64,000 nt of DNA, from positions 9,052,001-9,116,000 of the forward strand of contig NZ_CP108488.1 of assembly GCF_035987325.1 (NCBI RefSeq), read 5' to 3'. Shown here piece by piece: positions 1 to 64,000 of this stretch; the stretch's first letter is position 1, and every line of letters starts with the position of its first letter. The notes under the pieces were generated by a model. It saw only the letters and a list, made by a program, of their open reading frames with translations, was not told the DNA's origin and made no database searches. The position numbers were made by a program, and so were the translations under genes. Origin of the DNA: Streptomyces sp. NBC_01244 (GTDB lineage: Bacteria; Actinomycetota; Actinomycetes; Streptomycetales; Streptomycetaceae).

Positions 1-2054
1 CCTCCCAGACCGCCACCTTCCCCGTCGGCACGCTCGGCTACGAGTGGGACAGTGACGTGGAGGACGCGGCGCGCCCGCCCGGGCAGATCGCGATGTCCTC
101 CACCACGGTGGACATCAACGACGGCAAGTACCGCCTGGACTACGGGAACACCTACGGCAACGGGACCGCGACGCACAGCCTGGTCGCCTTCCGGGACCAG
201 GTCTCCAACGCCCTGGTCTTCGGCTCCGGCACCGTGCAGTGGTCCTGGGGCCTGACCAACATGCCGACCGGAAACCCGGACGACGCCGTGGTCACCGAGG
301 ACAAGCGGATGCAGCAGGCGACGGTGAACATCTTCGCCGACATGGGGGTCCAGCCCAAGTCCCTGCAGAGCAACCTGCTCGTGGCAACCGCCTCTACGGA
401 CACCACCGGACCGGTCATCACCGTGAGCAGCCCCGCGGCGAACTCCACGGTGCCCGCCCTGCGGCCCGTGACCATCACGGGCACCGCCTCCGACAGCGGC
501 GGCGGAGTCGTCGCCCGGGTGGAGGTCTCCACCGACGGCGGAACCACCTGGAAGGCCACCACGGGCGTCGGGTCCTGGAGCTACAAGTGGACCCCGACCA
601 CCCCCGGTTCCGCACAGATCAAGGTCCGTGCGGTCGACGACAGCGTCAACATCGGCGCCACCACCACCGTGCCGCTGACCGTGGGCCCCCAGCAGTGCCC
701 CTGCACCGTCTGGCCCGCCGCGGCCGTGCCGGGCACCGTCAACGCCGGTGACGGCAGCGCCGTGGAACTCGGCGTGAAGATCCGCTCCTCGGTGCCCGGT
801 TCGATCACGGGCGTCCGCTTCTACAAGTCCCCGGCCAACACCGGCACCCACACGGGCAGCCTGTGGAGCAGCTCCGGCCAGCGCCTGGCCACGGGCACCT
901 TCACCAACGAGACGGCCTCGGGCTGGCAGCAGCTCAACTTCTCCTCGCCGATCCCCGTCAAGGCCAACACCACCTACATAGCCTCCTACTTCGCCCCCAA
1001 CGGCGGCTACTCCTTCGACACCACCTTCGCCTCCTCCGACGCCGGACTGGCCCCGTTCACCGCGCTGAAGAGCGGTACCGACGGCGGCAACGGCCTCTAC
1101 CGCTACAGCGGCACCGGCGGGTTCCCGTCCACCGCCTCCTCCGGCAGCAACTACTGGGTGGACGCGGTCCTCGACACCGCCACCGCGAGCACGACGCCGC
1201 CGACCGTCACCTCGACCAGCCCGCAGTCGGCGGCGACCGGCACCGCGATCACCGCGACCGTCAAGGCCACCTTCAACTCGGCCGTGGACGCCGACACCCT
1301 GGTGTTCACCGTCAAGGATCCGGGCGGCGCCACCGTCCCGGGCAGCAAGGTCCTCGACGTGTCCAACAGCGCCACCTTCACCCCGTCCACCGAACTGGCG
1401 CTGGGCACCACCTACACGGCGTCGGTCCAGGTCGCCGACCTGTGGGGCAACGCCATGGCCGCGCCGGTCACCTGGACCTTCACCACCAGCACGAGCCCGC
1501 CCGCGGTGAACTGCCCCTGCACCCTGTGGGGTCCGGGCGCCACCCCGACCACGGCCAACGTCAACGACGACACCAACTCCGTGGAACTGGGCACCCGTTT
1601 CCAGTCCACGGTCGCCGGCTACGTCACCGGTGTCACCTTCTACAAGGGTCCCGGGAACACCGGCACGCACACCGGCAGCCTCTGGTCCGCCTCCGGCACG
1701 CTCCTGGCCACCGGAACCTTCGGCAGCGAGACCCTGTCCGGCTGGCAGCAGCTGCACTTCACCACCCCGGTGGCCATCACCGCGAACACCGAGTACGTGG
1801 CCTCGTACCACGCGCCGAACGGCAAGTACTCCGTGGACGGCGGCTACTTCACCGCCGCGCACCGCTCCTACCCGCTGGTGGCCCCGGCCGACGGCGGCGG
1901 CGCGAACACCGGAAACGGGCTCTACAAGTACGGGGCGGCCACGGTCTTCCCGAACAACACCTTCGGATCGGTGAACTACTGGGTCGGCCCGGTCTTCACC
2001 ACCACGCCCCCCGCCGCACTCGGCGAGGGGCCCACGGAGGTGTCCGGCCAGTGA
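1..2054 (+). CDS. Secreted multidomain DUF4082 / Ig-like protein, C-terminal part (5' end outside window)
   Basis: The reading frame is open from the first full codon at position 3, so the gene starts upstream of the window. The first ~130 residues resemble the C-terminal part of N,N-dimethylformamidase beta-subunit-like domains found in large actinomycete surface proteins. Next come an Ig-like segment (about 408-690), a first DUF4082 domain (about 696-1190), a Big_5-type Ig-like domain (about 1195-1490) and a second DUF4082 domain (about 1512-2010). The two DUF4082 copies share motifs such as FYKSPANTGTHTGSLW / FYKGPGNTGTHTGSLW and SGWQQL. DUF4082 domains are thought to be extracellular and carbohydrate-related. 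The TGA overlaps the GTG of the next gene, so it is translationally coupled to a glycosyltransferase. No catalytic role can be assigned from the visible part. Confidence 0.8.
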   Translation, partial: SQTATFPVGTLGYEWDSDVEDAARPPGQIAMSSTTVDINDGKYRLDYGNTYGNGTATHSLVAFRDQVSNALVFGSGTVQWSWGLTNMPTGNPDDAVVTEDKRMQQATVNIFADMGVQPKSLQSNLLVATASTDTTGPVITVSSPAANSTVPALRPVTITGTASDSGGGVVARVEVSTDGGTTWKATTGVGSWSYKWTPTTPGSAQIKVRAVDDSVNIGATTTVPLTVGPQQCPCTVWPAAAVPGTVNAGDGSAVELGVKIRSSVPGSITGVRFYKSPANTGTHTGSLWSSSGQRLATGTFTNETASGWQQLNFSSPIPVKANTTYIASYFAPNGGYSFDTTFASSDAGLAPFTALKSGTDGGNGLYRYSGTGGFPSTASSGSNYWVDAVLDTATASTTPPTVTSTSPQSAATGTAITATVKATFNSAVDADTLVFTVKDPGGATVPGSKVLDVSNSATFTPSTELALGTTYTASVQVADLWGNAMAAPVTWTFTTSTSPPAVNCPCTLWGPGATPTTANVNDDTNSVELGTRFQSTVAGYVTGVTFYKGPGNTGTHTGSLWSASGTLLATGTFGSETLSGWQQLHFTTPVAITANTEYVASYHAPNGKYSVDGGYFTAAHRSYPLVAPADGGGANTGNGLYKYGAATVFPNNTFGSVNYWVGPVFTTTPPAALGEGPTEVSGQ

Positions 2055-3097
2055 GCACCGTCAGCGTGGTGATCCCCTGCTACAAGTACGGCCATTTCCT
2101 GGCCGACTGCGTCAAGAGCGTCCTGGACGAGCAGGAAGGCGTCGACGTACGGGTACTGATCATCGACGACGCCTCCCCCGACGACTCCGCGGAGGTCGCC
2201 CGCGCCCTCGCGGCGGCCGACCCCCGGATCGAGGTCCGGGTCCACGAGAAGAACCAGGGGCACATCGCCACCTACAACGAGGGGCTGCTGGAGTGGGCGG
2301 ACGGGGACTACGTCGCCCTGCTCTCAGCCGACGACCGGCTGGTCCCCGGCGCCCTGGTGCGCGCCGCGGCCCTGCTCGACGCCCACCCGCAGGCCGGTTT
2401 CGCCTACGGCAGGCCGCTGCGGTTCCAGCACGGCGGGCCGCTGCCCGAGGCCCGTACCCGGAGCACCGGCTCGGTGGTCTATCCGGGTCGGTGGTGGCTG
2501 GAGCGGCGCTTCCGGGAGGGCACCGGATGCATCACCTCACCCGAGGTGGTCGTGCGCACCAGCCTCCAGCGCAAGGTCGGGGGCTACGACCCGGAGCTTC
2601 CGCACGCCGGGGACATCGAAATGTGGATGCGGCTCGCGGCCCACGCCGACGTGGGCTACGTCCGGGGAGCCGACCAGGCCTTCTACCGGGTCCACGGCAA
2701 CAACATGTCCACCACCGACTTCGGAGGGCAGCTCGACGACCTGCGCCAGCGCCTCGTCGCCTTCGACTCGGTGCTGGAGAAGTGCGGCGGCCTGCTCCCG
2801 GAGGCGGGCCGGCTGTCCACGGCGGCCCGCACCCGGCTCGCCCGGTACGCGCTGCGGCGTGCCTACCGGGCCTACGACCGCGGGCGCACCGGGGTGGTCC
2901 CGGTCGAGGAGCTGGAGGCCTTCGCCGCGGAATGCCTGCCGCAATACACCTCGCTCGCCGAGTACGGGGCACTGCGCCGGCGGCGGCGGATCGGGGCCCG
3001 CGTGATGCCGTACCTCCAGCCGCTGGTGCTGTCCGCCGTCGCCGACCGCGGGCGCGAATGGCTCTGGTGGCAGTCCTGGAAGCGCCGAGGGATCTGA
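2051..3097 (+). CDS. Family 2 glycosyltransferase
   Basis: This 348-residue protein starts at a GTG inside the preceding stop (GTGA overlap). The N-terminus has the GT-A fold signature of GT2 enzymes: VSVVIPCYKYGHFL, then IIDDASPDDS, and a DXD-like SADDR at about residue 94. The middle has the acceptor-side ED-type motif region (HAGDIEMWMRLA) and ends with FYRVHGNNMS, common in GT2 proteins of polysaccharide loci. No membrane segment is visible, so it should act on the cytoplasmic face on a lipid-linked intermediate. The donor sugar cannot be predicted. Coupling to the upstream DUF4082 protein and proximity to Wzz/Wzy/Wzx genes support a role in surface polysaccharide assembly. Confidence 0.85.
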   Translation: MSTVSVVIPCYKYGHFLADCVKSVLDEQEGVDVRVLIIDDASPDDSAEVARALAAADPRIEVRVHEKNQGHIATYNEGLLEWADGDYVALLSADDRLVPGALVRAAALLDAHPQAGFAYGRPLRFQHGGPLPEARTRSTGSVVYPGRWWLERRFREGTGCITSPEVVVRTSLQRKVGGYDPELPHAGDIEMWMRLAAHADVGYVRGADQAFYRVHGNNMSTTDFGGQLDDLRQRLVAFDSVLEKCGGLLPEAGRLSTAARTRLARYALRRAYRAYDRGRTGVVPVEELEAFAAECLPQYTSLAEYGALRRRRRIGARVMPYLQPLVLSAVADRGREWLWWQSWKRRGI

Positions 3098-3140
3098 TGA
3101 CACCGCACCACCGCCCCGAACCAGGGGCGTGGGCGGCCCG

Positions 3141-3165
3141 GCGGCCCGCTGTCTCAGCGGGCCGC
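3141..3165. terminator. Bidirectional stem-loop between convergent genes
   Basis: Perfect 10-bp inverted repeat (GCGGCCCGCT / AGCGGGCCGC) with a 5-nt loop between the rightward glycosyltransferase (ends 3097) and the leftward Wzz-like gene. It covers the latter's stop codon at 3154-3156. There is no U-tract, as usual for Streptomyces terminators. Confidence 0.6.
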
Positions 3166-3849
3166 CGCGGCCGCCGGCACGGGGCTCTCGCCCCGCTCCG
3201 GCCCGCTGCCCCCGGCGTCGGCGCGTTCGCGCCGACGCCGGGCGCGGCCCGCCGGCAACTGATCGGTCCACAGCGCGCAGGCCACCCCGGCGACCAAGGC
3301 CAGGATCGCCGTCCCGGCCAGTCCGCGGCTCTTGGTCCCGAGCTGAGCCACCGCGGACGGCGGTACGAGCAGGGTGACGCTCATCCGGCCCGCCGCCGGG
3401 ATCCGCTGCTCGGCCTGCATGTCCGAAAGGTGCTTGCCGTAGACCTCGACGACCTTCAACACGGAACGGTCGGCCGTGGCCGGGTCCGTGTGCTCCGCCT
3501 GGATCTGGAGGGAGGGAATCAGATAGCGCGGGGTGACGCTCGTGCCGCTGTTGCGCGGGATCATCCGGTAGGTGCCCACCACCCCGGCGGCGCGCAGTTC
3601 GGCCTCCCCGTCGGAGGAGTCCAACTGCTGTACGGCGGCCAGGGAGACGGCGGCCAGCGGCGGCTGCAGGTTGGCGAGCTGGTTCGGCTGGTTGCTCGTC
3701 ACCGGCGGCTTCAGGACGACGATCGCGGTGCTCACATAGGTCGTGGTGGGCCGGAGCACCTGGAGCGCCCCCGCCGCCGCGAGCACGGCCGCCAGGACCA
3801 GCACGTACCAGCGGCGGCGCAGCGTGCGGAACAGCTCACCAGGCGACAC
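3154..3849 (-). CDS. Wzz-like polysaccharide chain-length/co-polymerase protein
   Basis: This 231-residue protein has a short cytoplasmic N-terminus with the Wzz-typical LFRTLRRRWYV, a first membrane segment (about residues 14-32), an extracytoplasmic domain, and a second membrane segment (near GLAGTAILALVAGVACAL) followed by a basic tail. There is no tyrosine-kinase domain, so it is a PCP-type adaptor without BY-kinase. The GTG at 3849 is preferred because GGAAGGA lies 5-6 nt upstream; a longer reading from 3897 lacks an RBS. It diverges from the Wzz-Wzy fusion gene at 3933 across 83 bp. It is one of three Wzz-like proteins in this locus. Confidence 0.75.
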   Translation of the reverse strand: MSPGELFRTLRRRWYVLVLAAVLAAAGALQVLRPTTTYVSTAIVVLKPPVTSNQPNQLANLQPPLAAVSLAAVQQLDSSDGEAELRAAGVVGTYRMIPRNSGTSVTPRYLIPSLQIQAEHTDPATADRSVLKVVEVYGKHLSDMQAEQRIPAAGRMSVTLLVPPSAVAQLGTKSRGLAGTAILALVAGVACALWTDQLPAGRARRRRERADAGGSGPERGESPVPAAAAAR

Positions 3850-3932
3850 AGGATTCCTTCCGTCGTGTTTCGATCTTCCCAGGACGCCGGGCAACACGCC
3901 AACGGTTCCATGGTGGTTGGGAAGGTTCGTTC

Positions 3933-5993
3933 ATGAACATCGGTGAGATAGGAGCGGTACTGCGGCGCCGCTGGTACGTCATGGCGCCCCTGACGCTGTG
4001 CGGGGTCCTCGCGGGCGCGCAGCTGTACCAGTCGGTCCCGGTGTCCTACCAGTCCCAGAGCTCGGTGGCCCTCCTCGACTCCACGGCGGTGGCCCAGTTG
4101 GCCCCCGCCTTCGGCAACCCCATCGCGAACGCGGGCGGTTCGCTCGTGGTGACCGCCGACGTGCTCATCAGGACCCTGTCGGGCGCCGACGCGGCGCGGG
4201 ACCTGCACGGGCTCGGGGTGACCGACCCCTACACGGTCGGCTTCGCCGCGAACGCCTCGGGCCCGATGCTCACGCTGACCGTCACGGGCACCAACCGGGC
4301 GAAGGTGCTCAAGGAGACCAGTACGCTCACCGACTTCGCCGGGGAGCAGCTCAACGCGCTCCAGGCGGCGGCCAAGGTGCAGCCCGCGTACTTCGTGCAG
4401 ACCGCCCCCGTGGTGCTGCCGCAGACCCCGAAACCACAGCTCAAGGCCCGCTACCAGCAGGTACTGGCCGTGGTCATCGCCGGCCTGGTCGCCGGTTTCA
4501 TCGCCTCCTTCGTCATGGAGAGCCTGCTGGCGGGCCGCCGGCGGCGGCGCGAGGCCGCCGAGGCCGCGGCCGGTACGGCCGTACCGCGCGGGCGCCGCCG
4601 GACCCGCCACCGAGAGCTGGACGCCACCGCCCTGCTCAGCGGCTATCTGGGGCTGGCCTTCTTCATCCCCTCGAACCTGACCCTGCCCGGCCTCGGCGGC
4701 GTGGGCACCCCGGCCAACGTCTTCGCGCTCCTCGCCCTCTTCTGGTACCTCGCGACCTGGCTGACGGGCCGGATCAGAGCGGCCCCCGGCACCCGGCTGC
4801 CCCGGGTCGTCATGTGGCTGCTGGCGGTCTCGGTCCTGGCCTCGTACCTGGCGAACGCCTCCCGGGGAAGCTCGCACAAGGAGGTGCTGGGCGCCGACCG
4901 GGGGCTGATCGGACTGCTGGTCTGGGTATCGCTGGTGGTGCTGATCTCCGCCGGGATCCAGGACCGGGCACGCCTGGACGTATTGCTGCGACGGGCCGTC
5001 GTGATGGGGGCCGTGGTCGCCGCCATCGGCTACTACGACTTCTTCACCGCGACGAACATCGCCGAGAAGATCAGCATCCCGGGTCTCCAGTCGAGCGTCG
5101 CGCAGATCACCACCCTGGACCGCGGGGCGTTCACCAGGCCGCGCTCCACCACCGCGCAGCCGCTGGAGTTCGGCGGCATGCTCGCCCTGCTGCTGCCCTT
5201 CGCGATCCAGCAGGCCTTCGATCCGGTCCGGGCGCACCTGAGCCGCTGGCGCCGCTGGGCGCCGGTGGCGCTGATGGGCGGCGCCCTGCCGCTGACGGTG
5301 TCGCGGACCTCCATCATCGGGGCCCTCATCGTGGTGCTGGTGATGGTGCCGCGGTGGAAGCCGCAGCGCCGCTGGACCGCCTTCGGTCTGCTGCTCGGCT
5401 CGGTGGCCGTCTTCAAGGTCCTGGTCCCCGGACTGATCGGCACGATCACCACGCTCTTCGCGTCCTTCGTGTCGAACTCCGACAGCAGCACCCAGGCCCG
5501 CACCGTGAAGTACAGCGCGATCGTGCCCTACCTGGAGCAGCGCCCGCTGTTCGGCCGGGGCCTGGGCACCTTCACCCCGGACCTCTACTTCTTCACCGAC
5601 AACCAGTACATGCTGACCCTGGCGGAAATGGGCCTGCTGGGCCTCCTCGCGCTCCTGGCGCTGTTCCTCACCGGAATCCACCAGGGCGGCGCCATCCGCC
5701 GTCTCGCCGCCGACGAGTCCGACCGGGAGCTCGGCCAGGCCTTCTTCGCCTCGGCCCTCGTCGCCCTGGTCAGCGCGGCCACCTTCGACGCCCTCAGCTT
5801 CCCGATGTTCGCCGGGATGTTCTTCCTGACGATCGCCGCGGGAGGCAGCTACCTCGGCTTCATCCGGCGCTCCCCGCCCCAGCCCCGAACCTTGGAGAAC
5901 CCGTGCCCTCCGACACCACAGCTTCCGGCTCCACAGCTTCCGGCTCCGCAGCCGACCGGGGCCCGGACCGGCCGGATGCAGCCGGCCCCGTAG
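3933..5993 (+). CDS. Wzz-like domain fused to Wzy/O-antigen ligase-type polymerase
   Basis: This 686-residue protein has two recognisable halves. Residues 1-200 form a Wzz-like unit: LRRRWYVM, TM1, an extracytoplasmic part, then TM2 (VLAVVIAGLVAGFIASFVM) and an Arg-rich linker. Residues about 225-640 carry roughly ten hydrophobic segments and the large loop of Wzy_C/O-antigen ligase proteins, including the RPRSTTAQPLEFGGML and SRTSIIGAL regions and GRGLGTF. The tail is Pro/Gln-rich (QLPAPQLPAPQP), is encoded by a 15-bp tandem repeat and overlaps the next gene by 91 bp. In Gram-negative systems chain-length regulator and polymerase are separate; here one polypeptide would set both polymerisation and length. 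The start ATG has a GGAAGG-type RBS (AAGGTTCGTTC upstream). Confidence 0.8.
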   Translation: MNIGEIGAVLRRRWYVMAPLTLCGVLAGAQLYQSVPVSYQSQSSVALLDSTAVAQLAPAFGNPIANAGGSLVVTADVLIRTLSGADAARDLHGLGVTDPYTVGFAANASGPMLTLTVTGTNRAKVLKETSTLTDFAGEQLNALQAAAKVQPAYFVQTAPVVLPQTPKPQLKARYQQVLAVVIAGLVAGFIASFVMESLLAGRRRRREAAEAAAGTAVPRGRRRTRHRELDATALLSGYLGLAFFIPSNLTLPGLGGVGTPANVFALLALFWYLATWLTGRIRAAPGTRLPRVVMWLLAVSVLASYLANASRGSSHKEVLGADRGLIGLLVWVSLVVLISAGIQDRARLDVLLRRAVVMGAVVAAIGYYDFFTATNIAEKISIPGLQSSVAQITTLDRGAFTRPRSTTAQPLEFGGMLALLLPFAIQQAFDPVRAHLSRWRRWAPVALMGGALPLTVSRTSIIGALIVVLVMVPRWKPQRRWTAFGLLLGSVAVFKVLVPGLIGTITTLFASFVSNSDSSTQARTVKYSAIVPYLEQRPLFGRGLGTFTPDLYFFTDNQYMLTLAEMGLLGLLALLALFLTGIHQGGAIRRLAADESDRELGQAFFASALVALVSAATFDALSFPMFAGMFFLTIAAGGSYLGFIRRSPPQPRTLENPCPPTPQLPAPQLPAPQPTGARTGRMQPAP

Positions 5994-6916
5994 CCGTCCT
6001 CGTCGTCACCTGGAACAGCGCCAAGGTGATACCCGGGTTCCTCGCCTCCCTGCCGCAGGGCATGGCCGGGGTCGACTGGCGGCTGGTCGTCGCAGACAAC
6101 GACTCCGCCGACGACACCGTCGAGGTGATCCGGTCGCTGGCGCCGGAGGCCACGATCGTCCAGACCGGCCGCAACGCCGGCTATGCCGCCGGGGTGAACG
6201 CGGCCCTGGAAGCCGCCGCCGGATGGGACGGCGGCTTCAGCGTCGGCCTGGTCTGCAACCCGGACCTGCGGATGCGGGAGGGCTGCGCGCGACACCTCGT
6301 CGCCGCGCTCGGCGCCCCCGTCGACGGCGGGACCGGCGGGCGCCGGGTGGGGATCAGCGTCCCCCTGCTGTACGAGGAGGACGGGACGCTCCACCACTCG
6401 CTGCGCCGGGAGTCCCGGGTGACCCGGGCCCTCGGCGAGGCCGTGATCGGCAACCGGCGCGCGGGACGCTTCCCGCGGTGGAGCGAGCTGGTCACCGATC
6501 CGTCGGCGTACCGGCGCAAGACGGTCGCCGACTGGGCGTCCGGCGCCATGATGGCGCTGTCCCGGGAGTGCCTCGACGCCTGCGGGGCCTGGGACGAATC
6601 GTTCTTCCTGTACTCGGAGGAGACCGAGTACTGCCTGCGGGCCGGGGACCACGGCTTCGTCACCCGGCTCGAACCGGCGGCCTCGGCCGTCCACCTCGGC
6701 GGGGAATCACAGGTCTCCCCGCGCCTGTGGACCCTGCTGACCCTCAACCGCGTACGCCTCTACGGCCGCCGGAACTCGGCGCCCGCCACCGCGGCCTTCC
6801 GCGCGGCCGTGCTGCTACGGGAGACCTCCCGGGCGGCGCTCGGCCGCCCGGCGAGCCGGGCCGCGGCCCGCGCCCTGGCCAGCCGGACCGCCCTGCGCGC
6901 CACCCCGGGGCCCTGA
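5903..6916 (+). CDS. Family 2 glycosyltransferase (rhamnosyltransferase-like)
   Basis: This 337-residue protein has the GT2 motifs VAVLVVTWNSAKVI, VVADNDSADDT and CNPDLRM (DXD position). WASGAMMALSREC and a later FLYSEETEYCLR are the acidic acceptor motif typical of WbbL/RfbN-like enzymes. It is soluble and presumably cytoplasmic. The GTG at 5903 has TTGGAGAA just upstream. It starts 91 nt before the end of the Wzz-Wzy gene in another frame, so the two are tightly coupled. The first ~28 residues (Ser/Thr/Ala-rich, TASGSTASGS) are produced by the same 15-bp repeat that makes the Pro/Gln tail upstream. A later start near the VAVLVV motif is possible but has no better RBS. Confidence 0.8.
   Translation: MPSDTTASGSTASGSAADRGPDRPDAAGPVAVLVVTWNSAKVIPGFLASLPQGMAGVDWRLVVADNDSADDTVEVIRSLAPEATIVQTGRNAGYAAGVNAALEAAAGWDGGFSVGLVCNPDLRMREGCARHLVAALGAPVDGGTGGRRVGISVPLLYEEDGTLHHSLRRESRVTRALGEAVIGNRRAGRFPRWSELVTDPSAYRRKTVADWASGAMMALSRECLDACGAWDESFFLYSEETEYCLRAGDHGFVTRLEPAASAVHLGGESQVSPRLWTLLTLNRVRLYGRRNSAPATAAFRAAVLLRETSRAALGRPASRAAARALASRTALRATPGP
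5916..5951 (+). repeat. 15-bp tandem repeat read in two frames
   Basis: Two perfect copies of CCACAGCTTCCGGCT (5916-5930, 5931-5945) and a partial third. They lie inside the 91-bp overlap of the polymerase tail and the glycosyltransferase start, giving PQLPA repeats in one frame and TASGS repeats in the other. Confidence 0.85.
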
Positions 6917-6927
6917 CCGGGCCGGAT

Positions 6928-7749
6928 TCAGGCGGCGGGGGCCGGACCGGTGGGCGCCGGCCCCTCCCAGGCGGTGTAGAAGCTCTCCGGGTTGACCAGG
7001 TAGCGGACGGTCGGCCGGGGCAGGTGGCGGACCTCGTGGCGCCGGCTGTAGCGGCGTACGAGCTCCCAGTCCTCGCGGGGCAGGACCTCGGGGGTCCGCC
7101 GCAGCCGGCTGAAGTACAGGGCCGGGGTGCGGCGCGCCACGAAGGCGTTGGTGTCGAGGAAGGCCTCGTGCGCGGAGCGGCGGCGGTCGAAGGGCACGGA
7201 CAGCACGTCCCGCTGGGTTCCGTCGGGGAGCATCCTGCGCAGCGCCGTGTACACCGCGTCCGGCCCGCCCGGCGACTCCAGGACCGTCAGGGCCTGCTCC
7301 AGGTGGTCCGGCTCCCACAGGTTGTCGTCGTCCAGGAAGGCCACGTACCGAGAGCGGCTCAGCCGGATCCCGACATTGCGCACCACCCCGGCCGTGGCCG
7401 TGTTCCGGGCCAGCGACACGGCGAAGAGCCGGGGATCCGCAGGGAGTTCGGGCAGACCCGCGCCGTCGTCCACGACGAGGACCACCTGGTCGGCCACGGT
7501 CTGCGCCAGCGCCGAGGCCACCGCGGCGCGCAGGGCCTCGGGGCGCCGGTGGGTGGCGATCACGGTGGCGACCAGGGCCGACGGCGGCCGGCCCAGGAGC
7601 GAGCCGAGCCTGCCGGTCTCCGCGTTCTCGAAACGGCGCAGCCGCAGGGCGGAGGGGGCCAGCACGAGCTTGTTCCTGGCCTCGAAGAGCACCAGCCAGC
7701 CGAAGGCCCGCTTGAGCAGCTCCCAGGGGGCCCGGGCGATGCGGCGCAT
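6928..7749 (-). CDS. Family 2 glycosyltransferase
   Basis: This 273-residue protein has an N-terminal amphipathic/hydrophobic patch (APWELLKRAFGWLVLF) that may hold it at the membrane. The GT2 core follows: VATVIATHRRPEALRAAV, VVLVVDDGAG, and YVAFLDDDNLWEPDHLE, which carries the DXD motif. Near the C-terminus VLPREDWELVRRYSRR resembles the catalytic-base ED motif. It is last of a leftward run (Wzz 10436-11251, flippase, beta-helix protein, this gene) and faces the end of the rightward glycosyltransferase with only 11 bp between. Donor and acceptor are unknown. Confidence 0.8.
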   Translation of the reverse strand: MRRIARAPWELLKRAFGWLVLFEARNKLVLAPSALRLRRFENAETGRLGSLLGRPPSALVATVIATHRRPEALRAAVASALAQTVADQVVLVVDDGAGLPELPADPRLFAVSLARNTATAGVVRNVGIRLSRSRYVAFLDDDNLWEPDHLEQALTVLESPGGPDAVYTALRRMLPDGTQRDVLSVPFDRRRSAHEAFLDTNAFVARRTPALYFSRLRRTPEVLPREDWELVRRYSRRHEVRHLPRPTVRYLVNPESFYTAWEGPAPTGPAPAA

Positions 7750-7767
7750 GTCATGTCCTCTCGGTGG

Positions 7768-8895
7768 TCAGGGGGCGGGTTCGGGTACGACGGGCCGCCC
7801 GTCCGACATGCGGTTGCCGCGCCACACGTTCCCCGCGCCGCCCGCGTTCCATGCGGCGACCGCCCCGTAGAGGCCGCTCTTGGGGTGGTACTGGGTGGAG
7901 AACACGTTGTCCGTGACCTGGATCCCGGTGGCTCCCGGGCCGCCCCCGTAGAGCGCGTACGCCCCGCCGGCCAGCCAGTTGCGGTCGACGATCACGTTGG
8001 AGACCACGCCGGTGTCGGCGAAGAGCCCGAGCGCGGCGCTGGCACCCTTGTCGATGGGCACGGAGTTCAGCAGGGTGTTGTGGCGGACCGTCAGCCGGCC
8101 CTTGTTGCCGCCGCCGCTGATCACGGCGTCGGTGTGCTGCCACTCCCCGCCGAGGTTCCGGAAGGCCACGATGTCGTGCACGTAGTTGTCGTGCAGGTCG
8201 CCCTGGCCCATGGACAGGGCGTTGCCGAATACCGAGACGTCGCACCAGCCGACCTCGACGGAGCTCTCGCCCATGTTGGACACCGCGTAGTTGACGCCCC
8301 CGTTGTCGGGGCCCTTGCCCGGCACGGCGGTGATCGTGGTGTGCAGCACCCGCAGGCCCTTGAAGCCCGGACGCAGGTTGACGCCCCACCAGTTGGTGGA
8401 GGTGATCCGGCTGTCGATGATCGTGACGTTGTCGGCGTACACGTCCAGCGAACCGTAGATGTCCCAGCCCTTGATGACCGTGCCGTCGGTCTTGATCGAC
8501 ATGTTCCCCGTGTCGTGCCGCTTCAGCGCGATCCGGGGGCCGGTCGAGCGGGCGTCGGGGAAGCCGCAGGCGCCGGGCGAGGTGCCGTTGCAGGCGGGGC
8601 CCGGTGCGGACGAGGGCGGTGCGCCGCTGTCCGGCGGGGGAGTGGGCGACGGGGAGGCCGGGGTCGCGGAGGGACTGGGGCCGGCCGTCGCAGACGGCGA
8701 GTCGGAGGGTACGGCGCTGGGCACGGGCAGGGGGAGGGGCTTCTCCTCGCCGGGGCATTCGAGGGCGCTCTCCGGGCAGGAACCGGCCGTCGGCTCGCTG
8801 CGGCCCGTCCGCTCGGCCTGGTAGAGGGTCAGGGCGGCGACCGTTAAGAACCCGGCCAGCAGCCAGGCCCACATGCGTCTGCGAAGGCGTGCCAT
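7768..8895 (-). CDS. Membrane-anchored right-handed beta-helix protein
   Basis: This 375-residue protein has a positively charged N-terminus and one hydrophobic segment (about residues 8-24), so it is exported or anchored. A Ser/Pro-rich linker (about 50-105) follows, then repeats of the parallel beta-helix type with Asn/Asp ladders such as VDRNWLAGG and VTDNVFST. Such folds occur in pectate lyases, epimerases and polysaccharide-modifying enzymes. No clear catalytic set is visible, so a lyase, epimerase or binding role remains open. It lies 5 bp after the flippase gene and should be cotranscribed with it. A role in trimming or modifying the exported polymer is an inference from context. An ATG 21 nt in from the start is an alternative. 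Confidence 0.7.
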   Translation of the reverse strand: MARLRRRMWAWLLAGFLTVAALTLYQAERTGRSEPTAGSCPESALECPGEEKPLPLPVPSAVPSDSPSATAGPSPSATPASPSPTPPPDSGAPPSSAPGPACNGTSPGACGFPDARSTGPRIALKRHDTGNMSIKTDGTVIKGWDIYGSLDVYADNVTIIDSRITSTNWWGVNLRPGFKGLRVLHTTITAVPGKGPDNGGVNYAVSNMGESSVEVGWCDVSVFGNALSMGQGDLHDNYVHDIVAFRNLGGEWQHTDAVISGGGNKGRLTVRHNTLLNSVPIDKGASAALGLFADTGVVSNVIVDRNWLAGGAYALYGGGPGATGIQVTDNVFSTQYHPKSGLYGAVAAWNAGGAGNVWRGNRMSDGRPVVPEPAP

Positions 8896-8900
8896 GGATG

Positions 8901-10439
8901 TCAGTCCTTCGTTGTCGTTTTCGGAGCGGCTGCGGCGGCCGGTGCGGTGCCGCGGAGGAAGCCGAAGCTCGGCAGGACGCACACGGCGTAGCTCAGACAG
9001 GCCGCGGTCGCGGTCGCGAGCAGGGCGAGGACGCCGTCGCCGAGGAGCCGTTCCAGACCGAGGGCCACGCCCGTCATCACGGCCCCGGCCAGGAAGGGCC
9101 AGGCGCAGGCGCGTGCCACGGTGCCCAGCCCGACACCGCCCCGGTGCAGGGCGAAGAGGAACACCGGCACCACGACGGCCCCCGCGACCAGAACGTGGCC
9201 CTGGGCCACCCCCTCGATCCCGCCCGCGCCGGCGCCGGCCACCAGCACCGGGACCAGGACGGCGAGCCACAGCCCCTGGACCCCGATGAGGGAGCGGCGG
9301 TGTCCGATGGCCACCAGGCAGTCGTAGGCCAGTTCGCAGCCGATCCGGACCAGTCCGAGCCCCATCAGCCACGGCAGCGCGGCGGCGGCGGGCAGCCAGC
9401 GCTCCCCGTAGACCAGCTCGACGATCGGCCCGGCGAGGGCGGCCAGCAGCACGCAGAGCGGGACCGTGCCCGTCATCACCACGCCGAGGGCCCGGCCGAA
9501 GCCTGCGGCCAGTGCCCCCGGCCCCCCTCCGGCGCCGCTGTCGGCCAGTCGGGAGAAGCCGGCGAAGGAGACCCGGCGGGCCGCCTCGGAGATGATCCGT
9601 ACGGGCCAGCCGGAGATGTTGAAGGCCAGCACGTAGAAGCCGAGGGCCAGTTGGTCGAGGGAGGAACCCACCACCATGGTGTCCACGTTGACGACCCCGA
9701 GCGCGAGCATGCTGGCCCCGGCGAGGGGGAGTCCGAAGCGCAGCAGGGCCCGGGCCTGCTCCCGGTCCCAGCCGAACTTCAGGGTGCCGGGCGCGGCCAG
9801 GCAGCAGCCGGCGAGCGCGGCCACGTTGCCCGCGACGGAGCCCCAGGCGAAGCTCATCGCACCCCAGCCCTGGACGGCCAGCAGCAGGGTCACCGCGGTA
9901 CTGAGGACGAAGTTGACGGCGTCGATGGCCATCCGCCGGCCCTGCTGGAACTCCCGGGTGAGGAAACCGGCGGGCACCTGGGACAGCCCGTCGAGGACCA
10001 CGCACACGCACATCACCCGCAGCACCCCGGAGGCCTCGGGGGAGCCGAGCACCCGGGCCACCAAGGGGGCCGCCGCGAACAGGCCCGCGTACAGCAGCAG
10101 GCTGGAAGCGGCGCTCAGGGTGAGGACCGTCGGGGCGAAGCGGCGCGGGTCGCCCTCCCAGCGCACGATGGCGAGGGAGACGCCGAGCTCGTTGGCGGAG
10201 AGCAGGACCAGCAGGACCGTCTGGGCGATCCCGTAGACGCCCCAGGCCTCGGGACCGAGGAAGAAGCGGGCGAGGATGATGCCGGTGACGAAATTGCCCA
10301 GGCGCATCACCATGGTGTTGACCAGGCTCCACCGGGCGGCGGATCCCACCTTGCGCGACAGGGACGCAGCCCCGGGCGGGACCTCCGGCGGCACCTCGGG
10401 CGGGTCCTGGGTGCCGGTGTCGGTGGTGGGCGCGGTCAC
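8901..10439 (-). CDS. Wzx-type polysaccharide flippase (MATE/MOP superfamily)
   Basis: This 512-residue polytopic membrane protein has about 13-14 hydrophobic segments. Its start matches MOP-superfamily lipopolysaccharide flippases (SAARWSLVNTMVMRLGNFVTG, quoted as two parts: SAARWSLVNTM then VMRLGNFVTG), and a central FAFNISGWPVR-like region (FYVLAFNISGWPVRI) is also typical. It would flip the undecaprenyl-linked repeat unit outward for the Wzy-type polymerase. The GTG at 10439 sits in a GTGA overlap with the stop of the upstream Wzz-like gene, showing translational coupling. The flippase plus a Wzy domain nearby define a Wzx/Wzy-dependent pathway rather than an ABC-exporter pathway. Confidence 0.85.
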   Translation of the reverse strand: MTAPTTDTGTQDPPEVPPEVPPGAASLSRKVGSAARWSLVNTMVMRLGNFVTGIILARFFLGPEAWGVYGIAQTVLLVLLSANELGVSLAIVRWEGDPRRFAPTVLTLSAASSLLLYAGLFAAAPLVARVLGSPEASGVLRVMCVCVVLDGLSQVPAGFLTREFQQGRRMAIDAVNFVLSTAVTLLLAVQGWGAMSFAWGSVAGNVAALAGCCLAAPGTLKFGWDREQARALLRFGLPLAGASMLALGVVNVDTMVVGSSLDQLALGFYVLAFNISGWPVRIISEAARRVSFAGFSRLADSGAGGGPGALAAGFGRALGVVMTGTVPLCVLLAALAGPIVELVYGERWLPAAAALPWLMGLGLVRIGCELAYDCLVAIGHRRSLIGVQGLWLAVLVPVLVAGAGAGGIEGVAQGHVLVAGAVVVPVFLFALHRGGVGLGTVARACAWPFLAGAVMTGVALGLERLLGDGVLALLATATAACLSYAVCVLPSFGFLRGTAPAAAAAPKTTTKD

Positions 10440-11251
10440 GGCGATGCCTTGGAACGGAAGGCCGACGAGGGCAGGACCTTGAGCGCCATGGTCGCCGTGG
10501 GGTCGAGGGCGCCGATGTGCTGCTCGTCGGAACCGGAACCGGGGCCGGGGCCGGGGCCGGGGCCGGAATCGGAATCGGGGCCGGGACCGGGGCCGGAGTT
10601 CTCGGGCGGACCCTGGTCGGCTGCCGCCGCCTTGCGTCGGCCGGGCTTGTCGGCCTTGCGGCGCCGGGCCTCGACGAAGAAGGTGGCCACCAGGCTGAGG
10701 ACGAAGCCCAGGGCCGCCGCCATGACCAGGTACTGGAGCCGGGTCTTCGTCTGCGCCTCCGGCTTCTGCGGGGGCACGATCGTCGCCATGCGGATCATCG
10801 CCTCGGGGGTCACCGACTGCTGGGCCTGGAACTCCAGGAGCCGCTTCTCGGCGTACGCGGTGAAGAGCTGGTCCGACTTCAGGACGGCGGCCGGGTCGGT
10901 GCCGGTGACGCTCAGCCACATGAAGGGCCCCTGCGCGTTGTCGGCGATCTTCGCCTCGTACAAGCCGGTGAGTCCCTGGGCCTTGAGGTCGGCCTTGGAA
11001 TCGTCGGAGTTCAGGTTCCGGGCGAGTCCGTCGGCCATGCCGGTGAGCGAGGCCTGGGTGCTCAGGAAGGGGTTGCCGTCGAAGGCCACCGTGGCCTTCT
11101 TCGAGTTCAGGAGCGTCACGGTGCTCTGCGACCGGTACTCCACCGGGACCAGCAGGTACACGCCGGTGATGAGCGCGGCCGTGAGCAGCAGCCCGGGCAG
11201 CAGCACGTACCAGCGCCTGCGCATGACCCGCCAGATCTCCGCGAGGTCCAT
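10436..11251 (-). CDS. Wzz-like chain-length protein with Gly-Pro-rich tail
   Basis: This 271-residue protein starts with a short cytoplasmic segment ending VMRRRWYVLLPG, then TM1, an extracytoplasmic domain, a Pro-containing pre-TM2 region (VPPQKPEAQTKTRLQYL) and TM2 (VMAAALGFVLSLVATFFV). The tail has a low-complexity PGPGPDSDSGPGPGPGPG stretch made by repeated GGGGCC-type codons (about 10537-10605). No kinase motifs are visible. The ATG has GAAAGAAGG just upstream. It is the first gene of the leftward Wzz-flippase-beta-helix-GT2 operon. Its ectodomain resembles those at 3154 and 3933, suggesting paralogues with distinct roles. Confidence 0.78.
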   Translation of the reverse strand: MDLAEIWRVMRRRWYVLLPGLLLTAALITGVYLLVPVEYRSQSTVTLLNSKKATVAFDGNPFLSTQASLTGMADGLARNLNSDDSKADLKAQGLTGLYEAKIADNAQGPFMWLSVTGTDPAAVLKSDQLFTAYAEKRLLEFQAQQSVTPEAMIRMATIVPPQKPEAQTKTRLQYLVMAAALGFVLSLVATFFVEARRRKADKPGRRKAAAADQGPPENSGPGPGPDSDSGPGPGPGPGSGSDEQHIGALDPTATMALKVLPSSAFRSKASP

Positions 11252-11290
11252 CAGCCTTCTTTCGGTACAGGTGGAACAGGGGTGGAAACG

Positions 11291-11345
11291 GTGCTGTGGC
11301 CGCAGGGGTCCGCCGCGACCCGGCGATCCCTTCCGGCCACAGCAC
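11291..11345 (-). terminator. Long inverted repeat between wecB and the Wzz operon
   Basis: Perfect 12-bp arms GTGCTGTGGCCG (11291-11302) and CGGCCACAGCAC (11334-11345) with a 31-nt loop that is itself GC-rich. The right arm touches the stop codon of the epimerase gene. It sits exactly between two leftward operons, so it is a likely terminator or processing hairpin. Confidence 0.5.
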
Positions 11346-12472
11346 TAGACGACGGGCGCGGTGCCCGGGACGAGGTCGGTGGGCCGCGGCCGGGTCGCCG
11401 CGCTCCCGCCCTCGAGGAGCACCTGCGCGATGCGCTCGCTCGCGCGGCCGTCCCACAGCTCGGGACAGCGGGGCGCGGGCGGATCGTCGAGCACCCGGTG
11501 CACCGTGGCCGTGATGCGGTCCGGATCGGTGCCCGCCAGGACGTTGGTGCCCTGCTCGACGGTGATCGGGCGCTCGGTGTTCTCCCGGAGCGTCACGCAG
11601 GGCACGCCGAGCGCGGTGGTCTCCTCCTGGATGCCCCCGGAGTCGGTGAGCACCACGCGCGCCGAGTCCTGCAGGGCGATGAAATCGAGGTATCCGGCGG
11701 CCGGCACCAGCCGGATGCCGCCCGGTACGCCGATCTCTGCCAGCCGCTCGGCCGCCCGGGGGTGCACCGGCAGCAGCAGCGGGCAGCGGCCCGCGATCTC
11801 GCCCAGCGCCTTCAACAGGCCGCGCAGGGCGTCCGGATCGTCCACGTTGGCCGGCCGGTGCAGGGTGACCAGGCCGTACCCGCCGCGGGTGAGCCCGTAG
11901 CGGTCGAGGACGTCGGAGCGCCGGGCCCGGTCCAGATTGGCGAGCAGCGTGTCGATCATGACGTTGCCGACGACGTGGATCTGGTCCTCCCGGTACCCCT
12001 CCGCCCGCAGGTTCGCGGCGGCGTCGGGGGAGGGGGCCAGCAGGTAGTCGCTGAGCCGGTCGGTGGCGACCCGGTTGACCTCCTCGGGCATGCTCCAGTC
12101 CCGGCTGCGCAGACCCGCCTCCACGTGGGCGAGCAGCGGCCCGGCCTTCGCGGTGACCAGGGCGCAGGCCAGCGTGGAGTTGATGTCCCCGACCACCACG
12201 ACGGCGTCCGGGACCAGTTCGTCGAGCAGCGGCTCGAAGGCCTCCATCACCCGGCCGGTCTGCACGGCGTGGCTGCCGGACCCGGCTCCCAGATAGCGGT
12301 CGGGGGCGCGGATGCCTAGGTCGCGGAAGAAGACGTCGTTCATGGACTCGTCGTAGTGCTGGCCGGTGTGGACGAGGACGACCTCGGCGCCGCGGCGCTC
12401 CAGGGCGTCCATCACCGGCTTGATCTTCATGTAGTTGGGCCGGGCCCCGGCCACACAGATGATTCTGGGCAT
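11345..12472 (-). CDS. wecB: UDP-N-acetylglucosamine 2-epimerase (non-hydrolysing)
   Basis: This 375-residue protein is of normal length for the family. It interconverts UDP-GlcNAc and UDP-ManNAc in the cytoplasm. Family motifs include GARPNYMKIKPVM at the N-terminus, HTGQHYD, HVEAGLRS, TLHRPANVDD and the UDP-binding TDSGGIQEE, followed by RENTERP. It lies 4 bp downstream of the UDP-ManNAc dehydrogenase gene, forming the WecB-WecC pair that makes UDP-ManNAcA. It is the last gene of a four-gene leftward operon (15678 to 11345). Confidence 0.95.
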   Translation of the reverse strand: MPRIICVAGARPNYMKIKPVMDALERRGAEVVLVHTGQHYDESMNDVFFRDLGIRAPDRYLGAGSGSHAVQTGRVMEAFEPLLDELVPDAVVVVGDINSTLACALVTAKAGPLLAHVEAGLRSRDWSMPEEVNRVATDRLSDYLLAPSPDAAANLRAEGYREDQIHVVGNVMIDTLLANLDRARRSDVLDRYGLTRGGYGLVTLHRPANVDDPDALRGLLKALGEIAGRCPLLLPVHPRAAERLAEIGVPGGIRLVPAAGYLDFIALQDSARVVLTDSGGIQEETTALGVPCVTLRENTERPITVEQGTNVLAGTDPDRITATVHRVLDDPPAPRCPELWDGRASERIAQVLLEGGSAATRPRPTDLVPGTAPVV

Positions 12473-12476
12473 GGAG

Positions 12477-13733
12477 TCAGAGCACCTCCACCGTGGGTCC
12501 CGACAGCCGGTTGCGGCAGTCGAGGATCAGCGAGGCGTGCTCGGTGATCGACGGGTAGTCGAAGGAGTCGTGGTCCGTGAGCAGCACGACCACGTCGGCG
12601 GCGGCCAGCTCCTTGCGGGTCGGCTCGACCCGCGAGAGGCGGGCGTCGACCTTGATGCTCTCCACCACGTGGGGGTCTGCCGCGCGCACCTTCGCTCCCA
12701 TGTCCAGGAGCAGCTGGGAGACGCGTACCGCCGGAGACTCACGGGCGTCGCCGGTGTTCTTCTTGTACGCCAGCCCCAGGAGCAGGATCCGGGAGCCGTT
12801 GACCGAGCGGCGCTTGGCGTTGAGCGCGTCCATGACGCGGCGTGCCACGTACTCGGGCATGTGGCTGTTGATGTCGTTGGCCAGTTCCACGAAACGGAAG
12901 TTCTGGCCGAGCTCGCGCTGCACGCGCCACGACAGGTACGAGGGGTCGATGGGCAGGCAGTGCCCGCCGACGCCGGGGCCCGGGGTGAACTTCATGAAGC
13001 CGAACGGCTTGCTGGAGGCGGCCTCGATGGTCTGCCACACGTCGATGTCGAGGTGGCGGGCGAACATGGCTATCTCGTTGACCAGGGCGATGTTCACGTG
13101 CCGGAAGGTGTTCTCCAGCAGCTTCGCCAGCTCGGCCTCCTTGGGGGAGCGCACCGGCACCGTGGTGTCGACGAGGCCCGCGTAGAAGGTATCCACGGCC
13201 TTGAGTGAGAGCGCGTTGACGCCGGAGACCACCTTCGGCGTCTGCTGGAAGCCCCAGACCTTGTTGCCGGGGTCGATCCGCTCGGGGCTGTAGCCGAGGT
13301 GGAAGTCCACGCCGGCGGTGAGGCCCGAACCGTCCTCCAGGATCGGGCCGAACAGCTCCTCGGTGGTGCCGGGGTAGGTGGTCGACTCCAGCACGACGGT
13401 GGCTCCCGGCCGCAGGAAGCGGGCCAGGGTGTGCGCGGACTCCTCGATGTAGCGCAGGTCGGGGGCGCCGTCCTGCAAGGGGGTCGGGACGGTGACGACC
13501 GCGACGTCGAAGCCGCCGCAGTCCCGGGCCTGGTCACTGGCCTGGTACGTGCCCAGTTCCAGGGCCTTGCTCAGCCGCGCGGAGGAGACGTCCTCCACGT
13601 ACGACTCGCCGGCGGCGAGGCTCTTGACCCGCCGCGCGTCCACGTCGTAGCCGACCACCTGGTGTCCGACCTCGGCGGCCCTGATGGCCAGCGGAAGGCC
13701 GACGTATCCCTGTCCCACGACGACGACGCGCAT
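12477..13733 (-). CDS. wecC: UDP-N-acetyl-D-mannosamine 6-dehydrogenase
   Basis: This 418-residue member of the UDP-glucose/GDP-mannose dehydrogenase family oxidises UDP-ManNAc to UDP-ManNAcA with two NAD+. Visible are the Rossmann start VVVVGQGYVGLPLA, the middle-domain PKEAELAKLLENTFR, the catalytic-cysteine segment GGHCLPIDP and the C-terminal domain start GLAYKKNTGDARESP. Substrate choice (ManNAc rather than GlcNAc or Glc) is inferred from the adjacent wecB and the tagA/wecG homologue. The ATG overlaps the stop of the upstream transferase gene (TGATG). Confidence 0.92.
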   Translation of the reverse strand: MRVVVVGQGYVGLPLAIRAAEVGHQVVGYDVDARRVKSLAAGESYVEDVSSARLSKALELGTYQASDQARDCGGFDVAVVTVPTPLQDGAPDLRYIEESAHTLARFLRPGATVVLESTTYPGTTEELFGPILEDGSGLTAGVDFHLGYSPERIDPGNKVWGFQQTPKVVSGVNALSLKAVDTFYAGLVDTTVPVRSPKEAELAKLLENTFRHVNIALVNEIAMFARHLDIDVWQTIEAASSKPFGFMKFTPGPGVGGHCLPIDPSYLSWRVQRELGQNFRFVELANDINSHMPEYVARRVMDALNAKRRSVNGSRILLLGLAYKKNTGDARESPAVRVSQLLLDMGAKVRAADPHVVESIKVDARLSRVEPTRKELAAADVVVLLTDHDSFDYPSITEHASLILDCRNRLSGPTVEVL

Positions 13734-14512
13734 CAGTGACTCCTGTTCGCGGAACCGGCAGACGGTGTGGACGGTGTGCGGCGGATGAGTTCCCGGACCG
13801 TCATGAGGAGGAAGGCGGCGTTGGTGGTGAGGTAGCGCCTGCCCAGGCGGCGCGGTTCCTGAAGGGTCCGGTAGAACCATTCGAGCCCCATCCGCTGCCA
13901 GACCAGGGGGGCGCGCTTGGTGATGCCGGCCAGGATGTCGAAGGAGCCGCCGACGCCGTGCACCACGTGGGCGCCGGTGCGCTTGCCGTAGCCGGCGGTG
14001 AAGATCTCCTTCTTGGGCGAGGTCATGCCGAGGAACAGCATCCGGGCCCCGCTCGCGGCCACCGCGTCGGCGATCTCGCCCTGCTCGGAGTCCTCGAAGT
14101 AGCCGTTGCGGCTGCCGGCCACGTGCAGGTTGGGGAACCGCTCGGCGATCCGGGCGAGCATGAGGTCCAGTACGTCCTGCCGTGCGCCGAGCAGGTGGAC
14201 GGGGATCTCCGCGGTTTCCGCCGCCGCGAGCAGCCGCATGAACAGGTCGATTCCCGCCACCCGTTCGGGCAGCCGGACCCCGAGGACGCGGCCGGCCCAC
14301 ACCACGGCCTGGCCGTCGGCCAGGACGAGGTCGCAGCCGGCGACCGCCGCGGCGAGGCGGGGGTCACGGCGCATGTTGACCAGCTTGGCCGCGTTGACCA
14401 TGCCGATCTCGATCTGTTCACCGCGGCGCACGGCGTCGAGGCACCGCTGGACCGTCTCGTCCATGGTCAGGGGGTCGAGCGCCACTCCGAAGAGCGACTG
14501 TCTGTGGTTCAT
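13733..14512 (-). CDS. WecG/TagA-family N-acetylmannosaminyl(uronic acid) transferase
   Basis: This 259-residue GT26 (WecG/TagA/CpsF) protein adds ManNAc or ManNAcA to GlcNAc-PP-undecaprenol at the inner membrane face. Typical features are NAAKLVNMRRDP, DLVLADGQAVVWAGR (conserved Asp), ERVAGIDLFMRLL, LLGARQDV, a NGYFEDSEQ segment and GVGGSFDILAG near the C-terminus. In Gram-positives TagA uses UDP-ManNAc, while WecG uses UDP-ManNAcA. The adjacent dehydrogenase argues for ManNAcA, but the sequence alone does not settle it. It overlaps both neighbours by 1-4 bp. Confidence 0.88.
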   Translation of the reverse strand: MNHRQSLFGVALDPLTMDETVQRCLDAVRRGEQIEIGMVNAAKLVNMRRDPRLAAAVAGCDLVLADGQAVVWAGRVLGVRLPERVAGIDLFMRLLAAAETAEIPVHLLGARQDVLDLMLARIAERFPNLHVAGSRNGYFEDSEQGEIADAVAASGARMLFLGMTSPKKEIFTAGYGKRTGAHVVHGVGGSFDILAGITKRAPLVWQRMGLEWFYRTLQEPRRLGRRYLTTNAAFLLMTVRELIRRTPSTPSAGSANRSH

Positions 14513-15678
14513 CTCCCGAGCCCCCCGAGCCAGGCGTGGAGCAGCCAGCCGAACTCGTAGGGCCTGCACTCGCGGTCCACCGCCAGCGGGCGGAAAATCC
14601 GGTCGAGCGGGGCCAGCCGGGCCCGCGGGGCGACCCGGGTGGTGAGTCCGCGGGCGGCGCGGACGGCCTTGGCGGGATCGCCGCGGTAGACCTTGCGCCA
14701 GGTGACCCCGAACTCCTCGAGGATCATGGATTCGCGCGGGGCGCCGTCGGGCCCTGCGATCTCGGGCACCTCCGTCATCCAGCGCAGACCCCGGCGGATC
14801 TCCGCGCCGAAGTCCGTTCCGCCCGCCTCGGCCAGGTCGAAGAGGGCCGTCGGGGCCATGGCGTGCTGGTGCACGCTGTAGACGGGATAGCCCTCCACCA
14901 CGCCGCCCGTGCGGGCGTCGTAGTGCCACCACCACTGTCCGCCGTCCCCCTGCAGGGCGCAGATCCGGGCGGCGCAGGCGTCGGCGGCCGCGAGGGCCTC
15001 CGGGTCCGGGCCGCTCGCGTGCAGCCGGGCCAGGGCCTGGAGCGGATAGGTCTGGTCGGCGAAGCAGGCCACGTGGGAGCGGTACCCGGGGACCAGCCCC
15101 GGCCCGGTGGCGTGCGGGAACAGCGGGCCGCTGTCGACCCGTGCCGCCAGCAGGCGGTCGCGGGCGGCCGCCAGCCGGTACTCGACGTCCACCGAGGTAC
15201 GGGCCGCGGTGAGGGCGGAGAGCACCCAGGCGGCTTCCACCGTGTACTGCGGGCGTCCGGGGACGTCCAGTTCGGCCACCCTCGCCACTGCGTCCGCGAG
15301 CTTGGGATGGCCGGTCTCGGCGGCGGCCCAGGCGATGAGCGCGGCGTCGCCGAGGTTGGTCACGGCGGGCAGCCGTTCCACCAGGAGCGCCGTGAACTCC
15401 CCGGCGCTGCGGCCGTCGAAGAGGGCGCGCTGGCGCTCCTCGGGGAGGAACCGTGCGCCCAGCGCGGTGATGGCCGCGTACCGGGTGCTGGTTCCGCGCC
15501 GTTCCACGCGCCTCAGGCCTTCGGGGGAGACGGTCCCCGCCCGGGTGAAGACGAAGGTCTCCGCGCCCGGCAGGTACATCTCGGGCAGCCCCGCCTCGGC
15601 CAGTGCGAGCAGCCGCTCGGCGAGGGCGTGAAGCGACGGGTCCTCGTGGGCCAGTGCTTCTAATCGTCTGGCGGTCAC
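14509..15678 (-). CDS. Unknown protein with helical toroid-like repeats, first gene of the ManNAcA operon
   Basis: This 389-residue soluble protein has no signal peptide or membrane span. The repeated helical pairs and aromatic-rich turns (DGGQWWWHYDARTG, GYPVYSVHQHAMAP, YEFGWLLHAWLGG) look like an alpha/alpha-toroid as in glycosidases, epimerases or prenyltransferase-like folds, but I cannot assign a family. It overlaps the transferase gene by ATGA, so it is translationally coupled and probably acts with it. Glycan-related functions (hydrolase, lyase or epimerase on the nascent chain) are possible. Conserved W/H/E residues in the C-terminal half may mark an active site. Confidence 0.7.
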   Translation of the reverse strand: MTARRLEALAHEDPSLHALAERLLALAEAGLPEMYLPGAETFVFTRAGTVSPEGLRRVERRGTSTRYAAITALGARFLPEERQRALFDGRSAGEFTALLVERLPAVTNLGDAALIAWAAAETGHPKLADAVARVAELDVPGRPQYTVEAAWVLSALTAARTSVDVEYRLAAARDRLLAARVDSGPLFPHATGPGLVPGYRSHVACFADQTYPLQALARLHASGPDPEALAAADACAARICALQGDGGQWWWHYDARTGGVVEGYPVYSVHQHAMAPTALFDLAEAGGTDFGAEIRRGLRWMTEVPEIAGPDGAPRESMILEEFGVTWRKVYRGDPAKAVRAARGLTTRVAPRARLAPLDRIFRPLAVDRECRPYEFGWLLHAWLGGLGR

Positions 15679-16110
15679 CGGGTCCCCACCCCGGTCTCCC
15701 GCGTGTCCTGTTCGCCCTGTATGTCCGAGCTGTAGCCGTACGGCTCCAACACACCTACCCCCTCTGAAATCGTTCCTAGGACAGACCCGGCGGTCGTCGT
15801 TCGGCGGAGGGGACTGCGCATGACGGTGCGCGTGCCTACGGCGTGTTCTTCCGATGGCACGAGCGTCCGGGGTCGCTGGATCCCCCTCCAGCGAAGTCCC
15901 GGATCGGGGCGCGCGCAGACGGCGGCGGACGGGCGCATGGTCCTGCCCCGGCCGTCACCTTGTCTGCGATTGCCCTCGTCGTGTACAACCCCCCACTGAA
16001 CACAGCCTGTTGCCTGCTCAGATCCCGTGTACAGGGACAAGGTATGCCCAAGGATGTTCATTGATTGTGGTTTTGAGGAAATGCCATTGACCCAAATTGC
16101 CGACGTTGCG
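15679..16110. other. 432-bp intergenic leader of the wec-like operon
   Basis: No convincing gene. GC falls clearly between about 15960 and 16110, as expected for a promoter region upstream of the leftward operon. A near-perfect palindrome CCCGTGTACAGGG lies at 16024-16036, and GTGTACA occurs a second time near 15980. These could be operator half-sites. No clear -35/-10 pair was found. Confidence 0.4.
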
Positions 16111-16710
16111 TCAGGCGAGCTCGGTCAGCGTTCCGTCGGTCTCTTCGTGCAGGGCGCCGGTGCGCGGGCACTCCCAGACGCCGGGCTCGCCGTCGCGTTC
16201 CACCAGGCGGACCCCGGCCCGGCCCACCCAGCCGATGCGCCGGGCGGGCACCCCGGCCACGAGCGCGAAGTCCGGTACGTCCCGCGAGACGACCGCGCCG
16301 GCCGCGACGAGCGCCCAGCGCCCGATCCGGACCCCCGCGACGCACACCGACCGGGCCCCCAGGGAAGCCCCCTCGGCCACGATGACCCCGGCCGCCTCCC
16401 AGTCGCCGCCGCGCTTCTGCCGGCCGTCGGGTTCGACGGCCCGCGGGTAGAAGTCGTTGGTGAGCACGGCGGCCGGGCCGATGAAGACTCCGTCGCCGAG
16501 TTCGGCGGGCTCGTAGACCAGCGCGTAGTTCTGCAGTTTGACGTTGTCCCCGATTCGTACACCGGGGCCGACGTACGCTCCGCGTCCCACGATGCAGTCG
16601 CGTCCGAGCCTGGCCTCCTCCCGCACCTGAGCCAGATCCCAGATCGTGGTCCCCTCCCCGAGTTCGGCCGTCTCGTCGACCTGGGATGAGGGTTGAATTC
16701 GGACACTCAC
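16111..16710 (-). CDS. Left-handed beta-helix N-acetyltransferase (WlbB/WbpD-like)
   Basis: This 199-residue protein is built of hexapeptide repeats ([LIV]-G-x4) and starts with the family's TTIWDLAQVREEARLG...IVGRGAYVGP segments. It later has YNFYPRA-like YVLTND (AAVLTNDFYPRA) and VPARRIGWVGRAG. Relatives acetylate UDP-2-acetamido-3-amino-2,3-dideoxy-glucuronate using acetyl-CoA. No matching 3-aminotransferase or oxidase is in the window, so the substrate may come from elsewhere or differ. It would supply a diacetamido-uronic acid for the polysaccharide. The ATG/GTG start region lacks a strong RBS. It is transcribed leftwards from its own promoter region. Confidence 0.85.
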   Translation of the reverse strand: MSVRIQPSSQVDETAELGEGTTIWDLAQVREEARLGRDCIVGRGAYVGPGVRIGDNVKLQNYALVYEPAELGDGVFIGPAAVLTNDFYPRAVEPDGRQKRGGDWEAAGVIVAEGASLGARSVCVAGVRIGRWALVAAGAVVSRDVPDFALVAGVPARRIGWVGRAGVRLVERDGEPGVWECPRTGALHEETDGTLTELA

Positions 16711-17063
16711 GGGGCGGTCCCCTTACGGCTCGCGAGGAGTTCGGACGTACGTCGCATGGATGTACGTCCCGCATGGATGTACGTCGTATTGAGGTACGTC
16801 GCATTGAGGTACGGAGGGAGCATATGCGGCATCGGACCCGCTCGTGCCGGAGATCAACCGACTGTTCACTCAGTGGACTTGGCGGCACCGGGCCGCGGGA
16901 GAGGCCCGGCCGCCTTAAGGTCGCCCGATCGCTTCCTTAAGCGGAACCTAAGGTTCGCGATCGCCATCCAGAATCGATCAAATGTCCGTTTCGGGGCGGC
17001 TAGCGTGCTGCCGCACCCCCGAAACCCCCGAACTCCCCCGGCAATATCAGAGGCAGGCACGCG
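16711..17063. other. 353-bp divergent control region, acetyltransferase / chitinase
   Basis: No gene seen. It holds the 15-bp tandem array (separate entry), a GC-rich imperfect hairpin at about 16881-16915 (GGCGGC..GGGCC / GGCCCGGCCGCC) and two CTTAAG sites. A 13-bp palindrome GAACCTAAGGTTC at 16944-16956 lies about 110 bp before the chitinase start. That palindrome is a candidate operator. No DasR-type or TGGTC direct-repeat chitinase box was recognised. Confidence 0.45.
16747..16815 (+). repeat. 15-bp imperfect tandem repeat array
   Basis: About 4.5 copies: GTACGTCGCATGGAT (16747-16761), GTACGTCCCGCATGGAT (17 bp), GTACGTCGTATTGAG (16779-16793), GTACGTCGCATTGAG (16794-16808) and GTACGGA. 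It lies upstream of the acetyltransferase start. Confidence 0.85.
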
Positions 17064-18590
17064 ATGGGCAGCACGACCGGTCACCGGCGCAGGACGAGCA
17101 CGAAGGCGAAGGCTGTGGGCGGGACGGCGGTGGCAGCGCTGATCGCGGCCGCCGCCTTCGCCTTCACGGGTACGGCCCAGGCCGCCTCGGTCGGCGCGGT
17201 GTACACCAAGTCGAGTTCGTGGAGCGGCGGTTACACCGGCACGTACGTGATCACCAACAACAAGAGCCGCGCACAGACCGGTTGGACCCTGGAGTTCGAC
17301 CTGCCCGCGGGCACGACGGTCGACTCCCTGTGGAACGGCTCGCACACGGTCAGCGGCCGCCGCGTCACCGTGAAGCCGGCGGCGTGGAACAAGGAGCTGG
17401 CCGCGGGAGCCTCCGTCACGATCGGCTTCGTCACGAGCGCGAGCGGCACCCCGGGCAACCCGACGGCCTGCCGGATCAACGGTGCGAAGTGCTCGGCCGA
17501 CCAGGGCCCGACACCCCCGCCGGGCGGCCGCCCCACCACCGCCCCCACCGCTGCCCCTTCCGCCGTGCCGACGCCGGCGCCGACGGCCGGTACGAGCGCT
17601 CCCGCGACGCCCACCCCCACGGGGCAGCCGACCAAGCCCACCCCGCCCACCGCGACGGCCACCGCCACGACCCCGCCCCCGACCGGAAACCCGGCCGGCG
17701 GCGCGCGCTTCGCGCCGTACGTCGACACCTCCCTCCACCCCGCCTACGACCTGGTCGACACGGCGGCCAGGACCGGGGTCAAGGAGTTCCACCTCGCCTT
17801 CATCACCTCCGGCGGCGCCTGCGCCCCGCTCTGGGGCGGGGTCACCGAGCTCGGACACGACAAGGTCGCCGCGCAGATCGGCGCCCTGCGGGCCAAGGGC
17901 GGGGACGTACGCGTCTCCTTCGGCGGCGCCGCCGGGCACGAACTGGCCCTGAACTGCGGCTCCCCGAAGGAACTGGCCGCCGCCTACGGCAAGGTCGTCG
18001 ACCAGTACCGGCTCACCAAGGTCGACTTCGACATCGAGGGCGCGGCCCTGCCCGACACCGCCGCCAACACCCGCCGCGCCCAGGCCATCGCCCTGCTCCA
18101 GGCCGCCCACCCGGGGCTGGACGTGGCCTTCACCCTGCCCGTGATGCCGGAAGGGCTCACACAGCCGGGCGTGGCCCTGTTGGCGGACGCGAAGAAGGCC
18201 GGCGTGCGGATCCACGGCGTCAACATCATGGCCATGGACTACGGCCCCGCCTACAGCGGTGACATGGGCCGGTACGCGATCCAGGCCGCCACGGCCACGC
18301 AGGCGCAGATCAAGGGAGTGCTGGGCCTCTCCGACGCGGCGGCCTGGAAGACCGTCGCCGTCACCCCGATGATCGGCGTCAACGATGTCACGAGCGAGAT
18401 CTTCACCCTCGCCGACGCCACTCAGCTCGTGGACTTCGCGAGCGAGAAGGGAATCGGCAGGCTGGCGATGTGGTCCGCGACCCGCGACCGGCAGTGCCCG
18501 GCCGGAGTCGTGAACTACGCGGACGCGACGTGCAGCTCGATCCTCCAGCAGCCCCTGGCCTTCACGAAGGCCTTCGCGACCCTGCGCTAG
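17064..18590 (+). CDS. Secreted CBM2-GH18 chitinase
   Basis: This 508-residue protein has a signal peptide (basic RRRTSTKAK then a hydrophobic core, cleavage likely after AQA at 40). A family-2 carbohydrate-binding domain follows (about 42-137, with GWTLEFDLP and two Cys at the end). A Pro/Thr linker (about 140-215) leads to a GH18 domain (about 218-508). The catalytic segment is KVDFDIEG with the acid/base Glu at residue 325; the first Asp of the DxxDxDxE pattern is replaced by Thr. It would hydrolyse chitin extracellularly. The TAG stop lies in the CTAG duplicated by the downstream IS, so the product is intact. Downstream regulatory or terminator sequence has been displaced by the IS. Confidence 0.92.
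   Translation: MGSTTGHRRRTSTKAKAVGGTAVAALIAAAAFAFTGTAQAASVGAVYTKSSSWSGGYTGTYVITNNKSRAQTGWTLEFDLPAGTTVDSLWNGSHTVSGRRVTVKPAAWNKELAAGASVTIGFVTSASGTPGNPTACRINGAKCSADQGPTPPPGGRPTTAPTAAPSAVPTPAPTAGTSAPATPTPTGQPTKPTPPTATATATTPPPTGNPAGGARFAPYVDTSLHPAYDLVDTAARTGVKEFHLAFITSGGACAPLWGGVTELGHDKVAAQIGALRAKGGDVRVSFGGAAGHELALNCGSPKELAAAYGKVVDQYRLTKVDFDIEGAALPDTAANTRRAQAIALLQAAHPGLDVAFTLPVMPEGLTQPGVALLADAKKAGVRIHGVNIMAMDYGPAYSGDMGRYAIQAATATQAQIKGVLGLSDAAAWKTVAVTPMIGVNDVTSEIFTLADATQLVDFASEKGIGRLAMWSATRDRQCPAGVVNYADATCSSILQQPLAFTKAFATLR
18587..18590. repeat. CTAG target-site duplication, left copy
   Basis: CTAG directly before the left end of the IS. Its last three bases are the chitinase stop codon. The second copy is at 20033-20036. 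Confidence 0.8.
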
Positions 18591-18607
18591 TAGTGCTTGG
18601 TCAGGTT
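18591..18607 (+). repeat. IS left terminal inverted repeat
   Basis: TAGTGCTTGGTCAGGTT, matching the right end in 16 of 17 positions. The stop codon of the -1 frame transposase extension (18601-18603) lies inside it. Confidence 0.9.
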
Positions 18608-18701
18608 GGTGTGAGGGTGGGTATGTCGCGGTGACAGGTGGGGCAGGCGCCGGCCCAGGTGGCGAGGAGGGTCTGCAGTTCGCGGACGATTCGGTAGAGG
18701 C

Positions 18702-19964
18702 TCAGGCCGGCGCCGTTTCTTTTGGGGCTCTGGCCAGTCGCTGGAGGGTGCAGAAGGCGTGGGCTGCGGAGACGAGGGTGACGTGGTGGTGCCAGCCGTT
18801 CCAGGTGCGGCCCTCGAAGTGGGCAAGTCCCAGGGCCTGTTTCATCTCGCGGTAGTCGTGCTCGATGCGCCAGCGGAGCTTCGCCAGCCGCACGAGTGTG
18901 GTTAGCGGTGTCTCCGCGGGCAGGTTCGAGAACCAGAACTGGACCGGCTCTGCCTGATCGGCAGGCCATTCGGCCAGCAGCCAGCACGCGGGCAGTTCCG
19001 GCCCGTCGATGGCTTTGCGGACCTCGCGGCCGGCGGGCCGGACCCGAAGGGCAACGAATCGCGAGTACATCCGCTTGAAGCCGCTGCGGCCCGTGCCGGG
19101 ACGAGATCCCTCGCGCCATTGCACTGGTCTGGCCGCCTGTTTCCCGGCCTCGATGACGAGGTTCTTCACGCTCCGGGCCGGTTCGGGATACCTTGCCACC
19201 GGCTTGCGTCCGGTGCCGCGGTAGGGCGGAGTGCAGGGCAGCGCGTCGCCGGGCTGGGCGGTCACGGTGGTGGAGATGCCCACCACGTAGTGCAGCCCGC
19301 GTTCCTCCAGGCCGAGACGGAAAGCGGCGGTGTCCCCGTATCCGCCGTCGGCGATCGCGAGGGGGACGTCCAGGCCCCACGACCGTGTCTCGTCGACCAT
19401 GTCCAGGGCCAGCTGCCACTTCTCGACGTGGCCCAGGCCTTCGGGGATGCCGCACTTCGCCCGGCGGGCCGCCTTGACGGGATCGGCCTTCGGCGAGGCG
19501 GGGTCCCAGGTCTCCGGGAGGAACAGCCGCCAGTCGACCGCCGCCGAGGCATGGTCGCCGGCCAGGTGGAGCGAGACCCCTGCCTGGCAGTTGGTGACCT
19601 TGCCCGCGGTGCCGGTGTATTGCCGCGTCACACAAGCCGAGGCATCGCCGTCTTTGAGGAACCCGGTGTCGTCGATGATCAGTGCGGTCGGTTTGATCGC
19701 CGTCTGCATCATCCACGCGAGTCGGGCCCGCACGTGGGCCGGGTTCCATGGGCTGGAGGTGATGAAGTGTGCCAGGGCCTGCCGGTTCCCGTCCTCCCCG
19801 AGCCGGGCGGCCATGGGCTCGACGGACTTGCGTCCGCCATCTGTCAGCAGCCCGCGCAGGTAGACCGACCCCCACCGACGCTGATCCGCCCTCGCGAACG
19901 GTTCGAACACCTCCGCCGCGAAATCCTCCAGATCACACCGGACCGCAGCCAACTCCTCGGGCAT
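18702..19964 (-). CDS. IS701-family transposase, possibly extended by -1 frameshifting
   Basis: This 420-residue DDE transposase shows the IS701/IS4-type first Asp region (ALIIDDTGFLKDG), the second Asp at PLAIADGGYGD and the YREMK signature in RIEHDYREMKQALG. Start is ATG 19964; a GTG immediately upstream is the alternative. The zero-frame product stops at 18702, but the -1 frame stays open to 18601. It encodes about 39 more residues with SLYRIVRELQTLLATW and a CPTCH knuckle, which looks like a normal transposase C-terminus. A heptamer C CCA AAA sits in the zero frame at 18720-18726, exactly where a -1 slip would join the two. A simple one-base deletion is the competing explanation. Confidence 0.85.
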   Translation of the reverse strand: MPEELAAVRCDLEDFAAEVFEPFARADQRRWGSVYLRGLLTDGGRKSVEPMAARLGEDGNRQALAHFITSSPWNPAHVRARLAWMMQTAIKPTALIIDDTGFLKDGDASACVTRQYTGTAGKVTNCQAGVSLHLAGDHASAAVDWRLFLPETWDPASPKADPVKAARRAKCGIPEGLGHVEKWQLALDMVDETRSWGLDVPLAIADGGYGDTAAFRLGLEERGLHYVVGISTTVTAQPGDALPCTPPYRGTGRKPVARYPEPARSVKNLVIEAGKQAARPVQWREGSRPGTGRSGFKRMYSRFVALRVRPAGREVRKAIDGPELPACWLLAEWPADQAEPVQFWFSNLPAETPLTTLVRLAKLRWRIEHDYREMKQALGLAHFEGRTWNGWHHHVTLVSAAHAFCTLQRLARAPKETAPA

Positions 19965-20015
19965 CACACCCGATCAACGGAACAACCGATCATCCGGACA
20001 CGCCACCAACGACTG

Positions 20016-20032
20016 AACCTGACCAAGCCCTA
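20016..20032 (-). repeat. IS right terminal inverted repeat
   Basis: Read leftwards it is TAGGGCTTGGTCAGGTT, 16/17 identical to the left end. A CTAG direct repeat follows at 20033-20036. Confidence 0.9.
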
Positions 20033-20062
20033 CTAGTGCTGTGACCGGAAAGGTTCACCGGG

Positions 20063-22267
20063 TCAGGGGGTTGTGAGGATGACCAGGCGCTGGGTCGCGC
20101 GGGTCATGGCGACGTAGCGGTCGACGGCGCCTTCGATGCCCTCGCCGAAGGTGTCCGGGTCGAGGAGGACGACCAGGTCGAATTCGAGGCCCTTCGACAG
20201 GGCCGGCGTCAGTACGCGGATCCGGGAGCTCGCGGGGAACGCGCCGTCGTCGACGGCAGAGCCGGAGATGACGCAGGCGACCCCGTCGTCCTGGGAGTGG
20301 AGCCAGTCGCCGAGGATCGTGGCGAGGTCGGCGGCGCCGCCGTGCGTGACGGGGATGCCACTGCTGCGGACGGAGGTCGGCACGTTCGCGTCGGGGAGCG
20401 CGGCGCGGATGGCCGGCTCGGCCTCGGCCATGACCTCTTCCGGGGTGCGGTAGTTGACGCTCAGGGAGGCCATGGTGATCCGGTCGAGCCCTGCCCGTTC
20501 GAGCCGCTCCCGCCACGACTCGGTGAACCCGTGCCGGGCCTGCGCGCGGTCCCCGACGATCGTGAAGCTCCGCGACGGGCAGCGGGCCAGCAGCATCTGC
20601 CATTCGGCGTCGGTCAGTTCCTGTGCCTCGTCCACGATGATGTGGGCGAACGGGCCTGCGAGCAGGTCGGGTTCGGCGCCGGGCAGCGCGTCGCCGTCGA
20701 TCAGGGCGTCCTGCAGGTCCCGCCCCCGCAGCATCCCCACCGCGCCCTGACTCTCGTCGATCTCGGTGTCCTGGAGCAACCGGTCGATGACCTCGGACCT
20801 GCGCGCACGCTCGGCGGCGACGGCGGCTTCGTGCCGGCGCTTGCGTACGGAGGCCTCGGGGTCGCCGAGCCGCTGCCGGGCCGCGTCCAGGAACGGCAGG
20901 TCCGCCGCCGTCCAGGCCTGGGCGTCGGCGCGCTGGAGGAGGGCCACGTCATCGGGCCCGAGCCACGGAGCGCACTTGCGCAGGTAGGCGGGCACCGACC
21001 AGAGGTCTCCGACGAGCTCGCCCGCGTCGAGCATCGGCCAGGCACGGTTGAGGGTGGTGATCAGGTCCCGGTCCTGGAGCAGCGAACGGCGGAGCAGGTG
21101 GGGCGGGACGTCGCTGTCGTCCTGGTCCATCAGGATCGTGAGCAGTTCTTCCAGGATCTGATCGCGCGCCTCGTTGTGCGGGGTGCCCGGCTCCACCGCC
21201 TCGAACGCGGCCGCCCAGTCGTCGGCGCCGAGCCAGAGGTCGGACCAGTGGCTGGAGACCGTCATCCCCTTGGTCGGCGGCTCCTCGTAGATGCGCACCG
21301 CCGCCTCGACCGCCTTCACCAGGTCGGCGGACGATTTGAGGAGGGCCACGCGCGGGTCGGCCTCCACCGCCGCGCCGGCACCTTCGTCGACGAGGTCGCG
21401 CAGGGTGCAGGTCTGCACGCCCTCCTCGCCGAGGCTGGGCAGCACGTCCGAGACGTAGGCCAGGTAGGGCCGGCTCGGACCGACGAACAGCACGCCGCCG
21501 CGACGGTGTCCCAGCCGGGGGTCGGAGTACAGCAGGTGGGCGGTGCGGTGCAGGGCGACGACGGTCTTGCCCGTACCCGGACCGCCGTCCACGACGAGGG
21601 CGCCCCGGGATCCGGCCCGGATGATGGCGTCCTGGTCGGTCTGGATGGTGGCGAGCACGTCGCGCATCCGCTCCGACCGGTTGCCGCCCAGGCTGGCGAT
21701 GAACGCGGACTGGTCGTCGAGCGCGGCGCGCCCTTCGAGCCCGTCCGCGGAGAACACCTCGTCCCAGTAGTCGCTGATCCGCCCGCGGGTCCAGCGGTAC
21801 CTGCGACGGCTCGCCAGGCCCATCGGGACGGCGTGCGTCGCCGCGAAGAAGGGCTCGGCCGCGGGGGAGCGCCAGTCCAGCAGCAGCCGGTTGCCCGCGC
21901 TGTCGGTGAGGCCGAGGCGTCCGATGTACACGGGCGCGGAGCCGTCGGCGGGGACGATGTGCCCCAGGCACAGGTCCAGCCCGAAGCGGCGCAACGTGCG
22001 CAGCCGGCTGGTCAGGCGGTGGATCTCCGTGTCGCGGTCCATCGCCTCGCGGCCGACGCCGCCGGGCGCCTTGCGCGTGGCCTCCAGCCGGTCGGACAGT
22101 TCGGCGATCGTCTGCTCCAGGCAGTGCGAGACGGCCGCGAAGTGCCGTTCGTCGCCGTCGATCAGCGCCGGGTCGGCCTTGGGGGAGAGGTGGTCGGGAA
22201 GTTCGAACGCACTGGTGGCGGTCGTCGCCGCCGACTCGACGGAACCGTGTGATCCAAGAGCTGACAT
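20063..22267 (-). CDS. helR: HelR-type RNA polymerase-recycling ATPase (rifamycin resistance)
   Basis: This 734-residue UvrD/HelD-like protein carries the N-terminal HelD region that reaches into RNA polymerase channels and GRLGLTDSAGNRLLLDWRSP. Walker A is GGPGTGKT (residues 228-235), followed by VVALHRTAHLLY. Walker B is HIIVDEAQELTDAEW, and late helicase motifs include VNYRTPEEV and YVAMTRATQRLVIL. HelD proteins free RNA polymerase from DNA; the actinomycete HelR subgroup also displaces rifamycins. The HelR rather than plain HelD assignment is supported by the RAE palindrome upstream. The ATG at 22267 was chosen over a GTG 12 nt earlier. No rif-inactivating enzyme lies nearby. Confidence 0.88.
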   Translation of the reverse strand: MSALGSHGSVESAATTATSAFELPDHLSPKADPALIDGDERHFAAVSHCLEQTIAELSDRLEATRKAPGGVGREAMDRDTEIHRLTSRLRTLRRFGLDLCLGHIVPADGSAPVYIGRLGLTDSAGNRLLLDWRSPAAEPFFAATHAVPMGLASRRRYRWTRGRISDYWDEVFSADGLEGRAALDDQSAFIASLGGNRSERMRDVLATIQTDQDAIIRAGSRGALVVDGGPGTGKTVVALHRTAHLLYSDPRLGHRRGGVLFVGPSRPYLAYVSDVLPSLGEEGVQTCTLRDLVDEGAGAAVEADPRVALLKSSADLVKAVEAAVRIYEEPPTKGMTVSSHWSDLWLGADDWAAAFEAVEPGTPHNEARDQILEELLTILMDQDDSDVPPHLLRRSLLQDRDLITTLNRAWPMLDAGELVGDLWSVPAYLRKCAPWLGPDDVALLQRADAQAWTAADLPFLDAARQRLGDPEASVRKRRHEAAVAAERARRSEVIDRLLQDTEIDESQGAVGMLRGRDLQDALIDGDALPGAEPDLLAGPFAHIIVDEAQELTDAEWQMLLARCPSRSFTIVGDRAQARHGFTESWRERLERAGLDRITMASLSVNYRTPEEVMAEAEPAIRAALPDANVPTSVRSSGIPVTHGGAADLATILGDWLHSQDDGVACVISGSAVDDGAFPASSRIRVLTPALSKGLEFDLVVLLDPDTFGEGIEGAVDRYVAMTRATQRLVILTTP

Positions 22268-22340
22268 ATCAGCACGCACTGAGTGAATCTCCCATTTTTC
22301 GGCAAGTTCTGGCCTAGGTCCGCGATTTTGCCCCAGCCGG

Positions 22341-22360
22341 GGGGCCTTGCCGCAAGCCCC
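22341..22360 (-). promoter_or_regulatory. Rifamycin-associated element (RAE) palindrome
   Basis: On the minus strand GGGGCTTGCGGCAAGGCCCC, an inverted repeat around CTTGCGGCAAG, ends about 75 nt before the helR start. It matches the RAE known upstream of rifamycin-inactivating enzymes and helR genes in actinomycetes. An AT-rich ACATATAG lies just upstream of it (about 22370-22378) and may be the -10 region. A small GGAGT-GCGT-ACTCC hairpin lies at 22389-22402. Confidence 0.8.
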
Positions 22361-22486
22361 CCAGTGCGCTATATGTTGTAAGTGGCAAGGAGTGCGTACT
22401 CCTCCTCGCCTCCCGCTCGTCTTCTCTTCGCCCCTCCTCCACCGGCCCGCTGAGGCCTGGTGGGGACGGCTGGCTACAGTACGGCC

Positions 22487-23527
22487 ATGACTTTCGAGGC
22501 CGTACCCCTTCACCTCACGAAGCCGGCACCGGCCCACGTGGTGGCCGTACTCGCCTTCGACGGAATGGCGCCCTTCGAACTGGGCGTGGTGGTCGAGGTG
22601 TTCGGCCTCGCCCGCCCCGAGCTGGGGGACCTGCCCTGGTACGAGCTGCGGGTCTGCTCGGCGGAACCCGGCCGGGACCTGCGCGTGGTGGGCGGGTTCA
22701 CGCTCCGCGCCGAACACGGGCTCGACGTGCTCTCCGCCGCGGACACCGTGATCATCCCCGGAGTCTCCCCGGCGGGTGGCACCATCGCGCCGGCGCTCGT
22801 CGAGGCCCTCCTCAAGGCCCATGCGCGGGGGGCGCGCCTGGTGTCCATCTGCTCGGGCGCCTTCGCGCTCGCCGCGACCGGTCTCCTCGACGGCTGCCGG
22901 GCCACCACCCACTGGCGCTACGCCCGCACCCTCGCCGAGCGTCATCCCGCGGTCGAGGTCGACGCCGACGTCCTCTACGTCGACAACGGCGACGTACTGA
23001 CCAGCGCGGGCAGCGCCGCCGGCATCGACCTCTGCCTCTACCTGGTCCGCGCCGACCACGGCGCCGCCGTCGCCAACACCGTGGCCCGGCGCTTCGTCGT
23101 CCCACCCCACCGCGAGGGCGGGCAGGCCCAGTTCATCGAGGCGGCCATCGGGGAGATAGGCCCCGACGGCGCCGACGACGGGATCTCCCGGAGCATGGCC
23201 TGGGCCCTTCAGCGGCTGTACGGCCCGCTCTCGGTCCCGGCCCTGGCCCGCGCGGCGAACATGTCGGAGCGTTCCTTCCTCCGCCACTTCACCCGTCGCA
23301 ACGGTGTGAGCCCGATCCGCTGGGTGGTCTCCCAGCGGATCGCGGCGAGCCTGCCGCTGCTGGAGTCGGGCGAGGGGACGGTGGACGAGGTGGCCGCGGC
23401 GGTCGGCTTCGACTCCACCGCGACCTACCGCCACCACTTCACCCGGCAGATGCGGACGACGCCGACGGCCTACCGGAAGGCCTTCGTCAGGGTCACCGCA
23501 GTCGCCGCACCCCTGGCGGGATCTTGA
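22487..23527 (+). CDS. GlxA-type AraC regulator with DJ-1/PfpI domain
   Basis: This 346-residue protein has an N-terminal DJ-1/PfpI (glutamine amidotransferase-like) domain: VVAVLAFDGMAPFELGVVVEVFG, split as VVAVLAFDGM and FELGVVVEVFG, then LVSICSGAFALAATGLLDG with the nucleophile-elbow Cys. The C-terminal AraC double HTH (about residues 235-335) contains RAANMSERSFLRHFTRR and AAVGFDSTATYRHHF. Such proteins act as cytoplasmic DNA-binding regulators of unknown ligand. ATG 22487 is preferred over an in-frame earlier GTG/ATG at 22460. It lies 124 bp before a rhodanese gene, a pairing often seen, so the rhodanese is a likely target. Confidence 0.85.
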   Translation: MTFEAVPLHLTKPAPAHVVAVLAFDGMAPFELGVVVEVFGLARPELGDLPWYELRVCSAEPGRDLRVVGGFTLRAEHGLDVLSAADTVIIPGVSPAGGTIAPALVEALLKAHARGARLVSICSGAFALAATGLLDGCRATTHWRYARTLAERHPAVEVDADVLYVDNGDVLTSAGSAAGIDLCLYLVRADHGAAVANTVARRFVVPPHREGGQAQFIEAAIGEIGPDGADDGISRSMAWALQRLYGPLSVPALARAANMSERSFLRHFTRRNGVSPIRWVVSQRIAASLPLLESGEGTVDEVAAAVGFDSTATYRHHFTRQMRTTPTAYRKAFVRVTAVAAPLAGS

Positions 23528-23650
23528 TGAGTGGAGGCGTTTACGCCACTCGTCGCGGGGGTGGCGGGAACAGAGGATGGAGTCATCGCCGCAAGGGAGT
23601 CCACCCGGCCGGCGAGCCCCCGCACTCTGCCCCGTACAAGGAGTTCCCCG

Positions 23651-24163
23651 ATGTCCGCGACCCTCTCGTCCACCGTTTCCGCCACCCTCGCCACCGCTGA
23701 GCTCACCAGCGCGGTCCTCTCCGTCCCGGCCGCCGCTCCGGCCGTCGCGGCGGCCCACTACGCCGCCAGGCTCGCCTTCGAGGCGGACGTCTCGGACGTA
23801 CGGGCCGACCTGCTCTCCGGTGTCCCGGGTCTGGTGGTGGTCGACTCCCGCAGCGAGGCAGCCTGGGACCAGGGCCACATTCCGGGGGCGCTGCACCTTC
23901 CCACGGCGCGGATCGCGGAGCTGGCGCCCTCGCTGATCGACCCGGCGCTGACGGTGGTCACCTACTGCTGGGGCCCCGGCTGCAACGGCGCCACGCGTGC
24001 GGCCCTCGCCTTCGCCCGGCTCGGCTACCAGGTGAAGGAAATGCTCGGCGGGTTCGAGTACTGGGTCCGCGAGGGCTTCGCCTTCGAGACGGCCCAGGGC
24101 ACCGACCAGCGCGCGATCGACGATCTGACCGCCCCGCGCTCGGGCATCTCCTGCGCCTGCTGA
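23651..24163 (+). CDS. Single-domain rhodanese-like sulfurtransferase
   Basis: This 170-residue protein has a rhodanese domain at about residues 50-155: DSRSEAAWDQGHIPGALHLP and the active-site loop YCWGPGCNGAT, where the first Cys is the expected persulfide carrier. The loop is longer than the usual six residues (C-W-G-P-G-C-N-G-A). The first 45 residues are Ala/Thr-rich and may be disordered. It ends SCAC, so extra thiols are available. It probably handles sulfane sulfur or thiol stress in the cytoplasm. The upstream GlxA-like regulator is a probable partner. Confidence 0.85.
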   Translation: MSATLSSTVSATLATAELTSAVLSVPAAAPAVAAAHYAARLAFEADVSDVRADLLSGVPGLVVVDSRSEAAWDQGHIPGALHLPTARIAELAPSLIDPALTVVTYCWGPGCNGATRAALAFARLGYQVKEMLGGFEYWVREGFAFETAQGTDQRAIDDLTAPRSGISCAC

Positions 24164-24201
24164 ACGCCGTAGGGTCGCGCGAGGGTCTCCTGCACTCAGA
24201 A

Positions 24202-24235
24202 CGCCAGGGCGCTCGGACCGCCAGGGCGCTCGGAC
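24202..24235 (+). repeat. 17-bp direct tandem duplication
   Basis: Two perfect adjacent copies of CGCCAGGGCGCTCGGAC (24202-24218, 24219-24235) in the 100-bp gap between the convergent rhodanese and methyltransferase genes. Confidence 0.85.
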
Positions 24236-24263
24236 CGCCGGGACCCGAAGGCCGCCGGCCCCC

Positions 24264-25097
24264 TCAGACCGCCAGCGCCGTCGTGATCACCAGGGGAGGC
24301 CTGGCCCGCTCCGCCGACCAGGTGCGGCCGGCGGCGAGGTCCGCGTCGACGAGGCCGGGGAGGCCCAGGGCCTCCTCCACCGTCGGGCGGTGCTGGACGA
24401 GGAGGGTGAATCCGGCCCGCTCCAGCAGGGCCGGGTAGAAGTCCACGGGCCACGCGTGGTTGGGCATCACCTGCCAGCTGCCGTCCGTGCGCCGGAGCCG
24501 TACGGGCAGCTCGTCGCCCGGGGCGTACTGCCCACCCGGGTCACCGATGCTCAGCGAGGCGTACTCCGTCCCGCTGCACGCGGGATCGGTGGCCAGCAGG
24601 ACGAACGGGCCGCCGGGCCGCATGATCCGGCGGATCTCCCGGAACACCGCGAGCACCGCTTCCTCGGTGGGCAGCGAAGCCAGGACGTGGTTGCACATCA
24701 CGGCGTCGGCGCCGCCGTCCGCCAGGCAGGCCGCGCGCCCGTCCGTGACCAGGTGGAATTCGGCGACCGCCGTCCCGGCGCCGCGGGCCAGCGCGAGCAT
24801 CTCGGGGGAGGTGTCCACGGCCAGCACCTTCGCTCCGAGCAGCCGGGCCGCGTGGTCGGCGACCTTGCCCGGCCCGCATCCGTAGTCCACCAGGACGGAT
24901 CCGCTGCCGACCCACCGGGCCAGGGCCCGGAACACGAAGGGGTAGCCGAGCAGCCAGTCCGTGGCCGCCTCCACGGCGGCGAAGGCCTGCGCGCCCTCCG
25001 GCCCGGACCAGGCGACGGGATCCTGCCCGCCGCCGTGGTCCGTGCCGCCCGTTCCGGCTCGCGCGGCTCGTCCGGTTCCCTCTGGCCAGTCGCTCAC
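24264..25097 (-). CDS. Class I SAM-dependent methyltransferase
   Basis: This 277-residue protein has motif I VLVDYGCGPGKVADHAA, motif II/post-I VLAVDTSPEML and the later ADAVMCNHVLASLPTEE, a typical methyltransf_11 pattern. The C-terminal half has lid elements (SWQVMPNHAWPVDFYPALL). The substrate is unknown. GTG 25097 is chosen because GGGAACC lies just upstream; another GTG at 25106 overlaps the ArsR stop. It is third in a leftward operon after the SRPBCC and ArsR genes, so it is probably controlled by that repressor. Confidence 0.8.
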   Translation of the reverse strand: MSDWPEGTGRAARAGTGGTDHGGGQDPVAWSGPEGAQAFAAVEAATDWLLGYPFVFRALARWVGSGSVLVDYGCGPGKVADHAARLLGAKVLAVDTSPEMLALARGAGTAVAEFHLVTDGRAACLADGGADAVMCNHVLASLPTEEAVLAVFREIRRIMRPGGPFVLLATDPACSGTEYASLSIGDPGGQYAPGDELPVRLRRTDGSWQVMPNHAWPVDFYPALLERAGFTLLVQHRPTVEEALGLPGLVDADLAAGRTWSAERARPPLVITTALAV

Positions 25098-25105
25098 GGT
25101 TCCCA

Positions 25106-25477
25106 CTATCGGGCCGTGGGGGCCTGGCCCGCATCCCGTTCCGCCGCCTCGGCGATCCGTTTGACGGCCGCCAGCCGTCGGTCCCAGTCGGCCGCGAGGG
25201 TGGCCATCCACCTGGCCGTCGCGTCCAGGGCCGCGGGCCGCACGGTGTAGCGGACCTCGCGTCCGGCCCGGCTGCCGGAGACCAGCCCGGCGGCGTCCAG
25301 GACGGCGAGGTGCTTGACCACCGCCTGCCGGGAGACGGGCAGCCCCTCGGCCAGGGTGGTCGCGCTGACCTCGCCGTGAGCGGCGAGCAGGCCGAGCAGC
25401 TTGCGCCGGGTCGGGTCGGCCAGCGCGACGAGGACGTGGTCGACCGCCTCTTCGGCGCCGGGGAGGTCCCCGCTCAC
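25106..25477 (-). CDS. ArsR-family winged-helix repressor
   Basis: This 123-residue protein has a classic ArsR/SmtB-like HTH: ALADPTRRKLLGLLAAHGEVSATTLAEGL (in parts ADPTRRKLLGLL and VSATTLAEGLPVSRQAVVKH), then LDAAGLVSGSRAGREVRYTV for the wing. No metal-binding CxC motif is visible, so it is the non-metal subtype often paired with SRPBCC proteins. The GTG start overlaps the stop of the SRPBCC gene (GTGA). It probably represses its own operon by binding the inverted repeats at 25957-26017. Confidence 0.9.
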   Translation of the reverse strand: MSGDLPGAEEAVDHVLVALADPTRRKLLGLLAAHGEVSATTLAEGLPVSRQAVVKHLAVLDAAGLVSGSRAGREVRYTVRPAALDATARWMATLAADWDRRLAAVKRIAEAAERDAGQAPTAR

Positions 25478-25920
25478 GCGACCGGTTGTTCGGCGCGCTT
25501 CCTGAAGGCGTCGAGCACCTGCGGCCAGCCGCCGGTGTTGTCCTTCAGCGCCTTGTCGCGCAGTTCCTCGGAGCCGGCCAGTGCCGCGAACCCGCTCTCC
25601 ACGACGCGCAGCCGCGTCTTGCCCCCCTCGCGGCTCAGCGTGAACTCCACCAGGGTGCTGTTGTCCTCGCGCAGCTCCTGCCCGGGGAAGGCGCTGGCCC
25701 ACCGGTACGCCAGGTAGGTGGGCGGCTCGACCTTCTCCACCCGTACCGGGAACTCGCCGTACTCGCTGTTCTTCGCCACGACCGACTCCCCTTCCCTGGC
25801 CACCATGCCGGCCAGGCTCCCCTCGTCGGCCACCCAGAAGCCCGGCTCGGCCACCAGGGACCAGACCCGCTCCAGGGGCGCCTCGATCAGGGTGTCGCGT
25901 TCGATCCGGTCCGCGTTCAT
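25474..25920 (-). CDS. SRPBCC (AHSA1-like) protein
   Basis: This 148-residue protein has the START/Bet v1-like fold pattern: TLIEAPLERVWSLVAEPGFWV at the start (parts TLIEAPLERVWSLV and EPGFWV), VEFTLSREGGKTRLRVVESGF in the centre, and a C-terminal helix GGWPQVLDAFRKRAEQ. Such proteins bind hydrophobic ligands. In ArsR-SRPBCC pairs the SRPBCC protein is thought to bind the inducing ligand or modulate the operon. It is the first gene of the operon; the ATG has AAGGAGT upstream. Confidence 0.87.
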   Translation of the reverse strand: MNADRIERDTLIEAPLERVWSLVAEPGFWVADEGSLAGMVAREGESVVAKNSEYGEFPVRVEKVEPPTYLAYRWASAFPGQELREDNSTLVEFTLSREGGKTRLRVVESGFAALAGSEELRDKALKDNTGGWPQVLDAFRKRAEQPVA

Positions 25921-25956
25921 CAGGGACTCCTTCGTCGCAAGCCATTGAGTGATTCA

Positions 25957-25976
25957 GTGCAACTCCAGAGTTGCAC
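25957..25976. promoter_or_regulatory. Inverted repeat 1, probable ArsR operator
   Basis: GTGCAACT-CCAG-AGTTGCAC is a perfect 8-bp inverted repeat with a 4-bp spacer. It lies 37 bp upstream of the SRPBCC start, in the AT-richer divergent promoter region. Confidence 0.7.
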
Positions 25977-25981
25977 GTCGT

Positions 25982-26017
25982 TCGCCCTCGCGCAACCACA
26001 AGGTTGCACGAGGGCGA
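25982..26017. promoter_or_regulatory. Inverted repeat 2 (16-bp arms), probable ArsR operator
   Basis: Arms TCGCCCTCGCGCAACC (25982-25997) and GGTTGCACGAGGGCGA (26002-26017) pair with one mismatch around ACAA. Its core GCAACC-N4-GGTTGC resembles repeat 1. The centres are 33 bp apart, close to three helical turns, and both sit between the divergent operon and the DUF1801 gene. Confidence 0.65.
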
Positions 26018-26053
26018 GTGGCGAGCGGCGCGGGTTCGCCTACGCTCAGGTCC

Positions 26054-26419
26054 ATGGTGCAGAGCCGGGCGGAAGACGTGGACGCATACCTCGCCGAGGT
26101 CCCCGAGGAGCGCAGGGAGGCACTGACCCGGCTGCGCGAACTGTGCCGGACCGAGCTGCGCGGATTCACCGAGGTGATGGCGTACGGGATGCCCGCGTAC
26201 GAGCGGGAGGGCGTCGGGGAGATCGCCTTCGCGAGCCAGAAGCAGTACGTCTCCTTCTACCTGATGCGCGACGACGTCCGCGAGGCCTTCGAGGAGCGGC
26301 TCGCGGGCCATGACATGGGCAAGGTCTGCCTGCGCTTCCGCAGGCCGGAGAAGATCGACTTCCCCCTCCTGAAGGACCTGCTGCGGGCCACGGCGGCCGG
26401 TCCCGGGAAGGTCTCCTGA
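26054..26419 (+). CDS. DUF1801 / YdhG-like protein
   Basis: This 121-residue cytoplasmic protein has the DUF1801 pattern: VDAYLAEVPEERREALTRLRELC (parts VDAYLAEVPEER and LTRLRELC), EVMAYGMPAYER, IAFASQKQYVSFYLM and GKVCLRFRRPEKID. Relatives are of unknown function. It lies divergent from the SRPBCC-ArsR operon and shares the region carrying both inverted repeats, so it may be in the same regulon. ATG 26054 is the first start after those repeats; an earlier in-frame start would run through them. Confidence 0.83.
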   Translation: MVQSRAEDVDAYLAEVPEERREALTRLRELCRTELRGFTEVMAYGMPAYEREGVGEIAFASQKQYVSFYLMRDDVREAFEERLAGHDMGKVCLRFRRPEKIDFPLLKDLLRATAAGPGKVS

Positions 26420-26471
26420 CCCTCGCGGCGAGAGGCCGTCGGGACAACCGAAAAGAATGTTGAGCGCAGGC

Positions 26472-26498
26472 TGTCACAACCGCCGACCGGCCGGTGTC
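26472..26498 (+). promoter_or_regulatory. ECF41-type promoter
   Basis: TGTCACA (26472-26478), exactly 16 nt, then TGTC (26495-26498). The published ECF41 promoter is TGTCACA-N16-CGTC, so only one base differs. The start codon of the oxidoreductase is 38 nt downstream of the -10. Confidence 0.75.
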
Positions 26499-26535
26499 TT
26501 GTGTCCGAACCCTCGAAACGAAGGAGACGGACACC

Positions 26536-27741
26536 ATGGCTGAGAACACCCGCGTGATCGTGATCGGCGGCGGATACGCCGGAGTGATGGCCGCCAACCG
26601 CCTGAAGCAGCGCGAGGACGTCACGGTGACCCTGGTCAATCCGCGTGCGGTCTTCGTGGAGCGGATCCGCCTGCACCAGCTGGCGGGCGGAACCCACGAG
26701 GCCGTGGTCGCGTACGACAAGGTCCTGGCCGAGGGGGTGGCCCTGCTCGTCGACTCCGTCGAACGCATCGACACCGCCGAGCGCGGCGTGACGCTGGCCT
26801 CGGGTGGCCGGCTCGCCTACGACTACCTCGTCTACGCGGTCGGCAGCGGCAGCGCGGACCCGACCGTGCCGGGCGCGGCCGAGTTCGCCCACCCGATCGC
26901 CACCCTGGAGGACGCGCAGCGGCTGCGGCCGGTCCTCGACGCCGCGCCCCGGACGGCCGCGGTGACGGTGGTCGGCGCCGGTCCGACCGGCATCGAGACC
27001 GCCGCCGAACTGGCCGAGCAGGGCCGGGCCGTGACCCTGGTCTGCGGCGGGGTCCTCGGCCCGTACCTCCACGCCCGCGGGCGGCGCTCCGTGGCCCGGC
27101 GGCTGACGGCGCTCGGGGTGCGCGTGCTCGAGGGCCCGGACACCAAGGTGACGGCCGTGACGCGCGACGCCGTCCGGCTCGCGGACGGCCGCGAACCGGC
27201 GGGCGCGGTGACCATCTGGACCGCCGGTTTCGGCGTCCCGGACCTGGCCGCGCGCAGCGGGCTGCGCACCGACGCCCTGGGCCGCCTGCTCACGGACGAG
27301 ACGTTGACCAGCGTGGACGACGGGCGCGTCTTCGCGGCCGGGGACTCGGCGGCGCCTTCGGGCCTGGCTCCGCGGATGAGCTGCCAGGCCGCGACGCCGA
27401 TGGGCGCGCGGGTCGCCGACACGGTGCTGAGCCGGATCGAGGGCGAACAGCCGGAGACCCTCAACTCGGTGTTCGCCGGCCAGTGCATCAGCCTGGGCCG
27501 AGACGCCGGCATCTTCCAGTTCGCCCACAAGAACGACACCGCGCTGTGGTTCCACATCGGCGGCCGGACCGGCGCGAAGCTCAAGGAAGTCGTGTGCAAG
27601 GGCACCGTCAAGCACCTGGCCGCGGAGGCCGGCAAGCCGGGTTCGTACGGCTTGCACCGCGTGTCCGGCGGCGACGCCCGCGGCCGGCGCCTGGAGGCCG
27701 AGCAGGGCGGGGCCAGGGCCGCCGCCGATCAGACCGCTTGA
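26536..27741 (+). CDS. FAD/NAD(P)-dependent oxidoreductase (NDH-2-like)
   Basis: This 401-residue protein has the N-terminal FAD dinucleotide fold VIVIGGGYAGVMAANRL, the second NAD(P) fold VTVVGAGPTGIETAAELAEQ, TIWTAGFGVPD and the FAD-binding VFAAGDSAA. This is the pyridine-nucleotide disulfide oxidoreductase/NDH-2-like layout without redox cysteines or a clear membrane anchor. The substrate is unknown. AAGGAG precedes the ATG at 26536. It is the likely main target of the adjacent ECF41 sigma factor, since ECF41 groups are paired with carboxymuconolactone, oxidoreductase or epimerase genes. Confidence 0.87.
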   Translation: MAENTRVIVIGGGYAGVMAANRLKQREDVTVTLVNPRAVFVERIRLHQLAGGTHEAVVAYDKVLAEGVALLVDSVERIDTAERGVTLASGGRLAYDYLVYAVGSGSADPTVPGAAEFAHPIATLEDAQRLRPVLDAAPRTAAVTVVGAGPTGIETAAELAEQGRAVTLVCGGVLGPYLHARGRRSVARRLTALGVRVLEGPDTKVTAVTRDAVRLADGREPAGAVTIWTAGFGVPDLAARSGLRTDALGRLLTDETLTSVDDGRVFAAGDSAAPSGLAPRMSCQAATPMGARVADTVLSRIEGEQPETLNSVFAGQCISLGRDAGIFQFAHKNDTALWFHIGGRTGAKLKEVVCKGTVKHLAAEAGKPGSYGLHRVSGGDARGRRLEAEQGGARAAADQTA

Positions 27742-27820
27742 GCCGGCCGGCCGATCAGATGATCATGAGCTGATTCGAACCGCCCGAAGGCCAACGGAAA
27801 CCGACGGAAGAGAACCCACC

Positions 27821-28732
27821 ATGGACACCCCAGTGCAGGGGCCTGATCAGGCGACCGAGACCTTCGTCGCGCACCGCAACCTGCTCTTCACCGTCGCCTA
27901 CGAGATGCTCGGCTCGGCGGCCGACGCCGAGGACGTGCTGCAGGAGACCTGGCTGCGCTGGGCGGGCGTCGATCTCGGCACGGTCACCGATCAGCGCGCC
28001 TACCTGGTGCGCATCACCACCCGCCAGGCGCTGAACCGGCTGCGCACCATGAGCCGCCGCAAGGAGGCCTACGTCGGCCAGTGGCTGCCGGAGCCGCTGC
28101 TCACCGCGCCGGACGTGGCCGAGGACGTGGAACTGGCCGAGAGCATGTCCATGGCGATGATGCTGGTCCTGGAGACGCTCGGGCCGACCGAGCGGGCCGT
28201 CTTCGTGCTCCGCGAGGTGTTCGGCCTCGACTACGAGGAGATCGCGGCCGCCGTCGACAAGACGCCGGCGGCCGTCCGGCAGATCGCGCACCGGTCCCGC
28301 AAGCACGTCGACGCGCGCCGCCCCCGCCGGACGGTTTCCGCGAGAGAGACCCGGGCGGCCGTGGAATCGTTCCGGCGGGCGTTCGAAACCGGGGACCTGC
28401 AGGGTCTCCTCGACGTGCTCGCCCCCGAGGTCGTCTACATGGGCGACGGCGGCGGCATCAAGCACGCCGCACTGCGGCCGATCGTCGGCGCCGTCAGCGT
28501 GGCCCGCGTCTTCGCCGGCATGTCGGGCAAGGCCGCCAAGGGCGGCATCTCGTTCTCCTTCGCCCCCACCATGGTCAACGGCACCCCGGCCCTGGCCGTC
28601 CACATCGACGGGGAGTTCGACGGAGTCATCGCCTTCCACGTCCAGGACACCCGCATCACCGGCCTCTACTTCGTCCGCAACCCGGAGAAGCTGTCCCACG
28701 TCGTGACCGAGACCACGCCCACCCTGCGGTGA
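27821..28732 (+). CDS. ECF41-family sigma factor with SnoaL-like C-terminal domain (SigJ-like)
   Basis: This 303-residue protein has sigma2 (about 15-85, AYEMLGSAADAEDVLQETWL) and sigma4 (about 130-185, LGPTERAVFVLREVFGLDYEEIA in parts). It also has a C-terminal SnoaL/NTF2-like domain with the ECF41 hallmark DGGG (GDGGGIKHAA) and NPEKL near the end. In ECF41 proteins the C-terminal extension replaces an anti-sigma factor and tunes activity. No anti-sigma gene is nearby, as expected. The upstream oxidoreductase carries an ECF41-type promoter. The 79-bp gap contains no clear second promoter, so it may be cotranscribed and autoregulated. Confidence 0.9.
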   Translation: MDTPVQGPDQATETFVAHRNLLFTVAYEMLGSAADAEDVLQETWLRWAGVDLGTVTDQRAYLVRITTRQALNRLRTMSRRKEAYVGQWLPEPLLTAPDVAEDVELAESMSMAMMLVLETLGPTERAVFVLREVFGLDYEEIAAAVDKTPAAVRQIAHRSRKHVDARRPRRTVSARETRAAVESFRRAFETGDLQGLLDVLAPEVVYMGDGGGIKHAALRPIVGAVSVARVFAGMSGKAAKGGISFSFAPTMVNGTPALAVHIDGEFDGVIAFHVQDTRITGLYFVRNPEKLSHVVTETTPTLR

Positions 28733-28933
28733 ACGCCGGCCGTTACCCGCCCGGCGGGGGAGGGACTGGCAGCAGGTCGCCCATGCCCTCCCCTCCCTCC
28801 GCGGGTTCCGAGCCCGCACCCGCCGAATGCGGTGCACCGGGGGGACCCGAACGTGTGGCTGTGGGAGGGGATGCCGGGGTGAGGGGTCGGTATGCGGGTA
28901 CCTCGCATCCGAAACCCCGTCGCAGGAGGAACC

Positions 28934-29713
28934 ATGCTCGGTACCGACTACCGCACCGGCTCGCCCAACTGGATCGACCTCGGGAGCCCGGACATCCCCC
29001 GGGCCGCGGCCTTCTACCGGGCCGTCTTCGGCTGGGAGTTCCACCTGCTCGGGCCCGAGACCGGCGGGTACGGGTTCTTCCAGGCGGACGGGAAGACCGT
29101 CGCCGCGGTCGGGCAGCTCGACCCGGGTGCGACCTCCGCGTGGACCGTGTACTTCCGGACCGACGACGCGGAGGCCACCACCCGCGGCGTGCGCGGCGGC
29201 GGCGGCACCGTCCGCGTCGAGCCGATGGACGTCATGGGGGAGGGGTGGCTCGCGCAGTTCACCGACCAGCAGGGCGCCGAATTCGCCATCTGGAAGCCGG
29301 GCCGGACACCGGGACTGGAGCTGACCTCCGTCGACAACGCGCTGTGCTGGGTCGAACTGCACGTGCCGGACCCGATGGCGGCGCTGGCCTTCTACGGAGC
29401 CCTCTTCGGGACGCGCTCCCGGGAGATGGAGGCGCCCGGGATGACCTACCAGGTGCTCAGCACCGCCGCCGGGGACCAGGAGGACGGCTCCTTCGGCGGG
29501 GTGGCACCGCTGATGGAGGGGGAGACGGACGCCCGCTGGGTGCCGTACTTCGCGGTCGCGGACGTGGACGCCGTGGTGAGCACCGCACGGACCGCCGGCG
29601 GCACGGTGCTGATGCCGGGCGCGGACGTGCCCGACGTCGGGCGGATCGCCTGGCTGGCGGACCCGAGCGGGGCGGTCTTCGCCCTGCTCAAGGCCGCGCC
29701 GCGGGCGGAGTGA
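28934..29713 (+). CDS. Two-domain VOC (glyoxalase/dioxygenase fold) protein
   Basis: This 259-residue protein has two tandem VOC modules: one with PNWIDLGSPDIPRAAAFYRAVFGW and one with VELHVPDPMAALAFYGALFG (quoted in parts). Each ends near an acidic residue before the C-terminal strand (EFAIWKP and AVFALLKA). VOC proteins include metal-dependent lyases, dioxygenases and antibiotic-binding proteins; the reaction is unknown here. AGGAGGA lies 6 nt before the ATG at 28934. It is separated from the sigma factor by 201 bp of GC-rich sequence and probably has its own promoter. Confidence 0.85.
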   Translation: MLGTDYRTGSPNWIDLGSPDIPRAAAFYRAVFGWEFHLLGPETGGYGFFQADGKTVAAVGQLDPGATSAWTVYFRTDDAEATTRGVRGGGGTVRVEPMDVMGEGWLAQFTDQQGAEFAIWKPGRTPGLELTSVDNALCWVELHVPDPMAALAFYGALFGTRSREMEAPGMTYQVLSTAAGDQEDGSFGGVAPLMEGETDARWVPYFAVADVDAVVSTARTAGGTVLMPGADVPDVGRIAWLADPSGAVFALLKAAPRAE

Positions 29714-29728
29714 CCGCGAACCGGACGG

Positions 29729-30313
29729 TCAGCCGGTGAAGGCTTCGACGAGCGTCCATACGGCCAGCACGGCCATGCACAGGGCGCCGAAGCGCTGGAC
29801 GGTCTTGAGGGGGACCCGCTTGGCGATGAACCGGCCCACGATCAGGGCGAGGGCGGAGACCGACATGAGGGCCGCGGCGGAACCGATGGCGGTGGGCAGC
29901 CAGCCGTTGGTGGCGGCGAGGTTGGCGGTGGTGATCTGCGTCAGGTCACCCCATTCGCCGATGAAGACGGCCATGAACGCCGTGGTGAAGACGGGCCAGA
30001 AACCGGTGACGGCCTTGGCCGCCGAGTCCGCCTCGTCGTCGTCCGCGCCGGAGCGCATCATGACGACGGCGCCGAAGGCGAACAGGGCGGCGGAGGTGAG
30101 CTTGACGGCCATGTTCGGCAGCATGCCGATCAGGCTTCCGGCGCCGACCGCGATGGTCACGTGCACGAGGAACGCGGTGGAGGTGCCGAACCACACGTAC
30201 AGGGGCCGCATCCGGGTGCCCATGGCCAGTGAGGCGAACATGGTCTTGTCGGGGAGCTCGGCGAGGAAGATCAGACCGAAGGCGGTGAAGATCGCCACGG
30301 GGTCGAGAGTCAT
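29729..30313 (-). CDS. GDT1/TMEM165 (UPF0016) Mn2+/Ca2+ transporter
   Basis: This 194-residue membrane protein has six predicted helices in two homologous halves, each with the E-x-x-D-[KL]-T signature: AELPDKTMF in TM1 and GEWGDLTQI in the second half. The family exports or exchanges Mn2+ (or Ca2+) for H+. ATG 30313 is the correct start; earlier in-frame codons lie in the leader RNA. Control by the yybP-ykoY riboswitch at 30450-30554 strongly supports a manganese-export role. Confidence 0.92.
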   Translation of the reverse strand: MTLDPVAIFTAFGLIFLAELPDKTMFASLAMGTRMRPLYVWFGTSTAFLVHVTIAVGAGSLIGMLPNMAVKLTSAALFAFGAVVMMRSGADDDEADSAAKAVTGFWPVFTTAFMAVFIGEWGDLTQITTANLAATNGWLPTAIGSAAALMSVSALALIVGRFIAKRVPLKTVQRFGALCMAVLAVWTLVEAFTG

Positions 30314-30410
30314 TCCGGATGCTGCTTTCTGCTGGAGCCGGGCTCTGATGGCTCGGATCGGCACCCAGCAGGGGGGCGACGGGAAGAACCACTCGGCCCG
30401 GCACGACGAA

Positions 30411-30434
30411 GCGGCCCACACGGTGATGTGGGAC
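30411..30434 (-). promoter_or_regulatory. Hairpin in riboswitch expression platform
   Basis: CCCACA-TCACCG-TGTGGG on the minus strand, just downstream of the riboswitch aptamer and about 100 nt before the GDT1 start. It may be part of the switching structure. Confidence 0.4.
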
Positions 30435-30449
30435 GGGTCATGCCTTGGC

Positions 30450-30554
30450 CGAAGGTCTCGTCCGCCCCGCACGTGAAGCGCGGTGGCCCGGTGGCCGGGA
30501 CCCGTCGAGGCGTCCAGTATGTCGACCAGCGGTTTTCGGGACTACTCCCCTTCG
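30450..30554 (-). ncRNA. yybP-ykoY: yybP-ykoY manganese riboswitch
   Basis: Read on the minus strand, the P1 stem pairs CGAAGG (30549-30554) with CCTTCG (30450-30455). The 5' side continues as the family consensus GGGGAGTAGTC. A central internal-loop segment GGTCGACATACTGG matches the conserved CAUACU-type loop, and the 3' side is GACGAGACCTTCGGC, matching UGAGACC. These elements form the Mn2+ pocket of known members. It lies 137 nt upstream of the GDT1/TMEM165 gene, the most common partner. Mn2+ binding is expected to turn expression on. Confidence 0.85.
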
Positions 30555-30615
30555 CTGCGGACAACTGTAACAGCGGCGGCGGGTGCCCCGTGAGGGCCGG
30601 AGGTCCCGGGGGCGG

Positions 30616-31833
30616 CTAGCCGAAACGGACGGGGAGGTACTTGACCCCGTTGATGAAGTCCGAGCGCAGGCGGCGTACCTCCCCCGTGAGGGACACCTCC
30701 GGATGGCGGCGCAGGAGCTCCCGGACCAGGGCCTTGATCTGGGTGCGGGCGAGGCCGGCTCCCAGGCAGAAATGGGGGCCGCCGCCCCCGAAGGTGAGGT
30801 GCTCGTTCGGGGTGCGGCGGATGTCGAAGGCGAAGGGGTCGGCGAAGACCTCCTCATCGCGGTTGGCGGAGGTGTAGTACGTGACCACCTTCTGCCCCTC
30901 GGCGACGGGCCGCCCGTGCAGGACGGTGTCACGGGTGGCGGTGCGCCGGAAGTTGTGGATCGAGCCGCCCCAGCGCAGGAACTCCTCCGTCGCGGTGGTC
31001 CACAGGGCCTCGTCCCCGGGGGCCGCGGCCAGTTCGGCACGCGCCGCGGGGTGGTCGATCAGGGCGATCAGGGCCCCGGAGAGCAGGTTGCGGGTGGTCT
31101 CGTTGCCCGCGACGCAGAGCAGGACGAAGAACATGTTGATCTCGTCCAAGGACAGCCGGTCCCCGTCGACCTCGGCGTGCACCAGCGTCGAGAGGATGTC
31201 CTCCCGGGGGCGGGCCCGCCGCTCGTCGGCCAGCGCGTCGCAGTAGGCGTAGATCTCGGCGGCCGCGAGATCACTGTCGTGCTTACCGGCCGAGAGCTCG
31301 GGGTCCTGGGAGCCCGCCATCCGGTTGCTCCACTCGAAGATCAGCCGCTCGTCCCCCTCGGGCACGCCGACCATCTCGCAGATCGTCTGGATCGGCAGCC
31401 ACGCGGCGACCTCCGCGACGAAGTCCATGTCCCGGCCCGGGGTGACCGCGCGCTCCACCAGGGTGACCGCCCGCTCCTGGATCCGGGCCGCGAGCCTGCG
31501 TACGACGCGGGGCGTGAAGCCCGCGCTGACCAGCGAGCGGTACCGGGAGTGGCGCGGGGCGTCCATGCCCAGCAGGACCAGGCGCAGGGTCTCCAGGGAC
31601 TCGGGGTTCTGGTCGCGGATCATGAACGAGCCGAGTTCGGTGGACCAGAGCTCGGGGTCGCGGCTGACGGCCTTGACGTCGGCGTGGCGGGTGACGGCGT
31701 AGAAGCCGGCGTGCCGGCCCGGCACCTCGTGCCAGTGGACCGGGTCCTCCCGGCGCAGCCGGGTGAACTGGGCGTGCGGGACCTCACGGGCCCAGGTGTC
31801 CTCAAGGAGGTCTATCTCGCCGGTGGGCAGCAC
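30616..31833 (-). CDS. Cytochrome P450
   Basis: This 405-residue class I bacterial P450 has the I-helix oxygen-binding VAGNETTRN, the K-helix ExxR in TEEFLRWGGSIHNFRR and the heme loop FGGGGPHFCLGAGLAR. TFG-type phenylalanine and cysteine ligand are intact. There is no signal peptide, so it is cytoplasmic. GTG 31833 is preferred because GAAGGGAA lies 7 nt upstream; a longer frame to 31884 has no RBS. No ferredoxin or ferredoxin reductase is adjacent, so it must use partners from elsewhere. It lies downstream of a TetR gene in the same orientation, which may control it. Confidence 0.93.
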   Translation of the reverse strand: MLPTGEIDLLEDTWAREVPHAQFTRLRREDPVHWHEVPGRHAGFYAVTRHADVKAVSRDPELWSTELGSFMIRDQNPESLETLRLVLLGMDAPRHSRYRSLVSAGFTPRVVRRLAARIQERAVTLVERAVTPGRDMDFVAEVAAWLPIQTICEMVGVPEGDERLIFEWSNRMAGSQDPELSAGKHDSDLAAAEIYAYCDALADERRARPREDILSTLVHAEVDGDRLSLDEINMFFVLLCVAGNETTRNLLSGALIALIDHPAARAELAAAPGDEALWTTATEEFLRWGGSIHNFRRTATRDTVLHGRPVAEGQKVVTYYTSANRDEEVFADPFAFDIRRTPNEHLTFGGGGPHFCLGAGLARTQIKALVRELLRRHPEVSLTGEVRRLRSDFINGVKYLPVRFG

Positions 31834-31866
31834 GGGGCGGTTCCCTTCGTCGGACGGATCGGGAGG

Positions 31867-31954
31867 CACGGATCTCGGTGGCACGGATCGCGGTCGTACG
31901 GATCTGGTCGTACGGATCGGGGTGGCACGGATCGGGGTGGCCGGATCGGAGTCG
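31867..31954 (+). repeat. 15-bp imperfect tandem repeat array between tetR and P450
   Basis: Six copies of about 14-15 bp: CACGGATCTCGGTGG, CACGGATCGCGGTCG, TACGGATCTGGTCG, TACGGATCGGGGTGG, CACGGATCGGGGTGG and CCGGATCGGAGTCG. They end 6 bp before the TetR stop and lie about 30 bp upstream of the P450 start. Confidence 0.88.
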
Positions 31955-31960
31955 TGCGGG

Positions 31961-32626
31961 TCAGCAGGCCCTGCCGAGCCCCAGGACGGCGCCGAGGGCC
32001 TCGACGACGAGCCCGTCGGGGACCGCTCCCGGCTCCAGACGGTGCTGCATGGCGAGTCCCAGGAGGATGCCGAGCACGAGGGCTCCGGTCTCCTCCGGCG
32101 TACGGGTCAACGGCGTGCCGGTGGCCTCGGCCCAGTCGGCCAGGCCCTCGCCGAGCCGGGCGCGGACCTCGGTGTACCGCTGGGCGAGCCGGTCTCCGAC
32201 GAGGGGGCGGCCGCGTGCCGCGTGCAGCCACAGCTCCGTCTCCAGCAGCAGCCAGGAGTCGCCGCGCTCGGGGTGCGGGCGGGTCAGGCTGCCCCACATC
32301 GCGGAGAAGTGCACGGCCGGGTCGGCCGGGTCGCCGGCCGCGATCTCGGCCGCCAGCTCCTCGCTCGTACGCTCCTTCCAGACCTCCAGGAGCGCCAGCA
32401 GCAGGCCCTCCTTGCCGCCGAAATGGCTGTACAGCGCGCCCGTGGTGCGCCCGGCCGCCTCGGCGACGGCTTCGGCGGAGACGGCGTGGAACCCCTTGCG
32501 GGCGAAGAGGTCGGCCGCCGCGTCGATGAGGCGGGCGCGGCTCTCGGACTTGCGCTGCGCCTGCGGGGTGCGATGCCCCTGCGGGGTGCGGCGCCGGGTC
32601 TGTTCTCGCGTGCGGGACGGCTCCAC
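31961..32626 (-). CDS. TetR-family transcriptional repressor
   Basis: This 221-residue protein has an N-terminal HTH in ARLIDAAADLFARKGFHAVSAEAVAEAAGRTTGALYSHFGGKEGLL (motif parts FARKGFHAVS and TTGALYSHF). The C-terminal ligand domain includes LLLETELWLHAARG, typical of TetR_C_6-like regulators. A ~27-residue basic extension precedes the HTH. The likely target is its own promoter at 32701-32729 and/or the P450 downstream. Divergent FUSC gene control is also possible. Confidence 0.88.
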   Translation of the reverse strand: MEPSRTREQTRRRTPQGHRTPQAQRKSESRARLIDAAADLFARKGFHAVSAEAVAEAAGRTTGALYSHFGGKEGLLLALLEVWKERTSEELAAEIAAGDPADPAVHFSAMWGSLTRPHPERGDSWLLLETELWLHAARGRPLVGDRLAQRYTEVRARLGEGLADWAEATGTPLTRTPEETGALVLGILLGLAMQHRLEPGAVPDGLVVEALGAVLGLGRAC

Positions 32627-32653
32627 CGGGCCTCCGGGGTGCTGGTCGTATGG

Positions 32654-32704
32654 GGATGCCGAGCTACAGCGGGTGCCGAGTTATATCGGGCTGCCGATGT
32701 AAGT
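32654..32704. repeat. 17-bp imperfect repeats upstream of tetR (possible operator)
   Basis: GGATGCCGAGCTACAGC (32654-32670), GGGTGCCGAGTTATATC (32671-32687) and a partial GGGCTGCCGATGTAAG. The centre GCCGAGTTATATCGGGC is roughly palindromic. The repeats lie at and downstream of the expected tetR transcription start. Confidence 0.5.
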
Positions 32705-32729
32705 TGCGCCCTCCCTGACGAAGTGTCAA
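32701..32729 (-). promoter_or_regulatory. Sigma70-type promoter for tetR
   Basis: Minus strand TTGACA (32724-32729), 17-bp spacer, CAACTT (32701-32706). Perfect -35 and acceptable HrdB-like -10, 75 bp upstream of the TetR start. Confidence 0.55.
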
Positions 32730-32774
32730 GCGGTACCGCAGGACCGCACAGGTCCCCGGTGGCACGCTGAAAGG

Positions 32775-34922
32775 GTGCGCGCCGCCTTGATGGAGCTCCG
32801 TACGGGCACCGGCCCCCTGCCGGCGGCCGCGCGGCGGGCCGTCCGGGTCACCCTCGCCGCAGGCATCGGCTTCTACGGGTTCCTGTACGGGCTGGACCGG
32901 CCCGTCGAGGCCACCTACGCGCTCTTCGCGGCCGTCGCGCTGGCCGGGCTCTCCCGCATACCGGGCAGCGGACACCTGCGGGCCCGGGTCGTCGCCCGGG
33001 TGCTCCCGGCCGCCTGTGCGCTGGTGGTCCTGGGCACCTGGCTGTCGGTGCGGACCTGGGCCGCCGTGGCGGGCATGCTGGTCATCGGCTTCTGCGTGGC
33101 CTTCTCCTCGGCGGCCGGACCCCGCCCGGCGGGCGCCGCGCCCGGGCTTCAGCTGCTGTACATCCTGCCCAGCTTCCCGCCGTACGCCCCCGACACCCTC
33201 GGCCAGCGGCTGACCGGCACCGTCGCCGGGGTCCTGCTGCTGATCCTCGCCGAGGCCACCGTCCTGCCCGACCCGGTGGTCCCCGGCTACCGGGACCTGG
33301 CCGCCGGAGCCGCCGCCGAGGCGGCCCGGTGCGCCGCCGCGCTGGAGCGGCCGCCCCACACCCTCCCCGCGGCGGAGTCCGCCCGTGCCGCGGAGCGGGC
33401 GCAGGCCCTGCGGCCCTCCCGGGTCGCGGAGGCGCAGCGGCCCGCGGGGCCCGGCGTACGGGAACGCGCGCTGGCCCACACCGGGCTGGCGGCCCGCACC
33501 CTGCTGGCCCGGCTCCAGTCCCTGCCCCCGCCGGAGCCCGGCCGGCCGGACGGGGCCGGCGGGCCGGGGCCGGACGGGCTGGAGCTCGTACGGGCCGTGC
33601 GCGAGTCGGCCTCCGGGACGGCCGGGCTGCTCGGGGCGGGGAGCCCGCCCGCGGCCGACTCCACCCGGCTGCGCAAGCTACAGGTCTCCCTCGCCCGGAC
33701 CCCGGTGACGGAACCCGGGCCCGGGTTCCGCAACGCCGCACTGGTGGAGCTGGCGGACGCCGCGCTCGTGCTGCGGGGCGCCGCCGGGATAGCCGTAGGG
33801 GGGCGTGCGGGGGCCGCGGAGGCGGCGGGGCCGGGGCCGGTGTCCGGGCCGGCCGACCGGTTCTGGTACGCCGGGGAGGGGCCGGTGCGGCTCTGGTGGC
33901 ACCGGCTGGCCGGGAACAGCGGGCCCCGTTCCGTGCACTTCCAGAACGCCGTCCGGATCGGCGTGGCCCTCGCCGTCGCCCGCGCCGTCGCCGGACTGGA
34001 CTCCCTGCCGCACGGCTTCTGGGCGATGCTCGCCGTCCTCAGCCTGACCGGCACCAATGCCGTGCAGACCCGGGCCACCGTCCGGCTGGCCCTGATCGGC
34101 ACCTTGGTGGGCGCCATCGCCGCGGGCGGGGTCCTCGCGCTGGCCGGGGAGGCGAGCACGGTGTACGCGATCGTGCTGCCGCCGCTGATGCTGTTCGCGT
34201 TCTGCGTCGGGCCCGTGCGCGGCGTGGGCTGGGCGCAGGCCATGTTCACGCTGGTGGTGGCCATGGCCTTCGCGCAGCTCGCCCCGGTCACCTGGCAGCT
34301 GGCCGAGGTCAGGTTCCTGGACGTCCTGGTCGGCAGCGTGATCGGGATGGTGTGCGGGCTGCTGGCCTGGCCGCGCGGAGCCCACGACGAACTGGGGCGC
34401 GCCGTGGCCGAGCTGCTGCACGCCGCGGCCGACGACGTCCAGGCCGCCACGGCCGCCTTCGGGCGGGCCCGCGCGGTGGAGCCCGACCAGCGGGTGCGGC
34501 ACGCGCTGGCCATGGCGGAGAGCGCGTACGCCCAGTACCAGACGGAGCGCCGGTATCCGGCCGCCGCCGCGGGCGAGGACTGGCAGGCGGCGATGATGAC
34601 CGGCCACCACGTCCTGTGGGGCGGTCGCAGGCCCCCGGGCGCCCCGCCCGGCCCGCCCGAGGAAGCGGTGGTGCGGGAGTACGGGGCCTGGGTGGCGGCC
34701 GGACTGCGCCGCGCGGCAGCCGCCGCGGACCCCGTACACGCCACCGGGCCCGTGGACCCCGGTCCCGCCGGCCCGGCCCCCCGCCGGCCCGGTCCCAAGG
34801 ACGCCCCGCCGGTGTTCTACAGCGCGATGGCCTGGCTGGATACGCTGACCGCGGACCTGACCCTGCTCGACCGCGGGGCCGGGGCGTCCGGGCCCGGTGC
34901 CGCGGCCCCCGGCCGGGCCTGA
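32775..34922 (+). CDS. FUSC-family inner membrane protein (aromatic acid exporter-like)
   Basis: This 715-residue protein has an N-terminal set of about six helices (residues 20-165), a cytoplasmic Pro/Ala/Arg-rich middle, and a second set (about 395-535) beginning FQNAVRIGVALAVARAVAGL, the FUSC_2 signature with GFWAMLAVLSLTGTNAVQTRATV. Family members (YccS, AaeB-like) are linked to efflux of aromatic acids or toxic metabolites. The GTG at 32775 and an ATG 15 nt later are both possible. The C-terminus is low-complexity. It diverges from the TetR gene, so it may be the efflux pump controlled by that repressor. Confidence 0.82.
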   Translation: MRAALMELRTGTGPLPAAARRAVRVTLAAGIGFYGFLYGLDRPVEATYALFAAVALAGLSRIPGSGHLRARVVARVLPAACALVVLGTWLSVRTWAAVAGMLVIGFCVAFSSAAGPRPAGAAPGLQLLYILPSFPPYAPDTLGQRLTGTVAGVLLLILAEATVLPDPVVPGYRDLAAGAAAEAARCAAALERPPHTLPAAESARAAERAQALRPSRVAEAQRPAGPGVRERALAHTGLAARTLLARLQSLPPPEPGRPDGAGGPGPDGLELVRAVRESASGTAGLLGAGSPPAADSTRLRKLQVSLARTPVTEPGPGFRNAALVELADAALVLRGAAGIAVGGRAGAAEAAGPGPVSGPADRFWYAGEGPVRLWWHRLAGNSGPRSVHFQNAVRIGVALAVARAVAGLDSLPHGFWAMLAVLSLTGTNAVQTRATVRLALIGTLVGAIAAGGVLALAGEASTVYAIVLPPLMLFAFCVGPVRGVGWAQAMFTLVVAMAFAQLAPVTWQLAEVRFLDVLVGSVIGMVCGLLAWPRGAHDELGRAVAELLHAAADDVQAATAAFGRARAVEPDQRVRHALAMAESAYAQYQTERRYPAAAAGEDWQAAMMTGHHVLWGGRRPPGAPPGPPEEAVVREYGAWVAAGLRRAAAAADPVHATGPVDPGPAGPAPRRPGPKDAPPVFYSAMAWLDTLTADLTLLDRGAGASGPGAAAPGRA

Positions 34923-35022
34923 GCGCGCGGCGGTGCGCCGGCGGTGCGCACGGAGCGGGGCTCTGCGATCGTGGAAGGCGGGACTCCGGCAGGAGGCGGC
35001 GGGGCTGTGGTGAGGAGCGGTG

Positions 35023-35478
35023 ATGTCCGGACTGTTCGAGGCGAGCGTCGAGATCGACCGGCCCGTCGCCGAGGTGTTCGCGTACCTCGCGGACGGGCGC
35101 AACGACCCCGAGTTCAGCCCGCGCGTCCAGCGGATCACCCGGACCCCGGACGGCCCGACCGCCGTCGGGACGGTCTTCCGCAGCACGGTGAAGGACGCGG
35201 GGATGAAGACCGCCCGGGAGTTCCAGATCACCGAACTCGAGGCACCGGGGCGGATCCGCTGGTCGGAGCTGAGCGAGAACCTGGTGACCGCCGAGGGCGG
35301 CTACGACCTGACGGAACTCCCCGGCGGCCGGACTCGGTTGCGGGTCTTCAACACCCTGACCGGACACGGGTTCGGCCGCCTCCTCGTCGGCTTCGCCCTG
35401 GGCGCCGCGCGCAAGGACGCCCCCGACTTCGGCCGCCGGATCAAGGCGGCGGCGGAGGCGTCCCCACGGCATCGGTGA
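35023..35478 (+). CDS. SRPBCC family protein
   Basis: This 151-residue protein has the polyketide-cyclase/START-like pattern: FEASVEIDRPVAEVFAYLADGRNDPEF (parts FEASVEIDRPVAEVFAYL and DPEFSP), WSELSENLVTAEGGYDLTE and a C-terminal helix. The family binds hydrophobic ligands. GAGGAG lies 6 nt upstream of the ATG. It stands alone 100 bp after the FUSC gene and may be cotranscribed. Confidence 0.83.
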   Translation: MSGLFEASVEIDRPVAEVFAYLADGRNDPEFSPRVQRITRTPDGPTAVGTVFRSTVKDAGMKTAREFQITELEAPGRIRWSELSENLVTAEGGYDLTELPGGRTRLRVFNTLTGHGFGRLLVGFALGAARKDAPDFGRRIKAAAEASPRHR

Positions 35479-35524
35479 GACCGGGCCGGGTCACCGGGAA
35501 TGCGCGGATTCACCGGGTGTGCGC

Positions 35525-35556
35525 GGTTCGCCGATTCGCCGGTTCGCCGGTTCGCC
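35525..35556 (+). repeat. 8-bp tandem repeat (GGTTCGCC x4)
   Basis: GGTTCGCC, GATTCGCC, GGTTCGCC, GGTTCGCC in the 97-bp gap between convergent genes. Followed by two short CTCCGGGT repeats. Confidence 0.8.
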
Positions 35557-35575
35557 GCGTCTCCGGGTCTCCGGG

Positions 35576-37213
35576 TCAGAACCGCCCGGGCTCGGACGGA
35601 ATCGGCAGCGGCTTCGTGGGTGCCCCCTGCCGGTCCGCGCCCGGTGACGGCGCACGGCAGGTGATGTCCGCCGCCGGCAGCCGCCCGGTGACCAGATAGT
35701 CGGTGACCGGCGCGCTGGCGCAGGAGGAGGGGTCGGCCAGGTACACCCCGTGGCCCTCGGCGCCCAGTGCCAGCACCATCCGCGAACCCTTCAGCGCACG
35801 GTGCAGGCCCTGACCGCTGACCAGCGGGGTCTGCGAGTCCCACTCGTTCTGCACGGTCAGCACCCCGGCCCGCGTCTTCATCGGGGTCTGCGCCTCGAGC
35901 GGCCGCGGCCAGAAGGCGCACGGCTTGATGTTCGAGGCGAAGTCCCCGTAGAGCGGGTACGCGGCCTTGTCCCGGATGGCGTCACGCCGGTACCGCTCGG
36001 GATCGCGCGGCCAGGAGTCCGTGTCCCCGCACACCACGCTCCAGAGGACGGCGACGCCGTTGTCGGAGGCGGGTTCCGCCGGGGCTCCGGACCGGCCGGC
36101 GAGGGCCCGCTTCATGTCGAAGTCCGGCCCCGAGGCGCCGGGAGTGCGGGCCGGCTTCCCCTCGGCCGCCTCCTTCAGGGCCACCACCAGCGGGGTGACC
36201 TGCGCCGGGTAGAAGAACAGGCCGCGCGCCCCCCGGATGTCGTCACCGTCGATCTTCTGCCCCTCGAAGACGATCGGATCCCGGTCGGCGCGCGCCACCA
36301 GGTCCCAGAACGTCTTCGACACGGCCGCAGGGCTCTCGCCGAGGTGGTACTCGCCCGCGCGCTGCGCCGCCCACCGCGTCCACCGGGCGAAGGCCGGCTC
36401 GGCCTCCGTCGCCCAGGTCTGGAACATGCCCCGCCAGATCCGGTCCGGGTCCACGCCGCTGTCGAGCACGAAGCGGTCCGTGCGGCCGGGGAACATCTGC
36501 GTGTACACCGCGCCGAGGTACGTCCCGTAGGAGTAGCCCAGGTACGAGAGCTTCCGCTCGCCCAGCACGGCACGGATCGTGTCCATGTCGCGGGCGGTGT
36601 TGCGGGTCGTGATGTACGGGAGCACGGAGCCGGCCTTCTCCCGGCACTTCTCGGCGATGGTGCGCGCCCAGGCCACGTCGGAGGGGAAGGACCCCGGCCG
36701 GTACGGCCGGTCGATGCCCTGCTCGGCGTCTTCCAGCCCGCAGCTGATGGGGCTGCTGGCACCGACCCCGCGCGGATCGAAGCCGATGAGGTCGTACCGC
36801 TCGCTCACCTCCGGGGGCACCACCTCGCCCAGTGCCAGCGGCAGGTCGAGCCCGCTCCCGCCCGGCCCGCCCGGATTCATCAGGAGGACCCCGTGGCGCT
36901 TCGCGGGGTTCGTGCTCTTCACCCGGGATATCGCCAGGTCGAGGGTGCGTCCCCGGGGCCGCCGGTAGTCGAGCGGCACCTTGATCGAGGCGCACTCGTA
37001 CGAGGCCGGCTGATCGGCGCTGCACCGGTGCCAGGCCGGCCTCTGCCGCAGGTACGCGGCGTCGGCCTGGAGGGTGTCCGTGGACCGGTCGGTGTCGGCG
37101 GACAGGACGGTGTCGGCGGGCAGGGCGGAAGCCTGGGCGGCCGCGAGCAGCGGCACGGAGCTCGCGAGGAGCCCGGCGGCGGCCAGGAGGGATGCCAGTC
37201 GTTTCTTGCGCAC
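35576..37213 (-). CDS. Secreted alpha/beta hydrolase, TAP-like tripeptidyl aminopeptidase (SlpD/SlpE type)
   Basis: This 545-residue protein has a signal peptide (RKKRLASLLAAAGLLASS, cleavage near ASA-LP). The alpha/beta-hydrolase fold shows HGVLLMNPGGPGGSGLD (oxyanion), the nucleophile elbow GYSYGTYLG, and the TAP C-terminal domain with VLTVQNEWDSQTPLV (acid) and LGAEGHGVYL (His). This matches Streptomyces tripeptidyl aminopeptidases that trim peptides outside the cell. GTG 37213 has AAAGGAA 10 nt upstream. Cysteines such as SADQPASYECAS and PSSCASAPV suggest disulfides. Substrate specificity is inferred from family only. Confidence 0.88.
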   Translation of the reverse strand: MRKKRLASLLAAAGLLASSVPLLAAAQASALPADTVLSADTDRSTDTLQADAAYLRQRPAWHRCSADQPASYECASIKVPLDYRRPRGRTLDLAISRVKSTNPAKRHGVLLMNPGGPGGSGLDLPLALGEVVPPEVSERYDLIGFDPRGVGASSPISCGLEDAEQGIDRPYRPGSFPSDVAWARTIAEKCREKAGSVLPYITTRNTARDMDTIRAVLGERKLSYLGYSYGTYLGAVYTQMFPGRTDRFVLDSGVDPDRIWRGMFQTWATEAEPAFARWTRWAAQRAGEYHLGESPAAVSKTFWDLVARADRDPIVFEGQKIDGDDIRGARGLFFYPAQVTPLVVALKEAAEGKPARTPGASGPDFDMKRALAGRSGAPAEPASDNGVAVLWSVVCGDTDSWPRDPERYRRDAIRDKAAYPLYGDFASNIKPCAFWPRPLEAQTPMKTRAGVLTVQNEWDSQTPLVSGQGLHRALKGSRMVLALGAEGHGVYLADPSSCASAPVTDYLVTGRLPAADITCRAPSPGADRQGAPTKPLPIPSEPGRF

Positions 37214-37571
37214 GAGGGACGTTCCTTTCGGGTGGGCGGTGGTCCGCCCCCACCCTGGGTCACCGCACGGTCCCGGCGAATCCACCTGAGGGCCGGGGCC
37301 CCCTACTCCTCGCGAATGACCGGAAATCCGGACAACTGGCCGACGCGCCGGGGTTCTTGTCCTCACGTCAGGCATCAGGAGCACGGGTCGTACGGCGGTC
37401 CGGCGCGGCACCGTAGCAGTCTTTCGGAGGGTCGCCCGGATGTTTGTCCAGTCCGGATGGGCCTTCGGTGGGGGAGCCCCGGCCGGCACTAGCGTCCCTT
37501 GGCACCCGGGGACCGGGGGAGCGGCGTGCTCCGCGCGCCTCCCGGGCCGTCCCGGGAGCCAAGGAGGCACA
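37214..37571. other. 358-bp divergent intergenic region
   Basis: No gene seen. A GGGCGG-TGGT-CCGCCC hairpin (37234-37249) lies in the leader of the hydrolase. A CACTAGCGT element near 37487 may be a -10 for the rightward DUF4142 gene, but no good -35 accompanies it. Confidence 0.4.
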
Positions 37572-38333
37572 GTGCTGTCAATCCGTCGGACGAACGTCGG
37601 TGGCATGTCGGTCGCTTCGCGCCATGTGATGGGCACGGGCATCGTTCTCGGCGCCCTCGCCCTCACGCTGATCGCGCTGCTGATACCGGTGCAGAGCTTC
37701 GGCGGCAGAACCGCCACGGCCGCCCCGGCCGGGGCGAACGCCGCCACCGCCTCGCCCGCCCCCACCCCCGTCCCCGCCTCCGCCGATGACGACGGCGCCG
37801 GGGTGATGAACACGGCCTTCGGGCCGCTGACCCCACAGGACCGCGAGTTCGTGCGCAAGGTCCGCCTCGCCGGACTGTGGGAACTGCCCGCGGGCCGGCA
37901 GGCCCAGGAGCGGGGGACCCGCCGATCGGTGCGGACGGCCGGCGAGCACCTCGTGGAAGGGCACGCCGAACTGGACCGCAGGGTCCTGGAGGTGGGCCAG
38001 GCGCTCGGCGTCGAACTGCCGGACCGGCCGTCCGGCCAGCAGCAGGCCTGGCTCGACCAGTTGGACCGGGCCCAAGGGGCCACGTACGAGCGGCTGTTCG
38101 TGCAGCTCCTGCGGCGGGCGCACGGAAAGGTGTTCGCGCTCGTCGCCCAAGTGCGGGCGCAGACCCGCAACTCCGTGGTCCGTGAGCTCGCCACGGACGC
38201 CAACGCCACGGTCCTGGACCACATCGCGGTCCTCGAAGCCAGCGGACTGGTCGATTTCGAAGGCCTCGCGGACAGTCCTCCCGCGGCCACCCCTCCCACG
38301 GCCCCTCCCACCGACACCCGACCGAGGAAGTGA
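37572..38333 (+). CDS. Secreted/anchored DUF4142 protein
   Basis: This 253-residue protein starts at GTG 37572 with AAGGAGG upstream. It has one N-terminal hydrophobic segment (GIVLGALALTLIALLIPV), a Pro/Ala linker, and a four-helix DUF4142 domain (about residues 85-230): LTPQDREFVRKVRLAGLWEL and AGEHLVEGHAELDRRV, with VLDHIAVLE at the end. The C-terminus is Pro/Thr-rich. DUF4142 domains are ferritin-like predicted periplasmic proteins of unknown function. The gene lies 9 bp before the DUF1996 gene, so they form an operon. Confidence 0.85.
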   Translation: MLSIRRTNVGGMSVASRHVMGTGIVLGALALTLIALLIPVQSFGGRTATAAPAGANAATASPAPTPVPASADDDGAGVMNTAFGPLTPQDREFVRKVRLAGLWELPAGRQAQERGTRRSVRTAGEHLVEGHAELDRRVLEVGQALGVELPDRPSGQQQAWLDQLDRAQGATYERLFVQLLRRAHGKVFALVAQVRAQTRNSVVRELATDANATVLDHIAVLEASGLVDFEGLADSPPAATPPTAPPTDTRPRK

Positions 38334-38342
38334 AGTGATCAC

Positions 38343-39734
38343 ATGCGCGACAAGGACTCCACGCAAGGCCCGGCGCGCCGGGACAGGACAGGACACAAAC
38401 GCAGGACCCGTCCCCTCTACAAGGTGCTCGCCGCGGCGTCCGCACTGGTCCTGGGCGGCGGCGGGGTGGTGATCGCGGGCCAGGTGGCCTCCGCGGGCCA
38501 GGACCCGGCGCGCCGGGCACCGGTGACGGCCACCATCGACTGCCCCGACGTGGGCGAGCGGCTGCGCGAGGTCCCCGATCAAGTGCGCGGCGAAGTGGAC
38601 CGGGAACTCGCCGCTCTGGACACCCAGATCGCCGAGGCCTACCAGCGGCTCGCCACCGGCCGGGCGCCGGCGGACGCACTGCTGGGGGAGCTGAAGGGAC
38701 GGCGCGACGCGTCGATCGGCCGGGTCTCCGAGGCGATCGGCCGGACCGCCGCCCGCCCCGACGGACTCGCGGAGCTGAGCGCCTGCGCGATGCGGGAGGC
38801 GCCGGCCGCCGAAGAGGAGACCGCGCGGGGCGGCACGGAAGCAGTCCTGAAAGGAGGGCCGGCCCGCGCCGACTTCGTCCCCATCGGCTCGGTGAAGCCG
38901 AACGTGCGGCGTCCGGCCCCCAAGTCCGGTGCCTCCAAGGGCTCCTTCTCCGTGGAATGCGGGCGCAACGACGAGCGCCACCTCAACCCCGACAACGTGA
39001 TCGTCGCCCCCGGGGTGAGCAACGGCGCCCACCACATGCACGACTACGTCGGCAACAGGACCACGGACGCCTTCTCCACCAACAACAGCCTCGCCGCCTC
39101 CGGGACCACCTGTACGAACGGCGACCTGTCCACCTACTACTGGCCGGTGCTGAGGCTGCGCGACGGCAAGGCCGAGCAGGACGCGGGAGCCCCCGGCGGC
39201 GGCCAGGACGCCAACGTGGGCACGATCCTGCGCCCGAAGCAGGTGACCATCCAGTTCAAGGGAAGCCCCGTCTCCCGGGTCGCCGCCATGCCCCGCTTCC
39301 TGAGGATCATCACGGGCGATGCCAAGGCCTTCACCAACGGCCCGGCCAACGCCAACGCCTCGTGGAGCTGCACCGGCTTCGAGAACCGGCAGCTGAAGGA
39401 CAAGTACCCGATCTGCCCCAAGGGCACCGACGTGGTGCGGACGTTCGCCTTCCAGAGCTGCTGGGACGGAAAGAACACCGACAGTGCCAACCACCGCACC
39501 CACGTGGCCTTCGCCGGGCGGGACGGGTCCTGCCCGGCGGGCTTCAAGGCCGTCCCGCAACTGGTGCAGCGGATCGTCTACGCGACGCCCCCCGGCGCGC
39601 GCTTCGCGGTGGACAGCTTCCCCGAGCAACTGCACAAGCCGGTCACCGACCACGGCGACTTCATCAACGTCATGCCGGACGAGCTGATGGCCCGGGCGGT
39701 GCGCTGCGTCAACGGCGGACGTGCCTGCCGCTGA
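38343..39734 (+). CDS. Secreted DUF1996 protein
   Basis: This 463-residue protein has a basic N-terminus and a membrane segment (about 27-48, VLAAASALVLGGGGVVIAG). A helical segment follows (about 65-150), then a DUF1996 domain from about 195 to the end. Domain hallmarks are NPDNVIVAPGVSNGAHHMHDYVGN (parts NPDNVIVAPG and HHMHDYVGN), CWDGKNTDS.NHRTHVAF and a terminal C-x-C pair. DUF1996 proteins are widespread in Streptomyces and fungi; some are reported as carbohydrate-linked or oxidative-stress proteins, but no reaction is established. Conserved His residues could bind metal. It sits in an operon with the DUF4142 protein and is closed by a strong terminator. Confidence 0.87.
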   Translation: MRDKDSTQGPARRDRTGHKRRTRPLYKVLAAASALVLGGGGVVIAGQVASAGQDPARRAPVTATIDCPDVGERLREVPDQVRGEVDRELAALDTQIAEAYQRLATGRAPADALLGELKGRRDASIGRVSEAIGRTAARPDGLAELSACAMREAPAAEEETARGGTEAVLKGGPARADFVPIGSVKPNVRRPAPKSGASKGSFSVECGRNDERHLNPDNVIVAPGVSNGAHHMHDYVGNRTTDAFSTNNSLAASGTTCTNGDLSTYYWPVLRLRDGKAEQDAGAPGGGQDANVGTILRPKQVTIQFKGSPVSRVAAMPRFLRIITGDAKAFTNGPANANASWSCTGFENRQLKDKYPICPKGTDVVRTFAFQSCWDGKNTDSANHRTHVAFAGRDGSCPAGFKAVPQLVQRIVYATPPGARFAVDSFPEQLHKPVTDHGDFINVMPDELMARAVRCVNGGRACR

Positions 39735-39743
39735 CCCGGCGAG

Positions 39744-39787
39744 AGGCGGTGCCGGCCCCGGAGCACGCTCCGGGGCCGGCACCGCCT
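39744..39787. terminator. Strong 20-bp stem-loop terminator
   Basis: Perfect 20-bp inverted repeat (39744-39763 with 39768-39787) around a CACG loop, followed by CGTTTGT. It lies 10 bp after the DUF1996 stop and 40 bp before the end of the convergent PucR-like gene, so it should serve both. Confidence 0.85.
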
Positions 39788-39826
39788 CGTTTGTCCGTCA
39801 GCCCGACCCGCTCAGGCTTCTGTTCT

Positions 39827-41104
39827 CTAAAGGCCGTTGACGCGGGCGATGCGACCGTCGCCCGGAGACGGGCGGAAGTCGGCGGCCACCACGCGCGCCC
39901 GGCGGCTGCCCCGGACCGGCCGCAGCCGGACCTGGGCCATCAACCGGCGGCTGCGCAGGGCCAGTTCCAGTTCGAATCGGGTGCGCGGGTCCCGCAGGCC
40001 GGGCCCGAAGAGCTTCTCCAGCTGGCGCATCCGGTAGCGGACCGTCTGCGGGTGCACGCTCAGCGCCTTGGCCGCCTCGGGAGCTCCTCCGCCCTCCAGC
40101 CAGGCGAGCAGGGTCACTTCGAGCCGCTCGCTCTGGCGCGGGGTGAGGTCGGCCAGCGGCCGCAGCCAGCGTGCGGCCAGTGCGTGGGCCAGCGGCTCGT
40201 CCTGGAGCAGGAGCAGCGTCGAGAGGTGGTCGTCCACGAAGACGGTCCGGGCGTCCGGGCCGGACCGGGCCTGCGCCGGGACCAGCGCGAGCAGGCGTAC
40301 CGCCCAGCGCAGGGAGGAGGCGGTGTCTCCGGGGGCCACCGGGTGGCCGACCACGGCGAGCCGGCCGCGCAGCGCGCCCTCCAGGGCGGTACGGGCCTCC
40401 GGGTCGGCGGTGGGGACGAGCAGGCACGGCTGGCCCGCGACCATCCCGCCGAGGCAGTCGTCGAGGAGGGCCGCGAGCTGCTGGGTCTCGCCGGGCGAGG
40501 CCAGGGCGACCGCCCGTACGGCGACGGGGAGCGGCCAGCCGGCCGGTCCGGCCAGTTCGGCCAGTTCGGTACGGGCCGATTCGCGGTGCGGGGTGTCACC
40601 CGTGAGCAGGGTGAAGAGCTCGCGCCGGGCGTGCTCGCGCACCGAGCCGAACCGTTGTAAAGGGACGGCTTGGAGCGGTGGCAACTCCCCGCCGCGGAAG
40701 GCCGCGTGCGGGTGCGCCTGTGAGTGCGCCTGTGGGTGGGGCCGGGCGTGCTCGGCTTCGAAGGCCGCGGCCGCCGTGGTGATGGGTCCGGAGCCGGACC
40801 GGGTCTGCGCGTGGGGGTCCGGCGGCTCCTGCGCGGGGGCCGATTCGGCTCCGTCGACCGCGCCGGTGTCCGTGCATCCGGCGCCCCCGGCGCCTTCGCG
40901 GTAGCCGAGGGCGGTGAGCAGTGCCCCCTCCATCCTCCGTCTGACCACCTCGTCGCCGATGTCCTCGACGAGCGCCGAGAATCCGGGGACGGTTTCCCGC
41001 AGTTCCTCCACCATCCCCGCCGCCACCGTGGGCAGTTCCTTGCGCAGGACCCGGGTCCACTCGCCGCGCGGGCGGGACCAGATGCGGTTCAGAAGTTCGC
41101 ACAT
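39827..41104 (-). CDS. PucR/CdaR-like transcriptional regulator
   Basis: This 425-residue protein has an N-terminal helical domain (about 1-75), an Ala/His/Pro-rich linker (HPQAHSQAHPHAA), a GGDEF-like middle (about 200-330) and the C-terminal HTH_30: LEVTLLAWLEGGGAPEAAKALSVHPQTVRYRMRQLEKLFG (parts VHPQTVRYRMRQLEKLFG). Such regulators respond to small metabolites. It diverges from the cytochrome-b/NuoF/lipoprotein operon starting at 41485, the likely target. The ATG has GAGGTAACA upstream. Confidence 0.82.
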   Translation of the reverse strand: MCELLNRIWSRPRGEWTRVLRKELPTVAAGMVEELRETVPGFSALVEDIGDEVVRRRMEGALLTALGYREGAGGAGCTDTGAVDGAESAPAQEPPDPHAQTRSGSGPITTAAAAFEAEHARPHPQAHSQAHPHAAFRGGELPPLQAVPLQRFGSVREHARRELFTLLTGDTPHRESARTELAELAGPAGWPLPVAVRAVALASPGETQQLAALLDDCLGGMVAGQPCLLVPTADPEARTALEGALRGRLAVVGHPVAPGDTASSLRWAVRLLALVPAQARSGPDARTVFVDDHLSTLLLLQDEPLAHALAARWLRPLADLTPRQSERLEVTLLAWLEGGGAPEAAKALSVHPQTVRYRMRQLEKLFGPGLRDPRTRFELELALRSRRLMAQVRLRPVRGSRRARVVAADFRPSPGDGRIARVNGL

Positions 41105-41484
41105 TGTTACCTCGTTCAAGCCGGGGTATGGCCTGCCCCGTGGGACGGTGGCAAGCCCGCAGTCCCGCGGCATCGGCTCGATCGCCGTCGGGGAGGTGCG
41201 GCGGCGGATCAGGCGTCAACCCCGTCGCAACCGCACCACTGGAAGGGAATCTTCCGGGGATGTTCGATGCGATGGCTGTGCGAGGGCCAGAAATTATCAC
41301 GTTTCGATAAATCCTGTGGAGGGCTTGCATACCTCCACGATGCTTCTGCACTCCGGCCCCCGCTCCCGGCCGGCCCGGTGGGCCAGGTGCCCATCTCCCG
41401 CCCGCCGAGGAGCGGTTGCGACGTCGACCCCCGGGCGCCGAGCGCGAGGTGGAAGTGCTCGGGTCCGGACGTATGGGAGACCAC
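41105..41484. other. 380-bp divergent control region
   Basis: No gene seen. An AT-rich island at about 41288-41320 includes the inverted repeat TTATC-ACGTTTC-GATAA (41294-41310), a possible operator for the PucR-like regulator. The rest is GC-rich leader. Confidence 0.4.
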
Positions 41485-42630
41485 ATGCCCTTGCTCCAGC
41501 CCCGCCCGCCCGGTCGTTCGCACCGGGCCCGCCGCACGAGAGGCCGTACCCGGCGCCACGCCGGAACGCCGTCCGGGCCGGTCTCGGGCCCGGTGACCGG
41601 CCCGATGTCAGGCCCGGAATCCGCAGCCGTCTCCCCGGCGGCGTCGACGCCGGCGGTGCCGGGCGCCTCCGGCCGGCGGGCGGTGCGGCGCCCGCCGCTG
41701 CTGTCCGCCTCCGGAGGGCCACACCCCGCGGCCCTGGGTGCGGCGGGCCTCGCGGCCCTGGCGGCCCTGCTCGTCGCGGCCCGCGCCGGCGCCCTGACCC
41801 GCCTGTGGGACTTCCTCGACTACGGGGCCGGCGTGCTCTCGCTGGTCTCCCTCACCGGCGCCGTCCTGTGGGGGCTGGCGGCCACCGACCGCAGGCTACT
41901 CGCCTCCGGGCACCGGCTCGTCGCCCAAGCCGCGCACCGGGGCCTGGCCGTCGCCGGCCTCGGCTTCCTCCTCCTGCACGTGTGGATCAAGGTCGGACGG
42001 TCCCGGACCGACGCCGCCGCCGTGGTCCTGCCCTTCGCGGACGGCCAGCGCCCGCTGCTCATCGGGCTCGGCAGCCTGGCCGGCTACGGGTTCGTCGCCG
42101 TGGCCGTCTCCGGCGCCGTCCGCGGCGCCTTCGCCACCCGGGGGCGCTCGCTGTGGTGGCGCGCCCTGCACATGGGTGCGTACCCCGCCTGGGGTGCCTC
42201 GCTGGTCCACGGGCTCAAGTCCGGTCGCGCCGCCAGCGGTTGGGTCACCGTCGGGTACGCCCTGTGCCTGATCGCCGTCGCCGGACTGCTGACGTTGCGG
42301 CTGCGCGCGAAGCTCCGTACGCTCGCCGCCGCGAGGCCGTCCGGCGCCCCGGCCGCGCCGGCGGCGCCACCGGCGCAGTCCCCGCCGCACGCGCCGTCCG
42401 TGCCGCCCCGGGTGCCCGGCCAGGCGCCGCCGCACCGGCCGGCGCCCTTCGTACGCAGGCCGGCGGAGTGGGCGGCCGAGCTGCTGACCGCACGCCTGAC
42501 CCGTCAGCCGGGCGCCACGGTGTTCCCCGCCCGCCCGGAACGGGCCGCGGATCCGTCCGCGGGGCCGCACCTCTCGCCGTCCGGCTCGTCTTCCCCCGAG
42601 CCGCATGACGGCGTGCGGAGCGGGCGGTGA
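41485..42630 (+). CDS. Cytochrome-b/ferric reductase-like membrane protein
   Basis: This 381-residue protein has a basic/Pro-rich cytoplasmic N-terminus, then about five to six membrane helices (residues 80-290). Histidines sit inside them at spacings expected for heme b: SGHRLVAQAAHRG, LLHVWIKVG, ALHMGAYPAW and SLVHGLKSG. The long C-terminal tail is Pro/Ala-rich and ends in a basic segment. It resembles the transmembrane part of ferric reductase-like proteins but has no FAD/NAD domain of its own. That role may be filled by the NuoF-ferredoxin protein encoded immediately downstream with a GTGA overlap. ATG 41485 has GGGAGA at -10; an ATG at 41473 is an alternative. Confidence 0.75.
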   Translation: MPLLQPRPPGRSHRARRTRGRTRRHAGTPSGPVSGPVTGPMSGPESAAVSPAASTPAVPGASGRRAVRRPPLLSASGGPHPAALGAAGLAALAALLVAARAGALTRLWDFLDYGAGVLSLVSLTGAVLWGLAATDRRLLASGHRLVAQAAHRGLAVAGLGFLLLHVWIKVGRSRTDAAAVVLPFADGQRPLLIGLGSLAGYGFVAVAVSGAVRGAFATRGRSLWWRALHMGAYPAWGASLVHGLKSGRAASGWVTVGYALCLIAVAGLLTLRLRAKLRTLAAARPSGAPAAPAAPPAQSPPHAPSVPPRVPGQAPPHRPAPFVRRPAEWAAELLTARLTRQPGATVFPARPERAADPSAGPHLSPSGSSSPEPHDGVRSGR

Positions 42631-44081
42631 ACGGCGGCTCCGGAACGCGTCCCGCCCTCGGCTGCGTGGGAGGGCCCCGGCTGCTGGCCGGACTCGACGC
42701 CGCCGAGCGGCTGGACCGGGCCGGCCATCTGGACGTGCACGGCGCGCTGCCGCGCTACCCCTCCGAAGAGCTCGTCGCACTCGCCGAGGGCATCGCCCTG
42801 GGCGGGCGCGGGGGAGCGGGCTTCCCCTTCGCCCGCAAGCTCCGGGCCGTCATCCGGTCCGCCAGAGGGCAGGAGGGCCGCAGCACCGTGGTCGTCAACG
42901 GGACCGAAGGCGAACCGAGTTGCCTGAAGGACGCCGCCCTGCTCCTGTACGTGCCGCACCTCGTGCTCGACGGCGCGCTGGTGGCCGCCGCCGCGCTCGG
43001 CGCCGAGGACGTGGTCGTCGGCGTCACCCGGCCCGACGTGGAGCGCTCGCTCACCGAAGCCGTCGCCGAACGGGGCCCGGCCGGGCGGCGCGTGCGCGTC
43101 GTCCGGCTCCCCGAACGCTTCGTCACCGGCGAGGGAAGCGCCCTCGTGAACGGCCTGGACGGCGGGCCCGCCGTACCCTCCGGGCACCGGACGCGGACCA
43201 GCGAACGGGGACTCGGCGGCCTGCCCACCCTGCTGTCCAACGCGGAGACGTACGCACAGCTCGCCATGGCCGCCCGCCTCGGTGCGCCCGCGTACGGCAC
43301 GGCCGGGCTGCCCGACGAACCCGGCACGACCCTGCTGACCGTCGCCGGGACGACCGTCGTCGAGGTACCCCTGGGCACGTCCCTGGCCTACGTACTGGAT
43401 CTGTGCGGCACCGTGCCCGGACAGGGGGTGCTGATCGGCGGCTTCCACGGTCGCTGGCTGGATCCGGGGGCGGCGCGCGAGGCGCTGATCTCCCGGAAGT
43501 CCCTGGCGGCCTACGACGCGGTACTGGGCGCCGGTGCGGTGCTGCCACTGCCCGAGGACACGTGCCCGGCGGGCGAGGTGGCCCGGGTCGCGCGCTGGCT
43601 GGCACGCGAGTCGGCGGGCCAGTGCGGTCCGTGCGTACGGGGCCTGCCCTCGCTCGCCGACGCCGTGGAACGGCTCGTGGCAGGCGGGGGCGGGGCGGCC
43701 CTCGACGCGGTACAGGCCCGGATGCGGGGGGTGCGCGGCCGGGGAGCCTGCTCCCACCCGGACGGCACGTCCTCGTTCGTGGCCTCCGCGCTGGCCGTCT
43801 TCCCCGACGAGTTCCGCGACCACGCACTCGGCAGCGGCTGCGGACGCCGCGTGCTGGGCGCCCTGCCGCTGCCCGAGGACGAGAGCCCCGAACGGCTCGT
43901 CGTGGACTGGACGTTGTGCAAGGGCCACGGCCTCTGCGTGGACCTGCTCCCCGATGTGGTGCGGCTCGACGAGGACGGTTATCCGGCACGCGGCGTCATG
44001 CCGGTCCCCGGTGCGCTGCGGCCGAAAGCACTGCGCGCGGTGCGCCGTTGCCCGGCACTCGCGCTCCGCATCCAGGAATGA
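42627..44081 (+). CDS. NuoF-like (FMN/NADH, SLBB) protein fused to a 3Fe-4S ferredoxin
   Basis: This 484-residue protein has the NuoF FMN/NADH-binding loop GRGGAGFPFARK (about 60-71), NGTEGEPSCLKDA, an SLBB region, and the N3-type iron-sulfur segment ESAGQCGPCVRG. There the first Cys of the usual ESCGxCxPCR is Ala, leaving C333, C336 and a distal C375. Residues about 425-484 form an extra ferredoxin with C431-x5-C437 and C475, as in [3Fe-4S] P450-type ferredoxins. It could pass electrons from NADH to the membrane cytochrome-like partner upstream. The start GTG overlaps the previous stop (GTGA). It is cytoplasmic, presumably membrane-associated. Confidence 0.85.
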   Translation: MNGGSGTRPALGCVGGPRLLAGLDAAERLDRAGHLDVHGALPRYPSEELVALAEGIALGGRGGAGFPFARKLRAVIRSARGQEGRSTVVVNGTEGEPSCLKDAALLLYVPHLVLDGALVAAAALGAEDVVVGVTRPDVERSLTEAVAERGPAGRRVRVVRLPERFVTGEGSALVNGLDGGPAVPSGHRTRTSERGLGGLPTLLSNAETYAQLAMAARLGAPAYGTAGLPDEPGTTLLTVAGTTVVEVPLGTSLAYVLDLCGTVPGQGVLIGGFHGRWLDPGAAREALISRKSLAAYDAVLGAGAVLPLPEDTCPAGEVARVARWLARESAGQCGPCVRGLPSLADAVERLVAGGGGAALDAVQARMRGVRGRGACSHPDGTSSFVASALAVFPDEFRDHALGSGCGRRVLGALPLPEDESPERLVVDWTLCKGHGLCVDLLPDVVRLDEDGYPARGVMPVPGALRPKALRAVRRCPALALRIQE

Positions 44082-44083
44082 GT

Positions 44084-44099
44084 TCACGCTTTGGCGTGA
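44084..44099. other. Small stem-loop after NuoF-like gene
   Basis: TCACGC-TTTG-GCGTGA, perfect 6-bp arms, 2 bp after the stop codon. Weak terminator or operator; an AT-richer stretch follows up to the lipoprotein RBS. Confidence 0.4.
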
Positions 44100-44195
44100 T
44101 CTGACAAATTCCCGCGCCATCGAATGCAGCGGTCTCCGTAGAGCTTATGAATATCCCGACGGAAGCGCGCCGGATGGAAATCGAAGGAGAAAACC

Positions 44196-45212
44196 ATGGG
44201 CAACAGGAACCGGGCGACCACGGCGGCCGCCGGATCGGTGCTGACGGTACTTCTGCTCGCGTCGGGATGCGGCAGCGACGAGGGAGCCGCCCGTACGGTG
44301 ACCGTCCAGGCGGCGGGAGCGGAACGGGCGGTGGGCCACGGCGCGGGGGACGGCGAGGACGCGGAAGCGGGTTCGGATGCCGAGGCGGATGCCGAGGAGG
44401 GCTCGGACTCGGCCGGCAGGATGGAGGTCCGGGAGATCCCCGAGGTCGGCAGCGTGGTCACGGACGCGGCCGGAGCCACGCTCTACCGGTTCGACAAGGA
44501 CACCGCCCGGCCGCCCCGGTCGAACTGCGAGGACGCCTGCGCCGACCTCTGGCCCGCGGTCCCGGCGGACGGAGCCCAGGCTCCGGCCGGCATCGACGCC
44601 GGGCTGCTCGGTTCGGTCGAGCGGTCCGACGGTACCCGCCAGCTCACGCTCGCGGGGTGGCCCGTGTACCGGTACGCGCAGGACACCCGGCCGGGCGACG
44701 CGAAGGGCGAGGGCGTCGGCGGCACCTGGCACGCGCTGGCGGCGGACGGTGGCAAGGCGGCGGACGGTGCCAAGGCGGCGAACGGCGGTGAGGCGGCGGA
44801 CGCCGGTAAGGCGGCGGATGCCGGTAAGGCGGCGGATGCCGGAGAGGAATCCGTCCCGCTCTCCGCCGTGGACGACGCGAAACTCGGAAAGCTCATGGTG
44901 GACGCCGAGGGGCGCACCCTCTACCGGTTCGGAAAGGACAGCGCCTGGCCGATGAAATTCGGCTGCCTCGACGCCTGCTTGGACACGTGGAAACCCGCCG
45001 CACCCGTGGAAGCGGAAAAGGCCGTCGGAATTCCCGCCGGCCTGGTCGGATCCGTGGAACGTCCCGACGGAACCCGTCAATTGACGATCGACTGCTGGCC
45101 GGTCTACCTCTTCACCGGAGACACCGCACCGGGCCAGACCAACGGACACGGCGTGCAGGGCCTCTGGTTCGCGGTGGACGACGCGGGCAAGAAGATCGCG
45201 GCGGCGGGCTGA
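44196..45212 (+). CDS. SCO0930-like lipoprotein with two COG4315 repeats
   Basis: This 338-residue protein has a lipoprotein signal with lipobox LASGC (Cys25). An acidic spacer follows, then two copies of the secreted-repeat domain (PF03640/COG4315): [11 protein letters not shown]...[12 protein letters not shown] and [11 protein letters not shown]...[12 protein letters not shown], each followed by GSVERxDGTRQLT and PVYxxxxDTxPG. The copies are separated by an Ala/Lys/Asp-Gly linker ([17 protein letters not shown]). Cys pairs (CxxxC) and aromatic residues in these domains have led to suggestions of a redox or electron-transfer role outside the membrane; this is not proven. It is likely cotranscribed with the cytochrome/NuoF genes. 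Confidence 0.88.
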
Positions 45213-45218
45213 CCGGCC

Positions 45219-45707
45219 GTGCGCGGCCGGAAAGACGGGGCGCCCCGCGCGCCCCGCGCCATCGCCCTGCTAGCCGCCCTCCTCTGCGCGGCCTGCGCGG
45301 CCTGCACAGCGGGCGCGGGCAGCACCGGCGGAGGACGGGGGGCGGCGTCCCCGCCCCCCGCCCCCGAGCCGCTGGACCGGATCGCGGCCGCCCTGGGGTG
45401 CGTCCCCGAGGTGACGGTCGACGCGCAGGAGGTGCGCGAGGGCGCCTGCTCGGTGGAGGGGCAGGCCTTCCGGGTGGCCACCTTCGGCACGGCCCAGGGC
45501 CGAGCCGCGTGGCTGTCGGAGTCCCGGCAGTACGGTGGCACGTACCTCGTCGGAGAACGCTGGATCATCACGGCGCCCTCGGCGGACGCCCTCACCCAGG
45601 CCCGGAACCGCCTCGGCGGAACCCTGGACTCGGCGCCCGGACACACCCACGGCGCCCACCCCTCGGCGATCCTGACGCGCACGGGGGCGCGACTCGCCGA
45701 CGCCTGA
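45219..45707 (+). CDS. Small putative lipoprotein of unknown function
   Basis: This 162-residue protein has a basic start, a hydrophobic stretch ([16 protein letters not shown]) with possible lipobox Cys residues, a Gly/Ser/Pro linker, and a compact C-terminal domain with two Cys (ALGCVPEV and EGACSVEG). No family is recognised. It follows the SCO0930-like gene by 6 bp and should be in the same operon. GTG 45219 is the only good start. Confidence 0.7.
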
Positions 45708-45761
45708 GAGCACGGATGCCGCACCGAGGGTACGTACGGTCGGAGCAGCCGTCCCCGGCGG

Positions 45762-46474
45762 CGCGCCCTCGGCGCGGCCCCGGAGGCCTTCCGCGAGGAC
45801 CGCGTCCTGAACCTCTGGGCCGGCGCCTGGCAGAGCGACGGGCACGCCCTGCCCGCCACCAGCCCCGTGGCCGGCAGCCCGATCGCGGGCCCGCCCCGGC
45901 TCGACGCGGACAGCGCGACCAAGGCGGTACGGGCCGCCCTCGACCAGCACCGCGCCTGGCGGCAGGTTCCACCGGCGGAGCGCCGGGCCCGCGTGAGCGC
46001 CGCCCTCGACGCCCTCACCGAACACCGCGACCTGCTCGCCCTGCTCCTGGTGTGGGAGATCGGCAAGCCCTGGCGGCTGGCGTGCGCGGACGTGGACCGG
46101 GCCGTCGAGGGCGTGCGCTGGTACGTGGACCACATCGACAGGATGCCGGCGGACCGGCCCCCCTCGACGGCCCGGTGTCCAACATCGCCAGCTGGAACTA
46201 CCTCATGTCCGTCCTGGTCCAACGGGGCCCTGGTCGCCACCCTCTCCACCGACGACCCGGCCACCTTCGGCCGCCTCGCACCCCAGATCCGCGCCTTCAA
46301 GATCGGCCACGCACGCCCCGCTCGCGCGGGGACCGGGAGGAGCTCTTCGGCGGGTTCGGCGCATCCTGGCGGGGCGCCTTCGTCGGCGGCGAGCTCCTGG
46401 TCCGGGCCGTCACCCACGGACCCGCCGGTGAACGGCTCCCGGGCAACTTCCCGGAGTACCAGCTCATGCCCTGA
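45762..46474 (+). pseudogene. Aldehyde dehydrogenase pseudogene (internally deleted, frameshifted)
   Basis: Segments of an ALDH-family protein appear in more than one frame. The first (45762-46145) runs through [53 protein letters not shown] and VRWYVDHID. Then [18 protein letters not shown] continues in another frame (46172-46225). [33 protein letters not shown] follows (parts) at about 46225-46320, and a last piece [21 protein letters not shown] ends PEYQLMP* at 46474. The catalytic middle, with the nucleophilic Cys and Glu, is missing, so the gene has lost a large internal block as well as carrying at least two frameshifts. The parent looks like the ALDH branch whose members keep [12 protein letters not shown] and FPEYHLMP motifs. 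Confidence 0.8.
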
Positions 46475-46602
46475 GGAGGAGCCGAGGAGGCGCTGCGCCG
46501 GGGCCCGGGTGCGCTGATTACAGTGAGATCACCGCCGTGCCGCGCGGAACGCCAAGGGGGCGGACCGCCGCGGCCCGGCAAGAGCCTGGAATGGAGCCGT
46601 AG

Positions 46603-47943
46603 ATGGAGAGTCCCAGCCGTACCGCGCTGATCGAGGACCTGATGGGGCGCTTCCCGCACGTGCCCCGGGAAGCCGTGATCAAGGAAGACCTCCTGCGGGG
46701 CGGCATGGCCTTCGACGAGTCCGCGCTCAGCGGAGGCGCCGACGGGGCTTCGGGCGACGTCAAGCCGAAGTCGTACTTCATCTTCTCCTTCGACCACCGC
46801 ACCCTCCCGGAGCTCGGCGCCGCCGCCCTGAACCGGCCGCCCGAGGAGATCGTGCTCACGGGCGGCCCGTACGAACTGCGCCGCACCGTGGTCTCCGTAC
46901 GGGTCAACCCGGACTCCCCGTACGTGGTGCGTGGCGGGGAGGACGGCGCGCTCGGCCTGTACCTGGACGGCGTACGGATCGCGGACGTCGGCCTGCCGCC
47001 GATGCCGGAGTACTACCGGCACAAGCTGTCGAACGGCAAGTCGGTGATGGAGGTCGCGCCGACCATCCAGTGGGGCTACCTCATCTACCTGACGGTCTTC
47101 CGGGTGTGCCAGTACTTCGGCGCCAAGGAGGAGTGCCAGTTCTGCGACATCAACCACAACTGGCGCCAGCACAAGGCGGCCGGCCGCCCCTACACCGGGG
47201 TGAAGCCGGTCGAGGAGGTGCTGGAGGCCCTGGAGATCATCGACCGGTACGACACGGCGGGCATCTCCCGGGCCTACACCCTCACGGGCGGCTCGATCAC
47301 CTCCAAGGTCGGCGGCCGCGACGAGGCGGACTTCTACGGCCAGTACGCCAAGGCCATCGAGGAGCGCTTCCCCGGCCGCTGGACCGGCAAGGTCGTCGCG
47401 CAGGCGCTGCCCCGGGACGCCGTGCAGCGCTTCCACGATCACGGCGTCAAGATCTACCACCCCAACTTCGAGGTGTGGGACGAGTACCTGTTCAAGCTCC
47501 ACTGCCCCGGCAAGGAGCGCTACGTCGGCCGCGACGAATGGCACCGCAGGATCCTGGACTCCACGGAGGTGTTCGGCCCGCGCAATGTGATCCCGAACTT
47601 CGTGGCGGGCATCGAGATGGCCGAGCCCTTCGGGTTCACCAAGGTGAGCGAGGCGATCGCGTCCACCCAGGAGGGCCTGCGGTTCTTCATGTCGCACGGA
47701 GTCGTCCCGCGCTTTACCACCTGGTGCCCGGAGCCGACGACCCCGCTGGGCAAGGCCAATCCGCTGGGCGCGCCCCTCGAGTACCACGTCCGCCTGCTGG
47801 AGACCTACCGGGCGACGCTGGAGGAGTTCGGCCTGAGCTCCCCGCCCGGCTACGGTCCGGCCGGCCCCGGGCGCGCGGTGTTCTCCGTCTCCTCCTTCAT
47901 GGACAGCCTGGAGGGGCTGGAGGAGAAGGAGGAGACCGAGTAG
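46603..47943 (+). CDS. Radical SAM protein with unusual CX8CX2C motif
   Basis: This 446-residue protein has its cluster-binding motif C169-x8-C178-x2-C181 (VCQYFGAKEECQFCDI), wider than the usual CX3CX2C. TGGSITSKVGG after the first barrel strands resembles the GGE SAM-binding motif, and HHGV/DHGVKIYHPNFEVWDEYL continues the barrel (DHGVKIYHPNFEVW). An ~85-residue N-terminal region precedes the core and may bind a partner or substrate. Conserved Cys later (HCPGKERY, TWCPEPTTP) could bind an auxiliary cluster. Function is unknown. It starts at ATG 46603 and ends 2 bp from the convergent molybdenum-enzyme fusion. Confidence 0.85.
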   Translation: MESPSRTALIEDLMGRFPHVPREAVIKEDLLRGGMAFDESALSGGADGASGDVKPKSYFIFSFDHRTLPELGAAALNRPPEEIVLTGGPYELRRTVVSVRVNPDSPYVVRGGEDGALGLYLDGVRIADVGLPPMPEYYRHKLSNGKSVMEVAPTIQWGYLIYLTVFRVCQYFGAKEECQFCDINHNWRQHKAAGRPYTGVKPVEEVLEALEIIDRYDTAGISRAYTLTGGSITSKVGGRDEADFYGQYAKAIEERFPGRWTGKVVAQALPRDAVQRFHDHGVKIYHPNFEVWDEYLFKLHCPGKERYVGRDEWHRRILDSTEVFGPRNVIPNFVAGIEMAEPFGFTKVSEAIASTQEGLRFFMSHGVVPRFTTWCPEPTTPLGKANPLGAPLEYHVRLLETYRATLEEFGLSSPPGYGPAGPGRAVFSVSSFMDSLEGLEEKEETE

Positions 47944-47944
47944 C

Positions 47945-50900
47945 TCAGAGGTCGAGGACCAGGTCCGAGGTCGGCAGGGACTGGCAGGTCAGGACGTCGG
48001 TGTCGGGCAGGTCCTCCGAGGGCGTCACCAGGTGGGCCGCCGTGCCCTTGAGCACGGTGCAGGCACAGCTCTCGCACTGCCCGACCCGGCAGCCGCTCGG
48101 CATGGCGACCCCGGCCGCCTCGCCGAGGGCGAGGAGCGGGCCGTCGTCCTTGCGCCAGGTGGCGCTGCGCCCGGACCGGGCGAAGGTGACGGTGTACTCG
48201 GCGTCGTCGGGCACGGTCACCTCCCGCCGGGCCGGGCGGAACTTCTCGCTGAACACCTCGAAGCGGGGGACACCGCGCGCGATCAGCGCCCCGGTGAGGG
48301 CGTCGAGCATGGGCTGCGGCCCGCACAGGTAGAAGCGGGCGCGGCGGACGATGAGACCGGGGTCGATGTCCTCGACCGTGATGAACCCCGTGCGGTCGTA
48401 GTCGCGGCCGAGGACGTCCTGCGAAGCGGGAGCGGCGTAGTGGTTCACGACCGTCAGCGCCGGTATGCGGGCGGCCAGCTCGCGCAGCCGGTCCCGGAAG
48501 GGATGGTCGGCCGCGTTGTTGTTGCCGTGGTGCAGGACGACCTCGGCGACCGTGCCGCCGGTGGTCGCGAGGGTTTCGAGGTAGCTGAGGAACGGTGTGA
48601 TGCCGATGCCGCCGGCCAGGAGCACGACCGGGTTGTCGGTGTGCGTCGGGATGGCGAACACGCCTCCCGGGCTCGCCAGGTGGAGCCGGTCCCCGACCCG
48701 GAGCTCCTCGTGGATCCGGGTGGAGAAGGCTCCGCCGGGGATGTGGCGTACGGCGAGCCCGTAGTCGGTGCGGCCTCCCGCGAGGGCGGGTCCGGTGAGG
48801 GAGTAGCTGCGTCCGTCGGACGGGTCCTGGACGGTGCCGTCCGGGTTCTCGCCGCGCACGGTCAGGTGCTGGCCGGGCCGGTAGTCGGGGAGGGCCCCGC
48901 CGTCCACGGGGGCGAGTCGCAGGCCGCGGATGCCGGGGCTCACCTCGTCGAGGGCCGTCACGGTGAAGGGGCGGGTACCGAGCCAGGAGCCGTCGCCGGG
49001 CACCGGGCCGATCCGGCAGGCGGCGGACCGCAGTGGCGCGGAGCCGCTGAGGGGATCGGTGTCGGCATGGTCGACGAGCCGGTTGAAATTGCTGCCCGAC
49101 GGGGCGGTCGGGTCGGCGCCCGGGAGGGCGAGGTCGGTGGCGTCCTGCCACCAGCCGTACTCGCCGACGACGACGGAGGGGTGGAGGGAGTCGTCGAAGC
49201 GGGCGCGCAGCCGGATGGAGCCGCGGCGCGTGGCGAGCTCCACCCACTGGCCCTCGCCGATGCCGTACGCGGCGGCCGTCCGGGGGTGCAGGTCCACCGA
49301 GGGGTCGGCGGCCCGGCGGCGCAGCGAGGTCAGGGAACGCTGCTGGCTGTGGACGAAGTACCCGTGCTTGGCACAGGTCAGCACGAGGGGGTACGCGGCG
49401 TCCGTGGGAGCGGGGTCGTGGTGCTCGGGCACCGCCGGGTAGCCGTGCTCCAGCAGCCGCTCGGAGTACAGCTCGACGCGCCGGGTGGGCGTGGCGAAGC
49501 CGGTCACGGTGTCCCCGTCCCCGTCTCCGTCCCCGTCTGCGTCACCGTCGCCCGCTACGGGGGCGGCGTACTTGCGGTAGGACTCCTCGCGGGGCACCCG
49601 GACGCCGCCCGGGCTCCGGCGCAGCTCCTCGACGGTCAGGCCCAGGGGTTCGAGCTGCCAGTTCCAGGCGGCCTCGATGTCCCCGCCGAAGAACTCCGAT
49701 CCCATGCCCAGGCGGCAGGCGAGATCGAAGACGAACTCGGTGTCGCTGCGGGACTCGCCCTGCGGCTCCACCATCCGGGGCCGGAACTGGACCTGCTCCT
49801 GGGCCCGGTGGCTGACCTCGAAGCCGAAGCGCAGGGCCTCGTGCTCGTAGGAGCTGTTGACCGGAAGGACGATGTCGGCGCTGCCGCTGGTCGGGTTGTG
49901 GAAGAGATCGAGGTGGACCTGGAAGTCGAGTGCGCGCAGCGCCCGCGCGGTGCGGTCGGAGTCGGGCTGCGCGACGACGAGGTTGGATCCGAAGCCGATG
50001 AGCGCGCGGACCGGGTAGGGGCGGCCGGTCTCGATGGCCGTGCACAGGTCGCCGGAGTTGACGTAACCGGAGGCGGGCGGGCCCAGCGGGTGCTTGTCGA
50101 GGCCGAGGGCCTTGGCACGCTGCTCCGGAGCGAACTGGGCGACTGACGTGGCCGGGTTGTAGGGCGGGGCGGGGGCGACGTGGTTGCCGCCGGGGGCGTC
50201 GTAGGAGCCGGTCAGCGCGTAGAGGGTGGCCAGAGCCCGCTCGGTCTGCGCGGCGTTGGCGCTCTGCCCCACTCCGGTCCACCCGTAGTAGGTGACCGAG
50301 GGTGCGGCGGCGATCTCCGCGGCGAGGGCACGGATCTCCCGCTCGGGGATCCAGGTGGTGGCCGCGACCCGGGCCGGCGGCCAGGCCGCGCAGGCGGTGG
50401 CGTACCGCTCGAAGGCGGGTGCGCAGTCGACGACCGAGCCGTCGCGGAGGGTGATCGGCCGGGTGCCGCGCAGCGCGAAGCGCTCCGGGCGGTGGGCGGC
50501 GCGAGCGGTGTCGTAGGCCTCGGCCCGGCCGGCCTCCGCGTCGAAAACGGTGAAGCCCGTGCACTCCTGCGAACTGCCGGGGAGCTCGTCCGCGCGCAGG
50601 AACCGTCCGGTGTCGGCGCGGACCAGGAGGGGAGCGTTGGTCCAGGCGCGGACGAAGGCCGCGTCGTAGCCCTCGTCGGCGATCAGCAGGTGGGCGAGTC
50701 CCAGGGCGAGCGCGGCGTCGGTGCCGGGCCGGACCCGCAGCCAGTGGTCGGCCCGCAGCGCGCTGGTGGAGCGGCGCGGGTCGACGACGGCGAGCTTGGT
50801 GCCGGTCGCCTGGGCGGCGGAGAGGGCGGCGGACTGGGCGAGCCAGGTCTTGGCCGGGTTGAACCCCCACAGCAGGGCGAGGTCCGCGTTCGCGTAGTCG

Positions 50901-51382
50901 GGCGGCGGGATCGGAGAGCCGAAGGTGAAGGCGTGCGCGACGTCCTTGTGCCAGTTGCAGATCTCCGCGCTGTACACCGTGTTCGGGCTGCCGAAGCGGC
51001 GTACGAAGCGCTCGATCCACTCGGTGGCGTCCGAGACCATGGTCCCCGACGGCGTGGCCACGGCGAAGGCCACGGATTCGGGGCCGGTCTCCGAGGCGAT
51101 CGTCCCGATCTTCTCGGCTATCTCCGCCATGGCTTCGTCCCAGGATACGGGTACCCAGCCCGGGTCCGGGTCGGACTTGGGGTTGGTCCGGCGCAGCGGG
51201 GTGGTCAGCCGCCGGGTGCTGTGCGCGATCTCGGGGGCGGAGCGGCCCTTGGGGCACATGGCCGTGCCGGTCGGATGGTCGGGGTCCGGTCGCACGCCGG
51301 TCAGCCGGCCGTCCTCGATGGTGAAGATCGCGCCGCAGCGCGACTTGCAGAGGGTGCAGAACCCTCGCTTCTCCTCGGACAC
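47945..51382 (-). CDS. Molybdopterin oxidoreductase fused to FAD/NAD/2Fe-2S reductase
   Basis: This 1145-residue protein has an N-terminal [4Fe-4S] site C9-x2-C12-x3-C16-x26-C43 (GFCTLCKSRCGAIF), then a molybdopterin-guanine dinucleotide oxidoreductase body with LLWGFNPAKTWLA, SAEICNWHKD (possible Mo-ligand Cys) and a molydop-binding domain. A Gly-Asp linker (GDGDADGDGDGDGD, about 49505-49555) lies within the catalytic part. The C-terminal ~330 residues are FNR-like: FAD site RSYSLTGP, NAD site GGIGITPFLSYL, CGPQPMLDAL. A plant-type [2Fe-2S] domain follows with GCRVGQCESCAC and LTCQS. The chain could run NAD(P)H-FAD-2Fe2S-4Fe4S-Mo in one polypeptide, like an assimilatory nitrate or similar oxyanion reductase. 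AGGAGG lies upstream of GTG 51382. Confidence 0.9.
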   Translation of the reverse strand: MSEEKRGFCTLCKSRCGAIFTIEDGRLTGVRPDPDHPTGTAMCPKGRSAPEIAHSTRRLTTPLRRTNPKSDPDPGWVPVSWDEAMAEIAEKIGTIASETGPESVAFAVATPSGTMVSDATEWIERFVRRFGSPNTVYSAEICNWHKDVAHAFTFGSPIPPPDYANADLALLWGFNPAKTWLAQSAALSAAQATGTKLAVVDPRRSTSALRADHWLRVRPGTDAALALGLAHLLIADEGYDAAFVRAWTNAPLLVRADTGRFLRADELPGSSQECTGFTVFDAEAGRAEAYDTARAAHRPERFALRGTRPITLRDGSVVDCAPAFERYATACAAWPPARVAATTWIPEREIRALAAEIAAAPSVTYYGWTGVGQSANAAQTERALATLYALTGSYDAPGGNHVAPAPPYNPATSVAQFAPEQRAKALGLDKHPLGPPASGYVNSGDLCTAIETGRPYPVRALIGFGSNLVVAQPDSDRTARALRALDFQVHLDLFHNPTSGSADIVLPVNSSYEHEALRFGFEVSHRAQEQVQFRPRMVEPQGESRSDTEFVFDLACRLGMGSEFFGGDIEAAWNWQLEPLGLTVEELRRSPGGVRVPREESYRKYAAPVAGDGDADGDGDGDGDTVTGFATPTRRVELYSERLLEHGYPAVPEHHDPAPTDAAYPLVLTCAKHGYFVHSQQRSLTSLRRRAADPSVDLHPRTAAAYGIGEGQWVELATRRGSIRLRARFDDSLHPSVVVGEYGWWQDATDLALPGADPTAPSGSNFNRLVDHADTDPLSGSAPLRSAACRIGPVPGDGSWLGTRPFTVTALDEVSPGIRGLRLAPVDGGALPDYRPGQHLTVRGENPDGTVQDPSDGRSYSLTGPALAGGRTDYGLAVRHIPGGAFSTRIHEELRVGDRLHLASPGGVFAIPTHTDNPVVLLAGGIGITPFLSYLETLATTGGTVAEVVLHHGNNNAADHPFRDRLRELAARIPALTVVNHYAAPASQDVLGRDYDRTGFITVEDIDPGLIVRRARFYLCGPQPMLDALTGALIARGVPRFEVFSEKFRPARREVTVPDDAEYTVTFARSGRSATWRKDDGPLLALGEAAGVAMPSGCRVGQCESCACTVLKGTAAHLVTPSEDLPDTDVLTCQSLPTSDLVLDL

Positions 51383-51535
51383 GACATCCTCCTGGCTCGC
51401 AGACCTCTCTCCAGTGGACAGTCCGGCGTACGGCACTGACCAGCGGCGATGGTCGCGAACGGAGCACCGGAGGGCCCGCCCGGCCGGGACCTTCGCCCCG
51501 GGCCGAACGGGTGGTTCACGCTGCTTACGGGAGGT

Positions 51536-52468
51536 TCAGGGGTGTCGCTTGCGCACCAGGCGGAAGGCGGCGTAGAGGACCGCTACGGCCAGGGCGAGCA
51601 GGATGGAGGTTTCGATGAGCTGGGTCGGCCAGTAGTGGGAGGCGGGGTGGAAGTGGGCGTACACGGAGGCGACGTCCATGTCGTCGCGGCAGACACCGGG
51701 GATCTGGGTCTCCTCGTAACACGAGTACCAGGGCTTGCGCTCCCCGGTGGTGGTGAAGAGCCCCGTGCTCATGACGAAGCCGGACGGCGGCACCAGGGAG
51801 TCCGGGTTCACGCCGTGGTGCGCGGTCTCGGTCACCACGGGCAGGAACGACCACCGCAGCGCGCGGAGGCCCAGCAGTACCGAACCCGTGAGGAGACCGG
51901 TGACGGCCATGGCGGGCAGGATCCGCCGGACCAGCTGGCCGACCAGGGTGCCGAGGGCCACGCCGAGCAGGACGTAGCCGACGAGCACGGGGCCGGCGCT
52001 CTCGTAGGGGCCGCGGTCGTACCAGTGGAGCTCGTAGGTGTCGGAGACCCGGGCCCATCCGAGGCGGTAGATCCCGATCAGGGCGAGGGAGCCGAGCACG
52101 GAGACCGCGGCCGCCACCAGGACCTTCGAGCCGAGCCAGGCCCTCGCCGTCGTCGACTGGGTGAGGGCGAGCCGCCATGTGCCGCTCTCCAGCTCGCGGG
52201 AGACCATCGGGCCGGCGACGAAGGCTCCCACCAGCAGCGGCAGGAACACCAGGCTCCTGCTAGCGGACTGCATGTACCCCCGGAGCAGGTCGTATCCGGG
52301 GGTCAGGACCGGCCGGTGCAGCTCGTCATAGGTCGGGTACGCGCTCCACACGCGCAGCGCGACCATCACGACGAGGCCCACGGCGATGAGGGCAGGCACC
52401 GTCCACAGCACGCGCCGGTGCTGGCGGACCGCGACCCAGTACGGCCCCTTCAGCGTCCGCGCGCTCAT
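51536..52468 (-). CDS. ABC transporter permease (YtrC/D-like)
   Basis: This 310-residue membrane protein has about six hydrophobic segments: VLWTVPALIAVGLVVMVAL near the start, SLVFLPLLVGAFVAGPM and the C-terminal ETSILLALAVAVLYAAFRL. The long extracytoplasmic loop contains two Cys (SCYEETQIPGVCRDD) that may form a disulfide. It overlaps the ATPase gene (ATGA). With the GntR repressor it forms a YtrA-type operon, generally linked to cell-envelope stress or antibiotic response. Substrate unknown. Confidence 0.82.
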   Translation of the reverse strand: MSARTLKGPYWVAVRQHRRVLWTVPALIAVGLVVMVALRVWSAYPTYDELHRPVLTPGYDLLRGYMQSASRSLVFLPLLVGAFVAGPMVSRELESGTWRLALTQSTTARAWLGSKVLVAAAVSVLGSLALIGIYRLGWARVSDTYELHWYDRGPYESAGPVLVGYVLLGVALGTLVGQLVRRILPAMAVTGLLTGSVLLGLRALRWSFLPVVTETAHHGVNPDSLVPPSGFVMSTGLFTTTGERKPWYSCYEETQIPGVCRDDMDVASVYAHFHPASHYWPTQLIETSILLALAVAVLYAAFRLVRKRHP

Positions 52469-53349
52469 GCCGACACCCCCTCGGTGACATCGACCTCGAC
52501 GGCGAACGCCGGGGCTTCGGGCGCGCGCAGGTGGGCGAGCAAGAGTTCCTCCAGGGACGGGTGGGTCGTCTGCCAGGTGCGGCTGTCGACGGGGCCCCGC
52601 GGCCGTACGAGCGCCGTGAGCTGGCGGCCCGTCTCGCGGGCCTCGACGACGGTGTGCGCGGAGAGTTCGTCGCGGGCGGCGGCCGGGCCGGTGAGCAGCA
52701 GGTGCGCCGCGCCGACCTCGTCGATGGGGCCGGAGAGGCGGATCCGGCCGCCGTCGACGAGCAGCAGGTGGTCGCAGGCGCCTTCCAGCTCGGTGAGGAT
52801 GTGCGAGGACATCACCACGGAGGTGCCGTTCTCGGCGGCGTCGGCCATCAGCGTGCCCATGAGCCGGTGTCGGGCCAGCGGGTCGAGGTCGGCCATGGGC
52901 TCGTCGAGCAGGAGCAGGCTCGGGCGTTTGCCGAGGGCCAGGGCAAGGGCGACGCGGGTGCGCTGGCCGCCGGAGAGGGTACGGATCTTCGCGTGCGGGT
53001 CGAGGTCCCCCGCCTCCACGATCTGCTCCGCCCTGCTCGCGTCCCAGCGGCCGGGGTTGAGCTCGCTGCCCATGCGGAGCGTGTCTCCGACGGTGAGCTG
53101 CGGGTAGAGCGGCTTGTCCTGGGCCACGTAGGCCAGTTCTTCTCGAGGCACCGAGTGGAGGTGACCCTCCGTCGGGGAAACGAGCCCGGCGGCGATGGTC
53201 AACAGGGTCGATTTTCCCGCTCCGTTGGGTCCCACCAGTGCACAGACCCGGCCCTCGGGCAGCCGGAAGGAGCAGTCGCGCAGCGCCCACCTTCCCCGGC
53301 GTCCGTAGCGCAGGCCGAGGCCGTCCGCCTCGATCACGGTGTGCGTCAT
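52465..53349 (-). CDS. ABC transporter ATP-binding protein
   Basis: This 294-residue ATPase has Walker A GPNGAGKST, a Q-loop (VAQDKPLYPQ), signature LSGGQRTRVALALAL and Walker B LLLLDEPMADLDP with the catalytic Glu. The H-loop is SSHIL. It energises the downstream permease. The ATG overlaps the end of the GntR gene (ATGA), and its own stop overlaps the permease start. Confidence 0.93.
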   Translation of the reverse strand: MTHTVIEADGLGLRYGRRGRWALRDCSFRLPEGRVCALVGPNGAGKSTLLTIAAGLVSPTEGHLHSVPREELAYVAQDKPLYPQLTVGDTLRMGSELNPGRWDASRAEQIVEAGDLDPHAKIRTLSGGQRTRVALALALGKRPSLLLLDEPMADLDPLARHRLMGTLMADAAENGTSVVMSSHILTELEGACDHLLLVDGGRIRLSGPIDEVGAAHLLLTGPAAARDELSAHTVVEARETGRQLTALVRPRGPVDSRTWQTTHPSLEELLLAHLRAPEAPAFAVEVDVTEGVSA

Positions 53350-53735
53350 GCGTGTTCGTCCCCCTTGAAGTGCTCTTCCAGTACGGCCGAGAAGAGCGCG
53401 GCCGCGTCGTCCCGCTCCATCCCGGCCTCCCGGGCCCGCCGTGCCCAGTCGGCGAGTTCGGCGCGTAGCGGAGATTCCGCCGGGGCGCCGCCCAGGGACT
53501 TGCGGATGAAGGTGCCCACGCCCCGCTTCGCCTCGACGAGCCCCTCGCGTTCCAACTCGCGGTAGGCCTTGAGGACGGTGTTCGGGTTGATGGCGGTGGC
53601 CTCGACGACCTCGCGCGCGGTCGGCAGCTTGTCGCCCGGTTCCAACAGACCCAGGCGCAGGGCCTGTTTGGTCTGCTGGACGATCTGCAGGTATGTGGCG
53701 ATGCCGCTGCGACGGTCGATGCGGTACTCGAGCAC
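53346..53735 (-). CDS. YtrA-type GntR transcriptional repressor
   Basis: This 129-residue protein has a short GntR HTH: GIATYLQIVQQTKQALRLG (parts), PTAREVVEATAINPNTVLKAYRELEREGLVEAKRGVGTF in pieces, and a small C-terminal helical part with ALFSAVLEEHFKG. This is the YtrA subfamily, which lacks a large ligand domain and controls adjacent ABC genes. It is the first gene of the ABC operon and probably binds the inverted repeat at 53741-53778 directly upstream of its start. Confidence 0.9.
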   Translation of the reverse strand: MLEYRIDRRSGIATYLQIVQQTKQALRLGLLEPGDKLPTAREVVEATAINPNTVLKAYRELEREGLVEAKRGVGTFIRKSLGGAPAESPLRAELADWARRAREAGMERDDAAALFSAVLEEHFKGDEHA

Positions 53736-53740
53736 GACAA

Positions 53741-53778
53741 CACCACCCTTTCACTAGGCAAGTAGTGAAAGGGTGGTG
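53741..53778. promoter_or_regulatory. Perfect 16-bp inverted repeat, GntR operator
   Basis: CACCACCCTTTCACTA (53741-53756), 6-bp spacer GGCAAG, then its exact complement (53763-53778), ending 5 bp upstream of the GntR start codon. The size and placement fit the YtrA autoregulatory operator, and it would overlap the promoter or RBS. Confidence 0.8.
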
Positions 53779-53813
53779 CAGGAGACTGCTTCTGTCAACT
53801 GCCCTTCGCCGTC

Positions 53814-54854
53814 TCAGTCGAAGACGGGGTCCGGAATCGAGCGGCGCAACTCTGGCGCGATCCGGGACTGGAACAGCGCGAGGGAGTCCCGGTGTTGGGC
53901 CTCGGTCAGCCCACCGGGCTCGGCCTGGAGGTGCAGGACGGTGTGGCCGAATTCCTCGTGGTAGCGGTGTACCTTCTCGATGACCTGCTCAGGGCTCCCG
54001 ATCAGGGCCGAACTCCGCTCGACGAAGTCCTCCAGGGTCGGGAACACCGGATCCAGCCCTTGCGCGGCGTGGGCAGCCAGGTACCGGGCGAACGCCGGCC
54101 GGTACGCGGCCACCGCGCCCTGCGAGGTGGCCGCCGTGTGGAAGCCGGCCGTGCCCGCACCCACGACCGCATGCGCCGGATCGTGTCCGTAGTGCTCCCA
54201 GCGCTCGCGGTAGTGGCGGATCAACGCGGCGTAGGGGCCGATGGGATGGGTGACGTTCGCGGAGAAGAGCGGGTCTCCGTAGCGCGCCGCGAGATCCACG
54301 GACTCCCGGCTCGTGGCGCTTCCGTGCCAGACCCGCAGCGTCTTCTGGTACGGCCTGGGCAGCACCTCGGCGCCGGTCAGCGCGGGCCGGAAGCGCGGCC
54401 GCGCCGTCACTTTGTCCTCCCGCCAGATCTGCCGGAACAGCTCGTAGCCCTCGGAGTTGCGATCCCACTGGTCCTCGGAGCTCACGTCGAACAGCTCGCG
54501 CTGCGCGGTGCCGTTCCCCTTGCCGATCATCAGCTCGAGCCGGCCGTCGCTGAGGTGGTCGAGTGTCGCGTAGTCCTCGTACGCCCGCACCGGGTCCAGC
54601 AGGCTCAGCGTGGTCACGGCGGTGTACAGCCGGATCCGCCGGGTCAGGGCGGCGACGTGGGAGAGCACCACGGGCGGCGAGGACGACAGGAACGGCCGCT
54701 CGTGGCGCTCGCCCACCCCGAACCCGTCGAACCCGAGCTCCTCCGCCAGCAGCGCGGCGTCGACGACCTGCCGGAACCGCTCGCGGGTGGGGGTCGGGGC
54801 GCCCGTCGCCGGATCCGTGCCGTCCGTGATCAGGGTGATGGCCAGGAATTTCAC
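53814..54854 (-). CDS. LLM class flavin-dependent monooxygenase
   Basis: This 346-residue luciferase-like protein has KFLAITLITDG at the start, FDGFGVGERH, the LSDGRLELMIGKGNGTAQ phosphate-binding region and LRVWHGSATSRES. It uses FMNH2 and O2 to oxidise a substrate; many homologues cleave C-S bonds or oxidise thioethers. GTG 54854 has GAGGAG upstream. It lies at the end of the leftward ABC importer operon, suggesting catabolism of the imported compound. The exact substrate is unknown. Confidence 0.85.
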   Translation of the reverse strand: MKFLAITLITDGTDPATGAPTPTRERFRQVVDAALLAEELGFDGFGVGERHERPFLSSSPPVVLSHVAALTRRIRLYTAVTTLSLLDPVRAYEDYATLDHLSDGRLELMIGKGNGTAQRELFDVSSEDQWDRNSEGYELFRQIWREDKVTARPRFRPALTGAEVLPRPYQKTLRVWHGSATSRESVDLAARYGDPLFSANVTHPIGPYAALIRHYRERWEHYGHDPAHAVVGAGTAGFHTAATSQGAVAAYRPAFARYLAAHAAQGLDPVFPTLEDFVERSSALIGSPEQVIEKVHRYHEEFGHTVLHLQAEPGGLTEAQHRDSLALFQSRIAPELRRSIPDPVFD

Positions 54855-54933
54855 GTCGGCGCTCCTCGAAAAGGGCGTGCCCGAAAATAAGGGCCGCGGA
54901 AATGGCGGGAGTATGAAAAGGAACCGGGCACTG

Positions 54934-55731
54934 TCACATGCGTGTGGCGGCCATGTGATCCGTGCCGCCCGGCGCCCGGAAGGCCAGGAAGAAAGGCCTG
55001 TGGCGCACGGTGAAACCGATCGACTCGTAGAGACGGATCGCACCGGTGTTCTCGGCGGCCGTGTGCAGGAACGGTACGTCTCCCCGGGCGCGGATGCCTG
55101 CCGCGACGGCGCGCACCAGGCGCGACGCCAGGCCCCGGCCGCGGAAGCCGGGATGGGTGCAGACCGCGCTGATCTCCGTCCAGCCGGGCGGGCGCAGCCG
55201 CTCCCCGGCCATGGCCACCAGCCGGCCCCGGTGGCGGATGCCCAGGTACGTGCCCAGCTCGATGGTGCGGGGCAGGAAGGGCCCCGGCTTCGTCAGCCCG
55301 ATCAGCTCCAGCACCTCGGGTACGTCCGCGGGCCCGAGCCGCACCGCCTCGGGAGCGGGTTCGGCGCGCAGCGCGGTGTCGACCAGCTGGACCCCCGGGG
55401 TCGACCAGACGGTCTCCCAACCGGTGGGCGGGGCCAGTACCCCGGAGAGCGCGACGACCCCGTCGGGTCCGGCCAGGGAGCGCAGCGCGTCCCAGGACCG
55501 GGGGTCGGCCGGATCGGCGATCGCGGAGAACACGGCGACGTCCGCGGCGTAGCGGGCGGCGAGGCCGCCGGCCCGCACGGCGAACGCCGCGTGCGGGCCG
55601 GACAGCGAGGCCCAGGCCGGGTTGTCGAGGACGTGCGGGGTGCCCGGGGTGCCCGGGGTGCCCGGGGCGGCCGGGGCCGCCGCGGTCCCCGGGGTCACCG
55701 GACTGGTGGGGGTGGGCGTGGTGGTGGGCAT
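54934..55731 (-). CDS. GNAT acetyltransferase with Pro/Thr-rich start
   Basis: This 265-residue protein begins with a low-complexity PTTTPTPTSPVTPG and GTPGTPGTP run (9-bp repeats near 55640-55670). The C-terminal half is a GNAT domain: VCTHPGFRGRGLASRLVRAVAAGIRARG carries the acetyl-CoA Q/RxxGxG/A motif, and HTAAENTGAIRLYESIGF is motif B. The first half is a degenerate GNAT-like domain (FSAIADPADPRSWDALR). It likely acetylates an amino group of an imported or thiol compound (inference from context). Confidence 0.8.
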   Translation of the reverse strand: MPTTTPTPTSPVTPGTAAAPAAPGTPGTPGTPHVLDNPAWASLSGPHAAFAVRAGGLAARYAADVAVFSAIADPADPRSWDALRSLAGPDGVVALSGVLAPPTGWETVWSTPGVQLVDTALRAEPAPEAVRLGPADVPEVLELIGLTKPGPFLPRTIELGTYLGIRHRGRLVAMAGERLRPPGWTEISAVCTHPGFRGRGLASRLVRAVAAGIRARGDVPFLHTAAENTGAIRLYESIGFTVRHRPFFLAFRAPGGTDHMAATRM

Positions 55732-55783
55732 GGGGGCGGAACCCTCCTTCCGTGGAATGCCCGGGCCGGGGACGGCCGCGGGA

Positions 55784-56806
55784 TCAGGAATTGGTGGTGG
55801 GCAGCCCGGGCGGGTTGACCCGGGAGGTGGTCACGGCCTCGTCGGAGAGGTGCCAGGCGGTGAGGAGCTGCGCGTACCGGCCGCTCCCGGCGAGGTGGTT
55901 GACGGCCTGCGCCACGGGCTCGGCCAGTCCGCTGTTCTTCTTCACGGTCGCGGCGATCAGCCCCTGGAGGGTCTCGCCGGCGCCGGAGAACGAACCGGCC
56001 TTGCGGGTCGGGGCGTTGCCGCTCGCGGTCTGGGTGATGTGGTAGGCGATCGACGGGTTCGGGCCGAAGTTGAGGTCGATCTTCTTGCCGCTCAGGGCCA
56101 GGTAGACGCTGTTCGCGTCAGGGAAGTACTTGACCGTGATGTCCTTGCCCTCGGACTGGAGCTTCTTCTGCCACTCCAGGAGGATCTTCTCCTGGTTGGT
56201 GCCCTTGCTGACCGACACCGTCCTGCCCGCCAGGTTGCGGTAGTCGCCGCCGAACTCCCAGGTGTTCTCCTTCAGGGCCTCGAAGGCCAGGTTGTCCTGC
56301 CGGTAGGACGCGAAGTCGTACTTCTTCTTGCGCTCCTCGGTGACCGTGACGTTGGAGAAGGCCACGTCGACCCTGCCGCTGTCGATGCCGACGAAGAGGT
56401 TCTCCCAAGTGGAGTTCTTCACCACGGGCTTCAGACCCAGGGTCGCGGCGACGAGGCGGCCGAGGTCGGGCTCCGCTCCGGTGATGGTCTTCTGGTCGGT
56501 GCCGACGTAGGCGAGGGGCGGGAAGCCGGCCGGCAGGGCACCGACCCCGATGACCAGTTCACCGCTGTCGCGCACGGCCTTCGGGAGCTGTGCGCGCAGG
56601 GACTCGACGACGGGGACGGACAGCTCGGCCTGCTGCGCGGCCCCGTTGGAGACGGCGCCGATGGTCACCTTGTCGGAGCCCGGTGTGGTGCCGGTGGCCT
56701 TCGCGTCGCCGCCGCACGCGGTGAGTCCGGCGGCGAGGGCGAGGGCGGCGGTCGTGGCGCCGAGGCCGCGGACGAGTCTGTTGCGCAGGAGGGGCGGGTG
56801 TTGCAT
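55784..56806 (-). CDS. Amino-acid-type ABC transporter substrate-binding lipoprotein
   Basis: This 340-residue lipoprotein has a lipobox LTACGG after a hydrophobic signal, and a type 3 periplasmic-binding fold: LVIGVGALPAGFPPLAYVG, DLGRLVAATLG, VDVAFSNVTVTEERKKKYDF, YFPDANSVYLALSGKKID. It binds a small amino-acid- or thiol-like ligand outside the membrane. AAAGG precedes ATG 56806. Cotranscription with the ATPase and permease upstream gives a complete importer. Confidence 0.88.
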   Translation of the reverse strand: MQHPPLLRNRLVRGLGATTAALALAAGLTACGGDAKATGTTPGSDKVTIGAVSNGAAQQAELSVPVVESLRAQLPKAVRDSGELVIGVGALPAGFPPLAYVGTDQKTITGAEPDLGRLVAATLGLKPVVKNSTWENLFVGIDSGRVDVAFSNVTVTEERKKKYDFASYRQDNLAFEALKENTWEFGGDYRNLAGRTVSVSKGTNQEKILLEWQKKLQSEGKDITVKYFPDANSVYLALSGKKIDLNFGPNPSIAYHITQTASGNAPTRKAGSFSGAGETLQGLIAATVKKNSGLAEPVAQAVNHLAGSGRYAQLLTAWHLSDEAVTTSRVNPPGLPTTNS

Positions 56807-56828
56807 GGCGTTGCCTTTCGGGTGTTCG

Positions 56829-56927
56829 GCGATGCGGGGAAGGCCGATGCGGGGAGGGTGAGGCACGGAAAGCCATGGCAGGGAAAGCCGTGGCAGGGAA
56901 AGTCGTGGGAAGGGAAGCCGAGGAGGG
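56829..56927 (+). repeat. 15-bp tandem repeats between SBP and ATPase genes
   Basis: A first pair CGGCGATGCGGGGAA / GGCCGATGCGGGGAG (56829-56857) is followed by an array GAAAGCCATGGCAGG (56868-56882), GAAAGCCGTGGCAGG (56883-56897), GAAAGTCGTGGGAAG (56898-56912) and a partial fourth. They fill the gap upstream of the substrate-binding protein start. Confidence 0.88.
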
Positions 56928-56953
56928 GCCGAGGCAGGGGCGAGGTGGGGAGG

Positions 56954-57754
56954 TCAGAGCACCTTGCTGAGGAACTCCCGGGTCCGCGGGTGCGCGGGGT
57001 GGTCCAGCACCTGCGCGGGCGGGCCCTGCTCCACGATGCGGCCCTCGTGGAGGAAGACGATCTCGTCGGCGACCTCGCGGGCGAAGCCGATCTCGTGGGT
57101 CACGATCACGAGGGTGGTGCCCCCGGTGGCCAGGTCCTTGATCACGGAGAGCACCTCGCCGACCAGCTCGGGGTCGAGCGCCGAAGTGGGTTCGTCGAAG
57201 AGGATGACCCCCGGCCGCAGGGCCAGGGCCCGCGCGATGGCCACCCGCTGCTGCTGCCCGCCGGAGAGCTGTCGCGGGTAGGCGCCGCCACGGTCCCCGA
57301 GCCCCACGCGGCGCAGCAACTCCTGCGCCAGGGCCTGTGCCTGCGGCCGGGACAGCCGGCCGGTGGCCACCGGGGCCGCGGCCACGTTGTCCCGTACGGT
57401 CAGGTGCGGGAAGAGGTTGAAGTTCTGGAAGACGAAGCCGATCCGGCCGCGCTGGGCGAGGATCGCCCGTTCCCGCAGCTCCTTGAGCCGGCCCCCGTGC
57501 CGCTGGACGCCTATCAGCTCGCCGCCGACGCTGACGTGGCCGGCCTCGGGCTTCTCCAGATGGTTCAGGACCCGCAGCAGGGTCGACTTGCCGGATCCGG
57601 AGCGTCCCAGGATCACGGTGACGGTGCCGGGCGCGACGGTCAGGCTCACCCCGTCGAGGACCCGCCGGCCGCCGAACCACTTGTGCACGTCGTGCACCTC
57701 GATGGCGGCCGGCCGCGAGGTCGTGGCGGCGGCGGTACTCGCGGTCCCGGTCAT
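56954..57754 (-). CDS. Amino-acid-type ABC importer ATPase (GlnQ/TcyN-like)
   Basis: This 266-residue ATPase has Walker A GRSGSGKST, QNFNLFPHLTV Q-loop, signature LSGGQQQRVAIARAL, Walker B VILFDEPTSALDP and the GlnQ-type H-loop VTHEIGFAREVAD. It is 60% or so similar by eye to the ATPase at 62778, including the GELIGVQRHGG insert, suggesting paralogues. ATGA overlap with the upstream permease. Confidence 0.93.
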   Translation of the reverse strand: MTGTASTAAATTSRPAAIEVHDVHKWFGGRRVLDGVSLTVAPGTVTVILGRSGSGKSTLLRVLNHLEKPEAGHVSVGGELIGVQRHGGRLKELRERAILAQRGRIGFVFQNFNLFPHLTVRDNVAAAPVATGRLSRPQAQALAQELLRRVGLGDRGGAYPRQLSGGQQQRVAIARALALRPGVILFDEPTSALDPELVGEVLSVIKDLATGGTTLVIVTHEIGFAREVADEIVFLHEGRIVEQGPPAQVLDHPAHPRTREFLSKVL

Positions 57755-58728
57755 CGGGCCGTCTCCTTCCGGTAGCGGATCCGCAGGTCGCGCAGGCCGG
57801 CCCGGGCCCGCTGGAGCGGAGTCGGCGCGGGGGTGCGCAGGGCTCCGCGGGCGTAGTGCCGTTCGACGTAGTACTGCACGACGGAGACCAGGCTGGTGAG
57901 GATCACGTACCAGACGGTCGCCACCAGCAGCAGCGGCACCACGTCGCCGGGATAGGTACTGCCCAGGCTCTGTACCGAGCCGAACAGGTCGAGCAGCGAG
58001 ACGTAGAAGACCAGTGAGGTGGCCTTCAGTAGGCCGATCAGCTGGTTGACGTACGAGGGCACGATCGAGCGGAGCGCCTGCGGGAAGACGATCCTGGCGA
58101 ACTGGTACCGCTTGGGCAGTCCGAGGGCCGCGGCCGCCTCGTGCTGCCCCTGGTCGACGGAGAGCACGCCGGCCCGGACGATCTCGGCGGCGTACGCGGC
58201 CTCGCTCAGGCTCAGTCCGACCACCGCGACCACCATGTCGGTGGCGGGCCGCGACTCGTCGAAGGTCAGGAAGGCGGGCCCGAAGGGCACACCGATGCTG
58301 AGGGTCGGGTACAGGGCGCTGAGGTTGTAGAGGAAGAGCAGGACGACGATCAGCGGCACGGAGCGCAGCAGCCAGATGTAGGTCCAGCTCACGGACCGCA
58401 GCACCGGGCTGCCCGAGAGCCGTCCGAGGGCCAGCAGGACGCCGCCGGCCAGACCGAGGACCGCGCTGTACGCGGCCACCTGGAGGGTGATGAGCAGCCC
58501 GTCCAGGATCACCGGGCGGGCGAACCAGTACGCGAAGCGGTCCCATTGGTAGAAGGGATTGGTGATCAGCCCGTGGGCGGCCTGCGACACCAGCACGAGG
58601 ACGACGATGCCGGCGACCCACCGGCCGGGCCGGCGCAGCGGGAGGACCCGCTCGGCCGGACCGGGCGGCCCGGGCGGCCCGGAGGGGCCGGCGGGCGCGG
58701 AGAGGAGCAGTGATTCGGTCAAGGACAC
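57751..58728 (-). CDS. Amino-acid-type ABC importer permease
   Basis: This 325-residue permease of the HisM/TcyL type has five to six helices and the EAA loop ...EAAAALGLPKRYQFARIVFPQALRSIVPSYVNQ (in parts EAAAALGLP and IVFPQALRSIVP). A Pro/Gly N-terminal extension (about 1-30) precedes TM1. It starts at GTG 58728 downstream of the promoter at 58814-58843 and overlaps the ATPase gene. Confidence 0.9.
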   Translation of the reverse strand: MSLTESLLLSAPAGPSGPPGPPGPAERVLPLRRPGRWVAGIVVLVLVSQAAHGLITNPFYQWDRFAYWFARPVILDGLLITLQVAAYSAVLGLAGGVLLALGRLSGSPVLRSVSWTYIWLLRSVPLIVVLLFLYNLSALYPTLSIGVPFGPAFLTFDESRPATDMVVAVVGLSLSEAAYAAEIVRAGVLSVDQGQHEAAAALGLPKRYQFARIVFPQALRSIVPSYVNQLIGLLKATSLVFYVSLLDLFGSVQSLGSTYPGDVVPLLLVATVWYVILTSLVSVVQYYVERHYARGALRTPAPTPLQRARAGLRDLRIRYRKETAR

Positions 58729-58813
58729 TCCACGGCTTCGAATAGGCGCAGAATCGAAAAGCAGCCGTCAAGCCGAACAGGAGAGGCCGCCGATATCTCT
58801 TTGTCTGCGGCGT

Positions 58814-58843
58814 AAGCTAGGCAGCCCGGAGAAGGGGTGTCAA
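58814..58843 (-). promoter_or_regulatory. HrdB-type promoter of the leftward importer operon
   Basis: Minus strand TTGACA (58838-58843), 18-bp spacer, TAGCTT (58814-58819), in an AT-rich gap 86 bp upstream of the permease start. Perfect -35 and good -10. Confidence 0.75.
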
Positions 58844-58922
58844 CGGCCCGGATATCAGGATGCTTGAAGTCGTGTTCCGATTTCATCCGCCGTACATACA
58901 ACGCCTCTTGGTGAAATGAAAC

Positions 58923-59900
58923 TCAGTGTTCGCCCGGTGCGGTCACCGAGTTCAGGCGGCCCCGCAGGCCGGCCACCCGGACGCGCAGCAGCCGCAGCGG
59001 CGTGGGCGGAAGGCCGCGCGAGCTGCCGCGCGCGTAGTGCCGCTCCACGTAGTACTGGCCCGCGCTGAGCACGGTGGTGACGGCGACGTACCAGAGGGTG
59101 GCCACCATCAGCAGCGGGATGACCTGGTAGTTCTGGTTGTAGACCAACTGCACCGAATACAGCAGGTCGTGCACGGCCAGCACGCTGACGATGCTGGTGC
59201 CCTTGAGGGTGCCGATCAGCATGTTCCCGGCGGTCGGCACGATCGAGCGCATCGCCTGGGGAACCACGATCCGGTAGAGCGTGCGGCGCCTGCTCAGCCC
59301 GAGCGCCTGCGCGGCCTCGGTCTGGCCGGGGTCCACGGAGAGGATGCCGCCGCGCACCACCTCGGCTGCGTACGCGGTCTCGTGCAGGGTCAGGCCGATG
59401 ACGGCGGTGAGGGTCGGGCCGAGCAGGTTCACCGTGGTGACGCTGAAGAGCTGGGGGCCGTAGGGGATGCCCAGGCCGAGCGTCGGGTACAGGGCGCCGA
59501 TGTTGAACCAGAACAGCAACTGTACGAGGAGCGGCGTGGACCGGAAGATCCATACGTAGCCCCAGCTCAGAGTGCGCAGGACGGGGTTGGCCGACAGCCG
59601 CATCACGGCGAGCACGGTGCCGAACAGAAACCCGAGCACCATCACCACGCCGGTCAGCCAGAGGGTCAGCAGCAGCCCGTCGAGCACGGCGGAGGTGGTG
59701 AAGTACCGGCCCACCAGGCTCCATTGGAAGGCGTCGTTGCGGACGACGGAGGCCAGCACCATCGCGAAGACCAGCAGCGCGGCGGCGGCGGACAATCGAC
59801 GGCCGACGCGTCTGCGGGGCACGATCGGCGGCGGCTCGGTATCGGGGGCGGATACGGGGGACGCGTGGGGCCCGCGAGGCGCGTCGGAAACGGTGGTCAT
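58923..59900 (-). CDS. Amino-acid-type ABC importer permease 2
   Basis: This 325-residue permease is paralogous to the one at 57751, with the EAA loop TEAAQALGLSRRRTLYRIVVPQAMRSIVPT in parts (EAAQALGLSR, IVVPQAMRSIVPT) and the same C-terminus pattern (YYVERHYARG). It could serve the second importer, whose solute-binding protein and ATPase are in the divergent operon (61789-63593) without their own permease. The ATG at 59900 follows a CGGAG. It has its own promoter at 60074-60104. Confidence 0.88.
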   Translation of the reverse strand: MTTVSDAPRGPHASPVSAPDTEPPPIVPRRRVGRRLSAAAALLVFAMVLASVVRNDAFQWSLVGRYFTTSAVLDGLLLTLWLTGVVMVLGFLFGTVLAVMRLSANPVLRTLSWGYVWIFRSTPLLVQLLFWFNIGALYPTLGLGIPYGPQLFSVTTVNLLGPTLTAVIGLTLHETAYAAEVVRGGILSVDPGQTEAAQALGLSRRRTLYRIVVPQAMRSIVPTAGNMLIGTLKGTSIVSVLAVHDLLYSVQLVYNQNYQVIPLLMVATLWYVAVTTVLSAGQYYVERHYARGSSRGLPPTPLRLLRVRVAGLRGRLNSVTAPGEH

Positions 59901-59954
59901 GGAAGTGCTCCGGAGGGTGGAGGGATGGCGGGCGCGGCAGGGGCTGCCGGACAC

Positions 59955-59988
59955 GGGCACGGGTGCGGGTTTCGGGCACGGGTGCGGG
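59955..59988 (+). repeat. 15-bp direct repeat in divergent leader
   Basis: GGGCACGGGTGCGGG at 59955-59969 and 59974-59988, with related GGGCACGGGT just after, in the untranslated leader of permease 2. Confidence 0.8.
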
Positions 59989-60073
59989 CACGGGTACGGT
60001 CGTCGTCACGCTCGCCGTGTCCCTCAACACGGCCGGACCGGCCTGCGCGCGAGGCGGAGCCGGAACGCCGCCG

Positions 60074-60104
60074 ATCGTATGCGTGCACCGCACGAACGTG
60101 TCAA
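60074..60104 (-). promoter_or_regulatory. Promoter of permease 2
   Basis: Minus strand TTGACA (60099-60104), 19-bp spacer, TACGAT (60074-60079). The spacer is slightly long. About 174 bp upstream of the permease start. Confidence 0.55.
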
Positions 60105-60191
60105 CAGTGCGCGGTTCAGCGGACGGTCGGGCCCGTCCGGCATCCGGTCCGTCGCTTGACGAAGAGCGCTTCGTACTGTTCAAGTAGTCGC

Positions 60192-60269
60192 ATGAACGCC
60201 CATCAGCGCCTGGTCTCGCGCGACTACATCGACTTCGGTCGGGTGTGGTCCGCGGCCTGTTGCGCCTGA
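60192..60269 (+). CDS. 25-residue cysteine leader peptide
   Basis: A short reading frame from ATG 60192 to TGA 60267-60269. It starts MNAHQRLVSRDYIDFGR and ends VWSAACCA, so two adjacent Cys codons (TGT TGC) come just before the stop. The LVSR-x-x-IDF-x-RV-x-SA-x-C pattern matches the small leader peptides found before sulfur-assimilation genes in Streptomyces and other actinomycetes. It lies 353 bp before the LLM gene and probably senses Cys-tRNA supply by ribosome stalling. A weak promoter TTGACG (60156) N18 TCAAGT (60180) would place the start near the ATG, so it may be leaderless. Confidence 0.78.
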   Translation: MNAHQRLVSRDYIDFGRVWSAACCA

Positions 60270-60622
60270 CGCGGCAGCGGGCTGTCTGACCGGCCCTTCC
60301 CTCCCTCGGTGACCCCGTCGCGGGCCGAGAACTCCCTTCGCGCAACCGTCCTGCGGGCCGTCACGGCCGCCGGGTACGGGCTGTCGCGAACCCGGACGCG
60401 CGCTGCCGCCGCACCCACCTCCCCTGCCATGCGTCGTCACGCCCGCCCCGTCGCGCACCGCTGCCCGCCCCGCTGCCCGGCCGCCCCCGCCCCGCGTCGT
60501 CCGCACCGCCACTCCGTTCCGTCCGGAGTCTGCAGGGCTGACGGCTCATCACGCATCCCTGTCCCGCGGGTGGTTCACCCTGCCCGGCCGCGATCCGCCG
60601 CACCTTCCGAAAGGCCACACCC
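60270..60622 (+). promoter_or_regulatory. Probable attenuator leader, C-rich and G-poor
   Basis: 353 bp with no gene between the leader peptide and the LLM gene. Positions 60421-60520 contain 59 C and 24 G by my count, the C>G bubble expected of a Rho-loading region. A GGCCG-TCA-CGGCC hairpin lies near 60356-60368. No U-tract terminator is seen. Confidence 0.55.
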
Positions 60623-61792
60623 ATGCCCGTGGAGTTCCTCGGCATAGCCGCCACCAACGACGGCTCCGAAACCACCGCACGATCCGGCGCCGCCTTCGAC
60701 AAGGAGTACACGCTCAGGCTGGCCAGGGCGCACGAGGACCACGGCTGGGACCGGGTGCTGTTCGCCTACGGTTCCGGCTCCCCGGACCCGGCGCCGGCCG
60801 CCGCGTACATCGCGAGCAAGCTGGAACGGCTGCAGATCCTGCTGGCCCACCGGCCCAACGTCTCGTACCCCACCTTCGCCGCCAAGACCTTCGCGACCCT
60901 CGACCAGATCAGCGGCGGTCGCCTGGCCGTCCACTTCATCACCGGGGGCAACGACCACGAGCAGGGACGCGAAGGCGATGTCCTCGGAAAGGACGAGCGC
61001 TACGCCCGCACCCGCGAGTACATCCGCATCGTCAAGAAGATCTGGACCACCCACGAGCCCTTCGACCACGAAGGCGATCACTACCGCTTCCACGACTTCG
61101 TCAGCGACGTCTTCCCCGTCCAGCAGCCCCGACCGAAGGTCTCCTTCGGCGGTTCCTCACCCGCCGCCTACGCGGCCGGCGGAGCGGAGGCGGACTTCTA
61201 CTGCCTGTGGGGTGAACCCCTGGAGCAGACGGCCCAGCAGATCGAGGCCGTACGGGCAGCGGCGCGGGCCGCGGGCCGTACCGAAGCGCCCCGCATCCAG
61301 GTCGCGTTCCGCCCGATCATCGCCCCGACCGAGGAGCTGGCCTGGGAGAAGGCCCACCGCACGGTGGGCGCCATCCGCGAGCGCAGGCGGGCGGGGACCG
61401 TGCAGCGCCACCGCAACGGAGTCTCCGAGGCCGCGGCCCCGCAGAACACCGGATCGCAGCGCCTGATCGCCATCGCCGAGGCGGGGGAGCGCTACGACCG
61501 GGCGCTGTGGACCCCGACCGCGGCCGCCACCGGGGGCGCGGGCAATTCCAACGCCCTGGTCGGCACCCCGGAGACGGTGGCCCAGGCGCTGCTGGACTAC
61601 CACGACCTCGGCGTGGACATCCTGTCGGCCAGGGGCTACGACCTGCTGGGCGACGCAGTCGACTTCGGCCGGTACGTGATCCCGCTCGTCCGCGAGGAAG
61701 TGGCCAAGCGTGACGCCGCTCGGGACGCCGAACACGGCGCCCGCCCCGAGGCCGGCTTCCCCCACCAGACCCTGACGGCGGTGCGCGGATGA
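60623..61792 (+). CDS. SsuD-like LLM flavin-dependent (alkanesulfonate) monooxygenase
   Basis: This 389-residue enzyme has EFLGIAATNDGSET, HEDHGWDRVLFAYGSGS, GGRLAVHFITGGNDHEQGREGDVL (parts ISGGRLAVHFITGG and DHEQGREGD) and VSFGGSSPAAY, matching the SsuD/alkanesulfonate-monooxygenase branch of LLM proteins. It would use FMNH2 and O2 to release sulfite from an organosulfonate. No NAD(P)H:FMN reductase is adjacent. It is first in the rightward operon after the cysteine leader, and overlaps the substrate-binding protein gene (ATGA). Confidence 0.88.
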   Translation: MPVEFLGIAATNDGSETTARSGAAFDKEYTLRLARAHEDHGWDRVLFAYGSGSPDPAPAAAYIASKLERLQILLAHRPNVSYPTFAAKTFATLDQISGGRLAVHFITGGNDHEQGREGDVLGKDERYARTREYIRIVKKIWTTHEPFDHEGDHYRFHDFVSDVFPVQQPRPKVSFGGSSPAAYAAGGAEADFYCLWGEPLEQTAQQIEAVRAAARAAGRTEAPRIQVAFRPIIAPTEELAWEKAHRTVGAIRERRRAGTVQRHRNGVSEAAAPQNTGSQRLIAIAEAGERYDRALWTPTAAATGGAGNSNALVGTPETVAQALLDYHDLGVDILSARGYDLLGDAVDFGRYVIPLVREEVAKRDAARDAEHGARPEAGFPHQTLTAVRG

Positions 61793-62781
61793 GACTCCTC
61801 GCGAACGGGCCCCGGTCCGGGACCGGGAAGGGTGCCGGGCGCCGCGGACGCCTGCGCACCGGGCTCGTACTCCTGCCCCTCCCCCTGCTGGCCTCCCTGA
61901 CGGCCTGCGGCTCCGGTGACGGATCCGCGCCGTCGGCCGCCGCCCTCGTCTCTCCCGCGCCGGCCGACGATCCGGTCGCCGCCGTCCGCGCGGTCGAGCC
62001 GATCGCCGCCCTGCTCCCCGCAGAGGTACGCAAGGCGGGCAGCCTGCGGCTCGGCGGCTCCGTCGGATCCCCTCCGTCGGCGTACTACCCGAACGGACAG
62101 GACAAGCCGCCCGCGGGCCAGGACATCGACATCGCAGCCGCGGTGGCCAAGGTCCTCGGCGTGAAGCTGGAGCGGCAGGACGCCTCCTTCGAGACGATCC
62201 TCCCCGCCCTGGGCAGCGGCAAGTACGACGTCGGTACGGGCAACTTCGGGGTGACCACCGAACGCCTGAAGTCCGTGGACTTCGTCACGTACATCAACGA
62301 CGGCCAGGGCTTCGCGGTCCGGACGGGAAACACCGCGCTGACCGGCCAGGTCTCCGACCTCACCCGGCTGTGCGGGCTGACCATCGGCACCGGCGCCGGT
62401 ACGACGTTCGAGAAGACCCTGACCGCGCAGAAGGAGGTCTGCGCGGCCGCCGGGAAGAAGCCGTACGAGGTCAAGGTCTTCTCCGAGACCGGGGCCGTGA
62501 CGACGGCCCTCCAGCAGGGCCGGATCGACGTCGTCATGTCGACGATCAACGGGCTGCGCCACCAGGCCGCGCAGCCCGCCGCGCACACCACCTTCCTCGG
62601 CGAGTACCACCGCCTCGACGTCGGCTTCGCCTTCAAGAAGGGCTCCGCGCTGACCCCCGCGTTCCAGGCCGCCGTCAACGAGCTGATCAAGGACGGCACC
62701 TACGCGCGGATCCTGAAGAAATGGGGCACCACCCCCTCCGCGATCGACACCTCGCAGATCAATCCGGCCGAGCACACGTGA
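61789..62781 (+). CDS. ABC transporter substrate-binding lipoprotein 2
   Basis: This 330-residue lipoprotein has a signal LLPLPLLASLTAC (lipobox LTAC), then a type 3 solute-binding fold: GSVGSPPSAYYPNGQ, DIDIAAAVAKVLGVKLE, GKYDVGTGNFGVTTERLKSVDFV (parts) and GRIDVVMSTINGL. It is probably specific for a sulfur-containing amino acid or sulfonate, given the leader peptide and SsuD-like partner. Start overlaps the upstream gene (ATGA), stop overlaps the ATPase start (GTGA). Confidence 0.88.
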   Translation: MRLLANGPRSGTGKGAGRRGRLRTGLVLLPLPLLASLTACGSGDGSAPSAAALVSPAPADDPVAAVRAVEPIAALLPAEVRKAGSLRLGGSVGSPPSAYYPNGQDKPPAGQDIDIAAAVAKVLGVKLERQDASFETILPALGSGKYDVGTGNFGVTTERLKSVDFVTYINDGQGFAVRTGNTALTGQVSDLTRLCGLTIGTGAGTTFEKTLTAQKEVCAAAGKKPYEVKVFSETGAVTTALQQGRIDVVMSTINGLRHQAAQPAAHTTFLGEYHRLDVGFAFKKGSALTPAFQAAVNELIKDGTYARILKKWGTTPSAIDTSQINPAEHT

Positions 62782-63593
62782 GGAACCAAGAACGCGACCA
62801 CGACCGTGACCACGAACGCGACCGTGACCACGAACGCGTCATGGTGGAGGTCCGGGGCGTCCACAAGAGCTTCGGCCCCCTGGAGGTGCTGCGCGGGGTC
62901 GACCTGAAGGTCCGGGCGGGGGAGGTCACCGTGATCCTCGGTCCTTCCGGTTCGGGGAAGTCCACCCTCCTGCGCACCATCAACCACCTGGAGAAGGTCG
63001 ACCGCGGCTGGGTCAGCGTCGACGGCGAGCTCATCGGCTACCGCGGCCACCGCGGCAAGCTGCACGAACTCAAGGAGAAGGAGGTGCTGAAGCAGCGGAC
63101 CCACATCGGGTTCGTCTTCCAGGACTTCAACCTCTTCACGCACCTCACCGTGCTGGAGAACCTCGTCGAGGCTCCCGTCTCCGCGCTGCGCCGGTCCCGG
63201 GAGGAGGCCGGGGCGACGGCCCGCCGGCTGCTGGAACGCGTGGGTCTGAGCGAGAAGGCGGACGCCTACCCACGGCAGCTGTCCGGCGGGCAGCAGCAGC
63301 GGGTCGCCATCGCCCGCGCGCTCGCGCTCGAGCCCAAGGTGCTGCTCTTCGACGAGCCGACCTCGGCGCTCGACCCGGAACTGGTCGGCGAGGTCCTGGA
63401 CGTCATCAAGGACCTGGCGCGGACCGGAACCACCATGCTCGTCGTCACCCACGAGCTCGGCTTCGCCCGGGAGGTCGCCGACACCGTCGTCTTCATGGAC
63501 GGCGGGGCCGTCGTGGAGCAGGGAGCGCCCGGGGCGCTCCTGGACGACCCGCAGCACCCCCGCACGCGCGCCTTCCTCGCCAAGATGTGGTGA
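62778..63593 (+). CDS. Amino-acid-type ABC importer ATPase 2
   Basis: This 271-residue ATPase has Walker A GPSGSGKST, the Q-loop FQDFNLFTHLTV, signature LSGGQQQRVAIARALAL, Walker B VLLFDEPTSALDP and VTHELGFAREVAD. GTG 62778 overlaps the upstream stop; ATG 62841 is an alternative but has no RBS. The ~20 residues between them are a charged DRDHERDRDHER repeat made by a short DNA repeat (62791-62838). No permease follows, so it may pair with the one at 58923. Confidence 0.9.
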   Translation: MRNQERDHDRDHERDRDHERVMVEVRGVHKSFGPLEVLRGVDLKVRAGEVTVILGPSGSGKSTLLRTINHLEKVDRGWVSVDGELIGYRGHRGKLHELKEKEVLKQRTHIGFVFQDFNLFTHLTVLENLVEAPVSALRRSREEAGATARRLLERVGLSEKADAYPRQLSGGQQQRVAIARALALEPKVLLFDEPTSALDPELVGEVLDVIKDLARTGTTMLVVTHELGFAREVADTVVFMDGGAVVEQGAPGALLDDPQHPRTRAFLAKMW

Positions 63594-63609
63594 GGTGCCG
63601 GGTGAGGGA

Positions 63610-64000
63610 TCAGGCCGGTCCCAGCCGGGGGCGTCCAACGCCGCTTCCCGCGGGTTTCCGGTCCTCGAGGGTTACGCGGTCCCGTCCTTCCCCGTCCTTC
63701 AGCCAGTGCGGTGTACGGAAGGCCGCGCCGCCGTACATCGGGAGGGCTATGGACTCCCCGTACCGGGCCAGCTGGTCCCAGGGCCGGTTGATCCCGGTGG
63801 AACCGTAGCGGCGCACCCGGGTGACGGCGTCGAGGTCCAGGACGTCGACGAGCACCTCCTCGCCGGGGCCGGCCTGCTGGCGGACCGCGCCCTCGGGGTC
63901 GACGATCGCGCTGGCGCCGACCCCGGCCGGGTCGGCGGCGTTGACGTTGACCACGTACACCTGGTTGGTCCAGGCGTTGGCGCGGGCGCAGACCAGCTCC
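63610..64000 (-). CDS. Carbon-nitrogen (nitrilase-family) hydrolase, C-terminal part
   Basis: The frame is open to the window edge, so the N-terminus with the catalytic Glu, Lys and Cys is outside. Visible are LVCARANAWTNQVYVVNVNAA, then GASAIVDPEGAVRQQAGPGEEVLVDVLDL in parts, the typical region after the catalytic Cys of C-N hydrolases. It would hydrolyse an amide or nitrile. It faces the end of the rightward ABC operon with 16 bp between. Confidence 0.8.
   Translation of the reverse strand, partial: ELVCARANAWTNQVYVVNVNAADPAGVGASAIVDPEGAVRQQAGPGEEVLVDVLDLDAVTRVRRYGSTGINRPWDQLARYGESIALPMYGGAAFRTPHWLKDGEGRDRVTLEDRKPAGSGVGRPRLGPA

Follow-up and report, generated by a model that had tools for sequence, protein, structure and literature searches.

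The nearest studied relatives of the leader that we discuss here are the mycobacterial polycysteine leaderless short ORFs of the Ms4527A family (NF042936). Our leader lies in a 64,000-nucleotide stretch of DNA from Streptomyces sp. NBC_01244, the whole of which is referred to as the window. It resembles the Ms4527A family in having a short ORF at the predicted 5' end, a HID/HVD..R..S core and a Cys near the stop, and five Ms4527A matches above the cut-off (L109-L113) likewise have UGU at position Arg+6. It differs in having two Cys residues of which one is conserved, with no tract of consecutive Cys codons, in scoring 17.7 bits (E 0.0019) against a cut-off of 45, in having a conserved RNA element of its own, and in giving no sign of Shine-Dalgarno sequestration. 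The NF042934 'cis_reg_atten' peptides have the same type of motif and occur in the same genome (12 other places, 11 of them above the cut-off of 27 bits), but our peptide is not among the matches, either at E up to 1 or at its place in the genome search, and most of the NF042934 peptides that were read have L (HxDL) where ours has F. The peptide is a diverged relative of the actinobacterial Cys leader peptides of NF042934 and NF042936, lying under both cut-offs. A class-wide search with NF042936 gave matches in 73 of 148 genomes, above the cut-off in 5.

Other Cys leaders are known from further afield. Those described in the accessible part of Seliverstov 2005 (PMC1262725) precede cys operons in Mycobacterium and P. 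acnes, and cbs in B. longum. They are like ours in having no classical terminator and a pyrimidine-rich downstream region, but they have runs of Cys codons and belong to other operons, and the Cys cases in that part of the paper do not include any from Streptomyces. The uORFC-8-2 motif found before cysS in Rhodobacterales also combines a uORF containing Cys codons with an attenuator-like RNA, but, as far as the available sections of PMC8632094 go, it belongs to another phylum, its tandem Cys codons are mostly UGC, and it ends in a U-run terminator. Neither NF042934 nor Ms4527A brought up a paper in full-text searches, and broader searches, including one of the arrest-peptide literature, gave no title that names a cysteine leader of Streptomyces, in a body of literature with few subscription articles or preprints. 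In the available part of a list of eight leader peptides of S. lividans none is assigned to cysteine.

It is quite likely, and well supported by comparison of related loci, that the locus in the window is a cysteine-responsive, ribosome-mediated attenuator, in which the position of the ribosome gates an RNA segment, R1, and termination in the leader. The peptide and the RNA segment behind it very probably switch an organosulfur operon on when cysteine is short. The peptide, its UGU codon, the promoter spacing, the element and the fixed distance of the element from the stop codon are conserved. The stalling, the pairing switch, the direction of control and the premature end of transcription would run as follows. 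Transcription would begin at the peptide's own AUG, and with plentiful cysteine the ribosome would reach the stop codon and cover R1, and transcription would mostly end in the leader. If cysteinyl-tRNA is short the ribosome would halt at the single UGU and leave R1 open to pairing, either with GCCGAG in the element or, further on, with a downstream segment, box B, and more polymerases would then get as far as the genes for the monooxygenase and the transporter. The conserved residues ahead of the Cys probably do their work in the exit tunnel, which would make one UGU enough. The premature end could be intrinsic at a hairpin that we call T, or due to Rho acting on a C-rich stretch, or both. In trp-type attenuators also the position of the ribosome picks between alternative pairings, as we infer here, but they differ from our leader, which has one fixed sensing codon, a conserved peptide body and no U-run terminator in the window.

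The leader peptide gene, MNAHQRLVSRDYIDFGRVWSAACCA plus the stop codon, is on the forward strand at 60192..60269, with ATG at 60192, TGA at 60267-60269 and 353 nt between the TGA and the monooxygenase ATG at 60623. It is the 25-codon frame, with ACCA just before the stop, that was described in the original prediction. The predicted promoter (60156..60184, forward strand) has a -35 box TTGACG at 60156-60161, a 17-nt spacer and a -10 box TTCAAG at 60179-60184 that ends 7 nt ahead of the peptide ATG. A generic sigma-70 scan of 59900-60700 found no promoter. Of 79 orthologues 74 have TTGAC at -36, counted from the start codon, and the consensus is TTGACG-N17-CTCAAT-N7-ATG. This spacing fits a predicted leaderless transcript starting at the peptide's own AUG; such transcripts are common in Streptomyces, and make up 17% of the total in S. 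lividans (from the accessible part of PMC8079986).

The peptide accompanies the monooxygenase gene in nearly all of its closer orthologues. With the monooxygenase as query there were strong matches in 54 of 199 genomes of the genus, and among the best 30 loci, which were examined, the peptide was ahead of the gene in 29. The one without it, L012, is rearranged upstream; where the leader would be, it has coding sequence, by eye that of a sugar permease, and either the leader was truly lost or the contig was wrongly joined in assembly. In a second scan, overlapping the first, the best 80 of 235 loci were taken, all Streptomyces by title, and the peptide precedes the orthologous gene in 79 of them, the 80th (L181) having just 112 nt of upstream sequence. 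The peptide is 25 aa long in 75 of the 79, and the distance from its stop to the gene ranges from 152 to 453 nt across the orthologous loci. A further 20 weaker matches comprised 8 orthologues at 79-82% identity, all with the peptide, and 12 relatives at 54-67% identity (L077-L088), none of which has a leader by the pattern used. A DNA search over the family gave matches in 66 of 101 genomes, many covering the peptide alone. Conservation of the peptide had been named as the check that could undo the idea of a Cys leader, and with 79 of 80 and 29 of 30 orthologous loci, in overlapping sets, the idea survives; from its sequence the conserved peptide is very probably a Cys sensor.

With regard to the Cys codons, the first Cys is present in 79/79 orthologues and by our own count the second in 60/79. 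The stalling at Cys-Cys that had been proposed is therefore not supported, as the first Cys (UGU at 60258..60260, forward strand, Arg+6) alone is invariant, and we take that to be the predicted sensing codon. UGU is found at Arg+6 in 79/79 orthologues, in 8/8 relatives in the same genome (L001-L008), in 28 of 29 leaders found class-wide and in 19/19 leaders of other loci. This amounts to 134 of 135 leaders, or 115 of 116 when the last 19, which come from L089-L108 and were found by a DNA query that may bias the codon, are left aside. The invariance of the residue is partly imposed, since only leaders with a Cys at Arg+6 fit the pattern used for counting, and searches with the profiles tend to pick out sequences that have the core residues, but the choice of UGU over UGC is not imposed by either, except in the L089-L108 leaders. 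Elsewhere in the same peptides Cys is encoded by UGC 94 times and by UGU 23 times, and the structural genes of the orthologous loci have 277 UGC and 16 UGU.

Synonymous codons vary at the conserved Arg, Asp and His over 56 diverse leaders, with Arg in 4 codons, and in the same set the conserved Ser is AGC in 23, TCC in 16 and TCG in 5. Such codon variety is not imposed by the profiles or the pattern, and it speaks for the peptide itself being under selection. A single tRNA normally reads both UGU and UGC, and to find the wobble codon fixed thus suggests that it tunes the speed of decoding, with a constraint at nucleotide level as a possible alternative.

Directly after the stop codon is a conserved RNA element of about 60 nt (60270..60329, forward strand), the best-conserved part of the leader behind the peptide, ahead of the C-rich stretch on which the original prediction had dwelt. 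It includes R1, CGGCAGCG, a conserved 5' segment at 60272-60279, hairpin P2 (60279-60284 / 60291-60296), a pyrimidine tract (60294-60306) and the predicted hairpin T (60305-60309 and 60314-60317 / 60321-60329), all on the forward strand. The 3' part has two alternatives, being able to form hairpin T or to pair with the 5' end of the element (P1). In the 79 orthologues mean column identity is 0.88 over nt 1-10 after the stop, 0.87 over nt 11-30 and 0.77 over nt 31-60, and for the same intervals in 19 leaders of nitrite/sulfite-reductase genes it is 0.62, 0.54 and 0.53. R1 begins 2 nt past the stop in 72 of the 79. The 9-mers CGGCAGCGG, CCTCCCTCG and CGGGCCGAG, from the start, middle and end of the element, are present in 66, 58 and 53 of the 79 respectively. 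Of 102 unique leaders, 62 conform to a pattern drawn up for the complete element; roughly two in three orthologues keep the element in full. It is absent from all eight of the orthologues with 79-82% identity (L069-L076), which keep the peptide and its UGU, and from some closer ones (L038, L176 and L201). The second Cys is present in L069, L070, L071 and L074 and absent from the other four of that group.

A hairpin of five pairs at the P2 position is found in 97 of 102 unique leaders as against 35 of 99 control windows, and there is one compensated variant, GAGCC/GGCTC. An alignment of 43 element sequences had no two-sided compensatory change; it consists of the window and 42 of 65 references, and loci without a recognisable R1, hence the more divergent leaders, are left out of it. 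The stems thus rest on identity and complementarity. The folding energy of the element is no more stable than that of shuffles (z +0.86 in the window and -1.16 to +0.49 in five other stretches). None of 4227 Rfam models reached its gathering score over the window, and none matched at E up to 5 over 60100-60700. The element gives a single strong match in its own genome (E 5.8e-21) and, under stricter filters, one copy in each of the 19 genomes of 121 that have it, and we rejected the idea of a repeated regulon module on these grounds.

The pairing partner proposed for R1 outside the element is box B, CGCTGCCG (60401..60408, forward strand), which was identified by complementarity and has a conserved context. 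A full complement of R1, with G-U allowed, is present downstream in 85 of 114 leaders as against 218 of 2276 shuffles, a count that is partly circular, box B having been chosen by each locus's own R1, and from which 5 leaders without a recognised R1 were dropped. When box B was chosen by context instead, double changes were seen in L055, where the case is clear, and in L052, where it is weaker. With so few double changes at R1:B we claim complementarity, and do not regard covariation as proven.

Ribosome footprints were modelled with lengths from E. coli toeprints. With that footprint a ribosome with UGU in the A site would reach to about the stop codon, and one with the stop codon in the A site would cover R1. 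The fold statistics are limited to loci with recognisable parts, which number 43, 51 or 50 depending on the construct. For the peptide plus element in 51 orthologues, hairpin T came out at 0.69 with no ribosome, and at 0.91 with the first 9 nt after the stop masked, when it exceeded 0.5 in 50 of them. If masking went to the stop only, the values were 0.54 for P1 and 0.37 for T, with P1 above 0.5 in 27 and T in 19, and with 12 nt after the stop masked another hairpin took over at 0.81 and T fell to 0.14. The outcome thus depends on the footprint assumed, as T is lost when 12 nt instead of 9 are masked. In the case of R1:B, the values in 43 loci were 0.94 with the ribosome stalled, 0 with it at the stop and 0.31 for naked RNA; longer constructs gave 0.65, 0 and 0.44 in 50 leaders, and 0.22, 0 and 0.56 for the window. 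In the window leader P1 is interrupted by a mismatch, and T is predicted whether the ribosome is stalled or at the stop. The geometry in these models fits gating by the ribosome; folding does not define the exact switch, and predicts no clean one in the window.

No GC hairpin with a U-run was found in 59900-60700. The tail after hairpin T (AACTCCCTTC, 60330..60339, forward strand) is T/C-rich in the orthologues and weak in the window. In the 53 of 79 orthologues with a recognisable element end, it has a mean of 3.4 T per 8 nt as against 1.3 in the rest of the leaders, and 51% of the tails have at least 4 T per 8 nt as against 2.8% in the rest. Further downstream is a C-rich, G-poor stretch (60421..60520, forward strand), a possible Rho loading region, for which the earlier count of 59 C and 24 G is exact. 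An excess of C over G of at least 35 occurs in 0.04% of 100-nt windows (64 kb, both strands, step 10). The maximum excess per 100 nt is at least 18 in 79/79 orthologous leaders (median 27, with 18 as the 95th percentile of the background). Among stretches of equal length from the same loci a median of 5% reach as high, and the figure is below 5% in only 36 of the 79 loci. A C-rich, G-poor leader is a tendency common to the orthologues, and on composition alone it is moderately unusual for its length. A further box in the spacer, CGTCGTCACGCC, is at 60432-60443, and CGTCGTCAC is found in 38/79 orthologous leaders.

It could be argued that Rho alone suffices, loading on the C-rich leader once the ribosome of the peptide leaves and being hindered by a ribosome stalled at the Cys codons, with the element shaping access for Rho. 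The excess of C in every orthologous leader is in keeping with this, as are the 152-453 nt available between stop and gene, the pyrimidine tract within the element and the lack of a U-run terminator in the window, and the eight diverged orthologues all manage without the element. Rho was also proposed for the mycobacterial Cys leaders in the accessible part of Seliverstov 2005 (PMC1262725), where the suggestion was called weak. However this explanation does not account for the conserved element, for the constant spacing between it and the stop, or for the T enrichment of the tail, base composition is by itself a weak sign, with the matched-length median at 5%, and it is not obvious how a ribosome stalled upstream would shield a region about 150 nt downstream. 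We think it rather unlikely. Of the Rho attenuator in the original prediction, the C-rich, G-poor leader is supported, and Rho as the main actor is so far not, the best-conserved RNA being at 60270-60329, with the T/C-rich tail after it in 53 orthologues.

Control of translation, with pairing that hides the monooxygenase Shine-Dalgarno (GAAAGG, 60609..60614, forward strand) unless a ribosome stalls, is in our view improbable. It has a precedent in the mycobacterial polycysteine short ORFs, where Canestrari 2020 is said to have found the Shine-Dalgarno sequestered, and in the available parts of the citing papers these relatives are said to control how the downstream genes are translated. The 9-mer of the Shine-Dalgarno region, GAAAGGCCA, occurs in 37/79 orthologous leaders. 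The first 110 nt do pair better with the Shine-Dalgarno region (-17.4 kcal/mol) than the middle of the leader does (-15.5 kcal/mol, for segments that differ in length), but mononucleotide shuffles give -17.5 kcal/mol over the 79 loci and the spacer is long and mostly unconserved. Sequestration by the element was rejected, the computed duplex energies being equal to those of shuffles in the 79 loci. That the element is a site on the DNA to which a repressor or activator binds, with the peptide as a separate feature, is very unlikely: it would account for conservation at the nucleotide level combined with ordinary folding energy, but not for an element locked 2 nt behind the stop in 72/79, for a P2-type stem in 97/102 with its compensated GAGCC/GGCTC variant, or for R1 complements downstream far above the shuffles. 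The ribosome-gated attenuator remains our preferred reading.

The operon behind the leader begins with a monooxygenase of the FMN-dependent luciferase family (60623..61792, forward strand; PF00296, E 8.3e-68). The likeness to SsuD in the original prediction holds, but the score falls far short of the SsuD cut-off, with 203.2 bits against 510 for NF001939 and 201.8 against 518.2 for TIGR03565. The solved structures nearest to it by sequence are of alkanesulfonate monooxygenases, with 7jv3, named as such an enzyme, in first place (E 9.2e-44), and the protein belongs to the SsuD/SfnG branch, under the cut-offs of both families. The next genes on the same strand are for a substrate-binding lipoprotein of type SBP_bac_3 (61789..62781; PF00497, E 2.8e-28) and an ABC ATPase of polar-amino-acid type (62841..63593, with an alternative GTG start possible at 62778; TcyN NF008428, 317.7 bits, cut-off 406). 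Sulfonate uptake had been proposed for the importer. This is not supported, as the binding protein, which matches SBP_bac_3 and models of amino-acid type, and the TcyN-like ATPase belong to the polar-amino-acid (cystine-like) family and not to SsuABC.

A divergent permease of the same transporter class (58923..59900, reverse strand; PF00528, searched as 58926-59897) is matched in 57 of 80 orthologous loci, a count to be read with its likeness to a second permease in mind, and gene order varies among these loci. Beyond it, also divergent from the leader operon, are a second binding protein of polar-amino-acid class, an ABC ATPase and a permease (55787-58728, reverse strand). The two sets together look like a duplicated transporter. 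In another genome (G013) this leader, complete with its element, lies ahead of an SsuE-type FMN reductase (222.9 bits, cut-off 164.05), which supports FMN-dependent use of organosulfur compounds. Leaders of this type are also found ahead of binding-protein genes with no monooxygenase between, in L053 (by tblastn) and in L096 and L106 (by eye), so that the leader travels with the transporter too. We read the operon as one for organosulfur salvage rather than proven sulfonate uptake.

The leader is not alone in its genome. A profile including this peptide gave 14 matches there, itself among them; 11 leaders could be read, and L237, L238 and L240 gave no readable leader. L235 was not counted as a relative as it has no Cys at the position, nor was L239, in which the codon is UGC, the motif is imperfect and the gene that follows is for an unrelated response regulator. 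The eight relatives in the genome for which the genes were checked, a set that differs from L001-L008 of the codon count in having L236 in place of L004, precede sulfur-type genes. These include, above curated cut-offs, an SsuA-family binding protein (twice) and cysteine synthase, and, below cut-offs, a nitrite/sulfite reductase, an SsuC-like permease, a sulfatase, an NtaA/DmoA-type monooxygenase and a symporter of the dicarboxylate family, which also includes cystine symporters. In the case of the nitrite/sulfite reductase, the leader DNA (own genome, G000:C1:7498937-7499172) has matches in 41/41 genomes of the genus, and in the 19 leaders that could be read among 20 fetched (L241-L260) the peptide is nearly identical while the RNA after the stop is not conserved. 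Thus the peptide and the output parts seem to evolve separately.

This leads to a wider suggestion, which we make tentatively and regard as possible rather than probable: that the LVxRxH(I/V)D(L/F)xRVxS body keeps the ribosome in such a state that one wobble-read UGU, fixed at Arg+6, is enough to sense cysteinyl-tRNA, and so forms an actinobacterial cysteine sensor, assisted by the nascent peptide and used by many sulfur operons per genome, with an operon-specific part after the stop, here a ribosome-gated RNA element absent from Rfam. Cys leader peptides have so far been studied as poly-Cys stretches. A near-invariant single UGU, where the structural genes prefer UGC, together with a conserved body would be a sensor tuned at the level of both the codon and the nascent chain. 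If this is true, many sulfur operons of one genome would be linked to cysteine without a regulator protein.
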